A stretch of DNA of 64,000 nt. It comes from Ideonella alba. GTDB taxonomy: Bacteria > Pseudomonadota > Gammaproteobacteria > Burkholderiales > Burkholderiaceae_C. Below are positions 1 through 64,000 of the stretch, piece by piece (position 1 is the stretch's first letter; each line of letters opens with the position of its first letter). Under the pieces are notes generated by a model. It had not been told where the DNA came from. It saw nothing but the letters and a program-made list of their open reading frames with translations, and did not search any database. Made by a program: the position numbers and the translations under genes. The stretch spans positions 1 through 64,000 of the forward strand of contig NZ_JAGQDF010000013.1 in the NCBI RefSeq assembly GCF_018069875.1. The letters are read 5' to 3'.

Positions 1-50
1 CGAGAGTCGATCTTGTCCATGCAGGGTCAGACTCTACGCGTCCGGAAAAG

Positions 51-80
51 TTCAACATTTCAATGCCGGATCAATAATAC
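51..80 (+). promoter_or_regulatory. Candidate sigma-70 promoter for the gentisate operon
   Basis: A TTCAAC hexamer at 51-56 is followed, after 18 bases, by TAATAC at 75-80. This is a plausible -35/-10 pair in an unusually A/T-rich patch directly before the gentisate dioxygenase gene. No operator could be recognised, and the regulator gene, if adjacent, lies outside the window. Confidence 0.35.
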
Positions 81-97
81 CGAAATTGGAGCGAGCG

Positions 98-1153
98 ATG
101 AACGAGCAAGGAAGGTTCGACACCCTGGGCCGTCTGGAAGACCTGCCGCAGGACTACCGCGACGAACTCACCGCGCAGAACCTGGTGCCGCTGTGGCCCA
201 GCCTGCGCGCGGTGCTGCCGCCGCATGTGCCGGCGCGCAAGACCCGGCCCACCCACTGGTCGTACGAGGCGCTGCGCCCGCTGCTGCTGAAGGCCGGCGA
301 GCTCACGCCCATCGAGAAGGCCGAGCGCCGCGTGCTGGTGCTGGCCAACCCCGGTCACGGCCTGGAAAAGATGCAGGCCAGCGCCGCGATGTACCTGGGC
401 ATGCAGCTGCTGCTGCCCGGCGAGCTGGCCCCCGCGCACCGCCACACCCCCAACGCGGTGCGCATGGTGGTGGAAGGCGAGGGCGCCTGGACCCTGGTCA
501 ATGGCGAGAAGTGCCCGATGGCCCGCGGCGACCTGATCCTCACGCCCACCGGCCTGTGGCACGAGCATGGCCACGACGGCAGCGGCCCGGTGATCTGGCT
601 GGATGTGCTGGACCTGCCGCTGGTCTACTACATCGAGGCCTCGTACCACGAGGAAGTGCCCAGCCAGACCGTGCAACCCGGCCAGGGCGTCAAGGCCTAT
701 GCGCGCGGCGGCGTGGCGCCCACCACCGTGTTCCAGCGCAGCGACAAGGCCTACCCGATGCTGCGCTACCCCTGGGCCGATGCCAAGGCCGCGCTGCTGT
801 CGCTGGCCGAGGACCAGCCCGCGCTGGAATCGGTGCAGGTCACCTACATCAACCCCGAGACCGGCAAGGACGCCGAGAACATCCTGGGCTTCTACGCCCA
901 GCTGCTGCGCCCGGGCCAGACGCTGCGCCTGCCGGCGCGCTCGCCCGCCCAGGTGCTGCACCAGATCGAGGGCTGCGTGGACGTGGCGGTGGAGTCCAGC
1001 GCCTTCACGCTGGCCGAGGCCGACACCTGCGCCATCCCCGGCTACACGGCGGCCACGCTGACCAACCGTTCGGCCACCGAGCCCGCCTTCATCTTCATCG
1101 CCGACGAGAGCCCGCTGCACCGCAAGCTGGGCGTCTACGAAGTGCGTTCGTAA
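98..1153 (+). CDS. nagI: Gentisate 1,2-dioxygenase
   Basis: This cytoplasmic Fe(II) ring-cleavage dioxygenase opens gentisate (2,5-dihydroxybenzoate) to maleylpyruvate. The 351-residue product is a bicupin protein of normal family length. The first cupin shows the metal-binding cluster around His114-x-His116 and a second His-rich turn WHEHGHD at residues 154-160. A possible TTG start lies 12 bases upstream, but the ATG at 98 follows a GGAG seven bases before it and is preferred. The gene leads an operon with fumarylpyruvate hydrolase nine bases downstream and then maleylpyruvate isomerase, so the whole lower gentisate pathway is encoded together. The alternative, a related 1-hydroxy-2-naphthoate or salicylate 1,2-dioxygenase, is less likely given these neighbours. 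Confidence 0.93.
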   Translation: MNEQGRFDTLGRLEDLPQDYRDELTAQNLVPLWPSLRAVLPPHVPARKTRPTHWSYEALRPLLLKAGELTPIEKAERRVLVLANPGHGLEKMQASAAMYLGMQLLLPGELAPAHRHTPNAVRMVVEGEGAWTLVNGEKCPMARGDLILTPTGLWHEHGHDGSGPVIWLDVLDLPLVYYIEASYHEEVPSQTVQPGQGVKAYARGGVAPTTVFQRSDKAYPMLRYPWADAKAALLSLAEDQPALESVQVTYINPETGKDAENILGFYAQLLRPGQTLRLPARSPAQVLHQIEGCVDVAVESSAFTLAEADTCAIPGYTAATLTNRSATEPAFIFIADESPLHRKLGVYEVRS

Positions 1154-1162
1154 CCCCCGACC

Positions 1163-1864
1163 ATGACCACCTACCTGTTCCCCCCGCCGCCCGTTGCCTC
1201 GCTGCCCATCGAGGGCCGCGCCGAGCGCTTCCCGGTCAACCGCCTGTTCTTCGTCGGCCGCAACTACCACGCGCATGCGGTGGAGATGGGCAAGCCGGTG
1301 GACAAGAGCGTGGAGCGGCCGTTCTACTTCACCAAGTCGCCCAGCACGCTGGTGGAATCGGGCTCAGAAGTGCCCTACCCCAGCGAGACGAAGAACTTCC
1401 ACCACGAGATGGAGCTGGTGCTGGCGATTGGCCAGGCCGGCTTTCGCGTGCCGGCCGAGCAGGCCCACGAGCTGGTCTACGGCTACGCCTGCGGCCTGGA
1501 CATGACCCGGCGCGACCTGCAGCTGGTGGCCCGCGACAAGGGCCGCCCCTGGGACCTGGGCAAGGATGTGGAGGGCTCGTCGGTCTGCGCGCCGATCAAG
1601 CCGCTGCCGGGCGTGGTGCTGGACCAGGGCGCGCTGGCGATGAGCGTGAACGGCCAGGTGCGCCAGCAGTCCAACGTGGACAAGCTGATCTGGAACATCC
1701 GCGAGATCATTGCCGACCTGTCGCTGTTCTATCATCTGCAGCCGGGTGATCTGATCTACACCGGCACGCCCGAAGGCGTGGGGCCGGTGGTGGCGGGTGA
1801 TGTGATCGAAGGCTCGGTTGAGGGCGTGGGCAGCGTCAAGCTGGTGGTGGGCCCTGCCGAATGA
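1163..1864 (+). CDS. nagK: Fumarylpyruvate hydrolase
   Basis: This member of the fumarylacetoacetate hydrolase family cleaves fumarylpyruvate to fumarate and pyruvate, the last step of the gentisate route. The 233-residue protein has the short-form FAH fold. Its characteristic metal ligands are visible as Glu82 and Glu84 in the segment [12 protein letters not shown] and as Asp113 in [13 protein letters not shown]. It starts nine bases after the dioxygenase. Its stop overlaps the ATG of the isomerase gene (ATGA), which implies translational coupling. Family members also include 2-keto-4-pentenoate hydratases and decarboxylases, but the neighbours settle the assignment. Confidence 0.92.
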
Positions 1865-2505
1865 AGTTGTTCAACTTCTTTCGCAGCGGGACATCCCACC
1901 GCCTGCGCATCGCGCTGAACCTCAAGGGCCTGGCGCCCGAGTACATCGCAGTGGACCTGCGCACGGAGGCGCACCTGCAGGACGCCTTCAAGGCCGTCAA
2001 CCCGCAGCAGCTGGTGCCGGCGCTGGTGCTGGACGACGGCCAGGTGCTGATCCAGTCGCCCGCCATCATCGAATGGCTGGAAGAGCGCCACCCCACGCCG
2101 CCGCTGCTGCCCACTGATCCCGAAGCCCGCGCCCGCGTGCGCGCGCTGGCGGCCATCGTGGGCTGCGACATCCACCCCATCAACAACCGCCGCATCCTGG
2201 AAACCCTGCGCCAGCAGTTCGGCTGCGATGAGGCCGCCATCAACGCCTGGTGCGGCACCTGGATCAGCGCCGGCTTCGACGCGATCGAGGCGCTGCTGGC
2301 AGCCGACACCGCGCGCGGTGCCTACTGCTTTGGCCACACGCCCACGCTGGCCGATGTCTACCTGGTGCCCCAGGTGGAAAGCGCCCGCCGCTTTGGCGTG
2401 GACCTGTCGCGCTGGCCGCTGATCAGCGCAGTGGATGCGGCCTGCGCGAAGCTGCCGGCCTTTGCCGACGCGGCGCCGTCGAAGCAGCCCGACGCACCCC
2501 GCTGA
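1861..2505 (+). CDS. nagL: Maleylpyruvate isomerase (zeta-class GST)
   Basis: A glutathione S-transferase-fold isomerase of 214 residues that converts maleylpyruvate to fumarylpyruvate, linking the dioxygenase to the hydrolase. The N-terminal thioredoxin-like domain begins with [20 protein letters not shown], which matches the zeta-class active-site region. It continues through [10 protein letters not shown], with the usual cis-proline of the glutathione site, and the [11 protein letters not shown] motif. The remainder is the all-helical domain. It overlaps nagK by four bases. Zeta GSTs also act as maleylacetoacetate isomerases in tyrosine breakdown, and activity on both substrates cannot be excluded. 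Confidence 0.9.
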
Positions 2506-2533
2506 GCCAGCCTGGGAGGCGGCGGCTATTGCA

Positions 2534-4832
<2,299 letters not shown>

Positions 4833-4857
4833 GCGATGCCCGCGGGCCAGGCCTGTT

Positions 4858-5517
4858 TCAGCAGGTCTGGCCCTTCTTGCAGACCTTGGTCAGCGTCACC
4901 TGGTCGATCCAAACCGTGTCCCAGGGCAGGCCAGTGTCGACCAGGCGGCCCACGCCGTGCAGGCCCAGGTAGACGGTGTAGACGCCGTCCACCGGCGCCT
5001 TGAACTTGTAGGTGTGCGTGGCCGGCGGGGCGGTGACCCACTGGTTGGTCACCGGATCGATGATCAGGATCGGGCCCTGCATGTCAGGCGGCGTGCGCAC
5101 GTAGTAGCCGGTGGTCGGGTCCTGCACGTAGAGAGGCTCGCCGGGGTTGAGCACGCGCACATCGAAGGCATTGATCGGGCCGACCTGACGGCCGTCGTTG
5201 TGCTGGTGCCAGCTGAGCTTGTAGGTGCCGGCGGTCAGCGTGACCGCCTGCGACAGCAGCGGCGACATCGGGAACTGCTTGCAGGACGGCGGGTCGCCCG
5301 GGTCGCAACGGTCGTAGCGGGCCTGGTAGACCAGCTCGCCGTTGGCGTCGACGAACAGGTTCAGCAGCGGGCGGCCGTCGCTCAGCGTGGCGCCGCTCCA
5401 GCCGGTGGTGTCGGCCGAGAAATCGCCGTTGACCAGCAGGTTGGCCTTGGCGGCCAGGGCAGCGATCGGGGCGGCGAGGCTGGCGACCAGGGCCAGGCAG
5501 GACAGGGTGAGGCGCAT
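4858..5517 (-). CDS. Secreted protein with a beta-sandwich (CBM4/9-like) region
   Basis: The protein has 219 residues and a clear signal peptide (MRLTLSCLALVASLAAPIAA, cleavage near ALA-AKA). It is followed by NLLVNGDFSADTTGW, a start typical of carbohydrate-binding or discoidin-like beta-sandwich domains found in exported proteins. The remainder is beta-rich with pattern AGTYKLSWHQHND and a C-terminal Cys pair (VCKKGQTC). The start at 5517 is chosen because it has GGAG eight bases upstream and begins the signal peptide; an in-frame start 33 bases earlier is weaker. No PEP-CTERM anchor is visible. Ligand and role are unknown. Confidence 0.7.
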   Translation of the reverse strand: MRLTLSCLALVASLAAPIAALAAKANLLVNGDFSADTTGWSGATLSDGRPLLNLFVDANGELVYQARYDRCDPGDPPSCKQFPMSPLLSQAVTLTAGTYKLSWHQHNDGRQVGPINAFDVRVLNPGEPLYVQDPTTGYYVRTPPDMQGPILIIDPVTNQWVTAPPATHTYKFKAPVDGVYTVYLGLHGVGRLVDTGLPWDTVWIDQVTLTKVCKKGQTC

Positions 5518-5644
5518 CGGGGCTCCGGACACGGCCAGACGCAGCCGCACCCGCCCAGTCTGCGGGTCGAAGCTGACCGGTGTCTGAGCTGCCCGGGTAT
5601 ACCCGATATCCGGCCCCTGCCCCGCAGGCCGCCCCGAGCGGCCT

Positions 5645-6341
5645 TCAGTGGTTGGCCAGGGCGGGCGTGTCGGGCAACACCATCGCGTGCTGCAGCCCCC
5701 AGTGCTCGACCGCGGCCACCAGCACCGCCGATTCGGCCTCGGCGACGAACTCGTCGGACTGGGCCAGCGCCACGCACAGGCTCAGCAGCCGGCGGCGCAG
5801 CGCGGGGTCCTGGATCTCGGCCATCAGGTCGGCCAGCGTGCGCTCGTCGAAGGGGCAGATGTCGGGGTCGACCCAGTGGCCCACCTCGCGCAGCTCCTTG
5901 ATGTGGGCGGCCAGCAAGGCCAGCAGCGAGGAGCGCGACAGCCCCAGCGACTGGTGGACGGCGTGCCGGTCGAGCCAGTTCAGGGCCTGTTCACACGACC
6001 GGAAGGGGTTGCGAAGGCCTGCAGAAGCGGGCCAATCTAGGCGCAGCGCGCCGCCCGCACTCACGTGCGGGCAAGCGATGCAACGACGAGTGGCCCGCTT
6101 CGGCAGGCCTTCCCGCAGGGTTGATGTTCAGAGAGGCCGCATGCGGCGTTGCACCCCTCGCCGGGTATCCAACCCGGCTGCGGTGTGCGCCTTGCCTGCG
6201 GCCTCTCTGAACATCAACGCAATCCCTTCCGGCCGTGTGAACAGGCCCTCGCTCGGCGGGATCGACCAGGCCGTCGGCGGTGGCGGTCAGCGCCAGGATG
6301 CGGGCGGCGGCCTGGGGGCTGTCGATGGGGTAGCTGCGCAT
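5645..6341 (-). pseudogene. TerB-like (tellurite-resistance family) gene split by a palindromic element
   Basis: The 5' part starts at the ATG at 6341 after GAGGAG and encodes MRSYPIDSPQAAARILALTA plus TADGLVDPAER, ending near 6250. The 3' part resumes near 5981 as NWLDRHAVHQSLGLSRSSLL and continues to the stop at 5645. The joined product of about 142 residues looks like a small helical TerB/DUF533-type protein, with the acidic turn VDPDICPFDERTLADL and a final helix ALAQSDEFVAEAESAVLVAAVEHWG. Between the halves sits a self-complementary insertion. Removing 5982-6249 restores a single frame (AER-NWLD). As it stands, translation from 6341 runs into the element and stops near 5991. The family call is tentative; the disruption is directly visible. 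Confidence 0.7.
5982..6249. mobile_element. MITE-like element with 32-bp terminal inverted repeats and two internal hairpin arms
   Basis: The terminal inverted repeats at 5982-6013 and 6218-6249 match at 30 of 32 positions and begin AGGGCCTGTTCACACG. Inside are two further arms. Arm 1 pairs 6014-6034 with 6091-6111 (20 of 21) and encloses a perfect 8-bp hairpin at 6053-6072. Arm 2 pairs 6120-6140 with 6198-6218 (21 of 21). Nearly the whole element can therefore fold as a three-way junction. It carries no gene of its own and interrupts a TerB-like gene. No clear target-site duplication is seen; the flanks share at most TC(A/G). Confidence 0.75.
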
Positions 6342-6564
6342 GGCGTGTCTCCTCGGTGAAGGGGGGCCGGCAATCGCCGGACGGCTGGAATGTGGTGGTG
6401 GCTCGGGTGCGGAACCAGCAGGCTTTTCCGCGCAGGGGCTTCGAAAAACCCGGCCGCCACGCCTTGCGGGAAAACCGAAGCCTTGTTCAGGCCCGACCTG
6501 GCTTGTGCCGCGCCGCCCCGCCCCCACACTGCCGGGATTCCTGGTCCTTCACCCCTGACACACC

Positions 6565-6966
6565 ATGCTTTACGCCCTCAGCTGGCTGCTGGTCGCCGTT
6601 GTTCTTGCAGGCTGGTCCCTGCTGGTCTGGGCCGTGCATGCGCTGGCCACCTGGAGCCTCAACAGTGCCGGCGCGATGGCCGGCAACCCCGAGCCGGGCA
6701 GCCTGCTGTCGCTGCCCGCCTGGCTGGCCGACTGGGTGCCGCTGGACCTGGTGGGCGCACTGGGCCAGCTGGTGGCCTGGTTGGGCCCGTGGGTGGATGC
6801 CACGCTGTCGGCCGCCCCGGCGCTGGCCACCGGCCTGACGGTGCTGAGCTGGGTGCTGTGGGGCCTGGTCAGCCTGCTGCTGGTGCTGCTGGGCGCCGGC
6901 CTGCACGGGCTGATCGCGCTGTGGCAGCGGCGCGCGCCGACGCTGGCCGCCGGTGGCGCCGCATGA
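6565..6966 (+). CDS. Small membrane protein of unknown function
   Basis: A 133-residue hydrophobic protein with an N-terminal membrane segment (about residues 4-28), an amphipathic middle (about 50-80) and a second hydrophobic segment near residues 93-117, ending in a short basic tail (WQRRAPT). I do not recognise a family. Its stop overlaps the ATG of the ExoD-like gene (ATGA), so the two are probably translationally coupled and may act together at the membrane. Confidence 0.7.
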   Translation: MLYALSWLLVAVVLAGWSLLVWAVHALATWSLNSAGAMAGNPEPGSLLSLPAWLADWVPLDLVGALGQLVAWLGPWVDATLSAAPALATGLTVLSWVLWGLVSLLLVLLGAGLHGLIALWQRRAPTLAAGGAA

Positions 6967-7562
6967 CGCCGCCGATCGCGCAGCGCCTGCGCGACGCGGC
7001 CGCATCGGTCGGCCGCGAGCGGGTGTCGATGCAGGCGCTGGCCCAGGCCCACGGCCCCGAGGCCCAGGGCACGCTGCTGCTGCTGCTGGCCATGCCCTGC
7101 CTGCTGCCGGTGCCGGGGGTGGGCACGGTGCTGAGCCTGGGCATTGCTGCGCTGTCGGTGGCCATGTGGCGCGGCCACGGCGTGGGCCTGCCGCCGCGGG
7201 TGGCGGCGCTGAAGCTGCCCGGGGACTGGGCGCGCCGGGTGCTGCACGGCCTGGCCACCGCCTATGCGCTGGCCGGCCGCCATGCGCGGCAGCGCCTGGA
7301 CACGCTGACCGCCGAGCGCTGGCACCCAGTGCTGGCGGCGGTGGTGGGCCTGATGGCGCTGATCGTGCTGCTGCCGATTCCGTTCGGCAACCTGCTGCCC
7401 TCGCTGGCGCTGGTGCTGATCGGCCTGGGCTTGGTGTTCCGCGACGGGCTGGCGGTGGCCCTGGGCCTGGCCGGCGCCGCGCTGGCGGTGCTGGCCACGA
7501 CGGGCCTGGTGCTGTGGGCCTGGACCTGGGGCAGCGACTGGGCGGCGCGCTGGATCAGCTGA
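6963..7562 (+). CDS. ExoD-family membrane protein
   Basis: The 199-residue protein matches the ExoD (exopolysaccharide synthesis) family by its N-terminal helical region (ERVSMQALAQAHGPEAQG) followed by LLLLLAMPCLLPVPGVGTVL. Further hydrophobic segments include GLMALIVLLPIPFGNLLPSL and a C-terminal pair. In Sinorhizobium, ExoD affects exopolysaccharide production and alkali tolerance, but its biochemical activity is not known. The ATG at 6963 overlaps the previous stop. The frame is open far upstream, but that stretch is not coding. The gene converges on cbbX with four bases between them. Confidence 0.8.
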   Translation: MTPPIAQRLRDAAASVGRERVSMQALAQAHGPEAQGTLLLLLAMPCLLPVPGVGTVLSLGIAALSVAMWRGHGVGLPPRVAALKLPGDWARRVLHGLATAYALAGRHARQRLDTLTAERWHPVLAAVVGLMALIVLLPIPFGNLLPSLALVLIGLGLVFRDGLAVALGLAGAALAVLATTGLVLWAWTWGSDWAARWIS

Positions 7563-7566
7563 CAGG

Positions 7567-8508
7567 TCAGCCCGCGGCGAACACCCGGCTGGCCAGGATG
7601 TCCACGTCGGCGATGGTGGACAGCTCGGTGGCGTCCAGCACCCGTTCGCGGTCGGCGTACAGGCGGCTGGCCTGGCGCAGGCGCGAGCGGTCCAGCGCAT
7701 TGCGCACGCTGCGCGCATTGGCAAAGTGCGGCTGCTGCACGCGGCGGCGCAGGTAGGCCTCGAAGGCGGCCGGGGCGCCGTCGCCGAAGCGGTAGTGCGA
7801 CTGGCTGAGCATGCGGTCCGCGATCTGCAGCAGCTCCTCCACCGAGTAGTCCGGAAAGGCCAGGTGGTGGGCAATGCGCGAGCTCATGCCCGGGTTGCTC
7901 TGGAAGAAGGTGTTCATCCGGTCCTCGTAGCCGGCCAGGATGACCACCAGGTCGTCGCGCTGGTTCTCCATCACCTGCAGCAGGATCTCGATCGCCTCCT
8001 GGCCGTAGTCGCGCTCGTTCTCGGGGCGGTAGAGGTAGTAGGCCTCGTCGATGAACAGCACGCCGCCCATCGCTTTCTTGAGCACCTCCTTGGTCTTGGG
8101 CGCGGTGTGGCCGATGTACTGGCCCACCAGGTCGTCACGGGTGACGCTGACCACCTGCGGCCGGCGCACATAGCCCAGCCGGTGCAGGATCTCGGCCATT
8201 CGCAGCGCCACCGTGGTCTTGCCGGTGCCGGGGTTGCCGGTGAAGCACATGTGCAGCGACGGCGGCTGCGCTGCCAGCCCGTGCTGGGCGCGCAGCCGGT
8301 CGATCACCAGCAGCGCGGCGATGTCGCGGATGCGTGATTTCACCGGCACCAGGCCGACGAGGTCGTGGTCCAGCTCGTCCAGCACCGATTCGATGCCGCT
8401 GTGCGCCAGCACCTCGCCGACGGTGCGCGGGGGCGGGGCCGAGGGGTCGTCGGCGGCACTGGCGGGCGCCAGGCTCGCACCGGGGATGCGATACAGCGGA
8501 GCATTCAT
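7567..8508 (-). CDS. cbbX: RuBisCO activase CbbX
   Basis: An AAA+ ATPase that remodels inhibited red-type RuBisCO by engaging the large-subunit C-terminus and releasing tight-binding sugar phosphates. The 313-residue protein shows Walker [10 protein letters not shown] at residues 91-99 and Walker [11 protein letters not shown] with Asp154-Glu155. The pore-loop segment [10 protein letters not shown] lies at 131-140, as in Rhodobacter CbbX. It begins 11 bases after cbbS on the same strand, the standard cbbLSX order for form IC enzymes. Confidence 0.96.
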
Positions 8509-8519
8509 CGCTCGCGTCC

Positions 8520-9038
8520 TCAGCCGCTGTAGCGCTCGGCCTCGGGCCGGTCGGTGGCGTAGGAGTGAACGGTGTAGCGGATCGAGCGCCCATCGGCCTC
8601 CTGCCGCACGAGGCCGAAGCCGGGCTCGGTGCTGGGCCGGTTGACGATGAAGCTCATCGCGATGGACTCGATGCCGCGGGTGGAGTCAAAGGCCATCAGG
8701 CGGATGTAGTGCTGGGGGAAGGTCTCGCGGCAGGCCTTCAGTTCCATCATCACGGCGGCGGCGCCGGCCGCCGGGCCGTCCCAAGGCCGGCGGTCCCCCT
8801 CGGGGGGCGGGGTCGGCCTGCCGACCCCTGGGGGCTCCAGGTTCTGCAGGTCGAACATCGGCATGCCGAACATCTCCCAGTAGGTGTTGCGCGGGTGCGG
8901 GTCGTCGGTGTATTCCACGCTCCAGGCGTAGCCCTTGCGCAGGCCGTAGTCGATCTGCTGGGTGATTTCGGCGTCGCTCAGGTCGGGCAGGAAGCTGAAC
9001 TGGCCCTGGGTCACGCGGCCGGCGGGGTTGGTCATCAT
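8520..9038 (-). CDS. cbbS: RuBisCO small subunit, form IC, with an inserted loop
   Basis: The small subunit caps the L8S8 enzyme. The start is doubled (ATG ATG), with AAGGAG upstream. The core is typical: [10 protein letters not shown] at residues 11-20, [15 protein letters not shown] at 50-64, [20 protein letters not shown] at 97-116, and a long C-terminal hairpin ([20 protein letters not shown]) characteristic of red-type subunits. At 172 residues it is about 30 longer than usual. The excess is a proline/glycine-rich stretch at about residues 66-92 between the MFDL strand and the following helix, encoded by two GC palindromes. It lies 24 bases after cbbL. Confidence 0.93.
8795..8828. repeat. 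Double palindrome inside cbbS
   Basis: Two adjacent inverted repeats, CCCCC-TC-GGGGG at 8795-8806 and GGGGTCGGC-CT-GCCGACCCC at 8809-8828, sit within the coding region for the extra small-subunit loop. The composition resembles GC-rich intergenic repeat units. That this is an in-frame insertion of such a unit is inference. Confidence 0.6.
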
Positions 9039-9062
9039 GGTGGGTGTCTCCTTCGTGCGGGT

Positions 9063-10673
<1,611 letters not shown>

Positions 10674-11624
10674 ATGAATGTCACTTTCAGACAGCTGCGC
10701 GTGTTCACCGAGGTCGCGCGCCACAACAGCGTGCAGCGCGCATCCGAAGTGCTGCACCTGACACCGCAGGCGGTGTCGATGCAGCTGCGCGAGATCGAGT
10801 CGCAGGTGGGCCTGCGCCTCTTTGACCGCCAGGGCCGCGGCCTGAGCCTGTCGATGGCCGGCGAGCAGTTCCTGATGCAGGCGCGGCGCATGCTGGCGCT
10901 GCTGAAGGAAACCCAGGACCTGATGGCGCGCTACAAGCAGGTGGCATCGGGCCGCCTGAGCATCGGCATGCTGGGCCCGGCCAAGTACTTCCTGCCCACG
11001 CTGCTGGCGCGCTTTCGCGCCGAACACCCGGGCGTGCAGGTCACGCTGCGCCTGGGCAACCGCGCGCAGCTGGTGGCCGCGATGCAGGCGCGCGAGGTGG
11101 ACATGGCCGTGATGGGCCGCGCCCCCGCCGACTGGCCCAACCGCGCCGAGCCCTTTGCGATGCACCCGCAGGTGCTGGTCACCGCGCCCGACCACCCCTT
11201 CACCGCGCTGGCCCATGTGCCGGTGGCCGCCCTGGCGCGCGAAACGCTGATCGTGCGCGAAGCCGGCTCGGGCACCCGCGCCGCGATGGAGGAGTTCCTG
11301 CGCGCCCACCACGTGCAGCCGGTGTCGCTGATGGAGATCCCCAGCGACGAAGCCATCAAGCAGGCCGTGATGGCCGGCCTGGGCGTGAGCCTGCTGTCGC
11401 GCCACACCGTGGCGCTGGAGCTGCAGCACGGCCTGATCGCCACCCCGCCGATGGAAGGCCTGCCGCTGCTGCGCCGCTGGCACCTGGTGCGCAGCAGCGG
11501 CACCGAGCTGTCACCGGCGGCCGAGGCGTTTCGCTACTTCCTGCTGGAGAGCGGGCGGGGCGTGCTGGCGGAGCTGGTGGGCGAGATCAGCGGGGGGACG
11601 GAGACGGTGGAGGAGGCGGATTGA
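10674..11624 (+). CDS. cbbR: LysR-type regulator of the cbb operon
   Basis: A 316-residue LysR-family activator, divergent from cbbL. The N-terminal winged helix-turn-helix covers FRQLRVFTEVARHNSVQRAS and continues through LHLTPQAVSMQLREIESQVG. The effector domain follows from about residue 90 (GRLSIGMLGPAKYFLPTLLA). CbbR proteins sense metabolites such as RuBP, PGA or NADPH and switch on RuBisCO genes. The ATG at 10674 is chosen over the TTG three bases earlier because GGGGGAGA lies just upstream. It converges on the decahaem cytochrome gene. Confidence 0.9.
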   Translation: MNVTFRQLRVFTEVARHNSVQRASEVLHLTPQAVSMQLREIESQVGLRLFDRQGRGLSLSMAGEQFLMQARRMLALLKETQDLMARYKQVASGRLSIGMLGPAKYFLPTLLARFRAEHPGVQVTLRLGNRAQLVAAMQAREVDMAVMGRAPADWPNRAEPFAMHPQVLVTAPDHPFTALAHVPVAALARETLIVREAGSGTRAAMEEFLRAHHVQPVSLMEIPSDEAIKQAVMAGLGVSLLSRHTVALELQHGLIATPPMEGLPLLRRWHLVRSSGTELSPAAEAFRYFLLESGRGVLAELVGEISGGTETVEEAD

Positions 11625-11652
11625 GGGAGAGCGGGCGACCCTCTCGCCGGGC

Positions 11653-12528
11653 TCAATCCCGCTCACGTCGACCTCGCGACCGACCGGCCTGTTCCTCGGG
11701 CTCCACACCCGGGTCACGATGGCATTCCACGCAGTTCGTGAAGTCGCGGATGCCCTCTTCCAGATGCTCCGCCCGCACCTTGGCTTCGGAGTGTTCGTGG
11801 CAGCCGTAGCAGGTGTAGCGGCTGTAGTCGTTGTTCCTGTGGCAGGTCTCGCACGAGGCCTGGTGGTCGCGGTCGAGCACGAAGGACTTGTCGTGGTCGA
11901 AGGTCGCGGGCTTCCAGGCAGCGGTCTGGTGGCAGGACTGGCAACTGCCCTTGATCTGCCGGTGCATGCGGTCGTTCGGCGCGTTGTGGCAACTGTCGCA
12001 GCGGTCGCGCACCGGAGCCGTCAGCAGCTGGTGGTCGAAGTGGGCCGGCTTCCAGGCGGTGTCGCCGTGGCACTGGCTGCATTCGAGCCGCAGGTCGCGG
12101 TGCACCGTGTCCTTCGGCGCGCCGTGGCAGGACGCGCACTGGTCCTTCACCGACAGCTTCAGCAGCGCGTGCGAGAACGGCTTGCGGCTGCGCTTGGTGA
12201 GCTTGGGCCCCTGGTGGTCGCTGTGGCAGGCCATGCAGTCCTGCTCGATCAGCTGCTGGTGGAACGAGACCTTGACGGTCCGCGCCGCAATGGGCTCGCC
12301 CTTCGTCGTCTTCAGCCCGACGTCGGCGATGGCGTGGCATTCGGTGCAGCGCGCCGTCAAGGCGCCGCGCCACGGCGCGTGGCAGGCAAAGCAGTCGGTC
12401 GCCAGCGTCTCGTGCCCCCTGACCAGCGGCCCCGGGCTGACCATCAGATGCGGGACCACGAACGCGAGCGCGACCAGCACCACCAGGTTCAGCACGACGA
12501 CGATCCACAGGACGGGCCGCTTCTTCAT
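11653..12528 (-). CDS. Membrane-anchored decahaem cytochrome c
   Basis: The 291-residue protein has one N-terminal membrane segment (MKKRPVLWIVVVLNLVVLVA) and ten CxxCH haem-binding motifs in order: CFACH, CTECH, CMACH, CASCH, CSQCH, CDSCH, CQSCH, CETCH, CYGCH, CVECH. The repeats with HxDHQ or HFDHQ spacers resemble c7/doubled CxxCH-type cytochromes. It should carry electrons in the periplasm. The ATG at 12528 overlaps the stop of the cytochrome b-like gene. The C-terminal tail is basic and low in complexity. It is the last gene of a three-gene operon fed by a flavin/iron-sulfur reductase. The electron acceptor is unknown. Confidence 0.88.
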   Translation of the reverse strand: MKKRPVLWIVVVLNLVVLVALAFVVPHLMVSPGPLVRGHETLATDCFACHAPWRGALTARCTECHAIADVGLKTTKGEPIAARTVKVSFHQQLIEQDCMACHSDHQGPKLTKRSRKPFSHALLKLSVKDQCASCHGAPKDTVHRDLRLECSQCHGDTAWKPAHFDHQLLTAPVRDRCDSCHNAPNDRMHRQIKGSCQSCHQTAAWKPATFDHDKSFVLDRDHQASCETCHRNNDYSRYTCYGCHEHSEAKVRAEHLEEGIRDFTNCVECHRDPGVEPEEQAGRSRGRRERD

Positions 12529-13109
12529 GTCCAGCCCCAGAACAGGAAGATCGCCACGATGTGCGCGGTGGCCAGCACGGCAAAGGCCAGCGTGATCGGG
12601 AAGTGCACGACGCGCCACTGCTTGACGGCGTCAAAGGTCAGGCTGTCCCAGTAGAGCTGGTCTTCCAGCTCGGACTCGGGCAGCCCGCGCGCACGCATGC
12701 GCTGGCGCGTGGCCTCCAGGCGGCGGCGCGAGCGGTCCAGCAGGAACTTGCCGACCAGCCCGCTGCCGACGTTGATCAGCATCGCCCACACCGCCAGCCA
12801 GCCGAGGATCGCGTTGAAGTGCACACCGGCATGCACCAGCACCAGCAGCGAACCCAGCCACGCCAGCAGTTCGTGCCAGCGCAGCAGCCGGGCCGGGTGG
12901 CCGGCCCGGATCAGCTGGCGCTTGCGCAGCGAATAGGCTGTCGAGCCGATGATGAGCAGGGTGCCCGGGATGCCGAGCCAGCGGCCGACCCACAGCAGGT
13001 CCAGCAGGTGCAGCAGGCCGTCCAGCGCCAGCGCCAGCAGCGCCAGCAAGGCGAAGCTCGCCAGGAAAGGCAGCACCTCGCGCTGGATCAGTCGGGCCTT
13101 CAGCGGCAT
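12525..13109 (-). CDS. Cytochrome b-like integral membrane protein
   Basis: A 194-residue protein with about four membrane helices. Two start near LPFLASFALLALLALALDG and LGIPGTLLIIGSTAYSLRK. They are followed by HELLAWLGSLLVLVHAGVHF and a last helix FPITLAFAVLATAHIVAIFL. The paired His in helices 3 and 4 (WHELLAW, VHAGVHF, VVHFPIT, TAHIVAI) are positioned like the haem ligands of b561/ferric-reductase-like proteins, so two b-haems are plausible. Start and stop overlap its neighbours (TGATG and ATGA). It is the likely transmembrane relay between the reductase and the decahaem cytochrome. Confidence 0.78.
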   Translation of the reverse strand: MPLKARLIQREVLPFLASFALLALLALALDGLLHLLDLLWVGRWLGIPGTLLIIGSTAYSLRKRQLIRAGHPARLLRWHELLAWLGSLLVLVHAGVHFNAILGWLAVWAMLINVGSGLVGKFLLDRSRRRLEATRQRMRARGLPESELEDQLYWDSLTFDAVKQWRVVHFPITLAFAVLATAHIVAIFLFWGWT

Positions 13110-14344
13110 CAGGCCTCCAGCACCAGGGCGGTGGTTGGCCGGCCGACGCACAGCAGGCAGTGGCCGCGCGCCACGTCGTGGTCCGGCGCCTGCGGGTAGG
13201 CCACCGTGCCCTCCAGCACGCGCGTCTCGCAGCTGCCGCAGCCGCCTGAGCGGCACCCCGACTCCACCGCAATGCCGTGGCGCTCGGCGAAGTCGAGCAA
13301 GGAGGCGTCGCTGCCGTTCCATGCCAGGGTCCGACCCGACCGCTGGAAGCGCACCTCGACGCCCATCGCCTCAGGGGGCGCAGCCGCCGGCACGACGGGC
13401 CGGGTCACCGATGCCGGGCCGAAGGCCTCATGGTGGATGTCGGCGAGCGGTACGCCCCAGTCGGCCAGCGCCGGCACGAGGGTCTGCATCATGGCCGCCG
13501 GGCCGCAGATGTAGAACTGGTGCCGGCCGTGCGGCACGGTCTTGCGCAGCAGGTCGATGTCGACGTGCCCGAGGTGCTGGAAGTCGCGCCCCGGCACATC
13601 GGCCGCGGTGGGCCGGCTGTAGACCACCTGCAGCGTCATCGCCGGGTGGGCTGCGGCCAGGGCCTCGAGCTGCGCCTTGAACGCATGCTCGTCGCTGTTG
13701 CGCAGGCCGTAGAACAGGTGAACCGGGCGCTGCGGCTGGTGGGCGATGCACCAGCGCAGCATGCTCATCATCGGCGTGATGCCGATGCCGCCGCCGATCA
13801 GCACCACGGGCACGGCGGCGTCCGGGTCGATGCAGAAGTGACCCGAGGGCGCCTTGACGCGCAGCACATCGCCGACGCGAACGTGGTCGTGGAAATGGTT
13901 CGAGGACAGGCCCGGCAGCACATCCGGTTGGCCTTGCGGGGCCGGCACGCGCTTGATCGTCACCCGGTAGTGCGCCGGATCCGGCCGATCGGACAAGGAG
14001 TAGCACCGCGTGATCGTGCGCCCGGCCTCGCCGGCAGCGCCTGCAGCCCAGGTCAGCGAGAAGGTCAGGAACTGGCCCGGGCGGAAGGCCGGCAGCGGCT
14101 GGCCATCGACCGGCTGCAGGTAGAAGGAGCACTGGGTACGTGCCACGTCCTCCAGCTCGCGCCGCGCCACGCGGAACTCGCGCCAGCCTGGCCAGGCGAG
14201 GTCGGCACCGGCGTGCTGCTCAGCGGCCGGCGGCGGCGCCACCGACGCCGCGATGCGCCGGCGCCGCAGCACCACGCCGATGCCCAGCGCCAGCTGGATC
14301 AGCCAGGCGGCGCAGATCAGTGCGAGCAGTTCGACGGCGGTCAT
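13109..14344 (-). CDS. FAD/NAD(P)H reductase with C-terminal [2Fe-2S] ferredoxin domain
   Basis: A 411-residue oxidoreductase with an N-terminal membrane helix (residues 4-26). An FNR-type FAD domain follows (RCYSLSD binding loop), then an NAD(P)H domain (GGGIGITPMMSML and FYICGPAAMM). The C-terminal plant-type ferredoxin domain has Cys spacing C-x4-C-x2-C in CRSGGCGSC and a fourth Cys in HCLLCVG. The architecture matches HCP reductase or phthalate-dioxygenase-reductase-like proteins. As the first gene of the operon it would take electrons from NAD(P)H and pass them to the cytochrome b-like protein. An FNR-like box lies about 80 bases upstream. Confidence 0.88.
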   Translation of the reverse strand: MTAVELLALICAAWLIQLALGIGVVLRRRRIAASVAPPPAAEQHAGADLAWPGWREFRVARRELEDVARTQCSFYLQPVDGQPLPAFRPGQFLTFSLTWAAGAAGEAGRTITRCYSLSDRPDPAHYRVTIKRVPAPQGQPDVLPGLSSNHFHDHVRVGDVLRVKAPSGHFCIDPDAAVPVVLIGGGIGITPMMSMLRWCIAHQPQRPVHLFYGLRNSDEHAFKAQLEALAAAHPAMTLQVVYSRPTAADVPGRDFQHLGHVDIDLLRKTVPHGRHQFYICGPAAMMQTLVPALADWGVPLADIHHEAFGPASVTRPVVPAAAPPEAMGVEVRFQRSGRTLAWNGSDASLLDFAERHGIAVESGCRSGGCGSCETRVLEGTVAYPQAPDHDVARGHCLLCVGRPTTALVLEA

Positions 14345-14424
14345 GGGTGGTGTCCTGCCCCGGCGCAGCCACGGGGAGCGCAGACGGGTCCAGGGCAGTC
14401 TCGATGCCGACCTGACGATGGCCC

Positions 14425-14438
14425 TTGAGAGGCATCAA
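14425..14438 (-). promoter_or_regulatory. FNR/ANR-like box upstream of the redox operon
   Basis: TTGAGAGGCATCAA matches the FNR/ANR/DNR consensus TTGAT-N4-ATCAA at nine of ten defined positions. It lies 81 bases before the reductase ATG on the minus strand, in the 130-bp gap after the P-type ATPase gene. This suggests low-oxygen or nitric-oxide-responsive transcription; it is inference from the motif alone. Confidence 0.5.
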
Positions 14439-14474
14439 GCCGCGCCGACCTGCGGCCGCGCGGTTCAGCAGCCC

Positions 14475-17102
14475 TTAAGGTGGGGCAACGGCACGCTGCG
14501 GCCCTTTCCTGCGCACCCACTTGATGGCCTCGAACCACGCCACGCTCAGCACACCGAGGCCCATGGCCGCGCCCAGTTCGTGGATGGGCAAGGGCGAGAA
14601 CCGCAGCACCTGGACGGCCCACGGCAGGTAGAGCGCTGCGGCCAGCAGGGCCAGCGCCCCACCGATCACCCACCACAGGGTGGCGTTTGGCGTGCGCAGC
14701 GTCATCCACAGCGAGCCGTGGGTCGAGCGGTTCGACAGGATCAGCGCGAGGTTGCCGGTGACGAGGGTGGCGAACGCGAAGGCCCGCGCCTCGGCCTCAG
14801 CGATGCGCGGGCTCGCCCAGGCGTAGGCCAGCAGCACCACCAGCAGCACGCCCGCGCCCTGCAGCAGGGCCAGCCACAAGGTCGCACCACCGAACAGCGG
14901 CGCCGAGGCGTCGCGCGGCGGCCGCTGCATGACATCGTGCTCGGCGGGCTCGTTCTCGAAGGCGATCGAGCAGGCCGGGTCGATGATCAGCTCGAGCACC
15001 GCGATGTGCATCGGGTAGAGCAGCGGCGGCCAGCCGAACAGCACCGGCAGCAGCGCCATGCCGGCGATGGGCACGTGCACCGCGAGGATGTAGGACATCG
15101 CCTTGCGCAGGTTGTCGAAGATGCGGCGGCCCAGCCGCATCGCGTGGACGATGGAGGCGAAGTTGTCGTCGATCAGCACGAGCGACGACGACTCGCGCGC
15201 CACATCGGTGCCGCGGCCGCCCATCGCCACGGCGACGTGCGCGGCACGCAGGGCCGGCGCATCGTTCACGCCATCACCGGTCATCGCGACGATCTCGCCA
15301 CGCGCCTTCAGGGCCTGCACGATGCGCAGCTTCTGGTCGGGCGTGATGCGGGCGCAGATCCGGACCTCCGCCATGCGCTCGCGCAGCGCCTCGTCGTCCA
15401 GGTCTGCGATCTCGTCGCCGGACAGCACATCGGCGTTGCCGTCGGCCACGCCCGCCTGCTCGGCGATGGCGCGCGCCGTGGCCGGGTAGTCGCCGGTGAT
15501 CATCACCACCCGGATGCCCGCGGCGCGGCATTCGGCCACGGCGTGCGGCACCTGTGGCCGCACGGGGTCGGCCAGCCCGAGCAGGCCGACGAACTCAAAG
15601 TCAAAACCGTGCTCATCCGCCGGCCAGTCCTGGCCGACGAAGCGGCCCCGCGCGGCAGCCAGCACGCGCAGCCCCTTCGCCGCCAGTTCATCGACCGCCG
15701 CGGCGATGCGCTGGCGCTCGGCGTCGCCCAGATGGCACAGGTCGACCACCGCCTCTGGCGCGCCCTTGGCGGCGATCGTGTGCACGCCCGCCTCGTCGGA
15801 CGCCCAGACATGCGACATCGCCCGCAGCGCGGGAGACAGCGCGTAGGTCTGCACCAGGCGCCAGTCGCGGTGCAGATGCTCGGTGTGGGCCAGGCAGCGC
15901 TGGCCGAGTTGGTGGAACGCCTTCTCCATCGGATCGAAGGGGTCCACCACGCTGGCCAGGATGGCCACCTCGACCAGGGCGTGGAAGGCTTCGGGCAGAT
16001 CGCCGCCCTCGGCCGGCAAGGCCAGGCGCTGATCGACCGCCGTGCCACCGGCGACCAGGTGGGTCACGGTCATGCGGTTCTCGGTCAGCGTACCGGTCTT
16101 GTCCGAACACAGCACCGTCGTGGCGCCCAGCGTCTCGATCGCGGTGATGCGCCGCGTCAGCACGCCTTCCTTCGACAAGCGGCGCGCGCCCAGCGCCGGA
16201 AAGACGGTCAGCACCACCGGATACTCCTCCGGCAGCATCGCCATCGCCAGCGCAATGCCTGCCAGCACGGCCTGAAGCCAGTCGCCCTGGAGCAGTCCAT
16301 GGACCAGGACCAGCGCCAGGCTCAGGCCCAGGGCCAGCAGCGCCAGCTTGCGCACCAGCGACGCGGTCTGCTTCTGCAAGGGCGTGCGCTCGGCGGCCAC
16401 GCTGCCGAGTGCGGCGCCGATGCGTCCGATCTCGCTGCGCGGGCCAGTGGCGGTGACCTGCGCCAGCGCCTGACCTTGGACGAGCAGGGTGCCGGCGTAG
16501 ACCCTTGGCTGATCGTCGCCGCCGGGGGCAGCGGCGACGGCCTGCGTCAGCTCCTCGGCACGTGCCTGGCGCTTGCCCACGGCGACGGATTCGCCGGTCA
16601 GCAGCGACTCATCCGCACGCACGTTGTCGGCGGACAGGAGCAGCGCGTCGGCCGGCACCCGGTCGCCCTCGCTGAGCTTCAGCAGATCGCCGCGCACCAC
16701 GTCGCGCCCGGCGATGCGCTGCGGCTGGCCGTCGCGGATGACCAGCGCCCGCGGACTGGTCAGATCGCGCAAGGCCTCGATGGCCCGCTCGGTGCGGCCT
16801 TCCTGGAACAGCGTCAGCGCGAGCGTCACCACGACGAAACCGAAGAGCGTCAGGCCTTCCTGGAGGTCGCCGAACGCCAGGTAGAGCGTGCCCGCCGCGA
16901 GCAGCAGCAGGAACATCGGCTCGCGCATCGTCTCCAGCGCGATCGACAGCAGCGTGCGCCGCTCTCCACCTGGCAGCGCGTTGGGTCCGTCTTCGGCCAG
17001 CCGCCGCTGGGCCTCGGTGGTGCTGAGGCCGTTGGCGGGCGACAGCGCGGTGCTGGCGACGCGGTCTGTGGCGGTGGGGGAATCCGGGGTGTGGGGTGCC
17101 AT
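14475..17102 (-). CDS. P-type (P2, calcium-type) cation-transporting ATPase
   Basis: An 875-residue inner-membrane pump. Features in order are: the cation-ATPase N-terminal region (about 20-75), membrane pair 1, the actuator loop with LLTGESVAVGK (167-177), and membrane helix 4 with PEEYP at 291-295 in place of the usual PEGLP. The phosphorylation site is CSDKTGTLT (Asp334), the hinge is MTGDGVNDAPAL, and six C-terminal helices follow. The overall type is SERCA/PMR1-like, so Ca2+ or Mn2+ is the likeliest ion, but the altered helix-4 motif leaves this open. The frame is open well upstream; the ATG at 17102 gives the normal N-terminus. Such pumps often sit in oxygen-regulated gene clusters, consistent with the adjacent FNR-type box. 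Confidence 0.9.
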   Translation of the reverse strand: MAPHTPDSPTATDRVASTALSPANGLSTTEAQRRLAEDGPNALPGGERRTLLSIALETMREPMFLLLLAAGTLYLAFGDLQEGLTLFGFVVVTLALTLFQEGRTERAIEALRDLTSPRALVIRDGQPQRIAGRDVVRGDLLKLSEGDRVPADALLLSADNVRADESLLTGESVAVGKRQARAEELTQAVAAAPGGDDQPRVYAGTLLVQGQALAQVTATGPRSEIGRIGAALGSVAAERTPLQKQTASLVRKLALLALGLSLALVLVHGLLQGDWLQAVLAGIALAMAMLPEEYPVVLTVFPALGARRLSKEGVLTRRITAIETLGATTVLCSDKTGTLTENRMTVTHLVAGGTAVDQRLALPAEGGDLPEAFHALVEVAILASVVDPFDPMEKAFHQLGQRCLAHTEHLHRDWRLVQTYALSPALRAMSHVWASDEAGVHTIAAKGAPEAVVDLCHLGDAERQRIAAAVDELAAKGLRVLAAARGRFVGQDWPADEHGFDFEFVGLLGLADPVRPQVPHAVAECRAAGIRVVMITGDYPATARAIAEQAGVADGNADVLSGDEIADLDDEALRERMAEVRICARITPDQKLRIVQALKARGEIVAMTGDGVNDAPALRAAHVAVAMGGRGTDVARESSSLVLIDDNFASIVHAMRLGRRIFDNLRKAMSYILAVHVPIAGMALLPVLFGWPPLLYPMHIAVLELIIDPACSIAFENEPAEHDVMQRPPRDASAPLFGGATLWLALLQGAGVLLVVLLAYAWASPRIAEAEARAFAFATLVTGNLALILSNRSTHGSLWMTLRTPNATLWWVIGGALALLAAALYLPWAVQVLRFSPLPIHELGAAMGLGVLSVAWFEAIKWVRRKGPQRAVAPP

Positions 17103-17235
17103 GGTGCATGGCGAGCCTACCAGCCGCCCCGTTGGCTGGACTTGCGCCATGTGGCCTGGGGTCATCAAAGGCACGCCGCACGGGCACCGGCGGCCCCGAC
17201 GCACAATCCGCGCTCCCCCCAACCCGCGCCGAGAC

Positions 17236-17901
17236 ATGAGCCCAGCCACCCCCCTGCCCTGGCACGCCGCCATCATCGACCTGGACGGCACGATGGTGGA
17301 CACCGTGGGCGACTTCGACGCCGCGCTGAACCGCACGCTGGCCGAGCTGGACCAGCCGGCCATCCAGCGCGCCTTCATCGAGCGCACCGTGGGCAAGGGC
17401 TCGGAGCACCTGATCCGCCGCACGCTGGCCGAGGTGGGCGCCCCGGCCGAGCTGTACGAGGCCGCCTGGGCCGCCTACCAGCGCCACTATCGGCACATCA
17501 ACGGCGCGCACTCGGCGGTGTACTCGGGCGTGCTTGAAGGCCTGCAGGCGCTGCGCGCGCGCGGCCTGCGCCTGGCCTGCCTGACCAACAAGCCGGGCGA
17601 GTTCGCACGCGAGCTGCTGGCGCGCAAGGGCCTGGACGGCCACTTCGAGGTGGTCTTCGGCGGCGACGCCTTCGAGCGCAAGAAGCCCGACCCGCTGCCG
17701 CTGCTGCGCACCTGTGAAGCGCTGGGCACCGCGCCCGCGCAGACGCTGATGGTGGGCGATTCCAGCAACGACTGCCAGGCCGCGCGCGCCGCCGGCTGCC
17801 CGGTGGTGCTGGTGCGCTATGGCTACAACCATGGCGAGCCGGTGGAGGCCTCGCAGCCCGACCGCGTGATCGACCGCCTGGACGCGCTGCTGCAGCCCTG
17901 A
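17236..17901 (+). CDS. gph: Phosphoglycolate phosphatase (HAD family)
   Basis: Hydrolyses 2-phosphoglycolate, the product of RuBisCO oxygenation. The 221-residue HAD hydrolase shows motif I IIDLDGTMVD (nucleophile Asp15, Asp17), the Thr of motif II in ACLTNKPGEFAREL, and motif III KKPDPLPLL. Motif IV, VGDSSNDCQAARAAG, completes the set. The helical cap domain lies between residues 25 and 95. An upstream open frame exists, but the ATG at 17236 gives the family N-terminus. Its closeness to cbbLSX fits the Calvin-cycle variant CbbZ. Other HAD phosphatases are possible but less likely. Confidence 0.9.
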   Translation: MSPATPLPWHAAIIDLDGTMVDTVGDFDAALNRTLAELDQPAIQRAFIERTVGKGSEHLIRRTLAEVGAPAELYEAAWAAYQRHYRHINGAHSAVYSGVLEGLQALRARGLRLACLTNKPGEFARELLARKGLDGHFEVVFGGDAFERKKPDPLPLLRTCEALGTAPAQTLMVGDSSNDCQAARAAGCPVVLVRYGYNHGEPVEASQPDRVIDRLDALLQP

Positions 17902-18008
17902 GGGCGCACGGCGGCCGAACCAATGGCAAGGCCGGCCCGGCGCACCCTCGGCCCGTTCCCGACGGCGACCCCCGCCCGACAGCCGCGGATCAGCAGGGGA
18001 GACACCGC

Positions 18009-18389
18009 GTGACGCCACCCTTCCACCGCCAGCGACCGCGCCGCGTGCTGGCGCTGCTGCTGCTGGCCTGCGCCTGCAGCGCCGCGCGGGCCGAGCCGGA
18101 GATTCCGCCGCCGGCCGAGTTCGTCGCCGGCATGGAGCTGGGCATTGCGGCCTGCTCGCGGCGTACGCCGGCGCAGGCCGCGGTCTTCGCCCGGGTGCGA
18201 CAAGTGCTGGCGGGCAGCTTCGCCGGTCGGACCTATGCGTCGTACATCGGCACGGCCGAGTACGAGGCCCACCACCAGCGGCTCAGCACCGAGCTGAGCC
18301 AGGCCTCGGAGGCCGATCTGGCCGAGTCCTGCCAGATCCTGCTGCAGCTGGCCCAGGGGCCGCCGCAGGGGATCCTGTACCACCGCTGA
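18009..18389 (+). CDS. Small exported protein of unknown function
   Basis: The 126-residue product begins with a basic N-terminus and a signal peptide (VLALLLLACACSAARA, likely cleavage at ARA-EPE). It is followed by a mostly helical domain of about 100 residues with two Cys (AACSRR and ESCQIL) that could form a disulfide. I do not recognise a family. AGGGGAGA lies just upstream of the chosen GTG/ATG-type start. Confidence 0.6.
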   Translation: MTPPFHRQRPRRVLALLLLACACSAARAEPEIPPPAEFVAGMELGIAACSRRTPAQAAVFARVRQVLAGSFAGRTYASYIGTAEYEAHHQRLSTELSQASEADLAESCQILLQLAQGPPQGILYHR

Positions 18390-18398
18390 GGCGCGGCC

Positions 18399-18525
18399 TC
18401 AGCGCGCCACCACCCGCCCCATCTGCCGCACCACCGGCGCCAGCGCGAGTGCCAGCACGGTGAGCGGTGCGCAGGCCTCACTGCAGACAGCCCGTCGTAC
18501 CAGTGTGGTGCGCCGCACGTCCGTC
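18399..18525 (-). pseudogene. Relic of an ABC-2 permease C-terminus
   Basis: The minus strand encodes LTVLALALAPVVRQMGRVVAR and a stop, almost identical to the end of the permease gene at 33481-34644 (LTVLALALVVRQMGRVVAR). The first 38 bases are identical in DNA (18399-18436 against 33480-33517). After that, small indels and a large internal loss appear; a further weak match (ACCAGTGTG near 18498) aligns to the STLMSRV region. Everything upstream in the gene is missing, so this is a decayed duplicate. Confidence 0.7.
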
Positions 18526-18582
18526 AGCGCCCGACCGAAGCGCGGCAGCCGCCGATGCCGACGGCGCCGATCGGGCGGATGT

Positions 18583-18936
18583 TCAGCGCGCGAGTTCGCG
18601 CCGCAGGGCATCGATGTTGTCCTGCGCGCGCTGCCGCTCGGCGGGATTCACGACACGCCCAGCGCTCTGCAGGGCGGCCAGCGCAGCTTGCTCCTGGCGC
18701 AGCTCGTTCTCCAGGATGGCGCGCCGAGCGATGTCACGCTGGCGCTGCAACGTCGGCGCAACACCGGGGCTCGGTGGGGCGGCTGACGGGGAGGCTGGTG
18801 CGGACTCGACGCAGCCCTGGGCGCCCCCGACGATCAGCTCGACCCGACCCTGACGACAGTGCCACTGCGCCGACGCGGGCCTGAGCAGCAGGCCCAGCAC
18901 GACAACGGCGAGCCATTGGCCGGGACCGGCGGTCAT
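18583..18936 (-). CDS. Small exported coiled-coil protein
   Basis: A 117-residue protein with a signal peptide (GQWLAVVVLGLLLRPASA-QWH), two Cys in WHCRQGRVELIVGGAQGC, a Pro/Ser-rich linker, and a C-terminal helix (RDIARRAILENELRQEQAAL and beyond) that looks like a coiled coil. The ATG at 18936 overlaps the stop of the lipoprotein gene. It is the last gene of the minus-strand arm of the Tad locus; a role in pilus assembly is inferred only from position. No known family is recognised. Confidence 0.6.
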   Translation of the reverse strand: MTAGPGQWLAVVVLGLLLRPASAQWHCRQGRVELIVGGAQGCVESAPASPSAAPPSPGVAPTLQRQRDIARRAILENELRQEQAALAALQSAGRVVNPAERQRAQDNIDALRRELAR

Positions 18937-19316
18937 ATCGGCGCGTTGCTGATCGGCACGGCCAGCAACCGGCCTTCGGCATCCTCGATCGTGATGGGCA
19001 TGTCCGACAGACACACGCCGTTGAAGGTCAGCGTGAAGCCCTCCCCCGGCATGTTGACGCGTGCGCGATCGAGCGACATGGCCAACGGCGCAGCGTTCTT
19101 CAGCACGTAGGGCGGCTTGCCGCCATAGACATGGACGGTTGGACCTATCCCCACGAAGCAGCGGCCCTTGGCGCCGACCTTGACCGCATCGGGCGACGCC
19201 CAGACGGCATCGGCCGGACCCAGTTCATTGCCGCCACCGCCGCAACCGGCCAGGGCGATCGCCAGCGGCAAGGCCACCAGGCCGCACCGGGAAGAACGTG
19301 GGATGGATGTGGACAC
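18933..19316 (-). CDS. Putative lipoprotein in the Tad locus
   Basis: A 127-residue protein with a lipoprotein signal (LVALPLAIALAGC, lipid on Cys24), a Gly-rich stretch, and a single beta-rich domain with PTVHVYGGKPPYVLKNAAPL and a Cys pair (GRCFVG, NGVCLS). The PPY motif resembles bacterial Ig-like repeats, but this is weak. It follows the TadE-like gene by 21 bases and overlaps the next gene by four, so it belongs to the lnt-tadE operon. The function is unknown. Confidence 0.62.
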   Translation of the reverse strand: MSTSIPRSSRCGLVALPLAIALAGCGGGGNELGPADAVWASPDAVKVGAKGRCFVGIGPTVHVYGGKPPYVLKNAAPLAMSLDRARVNMPGEGFTLTFNGVCLSDMPITIEDAEGRLLAVPISNAPI

Positions 19317-19337
19317 GGAGCGATCCTTGCGAAGACT

Positions 19338-20045
19338 TCAGGGTTGGTAGGCCGGCGACTGCATCTCGACCAGGGCATAGGCCTCGATGGGCAGTCGGCC
19401 GCGCTGGTAGTAGCGGGCGCACAGCACCGGGTGGGACAGGCCGAAGGTGGACTCGGTGATGCTGACGTCGCCCCAGGCGTCGACGCCCGCGTCCCCGCCG
19501 CACATCACGCGGCGGATCACGCCGGCCATCAAAGGGACCTTCATCTCGTAGCCGTAGACGACCTTGATCTTCAGCAGATTGGCATCGCGCAGGTTCATCT
19601 TGGACTTGGGCTGCACGGCCTGGCTGCGGAAAGCGAGGTTGTCGTTCGGGATGTAGGTGACCTTCCTGACGGGATCACGCACACCGAAATCGGCGAAGGC
19701 CTCGGGCGAGGGCGACAGCACGGTCAGCTCGCTGAAGAGCAGGCTGTCCACCTTGGCCTGGGCCAGTGCCAGCGCCAAGCGGGTGTGGTCGTTGCGGTGG
19801 GAGCCATCCTGGTAGAACGGGCTGAGCCCGCGCACCAGCGCCTCGTTCATGGCGCTGCGACTGGCGTTGTGCGTCGCCCCCACCCGCGCCGCCATGAAGG
19901 TGGCGTGGTTCAGCGTCGTCTTGGCCATGAAGACGAAGCCCACCTGGATCAGGCCGAGCATGAACAACACGGCGAACGGAAAGACGATCACGAACTCGAC
20001 CAGCGACGCGCCTTGCTGACGGCGCTGGGCCTGCGCGGGCTTCAT
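19338..20045 (-). CDS. TadE/TadG-like pseudopilin
   Basis: The 235-residue protein has the class III pseudopilin start QQGASLVEFVIVFPFAVLFM: a basic leader, a Gly-Ala cleavage region with Glu at +5 and a long hydrophobic helix. A periplasmic domain with a Cys pair (RVMCGGDAG, HPVLCARYY) follows. TadE/TadG proteins are processed by the Tad prepilin peptidase and contribute to pilus assembly. The ATG at 20045 overlaps the stop of the Lnt-like gene by four bases. The longer upstream frame is antisense to nothing useful and is rejected. Confidence 0.8.
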   Translation of the reverse strand: MKPAQAQRRQQGASLVEFVIVFPFAVLFMLGLIQVGFVFMAKTTLNHATFMAARVGATHNASRSAMNEALVRGLSPFYQDGSHRNDHTRLALALAQAKVDSLLFSELTVLSPSPEAFADFGVRDPVRKVTYIPNDNLAFRSQAVQPKSKMNLRDANLLKIKVVYGYEMKVPLMAGVIRRVMCGGDAGVDAWGDVSITESTFGLSHPVLCARYYQRGRLPIEAYALVEMQSPAYQP

Positions 20046-21670
20046 GCAGGGACTCCCCGGCGCCATGGGGCCCGGTGCCCGAAGGCCGCAGGCAGGGCCT
20101 GCACCAGCGGAAACAGGGCAAGCAGCCACCACTGCGGAGCGGCACTGCGCGCATAGAACGAGGCGGTGCTGCCGGCGGGGACCACCACGGGCCAGGGCTG
20201 GATGCGTGCGCCGCGCATCGGCCACATGCGCTGCACCTGCCCGTCAGGCAGGGCGAGCAGCGTTGGCCCGCCGTTGGCCACCCGCAGCAGCGGCAAACCG
20301 GTCTCCATGGCGCGCAGCCGGGCCAGCGCGACCATCTGCTGGCGATACATCGGGTGGTCGATCCAGCCGTCCTCGGACAGCACGACCAGCCACTCGGTGT
20401 CGGCCGCCCGCTCGGCGGCTTCCAGGGCGAAGGACATCTCATGGCAGATCAGCACGCCCGTGGCGTGTCCCGCCACCAGCAGCGATTGCACCAATTCCTC
20501 GGGGGCGGGACTGGGCCCCTCAAGCGTGCGGCCGAACACCCGCCCATCGACCCAGCCCATCAATGTGGGCCACGGCAGATACTCACCACCGGGGACCAGT
20601 CGGCGCTTGCCATACATCGACGCTCTGCCGGGGGCGAGCTGAAGCGCTGTGTTGATGATCCGCAGACCGGTCTCGTCGTACAGCGCGTGCGGCATGCCCA
20701 GCAGCAGCGTGACGCCGCTGGCGTCCACCTGCCTCAGCAGATCGGCCCAGACCCCTTCAGCCCTCTGAGGGGGTGGCTCGGCAAAGAAGGTTTCAGGGGT
20801 GACCACCGCTTGGCCGGCACCAGCCAGCTGCATGGCCTGGTCCAGTGCCGCGAGCTGGCGGTCTCGCCCTGGTCGGCTGGACGCCTGACCATGGTCGATG
20901 TGGGTGGCCAGGGCCACGACCTGCCACCCGTCGGCGTGGGTGCTGGCCTCGGAGGGTGTGGGTCGCCACGGAACCGCGAGGAGCATCGGCAGCAACACAG
21001 CGGCCACCGCGGCCATGCGCCGAGGTCCACGGTGGTCAGGCGACAGCAGCGCTCTGGCTGCCACCGCGGCAGCACCGCAACCGATGGCCGACAACCCCAG
21101 CCCGCCCACCAGGCTCAGCGGCAGCGCTGCGCCAGGCACCGCAGAAAGAGGGGCCGCCAGCGACGCGTAGCCGTGCCCGGCCCAGCCCCATTGGCGCCAG
21201 GCCTCACCCGAGGCCAGGGCGATGGCCCACGCTGCCAGGCGCTGGCGCGCTGTGGCGCCCCGGCCCATGGACCAGCGCACCGGCACCCAGGGCAGCATGA
21301 CGCAGACCGAGTGGTGAAGCACTGACACCAGCATCGTCAGCCACTGCCAGAGCAGCCGCGGGTCCGAGGCGTCCTGCACCGCGGCGGCCACCCAGACCGT
21401 GCCGACACCGGACCAGGCCCAGACACCCCATGCGAGGCAGGCGACCTCCTGGCGACGATCCTGGCTCACATGGATGCCCACCGCCCACAGCAACAAGGCA
21501 GGCCAAGCCAGGACCGACCACGCTGGTCCCGCCAGCGACAGGCCGATCAGGACGCCAGACACCGCGCCGGTCCAAGCGGGTTTGAGCTGTGGAGTGCTGG
21601 GCACGTAGATAGCGCGACGTCGCGATCCGTGGGTTTTGACAATCAGCGCCGAGGGGGTGCCTGGCGCCAC
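20042..21670 (-). CDS. Lnt-like membrane N-acyltransferase (nitrilase superfamily) in the Tad locus
   Basis: The 542-residue protein resembles apolipoprotein N-acyltransferase: about seven membrane helices in residues 33-235, then a periplasmic carbon-nitrogen hydrolase domain, then a final helix (WWLLALFPLVQALPAAF). The catalytic triad is visible as Glu293 (VTPETFF), Lys355 (MYGKRRLVPGGEY) and Cys409 (VLICHEMSF). These align well with E. coli Lnt Glu267, Lys335 and Cys387. The start is a GTG with a weak ribosome site. It leads the minus-strand operon divergent from the Flp pilin. Housekeeping lnt normally lies next to ybeX/corC, so this is probably a dedicated paralogue acting on pilus-locus lipoproteins. 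Confidence 0.82.
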   Translation of the reverse strand: MAPGTPSALIVKTHGSRRRAIYVPSTPQLKPAWTGAVSGVLIGLSLAGPAWSVLAWPALLLWAVGIHVSQDRRQEVACLAWGVWAWSGVGTVWVAAAVQDASDPRLLWQWLTMLVSVLHHSVCVMLPWVPVRWSMGRGATARQRLAAWAIALASGEAWRQWGWAGHGYASLAAPLSAVPGAALPLSLVGGLGLSAIGCGAAAVAARALLSPDHRGPRRMAAVAAVLLPMLLAVPWRPTPSEASTHADGWQVVALATHIDHGQASSRPGRDRQLAALDQAMQLAGAGQAVVTPETFFAEPPPQRAEGVWADLLRQVDASGVTLLLGMPHALYDETGLRIINTALQLAPGRASMYGKRRLVPGGEYLPWPTLMGWVDGRVFGRTLEGPSPAPEELVQSLLVAGHATGVLICHEMSFALEAAERAADTEWLVVLSEDGWIDHPMYRQQMVALARLRAMETGLPLLRVANGGPTLLALPDGQVQRMWPMRGARIQPWPVVVPAGSTASFYARSAAPQWWLLALFPLVQALPAAFGHRAPWRRGVPA

Positions 21671-21838
21671 GATCCAGGGAAATTAATCCGTCGGAATTCA
21701 GCCGGCCATCACCCATGAGGGGGGGATGACACCAGCAGGTCTTGAAGTAGTCTGGCGGCCATCGACAGCCGTGTGTCATACCCATACCTGCGATATCTCG
21801 GCGTCGACCTTCGACTCAATCAACCTCAGGGAGCGAAT

Positions 21839-22117
21839 ATGTCCGCACACAGCATGAAGGGTCGTCATCACGGCCAGGGGATGACCGAGTACATCATCAT
21901 CGTGGCGCTGATCGCGATTGCATCGATCGGCGTCTACAACCTCTTCGGCAAGACGATTCGCAATCAGACGGCTGGTTTGGCAGCGGGTTTGGCTGGAGAG
22001 GATGGGCACGCCAAGAATGCGATTAAGGCCGCGCGGGATGCTGAGGAGGCAGCCAAGTCCGACGCCAATACCCCACGTGGGTTGTCGAGCTTTGCCGATT
22101 CGACGGGCGATAAGTAA
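21839..22117 (+). CDS. flp: Flp-like pilin
   Basis: A 92-residue prepilin with a basic leader, the cleavage and Glu+5 pattern GQGMTEYIIIVALIAIASIG, the Tyr next to Glu that is characteristic of Flp pilins, and a polar Ala-rich tail. It should be cut by a prepilin peptidase and polymerise into the Tad pilus. The ATG at 21839 is preferred because AGGGAG lies nine bases upstream; an earlier in-frame start would add an unlikely leader. It is the first gene of the rightward arm and probably has its own promoter. Confidence 0.85.
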   Translation: MSAHSMKGRHHGQGMTEYIIIVALIAIASIGVYNLFGKTIRNQTAGLAAGLAGEDGHAKNAIKAARDAEEAAKSDANTPRGLSSFADSTGDK

Positions 22118-22233
22118 GAACTCAACGTCCGAACCCTTCTCATCTACTTGGCGCTGGTGATGCGTGTCTGGATTCACCCGTCATATGGGCTGCCGGGCAT
22201 CTCGCCTGCGTCGTACTCCTGAAGTCTGAATGT

Positions 22234-23100
22234 ATGCGCATGTTCCGTCTGCTTCTGTGGCTGCTCTGGGCCGCATTCGCTGCTTCCACCGCCCACGCGG
22301 CGGCTTCACCTGAACCCAGTGACCACCCCCTGCTTTCTCGTATTCCGGGGTTTGAGGTCCACTCAAAGACAGGTCCGAGATTCGATGTCGTGAAAATCGA
22401 AGATTTCAACATCGCAGGCCAGATCGGCAAGAATTCTCAGGCATTTCAAGCCGAGGGTAAGGTTACTTTCATTGACTACAACGATGACAAAGAGACCACT
22501 TCCCCAGCGTTCATCTACAGAAATTATCTTAGTGCGGCCAAGTCACTCGGCGGCGTGCAACTCAACTCGAACTTTGGGCCTACTAGCCGGGATGTTCAAG
22601 GAGGGCATCACATTTTCCAGATTCCTAGCAAGTCTGTGGCGGAGCCCACCTACGTGCTGCTGCGAATCAACGGCTCGCGGCGGTATTCACTGACATTTAT
22701 CGAACCCAGCCCGATGGTTCAGCAGGTCACCGTTGGGAAGCTCGCCCAGGAGATGGCTGACCAGGGGTTTGCCACGATTCGTTTGAATTTCGCCACTGGA
22801 AGCGCAGAGGTGCCACCAGACGCTGCGCAGACCCTGCAAACCATCGTGCAGTGGCTCAAGCAGACGCCGTCGTTGCACCTGTCGATCGAGGGCCATACCG
22901 ACAACGTGGGCCAGGCCGCCGACAACAAGCGACTGTCCCAAGCGCGCGCGGACGCGGTGCGCAGTGCCTTGCTGGCCCAGGGCATCGCGGCGGGCCGCCT
23001 GACGGCCAAGGGCTGGGGACAGGAACAGCCGATTGCCGACAACCGCGCCGACGCTGGACGGGCGCAGAACCGTCGCGTCGAACTGGTGAAGTCGCCGTGA
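22234..23100 (+). CDS. OmpA-family peptidoglycan-binding protein
   Basis: A 288-residue envelope protein with a signal peptide (LLLWLLWAAFAASTAHA), an N-terminal domain of about 150 residues without a recognised family, and a C-terminal OmpA domain. That domain has NFATGSAEVPPDAAQTL, IEGHTDNVG, LSQARADAVRSALLAQGI and ADNRADAGRAQNRRVELV. These domains bind diaminopimelate in peptidoglycan. Codon use in the N-terminal half is visibly less GC-biased than in its neighbours. Its place between the pilin and the TadG-like gene suggests it anchors the pilus machine to the wall. Confidence 0.82.
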   Translation: MRMFRLLLWLLWAAFAASTAHAAASPEPSDHPLLSRIPGFEVHSKTGPRFDVVKIEDFNIAGQIGKNSQAFQAEGKVTFIDYNDDKETTSPAFIYRNYLSAAKSLGGVQLNSNFGPTSRDVQGGHHIFQIPSKSVAEPTYVLLRINGSRRYSLTFIEPSPMVQQVTVGKLAQEMADQGFATIRLNFATGSAEVPPDAAQTLQTIVQWLKQTPSLHLSIEGHTDNVGQAADNKRLSQARADAVRSALLAQGIAAGRLTAKGWGQEQPIADNRADAGRAQNRRVELVKSP

Positions 23101-23109
23101 TGGTGTGAC

Positions 23110-24663
23110 ATGACAGCGGGAACGAGCATTCTGCGTGGATCGTCGCCCGGAGCCGTTGATGGCCCGCGCCCGCCACAACAGGGCAGAACCATGCGCAACG
23201 GACCACTTCGGAGCAGCGTCGTACGTCTGCGCCCACCGCGAAAAGGCGGTCTGCAGCGCGGGCAAGCGATGATCTGGCTGTTGGGCACTCTGTCGGCCGC
23301 CGCAGCCGTGATGTACAGCGTGTTCAACGTCTCGCAACTCACCGTGGCGAAGGAACGGACGGTGAACGCGGCCGATGCCGCCGCGCTGGCCGGCGCCACG
23401 GTGGAAGCTCGGTTGCTCAACCTGATGGCCTACAACAACCGCGCCATGATGGCCAACGAGGCATTCCTGGTGCAGATGCTCAGCCTGGAGAGCTGGACCC
23501 AGTACTTCTCAAGCACGGCAGACCACATTGGCGACGTGATGGACGTGCTGGGCACGGTCGTTCCTCAAGTGGCGATCGCGGCCCGGCTGTTGCACGAGTT
23601 GGCGGCCGCCGCCGACGAAGGGCACAGGAAACTGGGCCTGGCAATTGACCCGGTGATCAGGGCATTGGAACGGGAGAAGGGCATCTTCCGCTTCAACCAC
23701 AGTGTGGTCCGCAACACTGGCAGCCTGCTGGCACAAGACGCAGCCATCGCGATCACCGATGCCAATCGGACCCATTTCGACGGCCACAGCGATGCTGGGG
23801 TTCAGCTTGATCGCCGGCCCTCAGTGCTGGCCCTGACCCTGGCCACAAACGCGCACGACTGGATGAACTTCACTCGGCAGTACGGCACCACCGGGGACGA
23901 CCGGCGCGATGCCGCCCACGTCCTGCTGGCCTCGCGCGATGGCTTCTCAGCGGCTCGACCCGGCGAGGGTTGGCTGAACTTCGACGCCCTGCTCTTCGGT
24001 CTCGAGAAGGACGGCGGCTCTCGCCTCAAGGCTTATGAGCGTTGGGAGAGCCAGGACACCTTGGAGTTGTGGACCAAGGGCCTGTGCGGCAAGCCGCCGC
24101 GGCCCTGCAAGGTCTACGCGCCGATAGGTTGGGGCCGCGCCAACGCCGACGATGCGGGTAGCTCGGGCGACGTGTGGTCACCCCGGCGCACCGCACAGTT
24201 CCTCGCCCACGCAGATTCGACGTCGCACCCGAAGTGGACCGGCGTCCCTCATGTCTACGACATCAGGGACAAGTCCCTGTCCCAGCGCGATCGCCTGGGC
24301 CTGGACTTCGTGGTGGTGGTCAGTCGTCCTCTGTCGAACACCCAGACCAGCGATGCTTTGCAGATGGGTGTCGCCACGGGCTCGGTGGCTGGCTCTTCCG
24401 ACATGCCCGAGCGCCTGGCTGGCCATCGGCTGAGCGCCATTGGGAAGGCGCGGGTCTTCTTTGAGCGTCCGCGCCGCGGCCTGCCCAACGATTTCACAGC
24501 CAGAACACTCTGGCGCCCGGACAGCGCCAAAGAGCACGGCTCATTGTTCAGCCCCTATTGGCAGGCCCGGCTGGCGGACACACGTCCCGGCGAGAAGGCC
24601 GCGCTATTGGCCGCGATGGGGCTGGCGCCAGATTACGCGTACTACACCCCGGGAGGCCAGTGA
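23110..24663 (+). CDS. TadG-like Flp pilus-assembly protein
   Basis: A 517-residue protein whose N-terminus holds RGQAMIWLLGTLSAAAAVMY, followed by VNAADAAALAGATVEARLLN. This is the signature of the putative TadE/G-like N-terminal region that spans the inner membrane. The large remainder is periplasmic with few recognisable motifs and no visible vWA MIDAS, in contrast to classical TadG. A second ATG at 23191 with AGGGCAG upstream is an alternative start. It lies nine bases after the OmpA-like gene, and the next gene starts two bases after its stop. Confidence 0.72.
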   Translation: MTAGTSILRGSSPGAVDGPRPPQQGRTMRNGPLRSSVVRLRPPRKGGLQRGQAMIWLLGTLSAAAAVMYSVFNVSQLTVAKERTVNAADAAALAGATVEARLLNLMAYNNRAMMANEAFLVQMLSLESWTQYFSSTADHIGDVMDVLGTVVPQVAIAARLLHELAAAADEGHRKLGLAIDPVIRALEREKGIFRFNHSVVRNTGSLLAQDAAIAITDANRTHFDGHSDAGVQLDRRPSVLALTLATNAHDWMNFTRQYGTTGDDRRDAAHVLLASRDGFSAARPGEGWLNFDALLFGLEKDGGSRLKAYERWESQDTLELWTKGLCGKPPRPCKVYAPIGWGRANADDAGSSGDVWSPRRTAQFLAHADSTSHPKWTGVPHVYDIRDKSLSQRDRLGLDFVVVVSRPLSNTQTSDALQMGVATGSVAGSSDMPERLAGHRLSAIGKARVFFERPRRGLPNDFTARTLWRPDSAKEHGSLFSPYWQARLADTRPGEKAALLAAMGLAPDYAYYTPGGQ

Positions 24664-24665
24664 AC

Positions 24666-25529
24666 ATGCGTCGCGCATCTCCTGGACCGAGCCGTCACCG
24701 TATCTTCGGACTGATGGTGCTCTGCCTTCTGCCCAGCACATTGCCGGCAGCCGAAGGCGGTCCCATTCGAGTGCTCTTACGCGGCTATGCGCAACCGGCG
24801 GCCATTCACGAGAGTTTGCAGCTGCTCTCGGATGGCTGCCGGCTACTCAAGGGACAGGCGAACGTGCCAGTGCCGCCGCTGCCTGCGGAGCTATTGCGTC
24901 GAACACCGCAAGTGGAGACCGAGGATCTCTTCGACGGTGATCGCTGGGCAAGGTACGAGACGACAGCTGACTTTGTGGTCGAACCAGCCAGTTGCCTGCC
25001 CATCATCTGGCGAGGATTCAGTGTCAGGGTGCTGGACGGCTGCAGAAGGGAGCTGATTGGCAACAAGGGAAGCCCGATGCCGGGCGACGGCGAAGCGCCC
25101 AAGACGTCACTCATCGAGTCAGCGGGCCGCTGTAGCGGAAGACCCATTGGCCGGGCACCCGACATGAGTGGCCTGCCCGTCGACGACGCAGGGCTGGGCG
25201 TGAGCTGCATTTGGAGTTCGGACTTCATGGCACGCGAGATGAAGCTTCCGTTGGGGCAAAGAGAGGCTAGGAGCACTGACACCTGTGTCTATGCCCGTCG
25301 GCCCACAGTTGCCTTACCCAGTGGCCGAAAGGACGTCGTCGTTCGCAACCGCCTGGACCTCAGAAACGAACGAGGCGGTGACATTGGAGCGCTTTTCCCT
25401 GTCGTCGGGGACCATCGACTCGCCGAGTTCAGCGACGGCACCCCGATTTCACCCACCCGTTTCTCCCGCGAGGGCGTCGAGGCCTTCCTGCGCCAGCCGC
25501 ACAAGCAAGCCCTGGGAGTCGCCCGATGA
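24666..25529 (+). CDS. Exported protein of unknown function in the Tad locus
   Basis: A 287-residue protein with a signal peptide (RIFGLMVLCLLPSTLPAAEG). The mature part contains eight or so Cys (GCRLLKG, ASCLPIIW, DGCRRE, GRCSGR, VSCIWSS, DTCVYARR) that probably form disulfides. I recognise no family. The gene starts two bases after the TadG-like stop, and its own stop overlaps the ATG of the TadE-like gene, so it is within the operon. The start at 24666 is the first ATG; the longer frame would overlap the previous gene by over 100 bases. Confidence 0.62.
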   Translation: MRRASPGPSRHRIFGLMVLCLLPSTLPAAEGGPIRVLLRGYAQPAAIHESLQLLSDGCRLLKGQANVPVPPLPAELLRRTPQVETEDLFDGDRWARYETTADFVVEPASCLPIIWRGFSVRVLDGCRRELIGNKGSPMPGDGEAPKTSLIESAGRCSGRPIGRAPDMSGLPVDDAGLGVSCIWSSDFMAREMKLPLGQREARSTDTCVYARRPTVALPSGRKDVVVRNRLDLRNERGGDIGALFPVVGDHRLAEFSDGTPISPTRFSREGVEAFLRQPHKQALGVAR

Positions 25530-26293
25530 CCGCGCTGCGATCCCACCAGCACGGTCAGTCGATGGCCGAGTTCCTGGTGGGCCTGGCGGTGATGCTGCCG
25601 CTGTTTCTGGGTATCAGCTACCTGGGCCGCTATGGTGACCTGAACCAGACGGCCACACAGGCCAGCCGCTACGCGGCCATGCAGAAGGCCATGCATCCTG
25701 GCCTGTCCGAGGACCGGATCCAGGACCAGATGCGGGCCCGCTTCTTCCTGCACGGGAGCCATCTGCATGGCGGCAGGCTGCGCTCTGACGACAGCGTCGC
25801 GTCGATCCAGGGCGCCAAGGGGCAGACCTCGTTGTGGCTGGACCTGTCCGGCCAGCCACTGCTGGAGAAGCCCGAGGACGTGAGTGTGGTCTTCAGCGGG
25901 GTCGCGATGGGCAGCAAGGGGCCGCTGGCAGAGGCCAAGGCCATGGCCTGGTCAGCGGGCAAGCACTACCCCCCGGGCACCGTCGCTCGGGTTGAAGTCG
26001 CTCTGATCAACCGGCTGCCCTTGGCCGAGACCATGAAGGCGGATCGACTCACGCTGGCCGCCGCCACCGCTGCAGGCGCCCATGCGCTGGGCAGCAGCGG
26101 CTCGAAAGCCACCCGTGATGCGGCGGCGGTCATTGTTCCGCTGACCCACATGCCCGGCATGTTGAGCGACTTTGTGGAACGGGCCGTCTCGCTGTTTGAG
26201 CCCGAAGGACCCGTGCTGGGCTGCATCAAACCGGACCCGATCTACGCGAGCCGACTGGAGGGGGCCGGTACCGCGGGGCCCTGCGTGCCATGA
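25526..26293 (+). CDS. TadE-like pseudopilin
   Basis: The 255-residue protein has the class III prepilin-like N-terminus HGQSMAEFLVGLAVMLPLFL (Glu+5 in QSMAEF), then a long periplasmic domain without Cys until the C-terminus. It belongs with TadE/TadF minor pseudopilins. Both ends overlap the neighbouring genes by four bases, implying coupled translation. Confidence 0.75.
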   Translation: MTALRSHQHGQSMAEFLVGLAVMLPLFLGISYLGRYGDLNQTATQASRYAAMQKAMHPGLSEDRIQDQMRARFFLHGSHLHGGRLRSDDSVASIQGAKGQTSLWLDLSGQPLLEKPEDVSVVFSGVAMGSKGPLAEAKAMAWSAGKHYPPGTVARVEVALINRLPLAETMKADRLTLAAATAAGAHALGSSGSKATRDAAAVIVPLTHMPGMLSDFVERAVSLFEPEGPVLGCIKPDPIYASRLEGAGTAGPCVP

Positions 26294-27006
26294 AGTCACT
26301 GCTGGGCGCGCTGGTCTGGATGATCGGGGGCGCAGCGGGCGCCAGCCCGGTCGAGTGGGTCGATGTCAAGCTGCCGCCGCGCACCCACGCCGAGTGGGTC
26401 ACCAACGACGCCGTGGTCAATGGCTTGCCGACCCGGCTGCAGCACTTCGTCTCCGAGTTGACGCCGCGCGAGGTGTTCGACTTCTTCGAACGTGAATGGG
26501 CGCGCCGGTCCGTTGGCGCGCCGCGTCGGGTCGATACCGGGGGCTGGATGGCCTTGTCGACGCTGGCCGGTGGACTGCTGGTGGCCGTCCAGGTGCGCGA
26601 GCATCCCGAGGGTCGCGGCTGTGAGGGCCTGATCAGCTGGGGCCAGGTCCAGGGCCTGCGGCGCGATCTGGCACCGACCTGGCTGCCCCGTTTCTCAGAC
26701 CACCACATCGCGCAGAGCATGGCCTCCACCGATGGGCCCGTGCGCAGCGAGCGCGTGACCCTGGTCAGCCGGGCGCCATTCGAGGTGCAGGTCCGTCGCT
26801 GGCGGGACCACTGGCAGCGACAAGGCTGGCGCGCCACCTTCGACCGCGAAAGCCCTGCCGACGCTGAAACCGGCCGCAGTTGGCTGGCCAGTTTCGAGCG
26901 CCCCCCGCGCAGCGTTGATGTGGTGATCAGCTGGCAGCCGCAGGAGCAGCGTGGCGTCGCCACGATCAACCTGCTGGCGCCCGCCACCGCAGCCCTGGCA
27001 CGCTGA
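26290..27006 (+). CDS. Exported protein of unknown function in the Tad locus
   Basis: A 238-residue protein with a short signal peptide (KSLLGALVWMIGGAAGA-SPV). The domain has two similar halves: FVSELTPREVFDFFEREWAR near residue 60 and FEVQVRRWRDHWQRQGWRAT near residue 165. That pattern suggests an internal duplication. No family is recognised. It overlaps the TadE-like gene and precedes the small pilin-like gene by three bases. Confidence 0.6.
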   Translation: MKSLLGALVWMIGGAAGASPVEWVDVKLPPRTHAEWVTNDAVVNGLPTRLQHFVSELTPREVFDFFEREWARRSVGAPRRVDTGGWMALSTLAGGLLVAVQVREHPEGRGCEGLISWGQVQGLRRDLAPTWLPRFSDHHIAQSMASTDGPVRSERVTLVSRAPFEVQVRRWRDHWQRQGWRATFDRESPADAETGRSWLASFERPPRSVDVVISWQPQEQRGVATINLLAPATAALAR

Positions 27007-27009
27007 GCC

Positions 27010-27210
27010 ATGACGAACGCCGTTGAGCACCAACGCCCAGTCCACCGCGGTGATGGCGGGCAGTCCATGGTCGAGTACCTCGTGGTCGTGTCGGCACTGG
27101 CGGCGGCCTTGTTCATCGTCGAGGTGGACGGCCGAACCGGCGCGCAGCACCTGGCCGACATGGTCCGGCTCTTCTACCGCAACCTCACCTACTTCCTCTC
27201 GTTGCCCTGA
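27010..27210 (+). CDS. Short pilin-like protein
   Basis: A 66-residue protein with the prepilin signature GGQSMVEYLVVVSALAAALF (Glu-Tyr at the +5/+6 position as in Flp pilins) but almost no tail. It may be a minor pilin or a second Flp subunit. It sits two bases before cpaB. It is small enough to be missed by automatic callers, but the motif and tight spacing support it. Confidence 0.7.
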   Translation: MTNAVEHQRPVHRGDGGQSMVEYLVVVSALAAALFIVEVDGRTGAQHLADMVRLFYRNLTYFLSLP

Positions 27211-27212
27211 CC

Positions 27213-28145
27213 ATGCGGTTTGCCCGACCCCAGATCAACACCCACTGGCTGCTGCTGGGCGTCGCCATCGCGCTGGGCGCCGGCGCTGTCTACCTGAGCA
27301 ACCACCTGATACACAGCCGATTGGCGCAGCTCGAGGAAGAGAGCCGCCGCGGGCGCGAGATGGTCCAGGTGGTCGTCGCCAAGCGCGACCTGGACCGTGG
27401 TGAGCCGATCTCGGCCGACGTGATGGCCGTTCGAGAGGTGCCCAAGGAGTTTGTGCACCAGAGCGCGGTGATGCCCGGCCAGTTCGGTGACTTCGAGCGC
27501 CAGCGGCTGACCGTGCCGATCAAGCGTGGCGAGGTGTTGCTGCCCATGCACGCCGAAGGCGGTGGCCGTTACGTGTTCTCGGCCACGTTGAAGAAGGGTC
27601 TGCGGGCCATGACGGTCGAGGTCGACTCGGTGAACTCGATCTCCGGCATGCTCAAGCCCGGCGACTTCATCGACCTGATCTATTCCGGCCGGCCAGCCGC
27701 TGCGCAGGGGACCGGGCGCGACGACGAGCTGACGCTGCCGGTGCTATCCAGGGTGCCGGTGCTGGCCACCGACCAGCGGGTCAATCGGCGGGACGATGGC
27801 TCCGAGTCGGCCTACTCGACCATCACCCTGGAGGTCAGCCCTGAGGAGGCCGACCGCATCATCGTTGCCCGCGCCGCCGGTCGGCTGACCGCGCTGCTGC
27901 GCAACCCGGACGACCCCGACCCCAACCACACGCCGGTGATGAGTAGCACGTCACTGATCAATCAGCGCCCGGCGCAGGTGGGTGACCGTCGTGTCGAGTT
28001 CATCGTCGGCGGACAGGGCAGTGGTCTGGCCAACGTGATCGACGCCAAGGTGTCCGGGCTGGCACCGCTGCTCAAGGGCTTGCTGGAGCCAGCGGGTCCA
28101 TCGGCACCGGCGGCCGTCCGACCAGCGGCCACGGCCATCCGTTGA
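27213..28145 (+). CDS. cpaB: Tad pilus assembly protein CpaB/RcpC
   Basis: A 310-residue inner-membrane-anchored periplasmic protein. It has one N-terminal helix (NTHWLLLGVAIALGAGAVYL) followed by a SAF domain (VVVAKRDLDRGEPISADVMA) and the RcpC/CpaB domain. The latter shows LKKGLRAMTVEVDSVNSISG, MLKPGDFIDLIYSG and TLEVSPEEADRIIVARAAGR. It works with the secretin in outer-membrane passage of the pilus. Confidence 0.9.
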   Translation: MRFARPQINTHWLLLGVAIALGAGAVYLSNHLIHSRLAQLEEESRRGREMVQVVVAKRDLDRGEPISADVMAVREVPKEFVHQSAVMPGQFGDFERQRLTVPIKRGEVLLPMHAEGGGRYVFSATLKKGLRAMTVEVDSVNSISGMLKPGDFIDLIYSGRPAAAQGTGRDDELTLPVLSRVPVLATDQRVNRRDDGSESAYSTITLEVSPEEADRIIVARAAGRLTALLRNPDDPDPNHTPVMSSTSLINQRPAQVGDRRVEFIVGGQGSGLANVIDAKVSGLAPLLKGLLEPAGPSAPAAVRPAATAIR

Positions 28146-28182
28146 CGCCCTGCAACCGACCCACCTTCCTCGGGAGACTCCG

Positions 28183-29702
28183 TTGTTCCTGCGCGCCATG
28201 ATGTCCGCCTGCGCCCGGTGGTGCTGCCGTCCAGCCGCCTGTCTGACCGCGTGTCTGGCCTGGCCGGTCATCGCCACGGCCGCGGTACCCACCGTGGCTG
28301 CGGCCACGCCGCCAGCGGCACCCATGCCGGCCGGCGCCACCACGTCGCCCGTGTCCACAGCGCGCGGCACGCCGATGGAGACCCGGGTCCTGCCCGCCCA
28401 GCGTGCCCCGGCCCGCACACCCCCGCCCGTGGCCGCCCCCGAGGTCGAGCTGGGCCCGAACCGCCGCATGGTGGTGGGCGAGGTCGGCACCATCGGCCTG
28501 CCGGCGATCAGCCGAATCGCCATCGGCAACGGTGCCGTGGTCAAGGCCACCGTCGTGGACGACCGTGAGATCGTGCTGCTGGCCGAGGCCGCTGGCGAGA
28601 CGACGATGCATGTCTGGCTGAAGTCGGGCCGGCAGATCAGCTACCAGCTCAAGGTCGAGGCGGTGCGTGCCTCGCGGGTGCTGGAGGATCTGCAGGAGCT
28701 GATCCGCGCGGTGCCCGGCGTCACCGCGCGCCAGGTGGGAGACCGCATCGTCATGGAGGGGCGATACCCCGACGCCGAAACGGCCATCCGCATGAACAAG
28801 CTGGCGGCCAGTTTCCCGCAGGCCCTGAACCTGGTGGCCGAGCGGCCGGCCGACGCCGACCCGCTGCAGATGGAGCGCATGGTGCAGATCGACCTGCGCG
28901 TCGTCGAGGTGAAGAAGCGCGCACTCGACCAACTCGGTGTGAAATGGGGCAGCAGCGCCCAGGGCCCCAGCTTCGCGACCAACATCCTGGGCTACAGCAA
29001 CACGCCATGGCGGCCCGCGGACAACGTTGGCCTGCCACCGGTCAGCAGCGTGGTGCCGGCGCGCAGCTACTTCGGCCTCGCCACACAGCTCAGCTCCGCG
29101 ATCAACCTGCTGGAGCAGAACGGCGACGCCTGGGCCCTGGCAGAACCGCGCCTGAGCTGCCGCAGTGGCGGCGAGGCCAGCTTCCTGGCGGGCGGCGAGA
29201 TCCCGATCCCTGTGGCCCAGGGCCTGGGGGCGGTCACCGTGGAGTACAAGCAGTACGGCGTGCGCATCGAGTTCAAGCCCGTGGCCGACGGCGAGGGCAA
29301 CATCGACTCGGCGCTGATGGTCGAGGTCTCCGAACCCGACGCGCGCAACTCGAACGCCGGCTACGTGGCCTTCACCACGCACCGCACTGAGACCCGCGTG
29401 GCGTTGCGCCAGGGTGAGCCACTGGTGATCTCCGGCCTGCTGCGCCAGCGCGCCGAGCGCGGCATGGACGGCATCCCCGGCCTGGCGCGCATCCCGGTGG
29501 TCAATACCCTCTTCCGCTCCCGCGAGAACACCACCGAGCAGACCGAGCTGTTCGTGATCGCCACGCCCCGGGTGATCACACCAGACTCGGCGATCAACCG
29601 CGAGGCGCTGGAGAAGGCTGCCGCCGCCGCCGCCGCGGCAGCCGACAAGGTCAGGCCGCGCGTCACGCCCAGCACCACCGAGGGCAACTTCGACATGACC
29701 CG

Positions 29703-29706
<4 letters not shown>
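28183..29706 (+). CDS. cpaC: Tad secretin CpaC/RcpA
   Basis: A 507-residue outer-membrane secretin. After a signal peptide and a Pro/Ala-rich linker come the pilus N-domain (GEVGTIGLPAISRIAIGNGA), a BON-like segment with RQVGDRIVMEGRYPDAETAI, and the secretin domain (EPRLSCRSGGEASFLAGGEI, VAQGLGAVTVEYKQYGVRIE, GEPLVISGLLRQRAERGMDG). The start is a TTG at 28183 because GGGAG lies six bases upstream; an ATG at 28198 is the alternative. The gene ends in an Ala-rich tail. Confidence 0.92.
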
Positions 29707-31435
<1,729 letters not shown>

Positions 31436-31439
<4 letters not shown>

Positions 31440-32278
31440 ACACCGAGGCGCTGGTGATCGCCCTGCTGGTCTTTGCCAGCGTGCTCCTGCTGGTGAGTGC
31501 CATCAGCGGCGCCTACATCGCTTGGCGGGCCAGCTTCACCGAACACGCCCGTGTGACGCTGGAGGACATGTTCCTGTTCATTGACCCACGCCGCCTGTTC
31601 CGCCTGAACCTGCTGATGTTCATGCTGCTGCCGCTGCTGGTCTGGCTGCTGACCGGTGCGCCGGTGCTGGCGCTGCTGGCCGGCTTGCTGGGCGCTGGGC
31701 TGCCGCGCCTGGCCTGGGTGGTGATGCGCCAACGCCGAGCCGCCCGGCTGGTGCAGCAGCTGCCCGATGGGCTGACGATGATGGCCGGCTCGCTGCGGGC
31801 CGGTGCCAGCTTGCAGAACGCACTGGACCTGTTGGTGCGCGAGAGCCCGGCGCCGCTGTCCCAGGAAATCTCGCTGCTGCTGCGCGAACAGCGGCTGGGC
31901 GTGGCGCTGGAGGACGCACTGCACGGCATGGGACAGCGGCTGAAGATGGAGGAGGTTGACCTCTTCGTCTCGGCGCTGACGATCGCCAAGGAGGTGGGTG
32001 GCAATCTCTCTGAAGTGCTGGAGCGGCTGTCGTCCGCGCTGCGCGCCAAGGCGGTGATGGAAGGCAAGATCCGCGCGCTCACCGCGCAAGGCAAGTTGCA
32101 GGGCCTGATCGTCGGCCTGTTGCCCATCTTCCTGGCCGGCATCCTCTATCTGATGGATCCGCCAGCCATGGTGCCGCTGTTCACCACCCTGTACGGCTGG
32201 GGCGTGATGGCGGCCGTCGCCGTGCTGCTGCTGCTGGGCGCCGTCTTCATCCGCAAGATCGTCTCGATCGACGTATGA
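31436..32278 (+). CDS. tadB: Tad inner-membrane platform protein TadB
   Basis: A 280-residue membrane protein of the type II secretion F family. Membrane segments lie at about residues 5-27, 55-88 and at the C-terminus (IVGLLPIFLAGILYLMD and WGVMAAVAVLLLLGAVFIRK). The GspF-type domain shows QLPDGLTMMAGSLRAGASLQ and EEVDLFVSALTIAKEVGGNL. Together with TadC it forms the platform on which the ATPase acts. It overlaps both neighbours by four bases. Confidence 0.92.
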
Positions 32279-33138
32279 CACATCCCCTGACGGTCTCCGT
32301 GCTCGGCGGTCTCGCGCTGGTCTTGCTGTTGATTGCGGCCTGGGGCCTCTACACCACGCTCGGCCGCGCCGACGCCACCTACCGTGACAAGCCGCCGCCG
32401 GGCTTCCGCGTCCTGTGGCCGCTGATCAACATCCTCGGCAACAGCGTGGCCACCCTGCTGACGCCAGGCCGGCGACAGACCATCTTGACCCGCCTGCGGC
32501 GCGCCGGCCAGGAGTACGCGCTGACACCAGAGCAATTGATCGGGGGCCAGTTGCTGTCCGCGCTGCTGGCGGGGCTGCTGGCGCAGTGGCTGCTGGACGG
32601 CAGCTCGCTGGCCGCCCTGCTGGGCGGCGGTCTGCTGGGCTGGTACTACCCGGACCTCTGGCTGAAAGATCACACACAGCGCCGCCGGTTGGCGGTGCTC
32701 AAGGCCATGCCCTACTTCCTGGACATCGTCACGCTGGCCATCGAGGCGGGCCTGAACCTCACGGGCGCGCTGCAGAAGGCGGTTGACCGCAGCAAGCCCG
32801 GGCCTCTGATGTCCGAGATCAACCGCGTGCTGCGCGATATCCGGGCCGGCAAGCCGCGGGTCGATGCGCTGCGCGACCTGGCCGAGCGCATGGACTTCGC
32901 GCCGGTCTCCAGCCTGGTGAGTGCGCTGGTCCAGGGCGAACTGATGGGCTCGAGCCTGGGCCCGGTGCTGCGCGCCCAGAGCGACCAGCGTCGCACCGAG
33001 CGCTTCCAGCGCGCCGAGAAGCTGGCGATGGAGGCCCCGGTGAAGATGCTCGGGCCGCTGATCCTGTTCATTTTCCCGTGCACGTTCATCGTGCTGGGCT
33101 TCCCGATCGTCATGAAGTTCCTCAGCGCGGGGCTCTGA
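32275..33138 (+). CDS. tadC: Tad inner-membrane platform protein TadC
   Basis: A 287-residue GspF-type membrane protein, partner of TadB. It has an N-terminal helix, the cytoplasmic domain with KAMPYFLDIVTLAIEAGLNL and RDLAERMDFAPVSSLVSALV, and C-terminal helices (KMLGPLILFIFPCTFIVLGF). It is the last core Tad gene. No tadZ/cpaE, tadD or prepilin peptidase gene is found in the window. Confidence 0.9.
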   Translation: MTHPLTVSVLGGLALVLLLIAAWGLYTTLGRADATYRDKPPPGFRVLWPLINILGNSVATLLTPGRRQTILTRLRRAGQEYALTPEQLIGGQLLSALLAGLLAQWLLDGSSLAALLGGGLLGWYYPDLWLKDHTQRRRLAVLKAMPYFLDIVTLAIEAGLNLTGALQKAVDRSKPGPLMSEINRVLRDIRAGKPRVDALRDLAERMDFAPVSSLVSALVQGELMGSSLGPVLRAQSDQRRTERFQRAEKLAMEAPVKMLGPLILFIFPCTFIVLGFPIVMKFLSAGL

Positions 33139-33143
33139 GACGC

Positions 33144-33539
33144 ATGGGACCTGCCCAGGCGCTGTGGATCGACGGCCGCGACAGCGGCTGCCGCGTCGGC
33201 CTGGCCAACCGTTGGCGTTCGCGGGCAATCGGGCTGCTGGCCACGCGCCAGCTCGACCGGCTCGACGGCCTGTGGCTCAGCCCCTGCGCCGCGGTGCACA
33301 TGGTCGGCATGGCCTATGCGCTGGACATCGTCTTCCTGGACCGCAGCGGCGGCGTGCTGCGCGTGGTGCCCGGCCTGCGGCCTTGGGCCGCGGCGGTCTG
33401 CCGCGGCGCACACCAGACGCTGGAGCTGCGCGCGGGCCTGGCGGTGGATCTGGCGATCAGGTCGGGCAGCCGCCTGGCGCTCAGCGCGCCACCACCCGCC
33501 CCATCTGCCGCACCACCAGTGCCAGCGCCAGCACGGTGA
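33144..33539 (+). CDS. DUF192-family protein
   Basis: A 131-residue protein with the DUF192 core: RWRSRAIGLLATRQLDRLDG, then LWLSPCAAVHMVGMAYALDI, VFLDRSGGVLRVVPGLRPWA and LELRAGLAVDL. The CAAVHMVGM segment corresponds to the conserved tip of the fold. The gene starts five bases after tadC and may ride on its mRNA. The last 59 bases overlap, on the opposite strand, the end of the ABC permease gene and encode a Pro/Ala tail that is probably not part of the fold. The family function is unknown. Confidence 0.78.
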   Translation: MGPAQALWIDGRDSGCRVGLANRWRSRAIGLLATRQLDRLDGLWLSPCAAVHMVGMAYALDIVFLDRSGGVLRVVPGLRPWAAAVCRGAHQTLELRAGLAVDLAIRSGSRLALSAPPPAPSAAPPVPAPAR

Positions 33540-34644
33540 GCAGCGCGCAGGCCAGCGCCGGGCCGGCCACCTCGTGCCAGGCCATGGCTTCGCCGCGCAG
33601 CACGCGCGACATCAGTGTGCTTTGCGCCACCACCGGCAGCCACAGCTGCCAGGGCTGCTCGCCGCGGGTGCTGAGCATGGGCACCAGCGGCAGGAAGGAC
33701 ACCGCCAGCACCACCAGGCTGGCGCCGGCCTGGGCCTCCTTGACGCTGCGGCCGTGGATGCCCAGCACCATCAGCACCGCGGCCAGCAGGCCGGCCAGCG
33801 GCAGCAGCAGGGCCAGGAAGGCGGCCACCTCGGGCGGGCCGAAGCGGAACATCGCCGACAGCTGTTCATTGCGCAGCAGCCACTGTCCGGGCATCAGGCT
33901 GCCGCAGGCCAGCACCGCGATGAACATGCCCAGCAGCGCCACCGCGGCCCACTTGCCGGCCACCAGGGACCAGCCCGGCGTGGGGTTCATCAGCAGCGGC
34001 TCGAGCGAGCCGCGTTCGCGTTCGCCCGCGGTGCTGTCCAGCGCGGCGGCCAGCGCGCCCGAGACCATCGCCATCATCACCAGGAAGGGCAGCATGCTGG
34101 TGAAGTTGGAGGCCCGCGCGGCCGGGTCGGCCAGGTCCTCGGCGTCCACCGCCAGCGGCTGCAGCAGGCCGGGCGCCACGCCGCGCGACACCAGCGCCAG
34201 CGTGCCGCGTTCACGCGCAAAGCCGGCCAGCAGCTCCTGCACGCGGCGCTGGCTGGCACTGGCGCGCGGGTTGGCGCTGTCGAAGATCAGGCGCAGGCGC
34301 GGCTGCTCGCCGCTGGCCAGACGCTGCTCGAAATCGGCCGGCAGCACCAGCACCGCATCGCCCAGGCGCTTGCGGCGCAGCGCGTCTTCGTAGTCGGCCG
34401 GCGCGTCGCGGGTGGTCCAGGTCTGGCGGCGCAGGTAGTTGTACAGCGTGGGCGCGTCGGCCAGGCCCACCACCACCAGCTCGCGCGATTCGGCCTGGCG
34501 CTCGACATCGCTCACCAGCACCGACAGCAGCACCAGCATCAGCGGGCCGGGCAGCAGCGCGCTGAGCAGCACGGCGCGCAGCGTGCGGCGGTCGCGCAGG
34601 GCGTCGCGCAGTTCCTTCAGGAAGACCAGCCAGGCTTGCGTCAT
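33481..34644 (-). CDS. ABC-2 exporter permease (NatB-like)
   Basis: A 387-residue inner-membrane permease: one N-terminal helix (LSALLPGPLMLVLLSVLVSD), a large extracytoplasmic region (about 45-185), then five C-terminal helices including FLVMMAMVSGALAAALDSTA and KWAAVALLGMFIAVLACGSL. The motif GERERGSLEPLLMNPTP is typical of NatB/ABC-2 exporters. It pairs with the ATPase encoded 67 bases upstream. A decayed copy of its C-terminus occurs at 18.4 kb. The substrate is unknown; Na+ export by NatAB is one possibility. Confidence 0.87.
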   Translation of the reverse strand: MTQAWLVFLKELRDALRDRRTLRAVLLSALLPGPLMLVLLSVLVSDVERQAESRELVVVGLADAPTLYNYLRRQTWTTRDAPADYEDALRRKRLGDAVLVLPADFEQRLASGEQPRLRLIFDSANPRASASQRRVQELLAGFARERGTLALVSRGVAPGLLQPLAVDAEDLADPAARASNFTSMLPFLVMMAMVSGALAAALDSTAGERERGSLEPLLMNPTPGWSLVAGKWAAVALLGMFIAVLACGSLMPGQWLLRNEQLSAMFRFGPPEVAAFLALLLPLAGLLAAVLMVLGIHGRSVKEAQAGASLVVLAVSFLPLVPMLSTRGEQPWQLWLPVVAQSTLMSRVLRGEAMAWHEVAGPALACALLTVLALALVVRQMGRVVAR

Positions 34645-34711
34645 GAGCGCCCCTCGTCTTGGCAGGCTTGATGCCCGGCATTCGGCCCCCGGGGGCGCGC
34701 GCGAATGAGCG

Positions 34712-35458
34712 TCATGGCGCGTCTCCGTAAGCCAGCGCCACGAAGGCGTCTTCCAGGTCGGTGTGGCCGCTCAGGGCGCGCAGGGTATCAACGCTGCCGC
34801 TGGCCACGGTGCGGCCGCGGGCCATCACCACCACCGCGTCGCACAGGCGTTCCACCTCCTGCATGATGTGGGTGGAGAAGACGATGCACTTGCCCTGCTC
34901 GTCGCGCAGGCGGCGCAGCACCTCGCGCAGCGCGCGGGTGGCCACCACGTCCAGGCCGTTGGTGGGCTCGTCCAGGATGATGTGGCTGGGGTCGTGCACC
35001 AGCGCGCGGGCCAGCGCGGTCTTCATGCGCTCACCCTGGCTGAAGCCGTCGGTGCGGCGGTCCATCAGCGACTGCAGGCCCAGCTGGGCCGACAGCGCTT
35101 CGGCGCGCGCCTGTGCGGCCTCGGCCGACAGGCCTTGCAGGCGGCCGTAGTAGACGATGTTCTCGCGCGCGGTCAGACGCGGGTACAGCCCGCGCGCATC
35201 CGACAGCACGCCCAGCCGCGCGCGCGCCTGCAGCGGCTGCGCGGCCACGTCGATGCCGTCGATGTGCAGCGTGCCGGCATCGGGCGGCAGCAGGCCGGCC
35301 AGCATGCGCAGCGTGGTGGTCTTGCCGGCGCCGTTGGGGCCCAGCAGGCCGGTGATGCGGGCATCGGCCGCCTGCCAGCTGACGCCGTCCACCGCGCGCA
35401 CCGGCGGCGCGCCCTGGGGGGCGGGGAAGTGCTTGCGCAGGTCCTGCACCTCGATCAT
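34712..35458 (-). CDS. ABC exporter ATP-binding protein (NatA-like)
   Basis: A 248-residue ATPase with Walker A LLGPNGAGKTTTLRML, the signature FSQGERMKTALARAL, Walker B HIILDEPTNGLD and the switch His in CIVFSTHIMQEV. It supplies energy to the adjacent permease. The start at 35458 overlaps the stop of the hydrolase gene by four bases; the longer reading frame upstream is a shadow of that hydrolase. Confidence 0.9.
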   Translation of the reverse strand: MIEVQDLRKHFPAPQGAPPVRAVDGVSWQAADARITGLLGPNGAGKTTTLRMLAGLLPPDAGTLHIDGIDVAAQPLQARARLGVLSDARGLYPRLTARENIVYYGRLQGLSAEAAQARAEALSAQLGLQSLMDRRTDGFSQGERMKTALARALVHDPSHIILDEPTNGLDVVATRALREVLRRLRDEQGKCIVFSTHIMQEVERLCDAVVVMARGRTVASGSVDTLRALSGHTDLEDAFVALAYGDAP

Positions 35459-36930
35459 GGCGCGGTCTCCGACAGGGCGCGCCAGGGCGTGGGGCGGGGC
35501 ACGTCCTTCGCGCAATCGGCGCCCTCGCGGGCGGCGGCCAGTGCGGCGGTGTCGTCGTCGGCGTCGATGAAGCGGTGCATCAGCTCGCGCAGGCAGCCCA
35601 GGCTGGACACGCCGTGGCCGGCCTGCGGCACCAGCGCATGCACCGCCTTCGGGCCCAGCGCCTGCAGCACGCGCTGGGCGTGGCGCGGCGGTGTGGCTGG
35701 GTCCTGGCCGCCAGACATCAGCAGCACCGGCACCGGGCTGACCGGCAGACGGTAGAAGTCGGGCGGCACGCTGGCGCGCGGCCAGTCGGCGCAGATGCGG
35801 CGATACAGGGCCTCGGTGCCGGCCGGATCGGGCGAGGGGGCGGCGGGCTGGGTGTCCAGCAGCGGCGCGTCTTCGCTGCACACCACCGAGAAATGCTGGC
35901 CCTGCGCCAGCCCCGGCCGGCCGCTGGGGCTGGGGCCGGGCGTGGCCAGCGCCAGCAGCGGGCCCAGGTCGCCCGCCGCGGCGCGGTCGATCGCCGAGGG
36001 CAGCGCGGCGGCCGCCGCGGGCTGGTACAGCGCCGGGCGCACCAGCGAGGCCAGCAGCGCACCATCCACACGCAAGGTTTCATCGCGGCCGCTGAAGGGG
36101 TGGCGCACCGGCCAGTCGCGCGCGGGCGCGGCCAGCAGCGCCTGCCAGCGCTGGGTCAGGCCGGGGCGCTGCGGTTCGGCGCTGGCCAGCAGCGCATCGA
36201 GCGTGGCGCGCTGGTCGGTGGGCATGGAGCGCATCAGCACCATGTCCGGCGGAGCCACGCCGTCCAGCAGCAGGCGGCGCACGCTGCCGGGGTACTGGCG
36301 CAGGTAGTCCAGCGCCGCCCGCGTGCCGTAGGAGCCGCCAAACAGGTTCAGCGGCCCCAGGTCCAGCGCCTGGCGCACGGCTTCCAGGTCGGCGCTGGCG
36401 ACCGTGGTGCTGTAGTGGCGCAGATCGCCATGCGGCAACTGCTGCAAGCGCTGGCGACACGCCGCCAGGTCCAACGGCAGCCGCCGCGCATCCACCAGCT
36501 CGGCCAGCGGCCGCGTGGGCGGCACGCGGTCATCGCAGTACAGCGGCGCACTGCGCCCGGTGCCCCGCTGGTCCACCAACAGCAGCGGCCGCCGGTTCAG
36601 CAGCCGCGGAAACAGCGCCATCGCATGCCCCGCCAGATCCACCGCACTCTGCCCCGGCCCGCCCGCGACGAACACCACCGGATCCTGCCGCGCGTTGCGC
36701 GCCAGCGCCGGGATCAGGGCCACCTTCAGGGTGATCTGCCGACCCTGCGGCTGCGCCGGGTCCAAGGGCCGCTGCAGGGTGCCGCAGCGGGCTTCCTGGG
36801 GGACGTTGCTGAGGCGGCAGGGGGTGAGGGGGAGGGAGGGGGCGGCGGGGGAGGCGGAGGCGAGGGTGGCCAGCAGGAGGGGGGCCAGCCAAGGGGCGGC
36901 GAGGCTGGGAACGAGGGGGAGGCGAACCAC
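35455..36930 (-). CDS. Exported TAP-type alpha/beta hydrolase (probable aminopeptidase)
   Basis: A 491-residue protein with a signal peptide (LAPLLLATLASASPAA) and the tripeptidyl/prolyl aminopeptidase arrangement. The oxyanion region is VVFVAGGPGQSAVDLAGHAM, then comes LLLVDQRGTGRSAPLYC. The nucleophile elbow is FGGSYGTRAAL (Ser in GSYG), the acid is in LLMSGGQDPATPP and the His in VPQAGHGVSSLGC. The TAP C-terminal domain carries the last two. Members cleave N-terminal residues from peptides; exact specificity is unknown. It heads an operon with the ABC exporter. Confidence 0.83.
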   Translation of the reverse strand: MVRLPLVPSLAAPWLAPLLLATLASASPAAPSLPLTPCRLSNVPQEARCGTLQRPLDPAQPQGRQITLKVALIPALARNARQDPVVFVAGGPGQSAVDLAGHAMALFPRLLNRRPLLLVDQRGTGRSAPLYCDDRVPPTRPLAELVDARRLPLDLAACRQRLQQLPHGDLRHYSTTVASADLEAVRQALDLGPLNLFGGSYGTRAALDYLRQYPGSVRRLLLDGVAPPDMVLMRSMPTDQRATLDALLASAEPQRPGLTQRWQALLAAPARDWPVRHPFSGRDETLRVDGALLASLVRPALYQPAAAAALPSAIDRAAAGDLGPLLALATPGPSPSGRPGLAQGQHFSVVCSEDAPLLDTQPAAPSPDPAGTEALYRRICADWPRASVPPDFYRLPVSPVPVLLMSGGQDPATPPRHAQRVLQALGPKAVHALVPQAGHGVSSLGCLRELMHRFIDADDDTAALAAAREGADCAKDVPRPTPWRALSETAP

Positions 36931-37302
36931 GGTGCTGTGATGTTAGGACAACGTCGTAAGAAACAGGCGGAATGGCGATATTCGGGATCTGGCGGTCGTG
37001 GGTTGCGCACCGTCAAATAGTGCGTGGTGCGGGCACCGGTGAATCGCACCAACATTCAACAACCGTAAACTGCTGTCCGGACTTGCATTCAGGTCGGTAT
37101 TCTGTTGCTCCCCCGGGCTAGGCGGTCTCATGGTCTCCGGAACGGCAAGAAGGTGGGAGCGAGTCAATTGCTTGCCGGCATCTGGCGCCCCGTACGGTGA
37201 TGGCTTCTCAGACACGTCAGCCCCGTCTCTGCGAGCGGTCTACCGGTGCACTTGTGGGGACGACCTCTCCACGACAACAATGACAGGGCATACAGGCAAG
37301 GG
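36931..37302. other. Intergenic region between hydrolase and cyclase-ATPase genes
   Basis: These 372 bases lie between two divergent genes and contain no convincing coding sequence. GC content falls visibly from about 37010 onward, marking the left edge of the lower-GC islet. No sure promoter or operator was recognised. An in-frame GTG at 37246 could extend the downstream gene by 19 residues. Confidence 0.5.
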
Positions 37303-40161
37303 ATGGACGGACGACAAGTGGCTTCGCAGACAGGAGCGAGAGTACCGGCGCGCAGACGACATTTCTTGACGCTACTCTTCACTGATCTCAGCGGCTCCAG
37401 CACGCTCGCGGGCCTGTTGGAGTACGAGATATTGGCCGCGCTGCTTGACCGTGTGCATGACGTCGTGAACGACGCAGTGGTTAGGCATGGTGGGCGAGTG
37501 GTCCGCACGCAGGGTGATGGGAGCTTGGCCGTGTTCGGCTATCCGCGGCCTGGCGAGCATGACGCGCGTCATGCATGCCAGGCAGCACTGGAGGCGCATG
37601 CAGCTGTGGCAGCGTTGCCGCCTTTGAACCTGCCCGGCGGGCAGCAGCGTCTTGCTCTGCACTCGGGCGTCCATTCCGGCCTGGTATACGTCGCCCCTGG
37701 AAACGGAACGCGAGGCGATCTTGACGTCGTGGGTGATGCTGCGAATACGGCCTCCCGGCTTGCGTCCTGCGCCGGTCGGGGTGGCTTGCTTGCTGACGCC
37801 GACTCGCTGGGCCCCGAACTGGCCTTCTTCGATACTGACAGTCTGACTGATTTGGCTTTGCCGGGACGAGCAATCCCGATCCGGGCTGCTCAGGTGAAGG
37901 CAGTGGCCGCGCTTAAACGCCGCATCGACGCCGAACGCAGCCGTGGCCAGTCGCCGCTATTAGGCCGCGAGGACACACTTTCGCGTTTGGTAGACGGTTG
38001 TACACGATCCGACACGGTGCATCGGGTCATTGCCATTCGTGGACAGGCGGGGATTGGCAAGACGCGGCTTCTCGACGAGTTAGCCAGCCGTTTGAACCAG
38101 TTGGGCGTTCGGACGCTACGCGGAGGTTGTGAGTCCTTCGGCATAACGCCCGTGCTGGCGCCCTTTCGCCAGCTACTAGGTGCGGACGCCGACAGCCGTA
38201 AGTCCGCCACCGAAGACGACGTGCGCGACGCGGCACTCCAATGGCTGCGCGCCTGCGACGATGGCCGACATGTGATGCTACTCGATGACTGGCAGTGGGC
38301 CGACGATGCCTGTCGGGCGCTTCTCGACGAGGCGCTGCGCACGACAGTGCAACTCCGTGTTGTGCTCGCGTCACGTCACGCCGGAGACGTTGAAACCTAC
38401 CCTGATGGTCCCACCGTTTGTCCAATGCCGTTGAGGCGTGAGGAAACGCTTCGCTTGGTTCAGGCCTGGGCACCCGGCACCAGCCCTTTCGTCGCGGACG
38501 AGTTGCACGAACATGCTGGCGGTGTACCGCTACTTGTTGAGGAACTCTGCCACATGCTCCGCCACCGTGGCGAGCTCGGCTGGAAGCAGCTACGCGCGGC
38601 AGGCGCCCGCGGTGGAGCAAGCCATTGGATGAAATCGATGATGGCAGCACGTCTGGAGAGCTTGGCTGAGCCGGCAGTCCGGGTCGTGCAGGCTGCCGCT
38701 GTCGCCGGTTTACGCGCTCCACTGAATCTCTTGACCGACCTGCTCGGTCACGCGCCGACGCCGGACTCGCTGAAACAGTTGGCCGATGCGGACCTGCTGT
38801 ATACCAGTGACGATGGCGCGGCTCGCTTCCGGCACGGTCTGTCACGCGACGCGGTATACGAGCTGATTCCGCTCGATCGCCGAGAAGACCTGCACCGCCG
38901 CGCTGCTGAGCACCTTGAGGGCAATCCGGGCGGCTCTCTGCGGCCGCTTGAGCGAATGGAGGCACTGGCGCACCATGCCCGCGCTGCAGGTGACTGGGCG
39001 CTGGCCACGCTGCGCTGCGAAGCTGCCGCCGATGCCGCCGTGCCACTGGGCGCCTACGACAGCGCTCGTCGGCAGTACTTGGCCTCCATTGAGTGCGCCG
39101 AGTTCGCTGGCCTTGTCGACACAGGTTCGACGCGGCGATGGTGCACGCTGGTGCATCGGCTCGCCATGACTTGCATGTTCGACCCGCTGGCCTCGCCTGA
39201 GGCGTTGGTGCTCGCCGGCCGGGCAGTCGCGACGGCGCGTACGCTGGACGACGCCGAGTTGCTGGCCCGATCTTTGTACTGGGAGGCGTACTTGCTTTAC
39301 GTCTATGGCCACCCGAAAAAAGCGACGCGACGGTCCTACGAAGCGGCCACCCTCGCGGCAGCGCTAGACAACGGCCGGCTGTTGGCGCAGGTGCAGGCCA
39401 CCTACGGCCAGGCGCTCGCTGCCATCTGCCGCTATGAGCCAGCGCTGGAAGCAATGCATCACGCGTTACGCGCCAAGCAGACGAATGCAAGACACAGCGG
39501 CGCGCTCGCCATCGGTTCTGCGTTCACGCTCGCCTGCCGCGCCAGCGTCCTCGCCGACCAGGGAGACTTTGTCGCCGCCCACGCGTCGCTGGACGAGGCG
39601 CGGACACTGGTCGCAGCCCAGCCGAACCACCCAGTGGCCGACTCCGTCCGCAACTGGGAAATGGTGATACTGGCCTGGGAGGCGCGTTGGGCCGACGTCC
39701 GAGGCGTGGTGGCCGCGACGGCCGAGTCTGCGCAGCGCCTGCATGCGCTGCTGCCGCTGGCCATCGCGCGCGCTGTTGACGGCTACGCACGTTGGCGGCT
39801 GGAGCGCGATGACATGGCGATTGTCCAGACGGAAGAGGCCGTGCGCTGGATGGAGAATCACCATGTCCTGTTCTTCACCTCCATCTACTACGCTTGGCTG
39901 GCTGAGATGGCTGCCGACACGGGCCGTGACGCCGACGCCTGGCGCTGGACGGCCTGCGTGCTGCGGCGCTCGCGCGCCGGCGAGCGGTTGGGCGAGGCAG
40001 TAGCGTGGCGCGCGATGGCGCGCGTCTCCGCTCGCCAGGGCGACCAACTGCGCGCGTGGCGACGCCTGGGGCACGCTGAGCGTGCGGCCGCCCGGCGACG
40101 GTCGATACGAGAGGCAGCGCTCAACGTCTCGTTGCGCGCCGAGCTTCAGCAAGGCCGCTGA
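37303..40161 (+). CDS. Class III nucleotidyl cyclase-AAA ATPase-helical repeat signalling protein
   Basis: A 952-residue protein. Residues 20-200 form a class III adenylate/guanylate cyclase domain with both metal Asp (LLFTDLSGSS, Asp28; TQGDGSLAVF, Asp72) and the transition-state Asn-Arg pair (NTASR, Asn148 and Arg152), so it may be active. Residues 215-480 are an AAA16/STAND-type ATPase with Walker A IRGQAGIGKTRL (about 245-256) and Walker B HVMLLDDWQWADD. The remainder is TPR-like helical repeats. The same arrangement occurs in many soil bacteria, usually with unknown ligand. The ATG at 37303 with AGG/GGG upstream is preferred to the GTG at 37246. It runs toward the large peroxidase-P450 gene, ending eight bases from it, and shares its lower GC. 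Confidence 0.87.
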   Translation: MDGRQVASQTGARVPARRRHFLTLLFTDLSGSSTLAGLLEYEILAALLDRVHDVVNDAVVRHGGRVVRTQGDGSLAVFGYPRPGEHDARHACQAALEAHAAVAALPPLNLPGGQQRLALHSGVHSGLVYVAPGNGTRGDLDVVGDAANTASRLASCAGRGGLLADADSLGPELAFFDTDSLTDLALPGRAIPIRAAQVKAVAALKRRIDAERSRGQSPLLGREDTLSRLVDGCTRSDTVHRVIAIRGQAGIGKTRLLDELASRLNQLGVRTLRGGCESFGITPVLAPFRQLLGADADSRKSATEDDVRDAALQWLRACDDGRHVMLLDDWQWADDACRALLDEALRTTVQLRVVLASRHAGDVETYPDGPTVCPMPLRREETLRLVQAWAPGTSPFVADELHEHAGGVPLLVEELCHMLRHRGELGWKQLRAAGARGGASHWMKSMMAARLESLAEPAVRVVQAAAVAGLRAPLNLLTDLLGHAPTPDSLKQLADADLLYTSDDGAARFRHGLSRDAVYELIPLDRREDLHRRAAEHLEGNPGGSLRPLERMEALAHHARAAGDWALATLRCEAAADAAVPLGAYDSARRQYLASIECAEFAGLVDTGSTRRWCTLVHRLAMTCMFDPLASPEALVLAGRAVATARTLDDAELLARSLYWEAYLLYVYGHPKKATRRSYEAATLAAALDNGRLLAQVQATYGQALAAICRYEPALEAMHHALRAKQTNARHSGALAIGSAFTLACRASVLADQGDFVAAHASLDEARTLVAAQPNHPVADSVRNWEMVILAWEARWADVRGVVAATAESAQRLHALLPLAIARAVDGYARWRLERDDMAIVQTEEAVRWMENHHVLFFTSIYYAWLAEMAADTGRDADAWRWTACVLRRSRAGERLGEAVAWRAMARVSARQGDQLRAWRRLGHAERAAARRRSIREAALNVSLRAELQQGR

Positions 40162-40169
40162 GGGTAGGC

Positions 40170-43100
40170 TCAGGGAATGGGCACCAGCAACGGCGCCAGC
40201 GCTTCTTCGTGCAGCCGCTGCGCCAGCGCCGCAAAGCCAGCACGATTGGGGTGCATCTCATTCTTCCAGACCCCCTTAAAGCCGTGCTGGGCGAACGCTG
40301 GCGTTGAGGCCAATACACCAGTCAGGCGGACGAAGCGGGCGTTGACGCCGTCCTTATCGACCAAAGTCTTCACCGTCTCGGCGTAGCCAACATTCAGCGC
40401 ATCGATAAAGGTCGCCATTGCGCGGGCGTTGTCTTCTAGTTTCGTCAGCTTCTTACGGAGAAAGGCCGGCTGCAGCGAAGGACACATAGCCTTCCGAACG
40501 CCAGTGCCGTCGGGATAAGGGTGGTCGTAGGCCTGGACGATCACTGGCACTCGACCTTCACCCGCACGATGTAGCTCAGTCACAATGAAGTGAAGGTGCT
40601 GCTGCATCAAGGCGACGAAGGGTTGCAGATTGCCCGGGTCACCGAGTACCTTGTCGAGCACCGAGCCGACACCCTGATTCTCGCAAAATGGGAAAATGTG
40701 AAGTCCGCCACCAGCGCCATCTACAAAGTCGTTTCCACCCCCACCCACCAACACAGCCAACGGCGGCGACCCATCCTTCAGCAGGTTGCGCAGCGTCGCG
40801 TAGACGGACGCACCGCTGCCCACCAATTGCTTCCTCATATGGGCGAGTTGGAAGCCCTGCTTGGCGTGGTTGGGAAGTGCAAACATGGAGGTGTCGTAGC
40901 CTAGCGTGGCGAGGGAGCGCATGAAATCAGAGCCTTCGTCCTCTATCTCCCACTCGAAGCGCAGCCAGGAGTCACCGAATCCCAGCAGCTTGCGGCCTTG
41001 TCCGGGTCGCTCGTTCATCACCTCCAGTCGGTCCGAGAAAGTGACCACCCCGCTGGACCGATCGATGAACCCTCGATACAGCAGGCTACCCGCCGCAGAG
41101 GGTTCGAGCTGACCCTGCGACGGCGCGAGCAGTGCCGCCAGAGTACCCACCATGGCCCCCATGGCAGCAGCGTAGCCCGGGCAAGCGTGGGTGGGGCCAC
41201 CTTCCTTACGGGCGCCACCAAAGAGACCGGAGACGTCGCTATCCTCGCCCTGTTCGAGTTGCGCGTGCAGCGCCGACACCTGTCCAAGCACCAGCTTGTC
41301 GCCTGGGCGCACCTCGATGCTCGTGTCCGCCGTGCCAGCCAGTCGGTGCGCCACTTTCGCTTCCCGCCACACTTGTTCCGGCACCGGCCGGAACTTCATG
41401 GCGCGTCTCAACGCCGGCGCAATGATCGCCTCTGCCTCCTTCCATTCTTCGAGCTTGGCCACCCCAGCGGCACCAAAAAGGTCAAGCAATGTGTTGTCGC
41501 GAGTCCACTCGGCCAGCACGCGCCGAAGCAAACCTTCTGTCGTTGGGAGAAAGCCCATCATTGCGCCGGCAATGGTGTGGACCGCATCCTGCGGCCGCTC
41601 TTCCCACAGGTCCTCAAGCACGGCGCGCGTGATTGGGTTCGAAGCAAAAGCGCCCACGCTCTTGGCCTCTATGAATGCACGCAACGCCCGAGTCAACGCA
41701 GTACCGTGCGCGGCAGCAACGCGCATCACGGCCTCCGACGGATCGGGCTGAAAGGTGGCCCGTGACGCGGCGGTGAAGTGGCCAGGGTAGTTGACGACGT
41801 CGCCCGGGAGCCATTCGGGATCCAGCGCGCCGCGTCGGAAAAGCTGAGGTTTGCTGTCCTCATTGATCCCGAACCAAGTCTCGCAAAGCGTGGCAAGCGT
41901 CTGCGTGACGAGGTCGCGGACGTCGATCGCGGCCTCCCATACTTTGCTGTGGTTGTCCGCCGCGACCATCACCGCATAACTGATCCAACCATCGAGTACC
42001 GCTTTCGCCGCCAAGCGCGCGTCATTGAAGGCGCGTGCCATGTCGATCGACTGGATCGCTTGGTTGCAGGCGGCCGATAGCAGCGTGTAGTCGGGATCGT
42101 CAGCATCACGTCCCAGGAATATCGGTCCCATGCCAGCGCTGACCAGCCGGCGGCGGTAGCCGGACACCGTGTACCGCGCCTCGTCCTTCAGGACGGCGGC
42201 CACTGTCTCGGGGGCGGCGACGAGCACGCCATAGGGGATGCGAAGCACGCCGTCATGCAGTTGGCGCACCGCAGCCCAAATTGAGGCGGCGTCGAAACGG
42301 GCGAGTGGCCGCGGATCCTCTAGCGCCGCCTTCCAGGCCGCTGCGGCGGCATCGGTGCCTTCTTCGGCCTCGGTCCGATGCAACTGCGCGATCAGCGCCC
42401 GCCCACGCTCGGCCGACCACGGCAGGGCCGCGGCAGCGGCGCCAACGCCGCGAGCAATGGATGCCAACCTTACCTGGCCAGCGCGCGAAGGCGCGAAGGC
42501 GTAGATGCCCCACTGCAGTGCGACCAACGGCTTAGGCTCGAGGCCCAGGTCATCGTCGCCGTCGAGAGCGACTTGGATGCTGCGATTACCGTCCAGGTAG
42601 CGGAAACGGCGCACGCGACCAACCTCGGGCACACCGAGGAATGGACAGGCAGCCCTTGAGTAGGCGCGCGAACTGTTCCCGCCGGCCAGCCAGCCCTGAA
42701 CGACCTCGAACTGCTCCGCCAGGCTCGCGTTGTAAGCCATGAAGACGAGGCCGCGGTCAGCACTGTCGTCGCGGCCATCCTCAGGCGGCGGCGGCCCGTA
42801 GGGCAGGCTTCGGCGCATCAGGCGCGGCGGGCGGGCACCGGGCGCGGGCTGAGGGAAGTCATCCTCCAGCACAGACCCGCGAGGGTTGGCACGGCGGACG
42901 TGGGCCGCCAGCGGCGTGGTGTCGCCATGCTCGTCGCCACGGTAGTCGAAGTCGTTGATGTCAGCGGACAGCAGTGGCGCCAGCGGAAGGCCGGCCTGCG
43001 ATTTGCCGGCGTCGGCTGGCCAACGGCCCATCAGCTTGGCGCGCAGCAGGGCGTCGGCCACAGAGTCACCGCTAGCAGCTCGCTCAACAGCGCGCCGGAA

Positions 43101-44837
43101 GCCGGCCACGTCCTGGCGCAGCTTACGCACCGCGAGGAAGCTGCCGTTGCACATCAACGCCGAAAGGTCGGGGTCGCGCCGGATCGCGAGGTCACACTCG
43201 CGGTCGGCAGCGTTCGCGTAGCCGACCAGCACCTCGCCCATGTGCACCTGGCTCTTGTACGGCGCCGTCGCCTGCGGATCGCTGTCGAACACCGGCTGTG
43301 ACTGGCCGTCGGTGTAGCCGAAGTGGTCGACGGCGCTGCCGTTGTCACCCATGCGGCGGGCCATCCACTGCACCGAGAGCGGCGTGACGCCCGCGAAATT
43401 GGAAAGGCTGCGGATCGCTTCAGACAAGGCATCGATGGCGCCCGCGCGAACGCCGGCAGCCGGCCGCGCCCGGAACTGCACGATGGCGTGAACGGTCTCA
43501 AGCGGCAGCGGCGGCAGTGCGGCGTCGACGCGATCTGGGTTCGGGTCCAGAGCGCCGTTGCGACGCGGCAGCGTCCAGCGACGCGGATGGTTGCCGCGAA
43601 CGTCGCCCAGTAGGCCGGCCCGCGCCGCCATGCCTTGGCGGAACTCCAGCGGCCAGCTTTCCAGCTGTGCCGCCGACAGACCACAGGCGCGCAGCCCCTC
43701 GAACGTCAGCGCGAAGTTACCGAAGACCTTGGCGCCGGGCGCATCGGCGTCACCCTCCAGACTAGGCCGGAAGCCTTCCAGGAAGCCAGCCGCCGACGCC
43801 GGATTGGCGAAAGCCACCAGCACCATCGCGCCATCGGTCACACCATCGTAGGCTCGTAGGATGCCGCTCTGAACCTCATTGGCGGCTCGGTCCCACGACG
43901 CGCGCTCGGGCAGTGTTGTGCCCCCCCGCGACGGCGGAGCTTCCCCAAGCCCCGTGCCAAACCACTTTAGGCGCTGCGCCATTTGTGGGCCACCCGCGTA
44001 AGCGATTACCTGCGCCAGCTGGAGGTTGAAGGGGCTGCCGAGCGCGTCGGCAAGCTGGGGAAGCATTTCGTGCGCGGCTCGGCGGAGCACGTCTCCGTCC
44101 ACCGTTTCAGAGGGATAGCTGTCGATCAGCCGATACAGACCGGTCAGCGCCGCGAGGTTCTGGCGAAAGGCCTCCTCGCGCGCGAGCGGACCTTTTGCCG
44201 CAGTGTTGTCGTCGCGTCTCGTCGGATCGACCTGGTCCTTCAAGATCCGCCACGCGATCTCCTCGGCGGTCGGCGTCGCTAGGCGCGTCCGCGCCGTCTC
44301 GTCGCCAGGGTCACCGCGGTCGCGGGCGTGGAACATGGTCAAGTGTGTCTGGTCGGCGTAGGTAAGGCCGGGCGTCGCGTAGAAGAACGGCGTCGGCACT
44401 TGCACCGAGCGGATCCAGGCGTTCCAGTCGTCAAAAGGGTGGTCCCAGCCAGTTACGTAGCCCTCGGCGTTGCAAAAGATCAGATCCAGCAGGCGAGCAG
44501 CCCGTTGCCAGATCGTTCGCGCGTAGGCCTCGTAGGAGCCATCGAAGTGCACGGAGAGGAGGATTCGGTCGTCGGCAGGGCGGCGACCTTCGACGACCGC
44601 CACGCGCAGCGAGCGAATGACGCCGACGCGCTCGACGGCATCGGAGACAGCCCTTAGCAGTCGGTACTCGTGCTGGCCCTGGCGTCCGGCGTGCAGCATT
44701 TCAAGCAGCATCTGTACGCGGCTCTTGTAGGTCAACGTGTCCAGCGCCGGCACAAAGCCAGATCGAATAGGCGCCATCACAAGAAGCTCCGTCGAACCAG
44801 ACAGGCTAGGTGTACGCACCTCAAATTCGGGTTGCAT
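40170..44837 (-). CDS. DyP peroxidase-cytochrome P450-SGNH hydrolase triple fusion
   Basis: The 1555-residue product has three enzyme regions. After an N-terminal region of about 280 residues (possibly ferredoxin-like), residues 290-745 look like a DyP-type haem peroxidase. They contain GYTDG at 507-511 with catalytic Asp510, AAHVRRANPRG with likely proximal His646, and RLMRRSLPYG followed by RGLVFMAYNASLAEQFEVVQ. Residues 845-1240 resemble a cytochrome P450, with helix-I-like AGAMMGFLPTTEG and PALRRAMKFRPVP. The haem-ligand Cys1219 lies in GGPTHACPGYAAAMG. Residues 1283-1550 form an SGNH/GDSL hydrolase: GFGDSW (Ser1290), GGGGND (Asn1369) and NEMHPN (His1529). No signal peptide is seen. The ATG at 44837 has GGGAG upstream; a longer start is weaker. 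Oxidation of a lipid-like substrate followed by ester cleavage is inference only. Confidence 0.85.
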   Translation of the reverse strand: MQPEFEVRTPSLSGSTELLVMAPIRSGFVPALDTLTYKSRVQMLLEMLHAGRQGQHEYRLLRAVSDAVERVGVIRSLRVAVVEGRRPADDRILLSVHFDGSYEAYARTIWQRAARLLDLIFCNAEGYVTGWDHPFDDWNAWIRSVQVPTPFFYATPGLTYADQTHLTMFHARDRGDPGDETARTRLATPTAEEIAWRILKDQVDPTRRDDNTAAKGPLAREEAFRQNLAALTGLYRLIDSYPSETVDGDVLRRAAHEMLPQLADALGSPFNLQLAQVIAYAGGPQMAQRLKWFGTGLGEAPPSRGGTTLPERASWDRAANEVQSGILRAYDGVTDGAMVLVAFANPASAAGFLEGFRPSLEGDADAPGAKVFGNFALTFEGLRACGLSAAQLESWPLEFRQGMAARAGLLGDVRGNHPRRWTLPRRNGALDPNPDRVDAALPPLPLETVHAIVQFRARPAAGVRAGAIDALSEAIRSLSNFAGVTPLSVQWMARRMGDNGSAVDHFGYTDGQSQPVFDSDPQATAPYKSQVHMGEVLVGYANAADRECDLAIRRDPDLSALMCNGSFLAVRKLRQDVAGFRRAVERAASGDSVADALLRAKLMGRWPADAGKSQAGLPLAPLLSADINDFDYRGDEHGDTTPLAAHVRRANPRGSVLEDDFPQPAPGARPPRLMRRSLPYGPPPPEDGRDDSADRGLVFMAYNASLAEQFEVVQGWLAGGNSSRAYSRAACPFLGVPEVGRVRRFRYLDGNRSIQVALDGDDDLGLEPKPLVALQWGIYAFAPSRAGQVRLASIARGVGAAAAALPWSAERGRALIAQLHRTEAEEGTDAAAAAWKAALEDPRPLARFDAASIWAAVRQLHDGVLRIPYGVLVAAPETVAAVLKDEARYTVSGYRRRLVSAGMGPIFLGRDADDPDYTLLSAACNQAIQSIDMARAFNDARLAAKAVLDGWISYAVMVAADNHSKVWEAAIDVRDLVTQTLATLCETWFGINEDSKPQLFRRGALDPEWLPGDVVNYPGHFTAASRATFQPDPSEAVMRVAAAHGTALTRALRAFIEAKSVGAFASNPITRAVLEDLWEERPQDAVHTIAGAMMGFLPTTEGLLRRVLAEWTRDNTLLDLFGAAGVAKLEEWKEAEAIIAPALRRAMKFRPVPEQVWREAKVAHRLAGTADTSIEVRPGDKLVLGQVSALHAQLEQGEDSDVSGLFGGARKEGGPTHACPGYAAAMGAMVGTLAALLAPSQGQLEPSAAGSLLYRGFIDRSSGVVTFSDRLEVMNERPGQGRKLLGFGDSWLRFEWEIEDEGSDFMRSLATLGYDTSMFALPNHAKQGFQLAHMRKQLVGSGASVYATLRNLLKDGSPPLAVLVGGGGNDFVDGAGGGLHIFPFCENQGVGSVLDKVLGDPGNLQPFVALMQQHLHFIVTELHRAGEGRVPVIVQAYDHPYPDGTGVRKAMCPSLQPAFLRKKLTKLEDNARAMATFIDALNVGYAETVKTLVDKDGVNARFVRLTGVLASTPAFAQHGFKGVWKNEMHPNRAGFAALAQRLHEEALAPLLVPIP

Positions 44838-44867
44838 GATGTTCTCCCGACACCGTGAACTCAAGCA

Positions 44868-44899
44868 AATGTAGCGCGACTTTTCAAGTCCTTTGTCAA
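44868..44899 (-). promoter_or_regulatory. Candidate promoter of the triple-fusion gene
   Basis: On the minus strand a perfect TTGACA (44894-44899) precedes TACATT (44868-44873) by 20 bases, longer than ideal; the overlapping GCTACA would give 18. A small palindrome GACTT-GAA-AAGTC lies between. Position fits a transcript starting shortly before the ATG at 44837. Confidence 0.3.
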
Positions 44900-45094
44900 C
44901 AGAACGAGGGAGGAGGCAGCTCAGCGCGCGGAACGAGGTTATTCAACGCCGGTTAGGGCCAAATGCACACCCTTGGATAGTGGCCATGCACTTCGTAGTG
45001 ATGAGAAACTTCGCCGAACAGCCGCAGGCCTTGGGCCGGCAATAGTGCGCACCGACGCCGAAATCACCAGAAAACTGTTTACGACGCGCCCCCG

Positions 45095-45733
45095 ATGCTT
45101 AGATATCACACCATCCCCGTCACCGGCTTCGCCCAAAACTGCTCCCTGCTCTGGTGCGACCAGACGAACGAAGCTGCCCTGATCGACCCCGGCGGCGATC
45201 TGGACGTGCTGAAGGCCGAGGTGGCGCGCCGCGGCGTGAAGCTGGTGGCGCTGTGGCTCACCCACGCCCACATCGACCACGCCGGTGGCACCGGCCAGCT
45301 GGCACGCGAGTTGGGCCTGCCAATCATCGGCCCGCACGAGGGCGATCAGTTCTGGATCGACGGCCTGCCGCAGCAGAGCCAGATGTTCGGCTTTCCGAAG
45401 GCCGAACCCTTCACGCCCACGCGCTGGCTACATGACGGCGACACGGTCACGCTGGGTCAGTCCACGCTGAACGTGCGCCACTGCCCCGGCCACACGCCCG
45501 GCCACGTGGTGTTCCACAGCCCCGAGATTCAGCGCTGCTTCGTGGGGGACGTGCTGTTCGCCGGCTCGATTGGTCGCACCGATTTCCCCGGTGGCAGCCA
45601 CCCGCAGCTGATCGACAGCATCACCCAGCGGCTGTGGCCGATGGGCGATGCGACGGTGTTTATCCCGGGGCATGGGCCCGAGAGCACGTTCGGCGAAGAG
45701 CGGCGCTACAACCCCTACGTCAAAGGCACCTGA
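45095..45733 (+). CDS. Metallo-beta-lactamase-fold hydrolase (glyoxalase II-like, YcbL type)
   Basis: A 212-residue cytoplasmic hydrolase with the metal-binding motif THAHIDHAGG, then CPGHTPGH, the bridging Asp in FVGDVLFAGSIGRTDFPGG, and the final His in IPGHGPES. It lacks the C-terminal substrate domain of classic glyoxalase II and matches the shorter YcbL/GloC-type enzymes that hydrolyse thioesters such as S-lactoylglutathione. GC returns to the genome norm here, marking the right edge of the islet. Confidence 0.88.
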   Translation: MLRYHTIPVTGFAQNCSLLWCDQTNEAALIDPGGDLDVLKAEVARRGVKLVALWLTHAHIDHAGGTGQLARELGLPIIGPHEGDQFWIDGLPQQSQMFGFPKAEPFTPTRWLHDGDTVTLGQSTLNVRHCPGHTPGHVVFHSPEIQRCFVGDVLFAGSIGRTDFPGGSHPQLIDSITQRLWPMGDATVFIPGHGPESTFGEERRYNPYVKGT

Positions 45734-45766
45734 TCGGTTCAACTCATCCGCCCTGCACCGCGGGGA

Positions 45767-45781
45767 TGTGAATAGATCACA
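45767..45781. promoter_or_regulatory. CRP-like palindrome upstream of the LuxR-type regulator
   Basis: TGTGA-ATAGA-TCACA is a perfect pair of CRP half-sites, but spaced by five rather than the usual six bases. It lies 100 bases before the ATG of the following regulator. A Crp-family protein with a CRP-type recognition helix is encoded at 48.2 kb and is a possible ligand. Confidence 0.4.
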
Positions 45782-45880
45782 AATCGTCGCGGTCAGAGTG
45801 CCCGCCTGAAACCGGGCCAGATTTCTACGCTGACTCCCCATGGCTCCCACCCATTTCGGGGGCCTGGATGGAGGACAGCG

Positions 45881-46621
45881 ATGAACACCCACACCCCGTT
45901 TCCCGAGCCGGCACGCCGCCCGCACGCCGGCGGCGCCTGGCACCAGCCCCTGCCCTACAGCGGCCCCGAACGCCGCCAGGCCAGCCTGACCATGGCGCGC
46001 CTGTTGGCGCAGGTGCTGGACGAGATCGACTACGGCCTGGTGCTGCTGGCCGATGCGCGCCAGGTGCTGCACGTCAACCACGCCGCCCGGGCCGAGCTGG
46101 GCGAGGACCACCCGCTGCAACTGCTGGGCGGCGAGCTGCGCGCCCGCGACGCCAAGGACGTGGCAGCGCTGTTCGACGCCGTGAACACGGCGGTGACCAA
46201 GGGGCTGCGCCGGATGCTGTCGATTGGCCAGGGCGCGCAGCGCATCAGCGTGTCGGTGGTGCCGCTGGGAGGCCTGGCACCCGGTGCCAACAGCCCCGCC
46301 GGCGCGCTGCTGGTGCTGGGCCGCCGGCAAGTGTGCGGTGCGCTGAGCATCCATGGCTATGCGCGGGCCCACGGCCTGTCGGACCATGAAGAGCGCGTGC
46401 TGCGGCAGCTGTGCGACGGCCTGACACCCACCGAGATCGCCGACCGCCATGGCGTGAAGATCGCCACCGTGCGCACCCAGATCGCCTGCATTCGCGCCAA
46501 GACCGACACGCCCAGCATCCGTGAGCTGGTGCAGTCGGTGGCGATGCTGCCACCGATGATGAGCTCGCTGCGCTTGATGGGCGTCGACTTCCTGTGTACC
46601 CCCCAGCGTCTGGCAGCTTGA
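45881..46621 (+). CDS. LuxR-family regulator with an N-terminal PAS-like sensor
   Basis: A 246-residue protein. Residues 40-150 resemble a PAS domain (LDEIDYGLVLLADARQVLHV, NHAARAEL). The C-terminal LuxR/GerE helix-turn-helix covers LSDHEERVLRQLCDGLTPTE and continues with IADRHGVKIATVRTQIACIR at about residues 168-210. There is no receiver domain. GGAGGACAGCG precedes the ATG. Signal and targets are unknown; it may control the lipoprotein gene 28 bases downstream. Confidence 0.8.
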   Translation: MNTHTPFPEPARRPHAGGAWHQPLPYSGPERRQASLTMARLLAQVLDEIDYGLVLLADARQVLHVNHAARAELGEDHPLQLLGGELRARDAKDVAALFDAVNTAVTKGLRRMLSIGQGAQRISVSVVPLGGLAPGANSPAGALLVLGRRQVCGALSIHGYARAHGLSDHEERVLRQLCDGLTPTEIADRHGVKIATVRTQIACIRAKTDTPSIRELVQSVAMLPPMMSSLRLMGVDFLCTPQRLAA

Positions 46622-46649
46622 GCACGCGCCGTTCGAGAGGAGCTTTCTC

Positions 46650-48194
46650 ATGAACCACTGCGAATCTGACGCCAGCGGTCCCCGCGAGCCGCGCCGCTGG
46701 GCTCTCTTGGCTGCGGTGGCGACATCAGTTGCCATGACGGGCTGTGCCCAACTGGCGAGGGACCCAGGCCACCAGCGCGAGGCTGCCGAACAGGTTTCGC
46801 GCGTGGACAGGCACAGTGCGTTCCCCGTTGTGCGGCGCGTTTACCTTGAGCAGGTCAATCTGGTAGAGATGATTGACCCCGATAGTCGCAGCGAAAAGCT
46901 CCTAAAGGCCTGGCCCGCCGATGCGGCAGCCCCTACAGACCCGGCGGATCCTGCGGCCGCCGAGAACGACTGGCGCGTCTGGGGCAGGCGCTATGACCTC
47001 GTCTTGGCGTGGTTCCGCTCTACGTCAGAGATCACTGCGGAGGACAAGGCGATCCGTCGAGATGGTGTTCAAGACAAGATCATGGCGGCCACTGAGTCGC
47101 GCTGCAATGTCTTCAAGACCTTCTTGCGCCGACAGCAGAGCGACGTCAACTTCCAGTTGGGCACGGCCACAACGGTGGCCGGTGTGCTGGGCGCCGTTCT
47201 GCCGGGCGCCAATGACTCCCGTAACCTGGCCGCAGTAGCCGGCATGCTCTCGGGCACTCAGGCCGAATTCAACAGCGCCTACTACAGCAACCTGGCGGCT
47301 CAGGTGATCGCCCAAGGTGTGGATGTGCGAATGGCCAGGCTGAAGAAGGAGGTGCTGCAAAATCGAACGGGCAAGTCCATCGCCGACTACTCCATGGAGG
47401 CGGCGATCAGGGACGCCATCACCATCGATGGGGCCTGCTCCACTGTCGCCGGCCTCACCGAAGCGGCGGAGTCGATCAAGGAAGCCGTCAACCCGGGTCT
47501 GGCCCGCGCGGCAGAGGTCATCGCCGCCGTCAAGGTGGCCGGGGAAGTGGCTCGCGCTCCGAACATCAAGGACATGGCGAACTCTGGCGAGTTGGCCAGC
47601 CTGCTGAAGCAAACCAACCTCACCGTCTCGCCTTTGGCAGTGACCTATTCGGGCGAAGCCCTGCGCGATACGGACAACTCGCTGCAGGCAGCCTTGATCA
47701 GTGCCAGTCGCGCACGCTCGAACGCCGTGGCCGACGCCTCGATCATTGCAAAGGAACTGAGCACCAGCTACGCGTCATCGCAGCAAGCCCTGCCTGCGTC
47801 TGACAAGTCAAGCCTGAGCCCGGACCAAGTACAAAAGCAGTTTGAAAGCGAGACAGCGGGTTTCGGCAAGTCGATCGCTGCCTTGCCGTTTGCAGCCTGC
47901 CAAGCCAGGATCCCCGAAGCCTTGTCCAACCTGATGAAGGCTTCGGCTGCCGCCAAGTTGGAAGAGCCCAACACCGAGAAGCGGCTGAGCGTTGACGCCC
48001 AATTGGGCAAGGCGCGCGCCAGCGCCAAGTCTGTGCTGCAGGACATTGATTTGCTGTCGACCACTGCCCGAAGCCTCTCAGCGCTGACAGCCACCGCCTG
48101 GAGAGCAAAGTTCAGCAGCGCCAAGCTGACGGAGGCCGCTCTGACCAGCGCCGTGGTACCGCCACCCGACATGCTGGCGACGATGTGCAAATGA
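46650..48194 (+). CDS. Large lipoprotein of unknown function
   Basis: A 514-residue protein with a lipoprotein signal peptide (LLAAVATSVAMTGCAQL, lipid on Cys32 or near) and a predominantly helical, Ala-rich mature part. A hydrophobic stretch TTVAGVLGAVLPGANDSRNL near residue 175 is followed by repeated long helices. Six Cys are scattered. I recognise no family. AGAGGAG precedes the start. Codon bias is weaker than in the flanking genes, possibly indicating recent acquisition. Confidence 0.6.
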   Translation: MNHCESDASGPREPRRWALLAAVATSVAMTGCAQLARDPGHQREAAEQVSRVDRHSAFPVVRRVYLEQVNLVEMIDPDSRSEKLLKAWPADAAAPTDPADPAAAENDWRVWGRRYDLVLAWFRSTSEITAEDKAIRRDGVQDKIMAATESRCNVFKTFLRRQQSDVNFQLGTATTVAGVLGAVLPGANDSRNLAAVAGMLSGTQAEFNSAYYSNLAAQVIAQGVDVRMARLKKEVLQNRTGKSIADYSMEAAIRDAITIDGACSTVAGLTEAAESIKEAVNPGLARAAEVIAAVKVAGEVARAPNIKDMANSGELASLLKQTNLTVSPLAVTYSGEALRDTDNSLQAALISASRARSNAVADASIIAKELSTSYASSQQALPASDKSSLSPDQVQKQFESETAGFGKSIAALPFAACQARIPEALSNLMKASAAAKLEEPNTEKRLSVDAQLGKARASAKSVLQDIDLLSTTARSLSALTATAWRAKFSSAKLTEAALTSAVVPPPDMLATMCK

Positions 48195-48246
48195 CACGCA
48201 CCAATGCTCCGCTCAGGGCGCACGCCCTGGGCGGTACGATCAAGCC

Positions 48247-48888
48247 ATGGCAAGTGACGCATGGCTTGGGGTCTTTTCTGCATCCGTTCGTCCATTGGCA
48301 GCCCGTGGCGAATTGCGCCGCTACCGCAAGGGCACGCTGCTGATCCAGGAGGGCGACCAAGGCGACACGCTGTACCTGATCGCCAGCGGCCGCCTGCGCG
48401 CCTTCTCGGCCGCTGACAACGGCAAGGAGATCACCTACGGCACCTACGGCCCTGGCGAGTACCTGGGCGAGATGAGCCTGGACGGTGGGCCGCGCTCGGC
48501 CAGTGTCGAAACCCTGGAGGCCAGCGAGTGCGTGGTGGTGACACAGCGCACGCTGCTGGCCCACATCGCCGATCACCCCGAATTCGCACTGGAGCTGCTG
48601 GCCAAGGTGATCCGCCGCGCGCGCGCGGCCACGTTGTCAGCGCGGCAACTGGCACTCAACGATGTCTACGGCCGGTTGCGCGTGCTGCTGGAGGAACTGG
48701 CCGGTCCGCCGGATGCACAGGGGGTGCGCGTGATCGGCGAGCGGCTGACGCATCAGCAGATGTCCCAGCACCTGGGATGCTCGCGCGAGATGGTCAGCCG
48801 GGTGATGAAGGACCTGGAACGCGGCGGCTTCGTGGATACCAGGGACAAGGCGTTGTGCTTGCTGAAGGCGCTGCCGTCCCGGTGGTAA
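48247..48888 (+). CDS. Crp/Fnr-family transcriptional regulator
   Basis: A 213-residue regulator with an N-terminal cyclic-nucleotide-binding-type beta barrel (LLIQEGDQGDTLYLIASGRL, GPGEYLGEMSLDGGPRSASV) and a C-terminal winged helix. The recognition helix is CSREMVSRVMKDLERGGF, which matches the RE..SR pattern of CRP rather than FNR. No N-terminal Cys cluster is present, so it is not an oxygen-sensing FNR. The barrel keeps GEMSLDGGPRSA, close to the cAMP phosphate-binding cassette, so a nucleotide ligand is plausible. Confidence 0.87.
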   Translation: MASDAWLGVFSASVRPLAARGELRRYRKGTLLIQEGDQGDTLYLIASGRLRAFSAADNGKEITYGTYGPGEYLGEMSLDGGPRSASVETLEASECVVVTQRTLLAHIADHPEFALELLAKVIRRARAATLSARQLALNDVYGRLRVLLEELAGPPDAQGVRVIGERLTHQQMSQHLGCSREMVSRVMKDLERGGFVDTRDKALCLLKALPSRW

Positions 48889-48922
48889 GGCGCTTCAGCG
48901 CCCCGCCCCCGGTGGCAAGGCC

Positions 48923-49879
48923 CTATCTCGCGGCCGCGCCGCCCTCCGCCGCCGGCGGCCCAAACCTCTGCCCCGGCTTCCCCGCCGCCGTATACAGCGG
49001 CATCACCTTCGGCAAGGTCCCCTCGATGTCCTTGATCCGCGTCGGCCCCGCCGGGTGGGTGGACATGAATTCGGGCGGGGCGCCTTCGCTGGCCTTGAGC
49101 ATCTTCTGCCACAGGCTGATGCCGGCGCGGGGGTCGTAGCCGGCGCGGGCGGCCAGGTCCAGGCCGACCAGGTCGGCTTCGCTTTCGTCCTGGCGGCTGA
49201 ATTTCAGGGTCAGCAGCTGGCCGCCGATGTTCAGGGCGGCGTCGCCCAGGTTGCCCAGGCCCAGCAATGAACTCAGCAGGCCGGCGCCCACGCGGGTGGC
49301 TGCGGTCTTGCCCATGCGTTCGCGGGCGTGTTCGCGCAGCGCGTGGGCCACCTCGTGGCCCATGATCATGGCCACTTCGTCGTCGTTCAGCTGCAGGCGT
49401 TGCAGGATGCCGAAGTAGTAGGCGATCTTGCCGCCGGGCATGCAGAAGGCGTTGAGGTCCTTGGAGCCGATCAGGTTGACTTCCCAGCGCCACTGGGCGG
49501 CGCGGGGGTTCCAGGGGTTGGTGAAGGGGATGATGCGGTTGGCGATCGCGCGCAGGCGGATGACCTGCGGGTGGTTGTCGGGGGCCAGCGCGTTCTTGGC
49601 GGCGGCCTGGCGCTTCATCTGGCCGTACTGTTCGGTGGCGGCCTGTTCCACCTGCTCGGCCGACACCAGCTTGGTGAAGCCGCTGGTCTTGCCCACTTCG
49701 CTGCGCACGCCGTCCTGGGCCAGCGCGCCCAGCGGCGTGCCCAGCGCGGCGGCGCCGGCCAGGCCGCCGAAGACGCGGCGGCGTCGGTGCAGCGCGCAGC
49801 CGCAGCCCCGGGCGTGCGCCATTGGCGGCAGGGCGATGGTGGCGTCGGTCACCAGCAGATCATCCACGCGGTCGTTCAT
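48923..49879 (-). CDS. M48-family zinc metalloprotease with Tat-type signal
   Basis: A 318-residue exported protease. The N-terminus has RRRRVFGGLAGAAALGTPLG, a probable twin-arginine signal. The catalytic HExxH is in IMGHEVAHALREH and the third zinc ligand is in DESEADLVGLDLAARAGYDP, followed by FMSTHPAGPTRI. The family includes LoiP/BepA, which handle outer-membrane quality control. It is preceded by the AmpG-like gene on the same strand with a 31-base gap. Confidence 0.9.
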   Translation of the reverse strand: MNDRVDDLLVTDATIALPPMAHARGCGCALHRRRRVFGGLAGAAALGTPLGALAQDGVRSEVGKTSGFTKLVSAEQVEQAATEQYGQMKRQAAAKNALAPDNHPQVIRLRAIANRIIPFTNPWNPRAAQWRWEVNLIGSKDLNAFCMPGGKIAYYFGILQRLQLNDDEVAMIMGHEVAHALREHARERMGKTAATRVGAGLLSSLLGLGNLGDAALNIGGQLLTLKFSRQDESEADLVGLDLAARAGYDPRAGISLWQKMLKASEGAPPEFMSTHPAGPTRIKDIEGTLPKVMPLYTAAGKPGQRFGPPAAEGGAAAR

Positions 49880-49910
49880 CGGGCTCCCTCGGTCGTCACT
49901 CAGTGGTCAC

Positions 49911-51539
49911 TCAGTCGTCCATGGCGGCGGCGGTCGGATCGGCTTCCAGCACCTGGATCTGCGGCCGCAGCCACCACAGCATGCCCAACGCGGGCAGCGC
50001 CAGCAAGGTGGACAGCACGAAGAAGTCGGGCCAGCCGATGGATTCGGCCACCACGCCGGCCATCGGCCCCACCCAGACCCGGCCCACCGAGGCCAGCGCC
50101 GACAGCAGCGCGAACTGGGTGGCCGAAAAGCGCTGGCTGGTCAGGCTCATCAGGAAGGCCACGAAGGCGGCCGTGCCCATGCCGCCGGTCAGGTTTTCCA
50201 GCGCCACCACCAGAATCAAGCCGCCGTCCATGCGGCTGTCCTGCGCCAGCTTGACGAAGCCCCAGTCGAAGGCCGGCACCGGCAACGCGCCCAGCGCACC
50301 CTGGCCATGCGTGGCCAGCCACCAGAAGCCCAGGTTGCTGGCGGCCTGCAGCACGCCAAACACCATCAGCGCGCGCCACAGGCCCAGCTTCAGCATCAGC
50401 GCGCCGCCGGCCAGCGCGCCCAGGATGGTCAGCCACAGGCCCAGCACCTTGTTGACCAGGCCCACCTCGGCGGCGGCGAAGGCCATGCTCTTGAGCAGGA
50501 AGGGCGTCATCAGCGCGCCGGCGAAGGCATCGCCCAGCTTGTACAGCACGATGAACACCAGGAAGGCCACCGCGCCGGACTGGGCGAAGTAGCTGGCCAG
50601 GCCGGCGCGCAGGGTCTCGAAGCGGGCCCAGCGCGCCGCCGCCACGCCCAGCGGCACGGTCAGCGCGATGCCGGCCAGCAACGCCAGCAGATCGCCCCAG
50701 CGCTGCTGCAACCCGGCGGGCAGCGCGCTGCCCTGCCACAGCGGCGCCAGCAGCGCATGCGCCGCGGGCACCAGCAAGCGGTCTGTCAGCAAGTAACCCA
50801 TCGCGGCCGCGGCCAGCACGGCCAGGAAGCCCTTCAGGTCGTGGCCGCCAGGCTGGGCCAGCGGCGGCGGGGCCTTCAGCCGGGGCAGTGCCACCGCGCT
50901 GAACACCGCGGCGCCAGCCAGGATGGCGGCCATCAGGCGGTAGACCTCGGGCCAGGTCCAGCCGCCGCCCTGTAGCGCGTCGGTCCAGATCAGCGCGATG
51001 CCGCCCGAGACGATCATCGCCAGCCGGTAGCCCATGACGTTCAGCGACGCGCCCATGCCGCGCTCGCGCGCCGCCAGCAGATCGGTCTGGTAGCCGCCCA
51101 CCGCCACATCCTGCGACGCCGACAGAAAGGCCACCGCCACCGCCAGCAGCGCCAGCGTCTGCAGCGCGCCCTGCGGCGGCGTCACCGACATCGCCCACAG
51201 GCCGGCCGCCAGCAGCAGCTGTGTCAGCACCAGCCAGCCGCGGCGCCGCCCCAGCCAGGGCGGATCGAAGCGGTCCATCAGCGGCGCCCACAGGAACTTG
51301 AAGGTGTAGGGCAGGCCCACCAGGCTGAGAAAACCGATGGTGGCGATGTCCACCCCCGACTGGCTCAGCCAGGCCTGCAGCGCCTGGCCGGTCAGGGCCA
51401 GTGGCAGGCCGGAGGCAAAGCCCAGCACCGCCACCGCCAGCAGGCGCCAGGCAGCGTGCAGCCGGTCCTGGGCCGTCAGGGGCGCCGGGGCCGCCGGGGC
51501 GGAAGGGTGGGCCGGGGCGGGGGCGGCGGGATCGGGCAT
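49911..51539 (-). CDS. ampG: AmpG-like muropeptide permease (MFS)
   Basis: A 542-residue inner-membrane carrier of the AmpG family that imports anhydro-muropeptides for cell-wall recycling. It has twelve to fourteen membrane helices. The family signature shows as SGLPLALTGQALQAWLSQSG, LVGLPYTFKFLWAPLMDRFD and LLSASQDVAVGGYQTDLL-type segments. The ATG at 51539 (MPDPAAPAPAH) is preferred because the upstream extension is Arg-rich and atypical. The neighbouring M48 protease also works on the envelope. Confidence 0.87.
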   Translation of the reverse strand: MPDPAAPAPAHPSAPAAPAPLTAQDRLHAAWRLLAVAVLGFASGLPLALTGQALQAWLSQSGVDIATIGFLSLVGLPYTFKFLWAPLMDRFDPPWLGRRRGWLVLTQLLLAAGLWAMSVTPPQGALQTLALLAVAVAFLSASQDVAVGGYQTDLLAARERGMGASLNVMGYRLAMIVSGGIALIWTDALQGGGWTWPEVYRLMAAILAGAAVFSAVALPRLKAPPPLAQPGGHDLKGFLAVLAAAAMGYLLTDRLLVPAAHALLAPLWQGSALPAGLQQRWGDLLALLAGIALTVPLGVAAARWARFETLRAGLASYFAQSGAVAFLVFIVLYKLGDAFAGALMTPFLLKSMAFAAAEVGLVNKVLGLWLTILGALAGGALMLKLGLWRALMVFGVLQAASNLGFWWLATHGQGALGALPVPAFDWGFVKLAQDSRMDGGLILVVALENLTGGMGTAAFVAFLMSLTSQRFSATQFALLSALASVGRVWVGPMAGVVAESIGWPDFFVLSTLLALPALGMLWWLRPQIQVLEADPTAAAMDD

Positions 51540-51627
51540 CGGCGCGATTCTAGGAGCGGCCGCTGCGCCCCGCCGGCGGCACCGCGGCGCCTCCACCAGG
51601 GCGCGCCAGGCCGCGCACGGCGGGCGC

Positions 51628-52239
51628 TCAGTACGTGCCGAAATCGATATAGGGCAGCACCCGGTTGCTGACCGGCCCGCCGCCGCCCACCAGCTTGGTG
51701 CTGAGGATGCTCATCAGCGGCGTGTCGATGCTGTGGGGGCCACGCAGGAACGGCGACTGACCGGTCAGCACCCGGCCGGTGCGCTGGTAGGTCTGGCTGA
51801 TGTCCAGTGCAGTGCGCCGGATCTCGTAGGTGCAGCCGGCCAACAGCGGCGTCGGCGTGACCGGCTGGTGCGTGGTGTAGGGGATGCCCAGCGGCGGGAA
51901 GGCCAGCGCGGCCGGGTCGAAGGCCACGCTCAACAACACGCCCGGTGTGCAGTTGATGTCGCGGATCTGGAAGCGGTAGCGGCCCGGCGGCGTGGCGGGG
52001 CTGGTGTAGCCGACGCTGCACACCGTCATGTTGATGCGCGGGATGAAGTGGTAGCCATGCGCGTCGAGGTCGTAGGTCTCGTGGTCGGTGCCCGAACTCA
52101 GCTGCTGGGCATAGGCCGCCTGGAACGGGGTGCCGCTGATCACGCAGGGCGGCACGGCGCCAGCCTCAGCGCGGCAGGCCGGGGCGCTGACCAGCGTGGC
52201 CAGCAGGATCATCGCGGCGCGGGTGGCGGATGGGGCCAT
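51628..52239 (-). CDS. Secreted Cys-containing protein, tandem copy A
   Basis: A 203-residue protein with a signal peptide (AAMILLATLVSAPACRA). The mature part is beta-rich with the strongly conserved block PRINMTVCSVGYTSPATPPG followed by RYRFQIRDINC, a Cys in LAGCTYEIRRTAL and the end VLPYIDFGTY. It is identical in length to the next gene and clearly homologous along its whole length. I recognise no family. Duplicated upstream sequence suggests similar expression. Confidence 0.72.
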   Translation of the reverse strand: MAPSATRAAMILLATLVSAPACRAEAGAVPPCVISGTPFQAAYAQQLSSGTDHETYDLDAHGYHFIPRINMTVCSVGYTSPATPPGRYRFQIRDINCTPGVLLSVAFDPAALAFPPLGIPYTTHQPVTPTPLLAGCTYEIRRTALDISQTYQRTGRVLTGQSPFLRGPHSIDTPLMSILSTKLVGGGGPVSNRVLPYIDFGTY

Positions 52240-52536
52240 GGCCGTTCACTCGGTGTGGTGGGCGCCCTCCTCGACCCGGTGGCGGACAGACGGTCTGCTC
52301 GAAGGGAGAACAGACCCGGCCGGCAGACATGCGAGGCGCGCCCAGCGCCGGCAGCACCTGAATCGGCCGCTCTGGCACCGCGCAGCGGACGGTGGCCCGC
52401 CACGGGGTGCAGGATGCAGTGTGCGCGCCCGCGGAGGAACGGTGAAGCCCCCTGATCGAAGCCGCCGCGGCGCGGCCGGTTCGGTGGCGCGCCGGGGTGG
52501 TGTGGCAGGTGCCGGGCCCGGTCGCGGCCCGGCGGC

Positions 52537-53148
52537 TCAGTAGGTGCCGAAGTCGATGTGCGGCAGCACCTGGTCCTTGACCGGCCCGCCGCCGCCGAAG
52601 AGCTTGCTGCTGACGATGGTCATCAGCGGGGCGTTGATGCTGTTGGGCCCGCTGAGGTAGGGCGCCTGGCCGGTCAGCACCCGGCCGATCAGCTGGTTGG
52701 TCAGGCTGTAGTTCAGCGCGGTGCGCCGGATCTCGTAGGTGCAGCCGGCACTCAGCGGCGTGGGCGTGACCAGCTGGTGGGTGGTGTTGGGAATGCCCAG
52801 CGGCGGGAAGGCCAGCGAGGCGGGGTTGAAGACCACGCTCAGCAGCACCCCCGGGCTGCAGTTGATGTCGCGGATCTGGAAGCGGTAGCGGCCCGGCGGC
52901 GTGGCGGGGCTGGTGTAGCCGACGCTGCACACCGTCATGTTGATGCGCGGGATGAAACGGTACGAGTGGGTCTCGAGGTCGTAGGTCTCGATGTCACTGC
53001 CAAAGCTCAGCTGCTGCGCATAGGCGGCCTGGAAGGGCGTGCCGCTGATCAGGCAGGGGGGCGGTGCGCTCGCGTCGGCCCGGCAGGCCGGAGCCGCCGC
53101 CAGGCTGGCCAGCAGGACCATCATGGCGCGGGAGGTGGGTGTGGACAT
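52537..53148 (-). CDS. Secreted Cys-containing protein, tandem copy B
   Basis: The second 203-residue paralogue. It has a signal peptide (AMMVLLASLAAAPACRA), the same conserved block PRINMTVCSVGYTSPATPPG, Cys in NCSPGVLL and SAGCTYEIRRTAL, and the end VLPHIDFGTY. The reading frame is open far upstream but the ATG at 53148 aligns exactly with that of copy A. A GC-rich inverted repeat (GCCGGGCC and GGCCCGGC around 52513-52531) just beyond the stop may act as a weak terminator. The function is unknown. Confidence 0.72.
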   Translation of the reverse strand: MSTPTSRAMMVLLASLAAAPACRADASAPPPCLISGTPFQAAYAQQLSFGSDIETYDLETHSYRFIPRINMTVCSVGYTSPATPPGRYRFQIRDINCSPGVLLSVVFNPASLAFPPLGIPNTTHQLVTPTPLSAGCTYEIRRTALNYSLTNQLIGRVLTGQAPYLSGPNSINAPLMTIVSSKLFGGGGPVKDQVLPHIDFGTY

Positions 53149-53472
53149 GGCACTTCCTTCGACAAGAGGGGTCGCCCTCCTCGACCGGTGGACGGACGAA
53201 CGGCCCGCCGGGAGGGTGGGCGGGCCGGATGCGATGGGCGGGATGGCGAAGGGATGGGGCAGTGTGCGCTTTGGCCACCTCCTGGAGAAGCCCCCTGGAT
53301 GAAGCGCCGAGCGGGCCTGGCGGGCGTGACGGAGTGCCCGGCCCTGTCGCAAGCGGCACGCGGCGGTCACGGTCTGGCACAGCTGCCGGCCGGCCGCGGG
53401 TGGTGGCGGTGCGCGTTTGCCCGCACAATCAGGCATGGAAGCGCCGGGACTCGCGGCGCGTGGAGGACTCGC
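53149..53472. other. Intergenic region with duplicated upstream sequence
   Basis: These 324 bases separate copy B from the divergent coiled-coil gene. The left 150 bases are the duplicated upstream segment. The rest holds no convincing gene; GGAGGA at 53462-53467 is the ribosome site for the next gene. Confidence 0.5.
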
Positions 53473-54072
53473 GTGCAGTGGGCGGACATTCCCAGTTGGG
53501 CCTGGCAGGTGCTCGGCGCCTTCGGCGGCCTGGGGCTGGGTCTGGGCCTGGGCGCGTGGCACCTGCGGCGCACCAAGGCCCAGCGGCGGCCGCAGCGCCC
53601 GGCCAGTCCGCCCGCCAGCGACAGCCGCCTGAGCAAACCCGCCAGCGAGTTGCCCACCTCGGTGCTGCCCGGCGCCAGCCGCTTTGGCAGCCCGGCCGAA
53701 TCCCCGCAGCAGCGCCTGCTGGAACACCTGCGCCAGAGCAACCTGGACCTGGCGGCGCAGCTCAAGGCCAGTGCCGCCCAGCATGCCAAGCTGCTGCGCA
53801 CCCAGGATGAAGCACTGGCCGAGGCCAAGGCCGATTACGACGAGCGCGTCGAAACGCTGCGCCAGCAGCACTCCACCGAGCTGCGCCACCTGATGGCGCT
53901 GCTGGTGGAGCAGGTGGACGGCATCCACAAGGCCCACGCCAACCATGTGAAGGCGCTGGAGGCCGAGGTCGAGCGTTGGCGCCGCATGGGCCCCCATGAC
54001 AGCACCGACGAGCCCGCCACCACCACCTTCGCGAGCACCGAGCTGCTGCCCGGCCCGGCGCAGCGCCACTGA
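53473..54072 (+). CDS. Membrane-anchored coiled-coil protein
   Basis: A 199-residue protein with one N-terminal membrane helix in WAWQVLGAFGGLGLGLGLGAW, a basic Pro-rich linker, and a coiled-coil region from about residue 75 to 170 (LLEHLRQSNLDLAAQLKASA and onward). No family is recognised. The GTG at 53473 is chosen because GGAGGA lies six bases upstream and the membrane helix begins there. It is followed after 18 bases by a second gene of the same design. Confidence 0.62.
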   Translation: MQWADIPSWAWQVLGAFGGLGLGLGLGAWHLRRTKAQRRPQRPASPPASDSRLSKPASELPTSVLPGASRFGSPAESPQQRLLEHLRQSNLDLAAQLKASAAQHAKLLRTQDEALAEAKADYDERVETLRQQHSTELRHLMALLVEQVDGIHKAHANHVKALEAEVERWRRMGPHDSTDEPATTTFASTELLPGPAQRH

Positions 54073-54090
54073 CACCGCAGGAGAGCTTGC

Positions 54091-54468
54091 ATGGACCCCT
54101 TGATCGGCGCAGCCTGGCTGCTCACCGGCGCCGTGATCGGCGCGGTGGTGATGCTGCTGGTGGGCCCGGCCCGCGCCGCACGCGAGAGCCAGCGCGCCCG
54201 CGATGCGCTGGCCGATTCGCAGCAGCGCCGCGCGCTGGAAAAGCTGCGTGAGGACAACCGCGAGCTGGAAGCCCGGGTCGAGCGGCAGGAGCAGCGCCAC
54301 CTGCGCTCGATCGAGGCGCTCAAGCGCTCGCACGCCGGCGAGATCGCCGACCTGGAAGAAGACCTGAAGCAGGAGCGCGCCAAGCTGCGCGCGCTGGTCG
54401 AGGCCTCCAGCCAGGGCCACGTGATCAGCGGCACCTCGTTCGAGCCAACGCGCTTCGACGAGAACTGA
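54091..54468 (+). CDS. Small membrane-anchored coiled-coil protein
   Basis: A 125-residue protein: an N-terminal helix (IGAAWLLTGAVIGAVVMLLV) and a long charged coiled coil (residues 35-105, REDNRELEARVERQEQRH). The design recalls YhcB-like division-associated proteins, without clear sequence evidence. GGAGAGC precedes the ATG. It probably forms an operon with the preceding gene, and the two coiled coils may interact. Confidence 0.65.
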   Translation: MDPLIGAAWLLTGAVIGAVVMLLVGPARAARESQRARDALADSQQRRALEKLREDNRELEARVERQEQRHLRSIEALKRSHAGEIADLEEDLKQERAKLRALVEASSQGHVISGTSFEPTRFDEN

Positions 54469-54495
54469 CCATCCGCGCCACGGCGCAGCGGCGCG

Positions 54496-55146
54496 TCAGC
54501 CGCCGCCAGGGCGCAGCAGGTTGGCCAGCTCCACCGCCGACTTCACATTCATCTTCTCGAACAGCCGGGCGCGGTGCACTTCCACCGTGCGCACGCTGAT
54601 GTCCAGCGCATCGGCGATCAGCTTGTTCGGCTTGCCTTCCACCACCAGCTGCATCACCTCGCGCTCGCGCTCGGTCAGCTCGGCCAGCGCGCGCGCCAGC
54701 GCGCGGGCATCCTCGCGCTCGGTCAGGGCCTGCAGGCTCAAGGCCAGCGCCTGCTCCACGCGGTCGACCAGGGCGTTGTCGGAAAAAGGCTTCTCGACGA
54801 AGTCAAAGGCGCCGCGCTTGACCGAGGCCACCGCGGTGGGCACGTCGGCATGGCCGGTCAGGAAGATCACCGGCAGCAGCCGGGTCAGGCCCAGCTCCAC
54901 CAGGCGGTCGAACAGCGCCAGGCCGCTCATGCCGGGCATGCGCACGTCCAGCAGCAGGCAACTGGGCGCGCTGGGCCAGGCGCCGGCGGCCAGGCGCTGG
55001 CGCAGCATGGTCTCAAACGCCTCGGCGCTGCCATGCGCTTCCGACAGCAGGCGGCGCGAACGCAGCAGCCAGGCCAGCGCGTCGCGCACCACGTCCTCGT
55101 CGTCAACCAGATAGACCATCGGCAGGCCGAAGCGGGCGGAGTTCAT
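54496..55146 (-). CDS. FixJ/DctR-type response regulator
   Basis: A 216-residue regulator. The receiver domain has the acidic pair in VYLVDDEDVVRDAL, phospho-acceptor Asp in LLLDVRMPGMSG, Thr in IFLTGHADVPTAV and Lys in FVEKPFSDNAL. The C-terminal LuxR/FixJ helix-turn-helix is LTEREREVMQLVVEGKPNKL followed by IADALDISVRTVEVHRARLF. The start overlaps the kinase stop by four bases. The regulator likely acts on the divergent malic enzyme gene or on dicarboxylate uptake. Confidence 0.9.
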   Translation of the reverse strand: MNSARFGLPMVYLVDDEDVVRDALAWLLRSRRLLSEAHGSAEAFETMLRQRLAAGAWPSAPSCLLLDVRMPGMSGLALFDRLVELGLTRLLPVIFLTGHADVPTAVASVKRGAFDFVEKPFSDNALVDRVEQALALSLQALTEREDARALARALAELTEREREVMQLVVEGKPNKLIADALDISVRTVEVHRARLFEKMNVKSAVELANLLRPGGG

Positions 55147-57176
55147 GGCGGGGTGTCGGTGGGCTTGCGAACGGGCGTCTCGGGCACCGGCAGGGTAAAC
55201 CGGAACTCGGTGCCGCGGCCAGCGGGTTCGCCCGGCGGGGGGCCGAAATCCAGCGCGCCGCCATGCTGCTCGATCACCGTGCGGCACAGCGACAGGCCCA
55301 GGCCCATGCCCTCGGTCTTGGTGGTGAAGAAGGGCGTGAACAGGCGCGCCGCCACCTCGGGCGGGATGCCGGGGCCGGCGTCGCGCACGGTGAAGCGCAC
55401 CCAGCGCGGGTGGGTCTGCACCACCTCGATGTGCAGCACCCGCTCGGCGGCGGGCGTGGCCTCGTCCATCGCCTGGATGCCGTTGCGGGTGAGGTTCAGC
55501 AGCACCTGCTCCACCATCGTGCGATCGGCCCAGACGCGCGGCACCGGCCTGGCCAGCGTCACCTCGATGCGGGTGCCGCTCTTGCGGGCCTGCAGGCGCA
55601 CCAGCGGCAGCACGGCCTCGATGAGCTGGTCGGCGGCCAGGGCCTCGCGCGCGCCGTCGCGACGCCGCACAAAGCCGTGCACGCTCTTGATCACCCGGCC
55701 GGCGCGCTCGGCCTGCTCGGCGATGCGGGTGAGTGCCTGGCGCAGCAGGTCCTTCAGCTCGGCCGGGTCCTCGTCGGGCGCGTCCATCAGGTTCAGCGAG
55801 CCGGTGGCGTAGCTGGCGATTGCGGCCAGCGGCTGGTTCAGCTCGTGGCTCAGCAGCGAGGCCATCTCGCCCACCGTGGCCAGGCGCGCGCTGGCCTGCA
55901 GACGCTCCTGCTGCTGGCGCGAGAGCTCTTCCATGCGGCGCTCGCCACTCACATCCACCGCGGCGCTCATCCAGCCGGTGTGGCGGCCCTCGCGGTCGCG
56001 CAGCGGCGCCTCGTAGATCATCACCGGGAAGCGCTCGCCGTTGCGGCGCATGAACTGGGTCTCGAAGCCCTGGCGCTGGGCGTTGTCGTCGGCGCCCAGC
56101 TGCAGCCGCTCGGCCTGGCGGCGGCGGTAGTCGTCCACCCGCTCGGGCGGCCAGTAGGGCGGCGTGTCCTGGCCCACCAGTGCGTCGGCCTCCCAGCCCA
56201 CCATCGCGCAGAAGGCCGGGTTGACATAGGTGATGCGGCCGTCACGGTCGCGGGCGCGCAGGCCGGTGACCAGCGAGTCCTCCATCGCGCGGCGAAAGGC
56301 CAGCGCCTCGGCCACCGCGTGTTCGGCGGCGCTGCGGCGGCGGATGTCGCGCACCAGCAGGCCCACCACGCCCAGCAGGCTCAGCGACAGGCCCAGCACC
56401 AGCGCGATCGCCAGGTTGGGAATCAGGCCCGGGCGGCCGGTCACCGCGTCGGCGCGCAGCAGCAGCGACAGGCCCGGCAGGCTGACCAGCCGGGTGGCCT
56501 GGTAGACGCCCTGGCCGCGCAGGCTGCCCGCGCGCGCCAGGCGGGTGCCGTCGGGTTCGACCAGCGACAGCTCGTGCTCACCGCGGGTGCCGGCCGCCAC
56601 CTTCTCCAGCAGCTCGGGCAGCGACACGGTGGCCACCACGAAGCGCGCGCCGCCCTCGGCCGCGAAGCACAGGTCCACCACCTCCTGGCCCTGGCCGCCG
56701 GGCAGCGGCATGAAGTAGCTGCGCGAGAAGGTAGGCGTCGAGGTGCGCACCGCCTGTACGCAAGTGGGTGCCAGTTCCAGCTCCAGCGCGCGCCGGCTCA
56801 TCGCCGAGAAGGGCGTGGGGCCGTAGGGCGTGTCGGTGGCCGACAGCAGGTGCAGCTGGTCGTCACGGCGCTCCAGCCGCAGCAGCGCGTGGCGTTCGCG
56901 CAGCAGGGCCTGGGTCTCGGTGCGCCAGGCGGCATCGGAGCCATGGGTCCAGACCAGCACCTGCACCGATTCCAGCACCTGCTGGGCCTGGCGGCGCAGC
57001 TCGCCGGCCGACTGCGCGGCCACCTCGGCAGCACGGTCCTGCGCGCGGCCCGATTCGTAGTCCAGCGTCAGCCACACCAGCAGCGACTGTGCCACCAGCA
57101 GCATCAGCACCAGTGCCCCCCACAGCACGCGCGCGCGCAGTGCGGGGGTGGGCGTGGAGCCGGTGGCGGGTGGCAT
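55143..57176 (-). CDS. PAS-domain sensor histidine kinase (DctS-like)
   Basis: A 677-residue inner-membrane kinase. It has helix 1 at residues 17-37, a periplasmic sensor region of about 210 residues with one Cys, and helix 2 (LAIALVLGLSLSLLGVVGLL). A PAS domain follows (GRITYVNPAFCAMVGWEADA). The HisKA domain has LLSHELNQPLAAIASYA, and the HATPase domain shows NLTRNGIQAMDEA, RDAGPGIPPEVAARLFTPFF and GMGLGLSLCR. The periplasmic sensor with downstream PAS is typical of DctS, which detects C4-dicarboxylates. Divergence from malic enzyme supports malate or a related acid as signal, by inference. Confidence 0.9.
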   Translation of the reverse strand: MPPATGSTPTPALRARVLWGALVLMLLVAQSLLVWLTLDYESGRAQDRAAEVAAQSAGELRRQAQQVLESVQVLVWTHGSDAAWRTETQALLRERHALLRLERRDDQLHLLSATDTPYGPTPFSAMSRRALELELAPTCVQAVRTSTPTFSRSYFMPLPGGQGQEVVDLCFAAEGGARFVVATVSLPELLEKVAAGTRGEHELSLVEPDGTRLARAGSLRGQGVYQATRLVSLPGLSLLLRADAVTGRPGLIPNLAIALVLGLSLSLLGVVGLLVRDIRRRSAAEHAVAEALAFRRAMEDSLVTGLRARDRDGRITYVNPAFCAMVGWEADALVGQDTPPYWPPERVDDYRRRQAERLQLGADDNAQRQGFETQFMRRNGERFPVMIYEAPLRDREGRHTGWMSAAVDVSGERRMEELSRQQQERLQASARLATVGEMASLLSHELNQPLAAIASYATGSLNLMDAPDEDPAELKDLLRQALTRIAEQAERAGRVIKSVHGFVRRRDGAREALAADQLIEAVLPLVRLQARKSGTRIEVTLARPVPRVWADRTMVEQVLLNLTRNGIQAMDEATPAAERVLHIEVVQTHPRWVRFTVRDAGPGIPPEVAARLFTPFFTTKTEGMGLGLSLCRTVIEQHGGALDFGPPPGEPAGRGTEFRFTLPVPETPVRKPTDTPP

Positions 57177-57287
57177 GGCGGAAGTATCCGGCCGGACCGG
57201 GGACAGGGCCTACGCAGTTCCCGCAGGGCTCCGGCGCGGGGTGACTCCTACAATCCGACCCCCGATCCGCTGCGCCGAGGCTCCTGC

Positions 57288-59585
<2,298 letters not shown>

Positions 59586-59595
59586 CAACGTAAAG

Positions 59596-59617
59596 CAAGT
59601 AAGCAAATGCTTACTTG
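59596..59617. promoter_or_regulatory. Perfect 9-bp palindrome between maeB and the RNase gene
   Basis: The arms CAAGTAAGC and GCTTACTTG flank AAAT, with no mismatch. The symmetry and A/T content resemble TetR-family operators. Its place, 11 bases after the maeB stop, also allows a transcription terminator, but no T-run follows. The candidate RNase promoter begins 37 bases downstream. Confidence 0.5.
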
Positions 59618-59653
59618 AAAGGCCTTGCACTGCGCCGCCATGGTGCAGTGCAC

Positions 59654-59682
59654 TTGTGGTTTTCGCGCCAATCCGGTAGCAT
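59654..59682 (+). promoter_or_regulatory. Candidate promoter of the RNase-barstar operon
   Basis: TTGTGG at 59654-59659 is followed after 17 bases by TAGCAT at 59677-59682. Spacing is ideal and each hexamer matches four of six consensus bases. The GTG start of the RNase gene is 27 bases further on. Confidence 0.4.
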
Positions 59683-59709
59683 GACTGTTTAAGTCTTCAG
59701 GGTAAACCC

Positions 59710-60159
59710 GTGGTCTCGTGCGATCCGCTGCTGGTGGGCAGAACCTTACGCAAGTGGGGGCTCACCATCGCATCTGCGGCGGTCGTCGGTGTGGCCGCAG
59801 TGGGTGTCCTGGGGGCTGCCGCGACGGCGGCGCAGGCCCGTGAAACGGGCCCTGCGACCGACTCGGCGATGGCCACGGTCCGGCTGAGCGATCTGCCGGT
59901 CGAGGCCCGCCGCACCGACAGCCTGATCCGCGCCGGCGGTCCGTTCCCGTATGCCAAGGATGGCACGGTGTTCGGCAACCGCGAGCGACTGCTACCGCGC
60001 CAGCCCCGGGGTCACTACCGCGAATACACCGTGCCCACGCCAGGCTCGCGCGACCGGGGTGCCCGGCGCATCGTCTGCGGCGGCAAGCAAACCAGGGAAC
60101 CTGAGGCCTGTTATTACACCCAAGACCATTACGCGAGCTTTCGGCGCATCGTGCCCTGA
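59710..60159 (+). CDS. Secreted guanyl-specific ribonuclease (barnase/RNase Sa family)
   Basis: A 149-residue protein with a signal or membrane-spanning start (LTIASAAVVGVAAVGVLGAA, probable cleavage at AQA-RET). It is followed by an N1/T1-type ribonuclease domain: YAKDGTVFGNRERLLPRQP, catalytic Glu in HYREYTVPTPG, Arg in RGARRIVCGG and catalytic His in YYTQDHYASFRRIVP. Two Cys near the C-terminus (IVCGG, ACYYT) could form the RNase Sa-type disulfide. It cleaves RNA at guanosines outside the cell or in rivals. The start is GTG. The barstar-type inhibitor follows after 47 bases. Confidence 0.88.
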   Translation: MVSCDPLLVGRTLRKWGLTIASAAVVGVAAVGVLGAAATAAQARETGPATDSAMATVRLSDLPVEARRTDSLIRAGGPFPYAKDGTVFGNRERLLPRQPRGHYREYTVPTPGSRDRGARRIVCGGKQTREPEACYYTQDHYASFRRIVP

Positions 60160-60206
60160 AGCCCGCGGACGAACGACAGACATTTGAACAACGGAGGAAC
60201 GAGACC

Positions 60207-60602
60207 ATGCTCTTGCAGACCGTCCGTCCCAACATCGTGCAGGCGATACGCGCGTACCGGGTCGATGACCTGATGCGCGCGGCACAGGAGTCGGGCCAGC
60301 ATTTCCTGTATGCCAACCTCACCGAGGCACAGTCCAAGCAGGACGTGCTGGAAGGCATCGCGAGCGCGTTCCTGTTCCCATCGCACTTCGGCAAGAACCT
60401 CGACGCCCTGTACGACTGCATGACCGACCTGGTCCACAAGTCGGGCCAGCAGCCGGGCTTCGTGGTCGTGCTCGAGCAGATCCCCGACAACACGCGCTTC
60501 GATCGCGAGTCGCGCGAGCAGCTGCTCGACGTCTTCCGCGATGCCGCCGACTTCTGGGGTGATCGAAAAATACCCTTCAGATGTTTCTATTCTTTTCAGT
60601 AG
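60207..60602 (+). CDS. Barstar-family RNase inhibitor
   Basis: A 131-residue cytoplasmic protein with the barstar core: FLYANLTEAQSKQDVLEGIA, the barnase-binding helix region HFGKNLDALYDCMTDLVHKS, and PGFVVVLEQIP followed by a C-terminal helix and strand. The conserved FPSHFGKNLDALYDC segment carries the Asp residues that plug the RNase active site. It should protect the producer from the neighbouring RNase. CGGAGGAACG precedes the ATG. Confidence 0.9.
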   Translation: MLLQTVRPNIVQAIRAYRVDDLMRAAQESGQHFLYANLTEAQSKQDVLEGIASAFLFPSHFGKNLDALYDCMTDLVHKSGQQPGFVVVLEQIPDNTRFDRESREQLLDVFRDAADFWGDRKIPFRCFYSFQ

Positions 60603-60795
60603 CCCGCTCCCAGGAAAACGGGTCATGGGAGCGGGCTGCTGAGACGGCCCAGGAAGCTACGAAGCCTGCCGCGAAGGCGGCAGCCAAGAACGGTATCAAT
60701 CCAAACTTCGGCATGAACATGCCGATGATGAGCAGCGCCTTCGACACGGCGATGTGGCTCAGCGCCGCCTGACCTTCTGGTCTGGCGCACAAGGC

Positions 60796-60817
60796 AAAGC
60801 CCGCTTCGGCGGGCTTT
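60796..60817 (+). terminator. Rho-independent terminator
   Basis: The 9-bp perfect stem AAAGCCCGC / GCGGGCTTT with a TTCG tetraloop is followed by GTTGTTTTC. It would end transcripts of the RNase-barstar operon on the plus strand. The T-tract is interrupted but adequate. Confidence 0.82.
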
Positions 60818-60875
60818 GTTGTTTTCGGGAACGCCAGACTGCCCATGGCAGTCATTGCCCGCGGAGGCGGTTGAG

Positions 60876-61098
60876 GCGAGGTGGGGGAAAGGGGTCTCTC
60901 TCATGTCCCCCGGCCTGCGGCCTCCTCCTTGACTTCGTTCGACCCCTTTCCCCCACCTCGCTTGGCACCGTTTCGGGACTGCTCGCGCGAGCAGTGCGGG
61001 AACGTCGGTAGCGGGTGAGGGGGAGTTCGCTTGGCCGAAGTCAAGGAGGAGGCCGCAGGCCGGGGGACATGAGGACAAGCGAACTCCCCCTCGCCCGC
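60876..61098. repeat. Composite palindromic element: two hairpins with mutually complementary loops
   Basis: Hairpin 1 has a perfect 21-bp stem (60876-60896 with 60941-60961). Hairpin 2 has a 23-bp stem with one mismatch (61011-61033 with 61076-61098). The loop of hairpin 1 (60900-60937) is the exact reverse complement, over 38 bases, of the loop of hairpin 2 (61036-61073). A 16-base perfect palindrome, CTGCTCGCGCGAGCAG, sits at the centre (60979-60994). The whole is thus an inverted pair of hairpin units. It encodes no protein. Confidence 0.85.
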
Positions 61099-61158
61099 CG
61101 CGCCATACCGCCGCAGTCGACCCAACGGCCGGCCAAGGCAGCAAGCGGCCCCGCAGTG

Positions 61159-61980
61159 CTACAGCTTGAACCCGTAATCGATCGTCAGCGGCGCATGGTC
61201 GCTGAACTTCTGGTCCTTGTAGATGGCGGCGGCCTTCGCGTGTTCGGCCAGCGCCGGTGTGGCCAGGTGGTAGTCCAGGCGCCAGCCCACGTTCTTGGCG
61301 TAGGCCTGGCCGCGGTTGCTCCACCATGTGTAGCACTCGTCGGTGGTGCTGGGGTGCAGGCGGCGGTAGACGTCGACCAGGCCGCCCTGGCCCTTGCCGG
61401 TGCCCAGCAGCTGGGTCATCCAGGCGCGCTCTTCAGGCAGGAAGCCGCTGTTCTTCTGGTTGGACTTCCAGTTCTTCAGGTCGGCTTCCTGGTGTGCGAT
61501 GTTGACGTCGCCCACCAGGATGAACTCGCGTGTCTTCTTCAGCTTGGCCAGGTGCGGCGCCATCGCGTCCAGGAAGCGGAACTTGGCCTGCTGGCGGTCC
61601 TCGCCGCTGGAGCCGCTGGGAAAGTAGCAGCTGATCAGGCTGAGCTTGCGGCCGGGCTTGTCGAAGCGCAGTTCCACCCAGCGGCCCTCGTCATCAAACT
61701 CAGGGTTGCCGAAGCCGATTTTCACGTCGCTGGGCTCGTGGCGGGTGTACAAGCCCACACCGGAGTAGCCCTTCTTCTGGGCGTAGTGGAAGTGGCCGCG
61801 CAGGTCACCCAGGTGGTCGAAGACCCCCTCGACGTCCGGCGCCTGCGCCTTGACCTCCTGCACCCCCATACAATCCGGCGCGTGGGCCTGCGCCCACTCG
61901 CGAAAGCCCTTGGTTGCCGCCGAACGGATGCCGTTCAGGTTGAGCGAGACCAGTCTGAAACCCACCGTCTGTCCCTTCAT
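61159..61980 (-). CDS. xthA: Exodeoxyribonuclease III
   Basis: A DNA-repair nuclease (AP endonuclease and 3'-5' exonuclease). The 273-residue protein has SLNLNGIRSAATKGFREW, the metal-binding Glu in MGVQEVKAQ, SCYFPSGSSG, VGDVNIAHQEADLKN and the C-terminal SDHAPLTIDYGF. All belong to the exonuclease III/APE family. The ATG at 61980 overlaps the pyrE start codon. A GTG at 61965 with AAGGGA five bases upstream may be the true start, giving MGFRLVSLNLNG. Confidence 0.93.
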   Translation of the reverse strand: MKGQTVGFRLVSLNLNGIRSAATKGFREWAQAHAPDCMGVQEVKAQAPDVEGVFDHLGDLRGHFHYAQKKGYSGVGLYTRHEPSDVKIGFGNPEFDDEGRWVELRFDKPGRKLSLISCYFPSGSSGEDRQQAKFRFLDAMAPHLAKLKKTREFILVGDVNIAHQEADLKNWKSNQKNSGFLPEERAWMTQLLGTGKGQGGLVDVYRRLHPSTTDECYTWWSNRGQAYAKNVGWRLDYHLATPALAEHAKAAAIYKDQKFSDHAPLTIDYGFKL

Positions 61981-62659
61981 GTCGACCACGCCCACCACCG
62001 ACGCCCTGGCCCAGGAATTCGTCATGTTCTCGGTGGAGGCGGGGGTGCTGCGCTTCGGCGATTTCACCACCAAGGCGGGCCGGAAATCGCCGTACTTCTT
62101 CAACACCGGCCTCTTTGACGACGGTGCCAAGCTGATGCGGCTGGGCGAATTCTATGCACGCCGGCTGATCGCCTCGGGCCTCGAATTCGACATGCTGTTC
62201 GGCCCGGCCTACAAGGGCATCACGCTGGCCGCGGCGGTGGCCATCGGCCTGGCCAAGGAAGGCCGCAGCGTGCCCTTTGCGTACAACCGCAAGGAAGCCA
62301 AGGACCACGGCGAAGGCGGCACGCTGGTGGGTGCGCCGGTGCGCGGCCGCGTGCTGATCATCGACGACGTGATCACCGACGGCGCCTCCAAGCGTGAAGC
62401 CGCCGACATGATCCGCGCCGCCGGTGCCACCCCCGTGGGCGTGGCCATCACCATGGACCGCCAGGAGCGCGCCAGCGACGACCCGGCCAACCGCCGCTCG
62501 GGCGTGCAGTATGTCGAGCAGGAGCTGGGCCTGCGGGTGGTGTCCATCGCCACGCTGGCCGACCTGATGGCCTTGCTGCAGACCACCGGCGATGCGGCGC
62601 TGGCGGCCAACCTCGAGCGCGTGGCGGCCTACCGCGCCCGCTACGGGATCGACGCCTGA
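61979..62659 (+). CDS. pyrE: Orotate phosphoribosyltransferase
   Basis: Converts orotate and PRPP to orotidine monophosphate in pyrimidine synthesis. The 226-residue protein has FGDFTTKAGRKSPYFFNTGL, FGPAYKGITLAAAVAIGLAK and the PRPP loop VLIIDDVITDGASKREA. The ATG at 61979 is one base offset from the xthA ATG on the other strand, so the two genes share their start region. The pyrE ATG has no obvious Shine-Dalgarno site. Confidence 0.94.
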   Translation: MSTTPTTDALAQEFVMFSVEAGVLRFGDFTTKAGRKSPYFFNTGLFDDGAKLMRLGEFYARRLIASGLEFDMLFGPAYKGITLAAAVAIGLAKEGRSVPFAYNRKEAKDHGEGGTLVGAPVRGRVLIIDDVITDGASKREAADMIRAAGATPVGVAITMDRQERASDDPANRRSGVQYVEQELGLRVVSIATLADLMALLQTTGDAALAANLERVAAYRARYGIDA

Positions 62660-62994
62660 TGCGCCGTCTGGCCGCGCTGCTGGCCCTGCTGCCGCTGGCC
62701 GCCGCGGCCGCGCCGGCCGACTACCGCTGCGAGGATGGCCGCGTGCTCAAGCTCACCAGCACGCCCTTCACCGCCCATGTCGAGTGGGACGGCCAGCGCC
62801 ACACCGTGCAGCGGGTGCGCGAAGGCCGCGAGGCGGTCTATGTGAACGGCCGCGAGAAGACCCGGCTGGAGCTGCGCGGGCCGCGGCTGGAGTGGCGCAC
62901 GCCCGAGGGCACCACGCTGTGCCGCCTGGTGCCGCGCAGCATCGCGCCCGAGAACGTCTACGTGCCGCCGGCCGCCTCGGCGGCGTCGCGCTGA
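62659..62994 (+). CDS. Small exported protein of unknown function
   Basis: A 111-residue protein with a signal peptide (LAALLALLPLAAAAAPA), then a compact beta-rich domain (YRCEDGRVLKLTSTPFTAHV, VYVNGREKTRLELRGPRLEW) with two Cys (DYRCED, TTLCRL). The pattern is reminiscent of MliC-like lysozyme inhibitors, without certainty. It overlaps the pyrE stop by one base and is probably co-transcribed. Confidence 0.65.
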   Translation: MRRLAALLALLPLAAAAAPADYRCEDGRVLKLTSTPFTAHVEWDGQRHTVQRVREGREAVYVNGREKTRLELRGPRLEWRTPEGTTLCRLVPRSIAPENVYVPPAASAASR

Positions 62995-63040
62995 ACCCCT
63001 TGTCAGCCGGGCGGCAGCCTGGCGCCCCTATCATGGGCCG

Positions 63041-63505
63041 ATGCCCCTGGCCCTGACCCCCGCCGCCCGCCGCATCGTGCAGGCCGTGCTCTACGAGGCG
63101 ATCGCGATCACGGCGGTCGGCCCGGCCATGGCCTCGCTGTTCGACGCACCGATGGCCTCCTCGCTGGCGCTGGCGCTGGTGCTGTCCAGCGTGGCACTGG
63201 CCTGGAACTGGGTGTTCAATGGCTGGTTCGAGCGCTGGGAGGCGCGCCAGGCGGTCAAGGGCCGCTCGTGGCGGCGCCGGCTGGCGCATGGCATCGGTTT
63301 CGAGGGCGGCCTGGTCGTGATGCTGGTGCCGCTGATGGCCTGGTGGCTCAACACCACGCTGTGGGCCGCGCTGCTGGCTGACCTGGGTATCGTCGCCTTC
63401 TTCTTCGTCTACGCGGTGGCCTTCACCTGGGCCTTCGATCGCGTCTTCGGGCTGCCGGAATCGGCCCGAGCCAACCCCGGGAATCCTCATGCTGAGCACG
63501 CGTGA
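63041..63505 (+). CDS. PACE-family multidrug efflux protein
   Basis: A 154-residue inner-membrane protein with four helices and two tandem bacterial transmembrane pair (BTP) domains: RRIVQAVLYEAIAITAVGPA followed by ALALVLSSVALAWNWVFNGW, then RRLAHGIGFEGGLVVMLVPL and FFFVYAVAFTWAFDRVFG. The conserved E in LYEAI, N in AWNWVFN and the second-repeat Glu (FEGG) fit proton-driven drug export as in AceI. The gene overlaps the next by 17 bases. Confidence 0.88.
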   Translation: MPLALTPAARRIVQAVLYEAIAITAVGPAMASLFDAPMASSLALALVLSSVALAWNWVFNGWFERWEARQAVKGRSWRRRLAHGIGFEGGLVVMLVPLMAWWLNTTLWAALLADLGIVAFFFVYAVAFTWAFDRVFGLPESARANPGNPHAEHA

Positions 63506-63938
63506 CGCCGCCCTGTCCGACCTTCCGCGGCTGGGCGAGCTGTTCGAACAGTACCGTCAGTTCTACCACTGCCCCCCGGGCCGCGCGGCGGCCCAGGCCT
63601 TCCTGCAGCAGCGCCTGGTGACGGGGGAATCGCGCGTCATCGTGGCCGAGACCGCGGCCGCCGGCGTGATCGGCTTCTGCCAGCTCTACCCCAGCTGGTG
63701 CTCGCTGGAGCTGGCGCCCATCTACGTGCTCTACGACCTGTATGTGCAGCCGGTGGCGCGCCGCCTGGGCGCCGGGCGGCTGCTGCTGCTGTCGGCGGTG
63801 AACGCCGCGCGCGACGACGACAAGCAGCGCATCGACCTGACCACCGCCCACGACAACATCGGCGCGCAGGCGCTGTACGAGTCGATGGGCTGGGTGCGCG
63901 ACCAGGTGTTCCGGGCCTACTCGCGCACGGTGCGCTAG
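63489..63938 (+). CDS. GNAT-family N-acetyltransferase
   Basis: A 149-residue GNAT protein with the acetyl-CoA-binding region VLYDLYVQPVARRLGAGRLL (R/Q-x-x-G-x-G/A-like) and the C-terminal strand ALYESMGWVRDQVFRAYSR. The small-molecule or protein substrate is not evident. It overlaps the PACE gene by 17 bases in another frame, which suggests a shared transcript. Confidence 0.85.
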   Translation: MLSTRDAALSDLPRLGELFEQYRQFYHCPPGRAAAQAFLQQRLVTGESRVIVAETAAAGVIGFCQLYPSWCSLELAPIYVLYDLYVQPVARRLGAGRLLLLSAVNAARDDDKQRIDLTTAHDNIGAQALYESMGWVRDQVFRAYSRTVR

Positions 63939-64000
63939 GGCGCCGCCCAGGCGCGGGCCTGCATGGCCACACCAGCGCCCTCGTCGATCGCCGCCCACAG
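63935..64000 (-). CDS. C-terminal end of a gene cut by the window edge
   Basis: The minus strand reads LWAAIDEGAGVAMQARAWAA-P and stops at 63935, overlapping the end of the GNAT gene by four bases. Only 21 codons are visible. The composition fits real coding sequence, but no family can be named. Confidence 0.35.
   Translation of the reverse strand: MWAAIDEGAGVAMQARAWAAP

Follow-up and report, generated by a model that had tools for sequence, protein, structure and literature searches.

The gene at 40170–44837 of the window, which is the whole stretch of 64,000 nucleotides of Ideonella alba DNA that was analysed, joins two different haem enzymes, a DyP-type peroxidase and an unusual cytochrome P450, to an esterase. 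It forms a conserved pair with a neighbouring cyclase-AAA gene. The enzyme probably oxidizes a lipid-like molecule in a manner known mainly from fungi, corals, and cyanobacteria, and the cyclase-AAA protein is a probable producer of a signal molecule. The fusion enzyme is real, conserved, and, to the extent of these searches, undescribed; no DyP–P450 fusion is described in the papers listed by searches on DyP–P450 and peroxidase–P450 fusions and on DyP with cyclases, in a collection with few subscription journals. The mechanism proposed for it is moderately supported. The features of the window are as follows.

40170..44837, minus strand: fusion gene (N-domain, DyP, P450, SGNH), 1555 aa, a single intact open reading frame
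43884..44837, minus strand: N-terminal domain, residues 1–318, with its core at about profile positions 67–175
42438..43886, minus strand: complete DyP peroxidase, residues 318–800, with D510, H646, and R675
41052..42335, minus strand: divergent cytochrome P450, residues 835–1262, with Cys1219, an I-helix GFLPT, and RAMK at the ExxR position
40173..41030, minus strand: SGNH/GDSL hydrolase, residues 1270–1555, with Ser1290, Asn1369, and His1529
37246..40161, plus strand: class III cyclase-AAA partner, 971 aa, tail-to-tail with the fusion gene
45881..46621, plus strand: LuxR-type regulator, 246 aa, GerE 1e-5, a likely but unproven component
48247..48888, plus strand: Crp/Fnr-type regulator, 213 aa, 3.5 kb from the pair, a likely but unproven component

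The fusion gene is read on the minus strand from an ATG at 44837 to a stop codon at 40170–40172. A Shine-Dalgarno-like GGGAG lies directly 5' of this ATG, and the start is also backed by MQPEFEVRTPSL, which is conserved in the full-length relative L002. An earlier note, made from the sequence alone, had placed all three catalytic signatures in one frame of 1555 residues. The open reading frame is intact, and the residue numbers of that note are all correct (GYTDG at 507–511, Cys1219 in HACPG, Ser1290, Asn1369, and His1529). The DyP–P450–SGNH fusion is real, its domain assignments are correct, and the same architecture is present in other genomes, since the fused triple occurs in six other genomes or records, L002 among them. 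No frameshift was found, and an assembly join is ruled out by L002, which aligns end to end at 65% identity. Chance or artefact is ruled out by co-linear homologues in many genomes. Because the domain calls hold and the architecture occurs elsewhere, none of the outcomes that the note had named as fatal to the fusion (failed domain searches, a broken or joined frame, an architecture seen in no other genome) came about. The picture it drew was nevertheless incomplete, as it missed the N-terminal domain and the conserved cyclase-AAA pairing, and the fused esterase is confined to one clade.

Relatives of the fusion enzyme occur in about 40 genomes or records. Within the window's family, 34 of the 399 genomes searched encode an N-DyP-P450 protein (the window's own genome is counted, and one copy is split by a stop). 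A search of 399 genomes of the order added 2 from other families, and the genus gave one more. Outside the order, the protein is represented by a Sphingopyxis plasmid copy without the N-domain and by genomes G1210 and G1573. The type I loci number 39 (36 fetched neighbourhoods plus the window, L002, and L070), or 41 with L125 and L154. Of the 39, 28 were placed in A1, the main alignment, which omits L070 (truncated), L077 (split), and L104 (contig end), as well as L082, L084, L087, L089, L092, L100, L101, and L102, for which similar loci were already in the alignment. L002, a metagenome-assembled genome, bears the label Bordetella parapertussis, and this species name looks doubtful. The Sphingopyxis copy (L070, 12025–14514, plasmid NZ_CP102385.1) is a DyP–P450 protein without the N-domain, and its start adjoins a Tn3 transposase; cyclase-AAA and Crp/Fnr genes come next, and a type I secretion set lies further along the plasmid. 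A viral origin was rejected, as phage records gave no match to the enzyme and a scan of viral contigs with the N-domain gave no relative. Upstream of the fusion gene, at 45095–45733 of the window, lies a gene of the metallo-beta-lactamase fold that is also found near the L086 and L096 loci (73–77% identity) and may reflect host synteny.

The DyP domain of the window protein was matched by NCBIfam TIGR01413 at E 2.7e-18, which is under the curated cut-off of that model, and by a phmmer search of the PDB at E 9e-26. The Pfam scan of the peroxidase part matched Dyp_perox_C only. The DyP family profile aligned with the whole of DrDyP (8RE3) at E 4.1e-71 over profile positions 2–444. Among the A1 members, the GxxDG Asp (D510) is kept in 27 of 28, and the proximal His (H646) and distal Arg (R675) are kept in all 28; the window domain holds all three. 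These residues indicate a DyP-type peroxidase, whose H2O2-dependent activity is predicted only. To our knowledge, the natural roles of DyPs are largely unknown. The N-terminal domain is an undescribed fourth domain that accompanies DyP; the core of this domain, at about profile positions 67–175, recurs either next to DyP or fused with it. A profile search of the PDB with this domain gave no match up to E 5. Two-sequence AlphaFold models were poor (mean pLDDT 34 for the P450 and 43.5 for the N-domain), and the beta-alpha-beta order in the poor N-domain model can be taken only as a hint toward a duplicated DyP half. That origin was rejected, as a profile comparison of the N-domain with DyP gave nothing.

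The third domain, by its profile matches and haem loop, is a cytochrome P450. The window protein gave no P450 match in Pfam or NCBIfam, and PF00067 matched 0 of the 28 A1 members. A profile of the 28 members gave 55 PDB matches at E ≤ 1, the best at 0.0024. Fifty-four of these bear a P450 name or are known P450 proteins; the other match is labelled only 'Decarboxylase'. By hhalign, this profile aligned with the type II P450s (A9, the P450 part of five of the six P450-N-DyP proteins) at E 1.1e-15 and a probability of 98.6, and with ten ordinary P450s of related genomes at E 4.7e-6 and a probability of 86%. A9 in turn matched solved P450s at E 9e-29, and the A9-type set has Pfam p450 matches to 2.4e-15. 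The domain contains an FGxxHxCxG-like loop with a Cys haem ligand, in which F1206, G1207, G1208, H1217, C1219, and G1221 are each present in 28 of 28 members, as is HAC. In the domain searches advised by the earlier note, DyP was found by single-sequence scan; P450 and SGNH did not appear in the Pfam and NCBIfam scans of the window protein and were found by family profiles.

Several features set this P450 apart. In the I-helix motif GFxPT, Pro stands at the acid position in 26 of 28 A1 members and Thr is kept in 27; we take this position, where an acid is usual, to correspond to D251 of P450cam. The Glu of ExxR is present in only 3 of the 28 members; the window reads RAMK at this site and lacks the motif. 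The P450-N-DyP (type II) relatives share GFxPT and retain ExxR. A few true P450 families are without ExxR, and its loss therefore indicates an unusual P450, not a non-P450. No reductase or redox partner is fused to the domain. The altered I-helix and the frequent lack of ExxR point away from an NADPH/O2 monooxygenase; together with the missing fused partner, they would suit a peroxide- or hydroperoxide-using P450.

The SGNH domain was matched by Pfam Lipase_GDSL_2 in 4 of the 28 A1 members (best 1.3e-11). Its blocks are invariant in nine of nine sequences, with S21 (the Ser of GDS), G59, N100 (the Asn of GxND), and H260 in domain numbering; in the window protein, an Asn stands three residues and a Glu two residues before the His. 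Against the PDB, the best GDSL-named match of the SGNH profile had an E of 0.0028, the top match (4.6e-4) was a designed protein, and a few weak matches, such as DnaK, are chance. Of the 41 type I loci, 10 have an SGNH domain or gene: it is fused in the window, L002, L071, L072, L073, L075, and L125, and is a separate gene in L076, L077, and L105. In a tree of 28 rows, the eight SGNH carriers all fall within one 9-member clade (100/100), to which the fused esterase is limited.

Acyl hydrolases of several unrelated folds accompany the enzyme. Patatin-like genes of one family lie 17–62 bp upstream and co-directional in six other type I loci (L086, 6068–8134; L090, 5733–7877; L097, 2–2494; L103, 12147–14105; L104, 3014–5188; L106, 6194–8086). 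The three that were scanned matched Pfam Patatin at 6.4e-16, 2.4e-11, and 4.7e-6, of which 4.7e-6 narrowly misses the cut-off. The patatin loci stand at two places in the same tree (L086 with L090; L097 with L103 and L106), so loss or repeated gain must have occurred. The SGNH and patatin-like sets are disjoint, and 25 of 41 type I loci have neither. Among the distant loci, an LCAT gene lies next to the P450 in L155, a patatin gene beside L156, a DUF676 esterase in L130, and an oleate hydratase (E 4.5e-196) in L122. The upstream genes of four loci with neither hydrolase matched, by Pfam, a CoA-transferase, DUF7092, an AAA kinase-like protein, and a sigma-54 activator. Non-lipid neighbours also include alpha-amylase, galactarate dehydratase, subtilase, methionine synthase, glycosyltransferase, TonB receptor, and amidohydrolase genes, among others. 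These hydrolase neighbours are raw counts, uncorrected for the background frequency of lipases, from the chosen genes that were scanned.

The partner gene encodes a Guanylate_cyc domain (6.9e-9), an AAA_16 domain (2.4e-13), and a long C-terminal part that is TPR in the relatives L070 and L158. A cyclase-AAA gene adjoins the enzyme in 38 of 38 type I loci with usable flanks (39 minus L104, which is cut by the contig end), tail-to-tail in 37 and divergent in one (L077). In 30 of the 37, no more than 125 bp separate the two genes; a separate SGNH gene lies between them in L076 and L105, and the gap is 1.7–5.5 kb in five. The 37 pairs are not independent events because some loci are closely related. 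L154 contributes an additional tail-to-tail pair. At L125, the 1.36 kb remaining on the contig has no cyclase, and its genome (G1210) has one on another contig (E 6.5e-125), as does the genome of L104 (G413, E 1.1e-77). A survey of 60 related genomes at E ≤ 1e-30 found the cyclase family only in G000, G015, G026, and G028, which are exactly the four that carry N-DyP-P450, a coincidence with a chance of 1 in 487,635 if the two were independent. The metal-binding Asps are conserved in 37 of 38 cyclases, Walker A and B in all 38, the substrate-binding Asn in 33, and the Arg in 31; the Asn and Arg losses mean that a few cyclases may be inactive or altered. Membership in Pycsar was rejected, since the cyclase only weakly resembles PycC models (2e-10) and the neighbouring haem fusion matches no PADLOC model.

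Regulators lie near a part of the pairs. Of the 39 type I loci, 13 contain a Crp/Fnr homologue, which in 10 of them is no more than about 300 bp away from the pair. A LuxR-type homologue occurs in 13 type I loci, the window and L104 included, and these are mostly the same loci. These are raw locus counts, uncorrected for genome-wide frequency. Crp/Fnr homologues also occur in four of the six P450-N-DyP loci and in none of the seven split N-DyP loci with catalase-like or RoxA-like partners.

Split, reordered, and operonic variants of the enzyme were found when the N-domain was searched in the class (321 genomes), the phylum (349), and two further groups (190 and 121), some genomes being drawn twice. 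This search gave 17 loci besides L125 and L154, and DyP adjoins or is fused to the N-domain in every distant locus except L157, which ends at a contig end. Six loci encode P450-N-DyP fusions (L128, L129, L131, L132, L133, and L135). The neighbour of each fusion is a TPR protein, always of the same family, with a detectable cyclase domain in four of six. In L155, the N, DyP, and P450 genes are consecutive and followed by the LCAT-like gene, all co-directional; in L156, the N gene is followed by a fused DyP-P450, with the patatin gene divergent; and in L158, cyclase-AAA-TPR, P450, and N-DyP stand in series. In six further loci (L122, L123, L124, L127, L130, and L134), N and DyP are accompanied by a catalase-like gene, whose profile matched catalases at E 1.3e-4 and the coral allene oxide synthase 1u5u at E 9e-4. 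The catalase-like proteins keep Arg-x-x-x-Tyr in six of six, and Asn stands at the distal His position in three, so these partners are not simple catalases. In L126, a RoxA-like cytochrome c (5888–7279) is encoded near N-DyP. A second haem protein is thus present in all 16 complete N-DyP loci that are not of type I (P450 in 9, catalase-like in 6, RoxA-like in 1). A di-haem cytochrome c family, to which the RoxA-like protein might be related, includes Pseudomonas oleate-diol synthases (PMC4496055). A 502-aa protein in L130 (9627–11132) has two copies of the N-domain core, with a similar tandem in L157, and a TIR-domain gene in L134 (6098–6973) lies about 1 kb from the N-DyP-catalase-like set. 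At E ≤ 1e-15, no cyclase was found in any of the six catalase-type genomes. At the same threshold, the divergent cyclases beside P450-N-DyP in G1267, G1370, and G937 were also unmatched (G937 had no match at all), and G1430, G1588, G1267, and G1370 have 5 to 9 cyclase matches elsewhere in the genome. The cyclase neighbour is therefore weaker evidence in the P450-N-DyP loci than in type I.

From these data, a bifunctional two-haem enzyme can be proposed that would make and rearrange lipid-type hydroperoxides, with a hydrolytic third domain and a tie to cyclic-nucleotide signalling. We favour this reading tentatively and judge its chances to be nearly balanced. We infer its substrate class, reaction, order of steps, and direction of signalling as follows. 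DyP and its partner N-domain would act on an apolar substrate, probably an acyl lipid, and turn it into a hydroperoxide or a radical product. The P450, with no fused redox partner and without the usual acid and ExxR, would rearrange or peroxygenate the hydroperoxide made by DyP. The SGNH domain may cut an ester (or thioester) and so free the substrate or product, a role that the patatin-like lipase would take over in other lineages. The tail-to-tail cyclase-AAA protein would sense something and make a cyclic nucleotide, and the Crp/Fnr and LuxR-type regulators stand beside a part of the loci. The hydroperoxide reading is backed by the conservation of catalytic residues at both haem sites across 28 diverse members, by the unusual I-helix and ExxR sites of the P450, by the recurrence of these parts in other arrangements, and by the second haem protein in 16 of 16 distant loci, which mirrors known hydroperoxide systems. 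It is weakened because DyPs, which belong to the chlorite-dismutase superfamily, normally act as H2O2-dependent peroxidases and not as dioxygenases (PMC4420034), and because DrDyP is inactive at physiological pH (PMC10820274). The lipid reading is backed by the recurrence of acyl hydrolases of unrelated folds and weakened by the 25 type I loci that lack both an SGNH and a patatin-like gene. The earlier note had drawn an analogy with fungal Ppo/LDS enzymes; it gains contextual support from the peroxide-type features of the P450, the accompanying lipases and esterases, and the catalase-like protein that replaces the P450 in six distant loci, but the chemistry is still conjectural. A wider proposal is a bacterial oxylipin-type signalling system, in which a lipase would free an acyl chain, N-DyP would oxygenate it, the P450 or catalase-like protein would rearrange the product, and the dedicated cyclase-AAA protein, with Crp/Fnr and LuxR-type regulators, would couple the system to cyclic-nucleotide control. 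A DyP fold would here take the place that COX-like or lipoxygenase folds have elsewhere. The proposal is possible but rather doubtful.

An alternative reading is a peroxide cascade on an aromatic compound or secondary metabolite, in which DyP performs classical one-electron peroxidase chemistry, the P450 acts on its product as an H2O2-using peroxygenase, and lipids are uninvolved. The DyP active site is that of a normal peroxidase, the P450 is without monooxygenase features, and GMC oxidoreductases, which can make H2O2, are encoded near two distant N-DyP loci (L124 and L130). The recurring SGNH, patatin-like, LCAT, and oleate hydratase genes speak against this cascade, as does the lack of a biosynthetic set among the inspected type I neighbour clusters, not all of which were identified; we consider it unlikely. 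Less likely again is a sensing or conflict (defence-like) system, with the cyclase-AAA protein as a STAND-type sensor and the haem enzyme as its effector or as the maker of the sensed signal. The two-gene module, its patchy distribution, the plasmid copy beside a Tn3 transposase, and the constant pairing with an AAA-type ATPase and cyclase speak for such a system, and the PycC resemblance agrees with it; that resemblance, however, may be general class III cyclase homology only, and the enzyme has neither a PADLOC match nor a copy in any phage record. Broad detoxification, in which organic peroxides or xenobiotics would be destroyed under oxidative stress and cyclic-nucleotide control, could use two haem peroxide-type enzymes, an esterase, and, at other loci, a catalase-like partner, but it is the least probable of these readings, since three of the six catalase-like partners have Asn at the distal His and hence are not simple catalases, and the narrow conserved fusion suggests a defined substrate.

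If the favoured two-haem hydroperoxide reading is true, the enzyme would represent a second, unrelated invention of the fungal oxylipin-type peroxidase–P450 plan, arising from DyPs. With the exchangeable haem partner (P450 or catalase-like), the undescribed N-domain, the constant cyclase, and the lipases that recur beside them, the natural substrate of an entire group of DyPs becomes directly testable, and the fusion family may offer reductase-independent P450s.

Parts of the pair can be compared with several known systems. The cyclase-AAA partner matches the TOMM system kinase/cyclase fusion (TIGR03903) at residues 327–948 with 129 bits; it differs in being far under the cut-off of 705.75 and in having no kinase domain in the Pfam scan. 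The class C/V-type DyP of Deinococcus radiodurans (DrDyP; 8RE2, 8RE3) is the closest solved relative over the whole DyP domain and shares the GxxDG motif, proximal His, and distal Arg expected of DyPs. Its solved chain is a single DyP of 445 aa, whereas DyP is one of four domains here. The cyanobacterial catalase–haem dioxygenase fusion (PMC11719350) and the fungal haem dioxygenase–P450 are known hydroperoxide systems. The cyanobacterial fusion and the coral allene oxide synthase–lipoxygenase resemble the present enzyme in that their oxygenating enzyme is joined to another haem protein, one that acts on hydroperoxides, and the likeness extends to the six distant N-DyP loci whose catalase-like neighbour resembles catalases and the coral enzyme. 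In contrast, the oxygenating unit here would be DyP, and the window has a P450 instead of a catalase-like protein. The fungal LDS/Ppo enzymes (LDS, DOX-AOS, and DOX-EAS) have the same two-haem chain, with an N-terminal enzyme of haem peroxidase fold and a C-terminal P450. Fungal LDS-type P450s likewise have no fused reductase and retain an HxC haem motif, HAC included (PMC13049297); the motif is HAC here, where action on a hydroperoxide without a reductase is predicted, and the likeness is one of plan and motif. True membership of the LDS/Ppo family is ruled out, as the first enzyme domain is a DyP of a separate superfamily and is not COX-like. The fungal peroxidase belongs to the COX superfamily and the present one to the DyP/chlorite dismutase superfamily, and the present enzyme is bacterial, carries additional N-terminal and SGNH domains, and is partnered by a cyclase.
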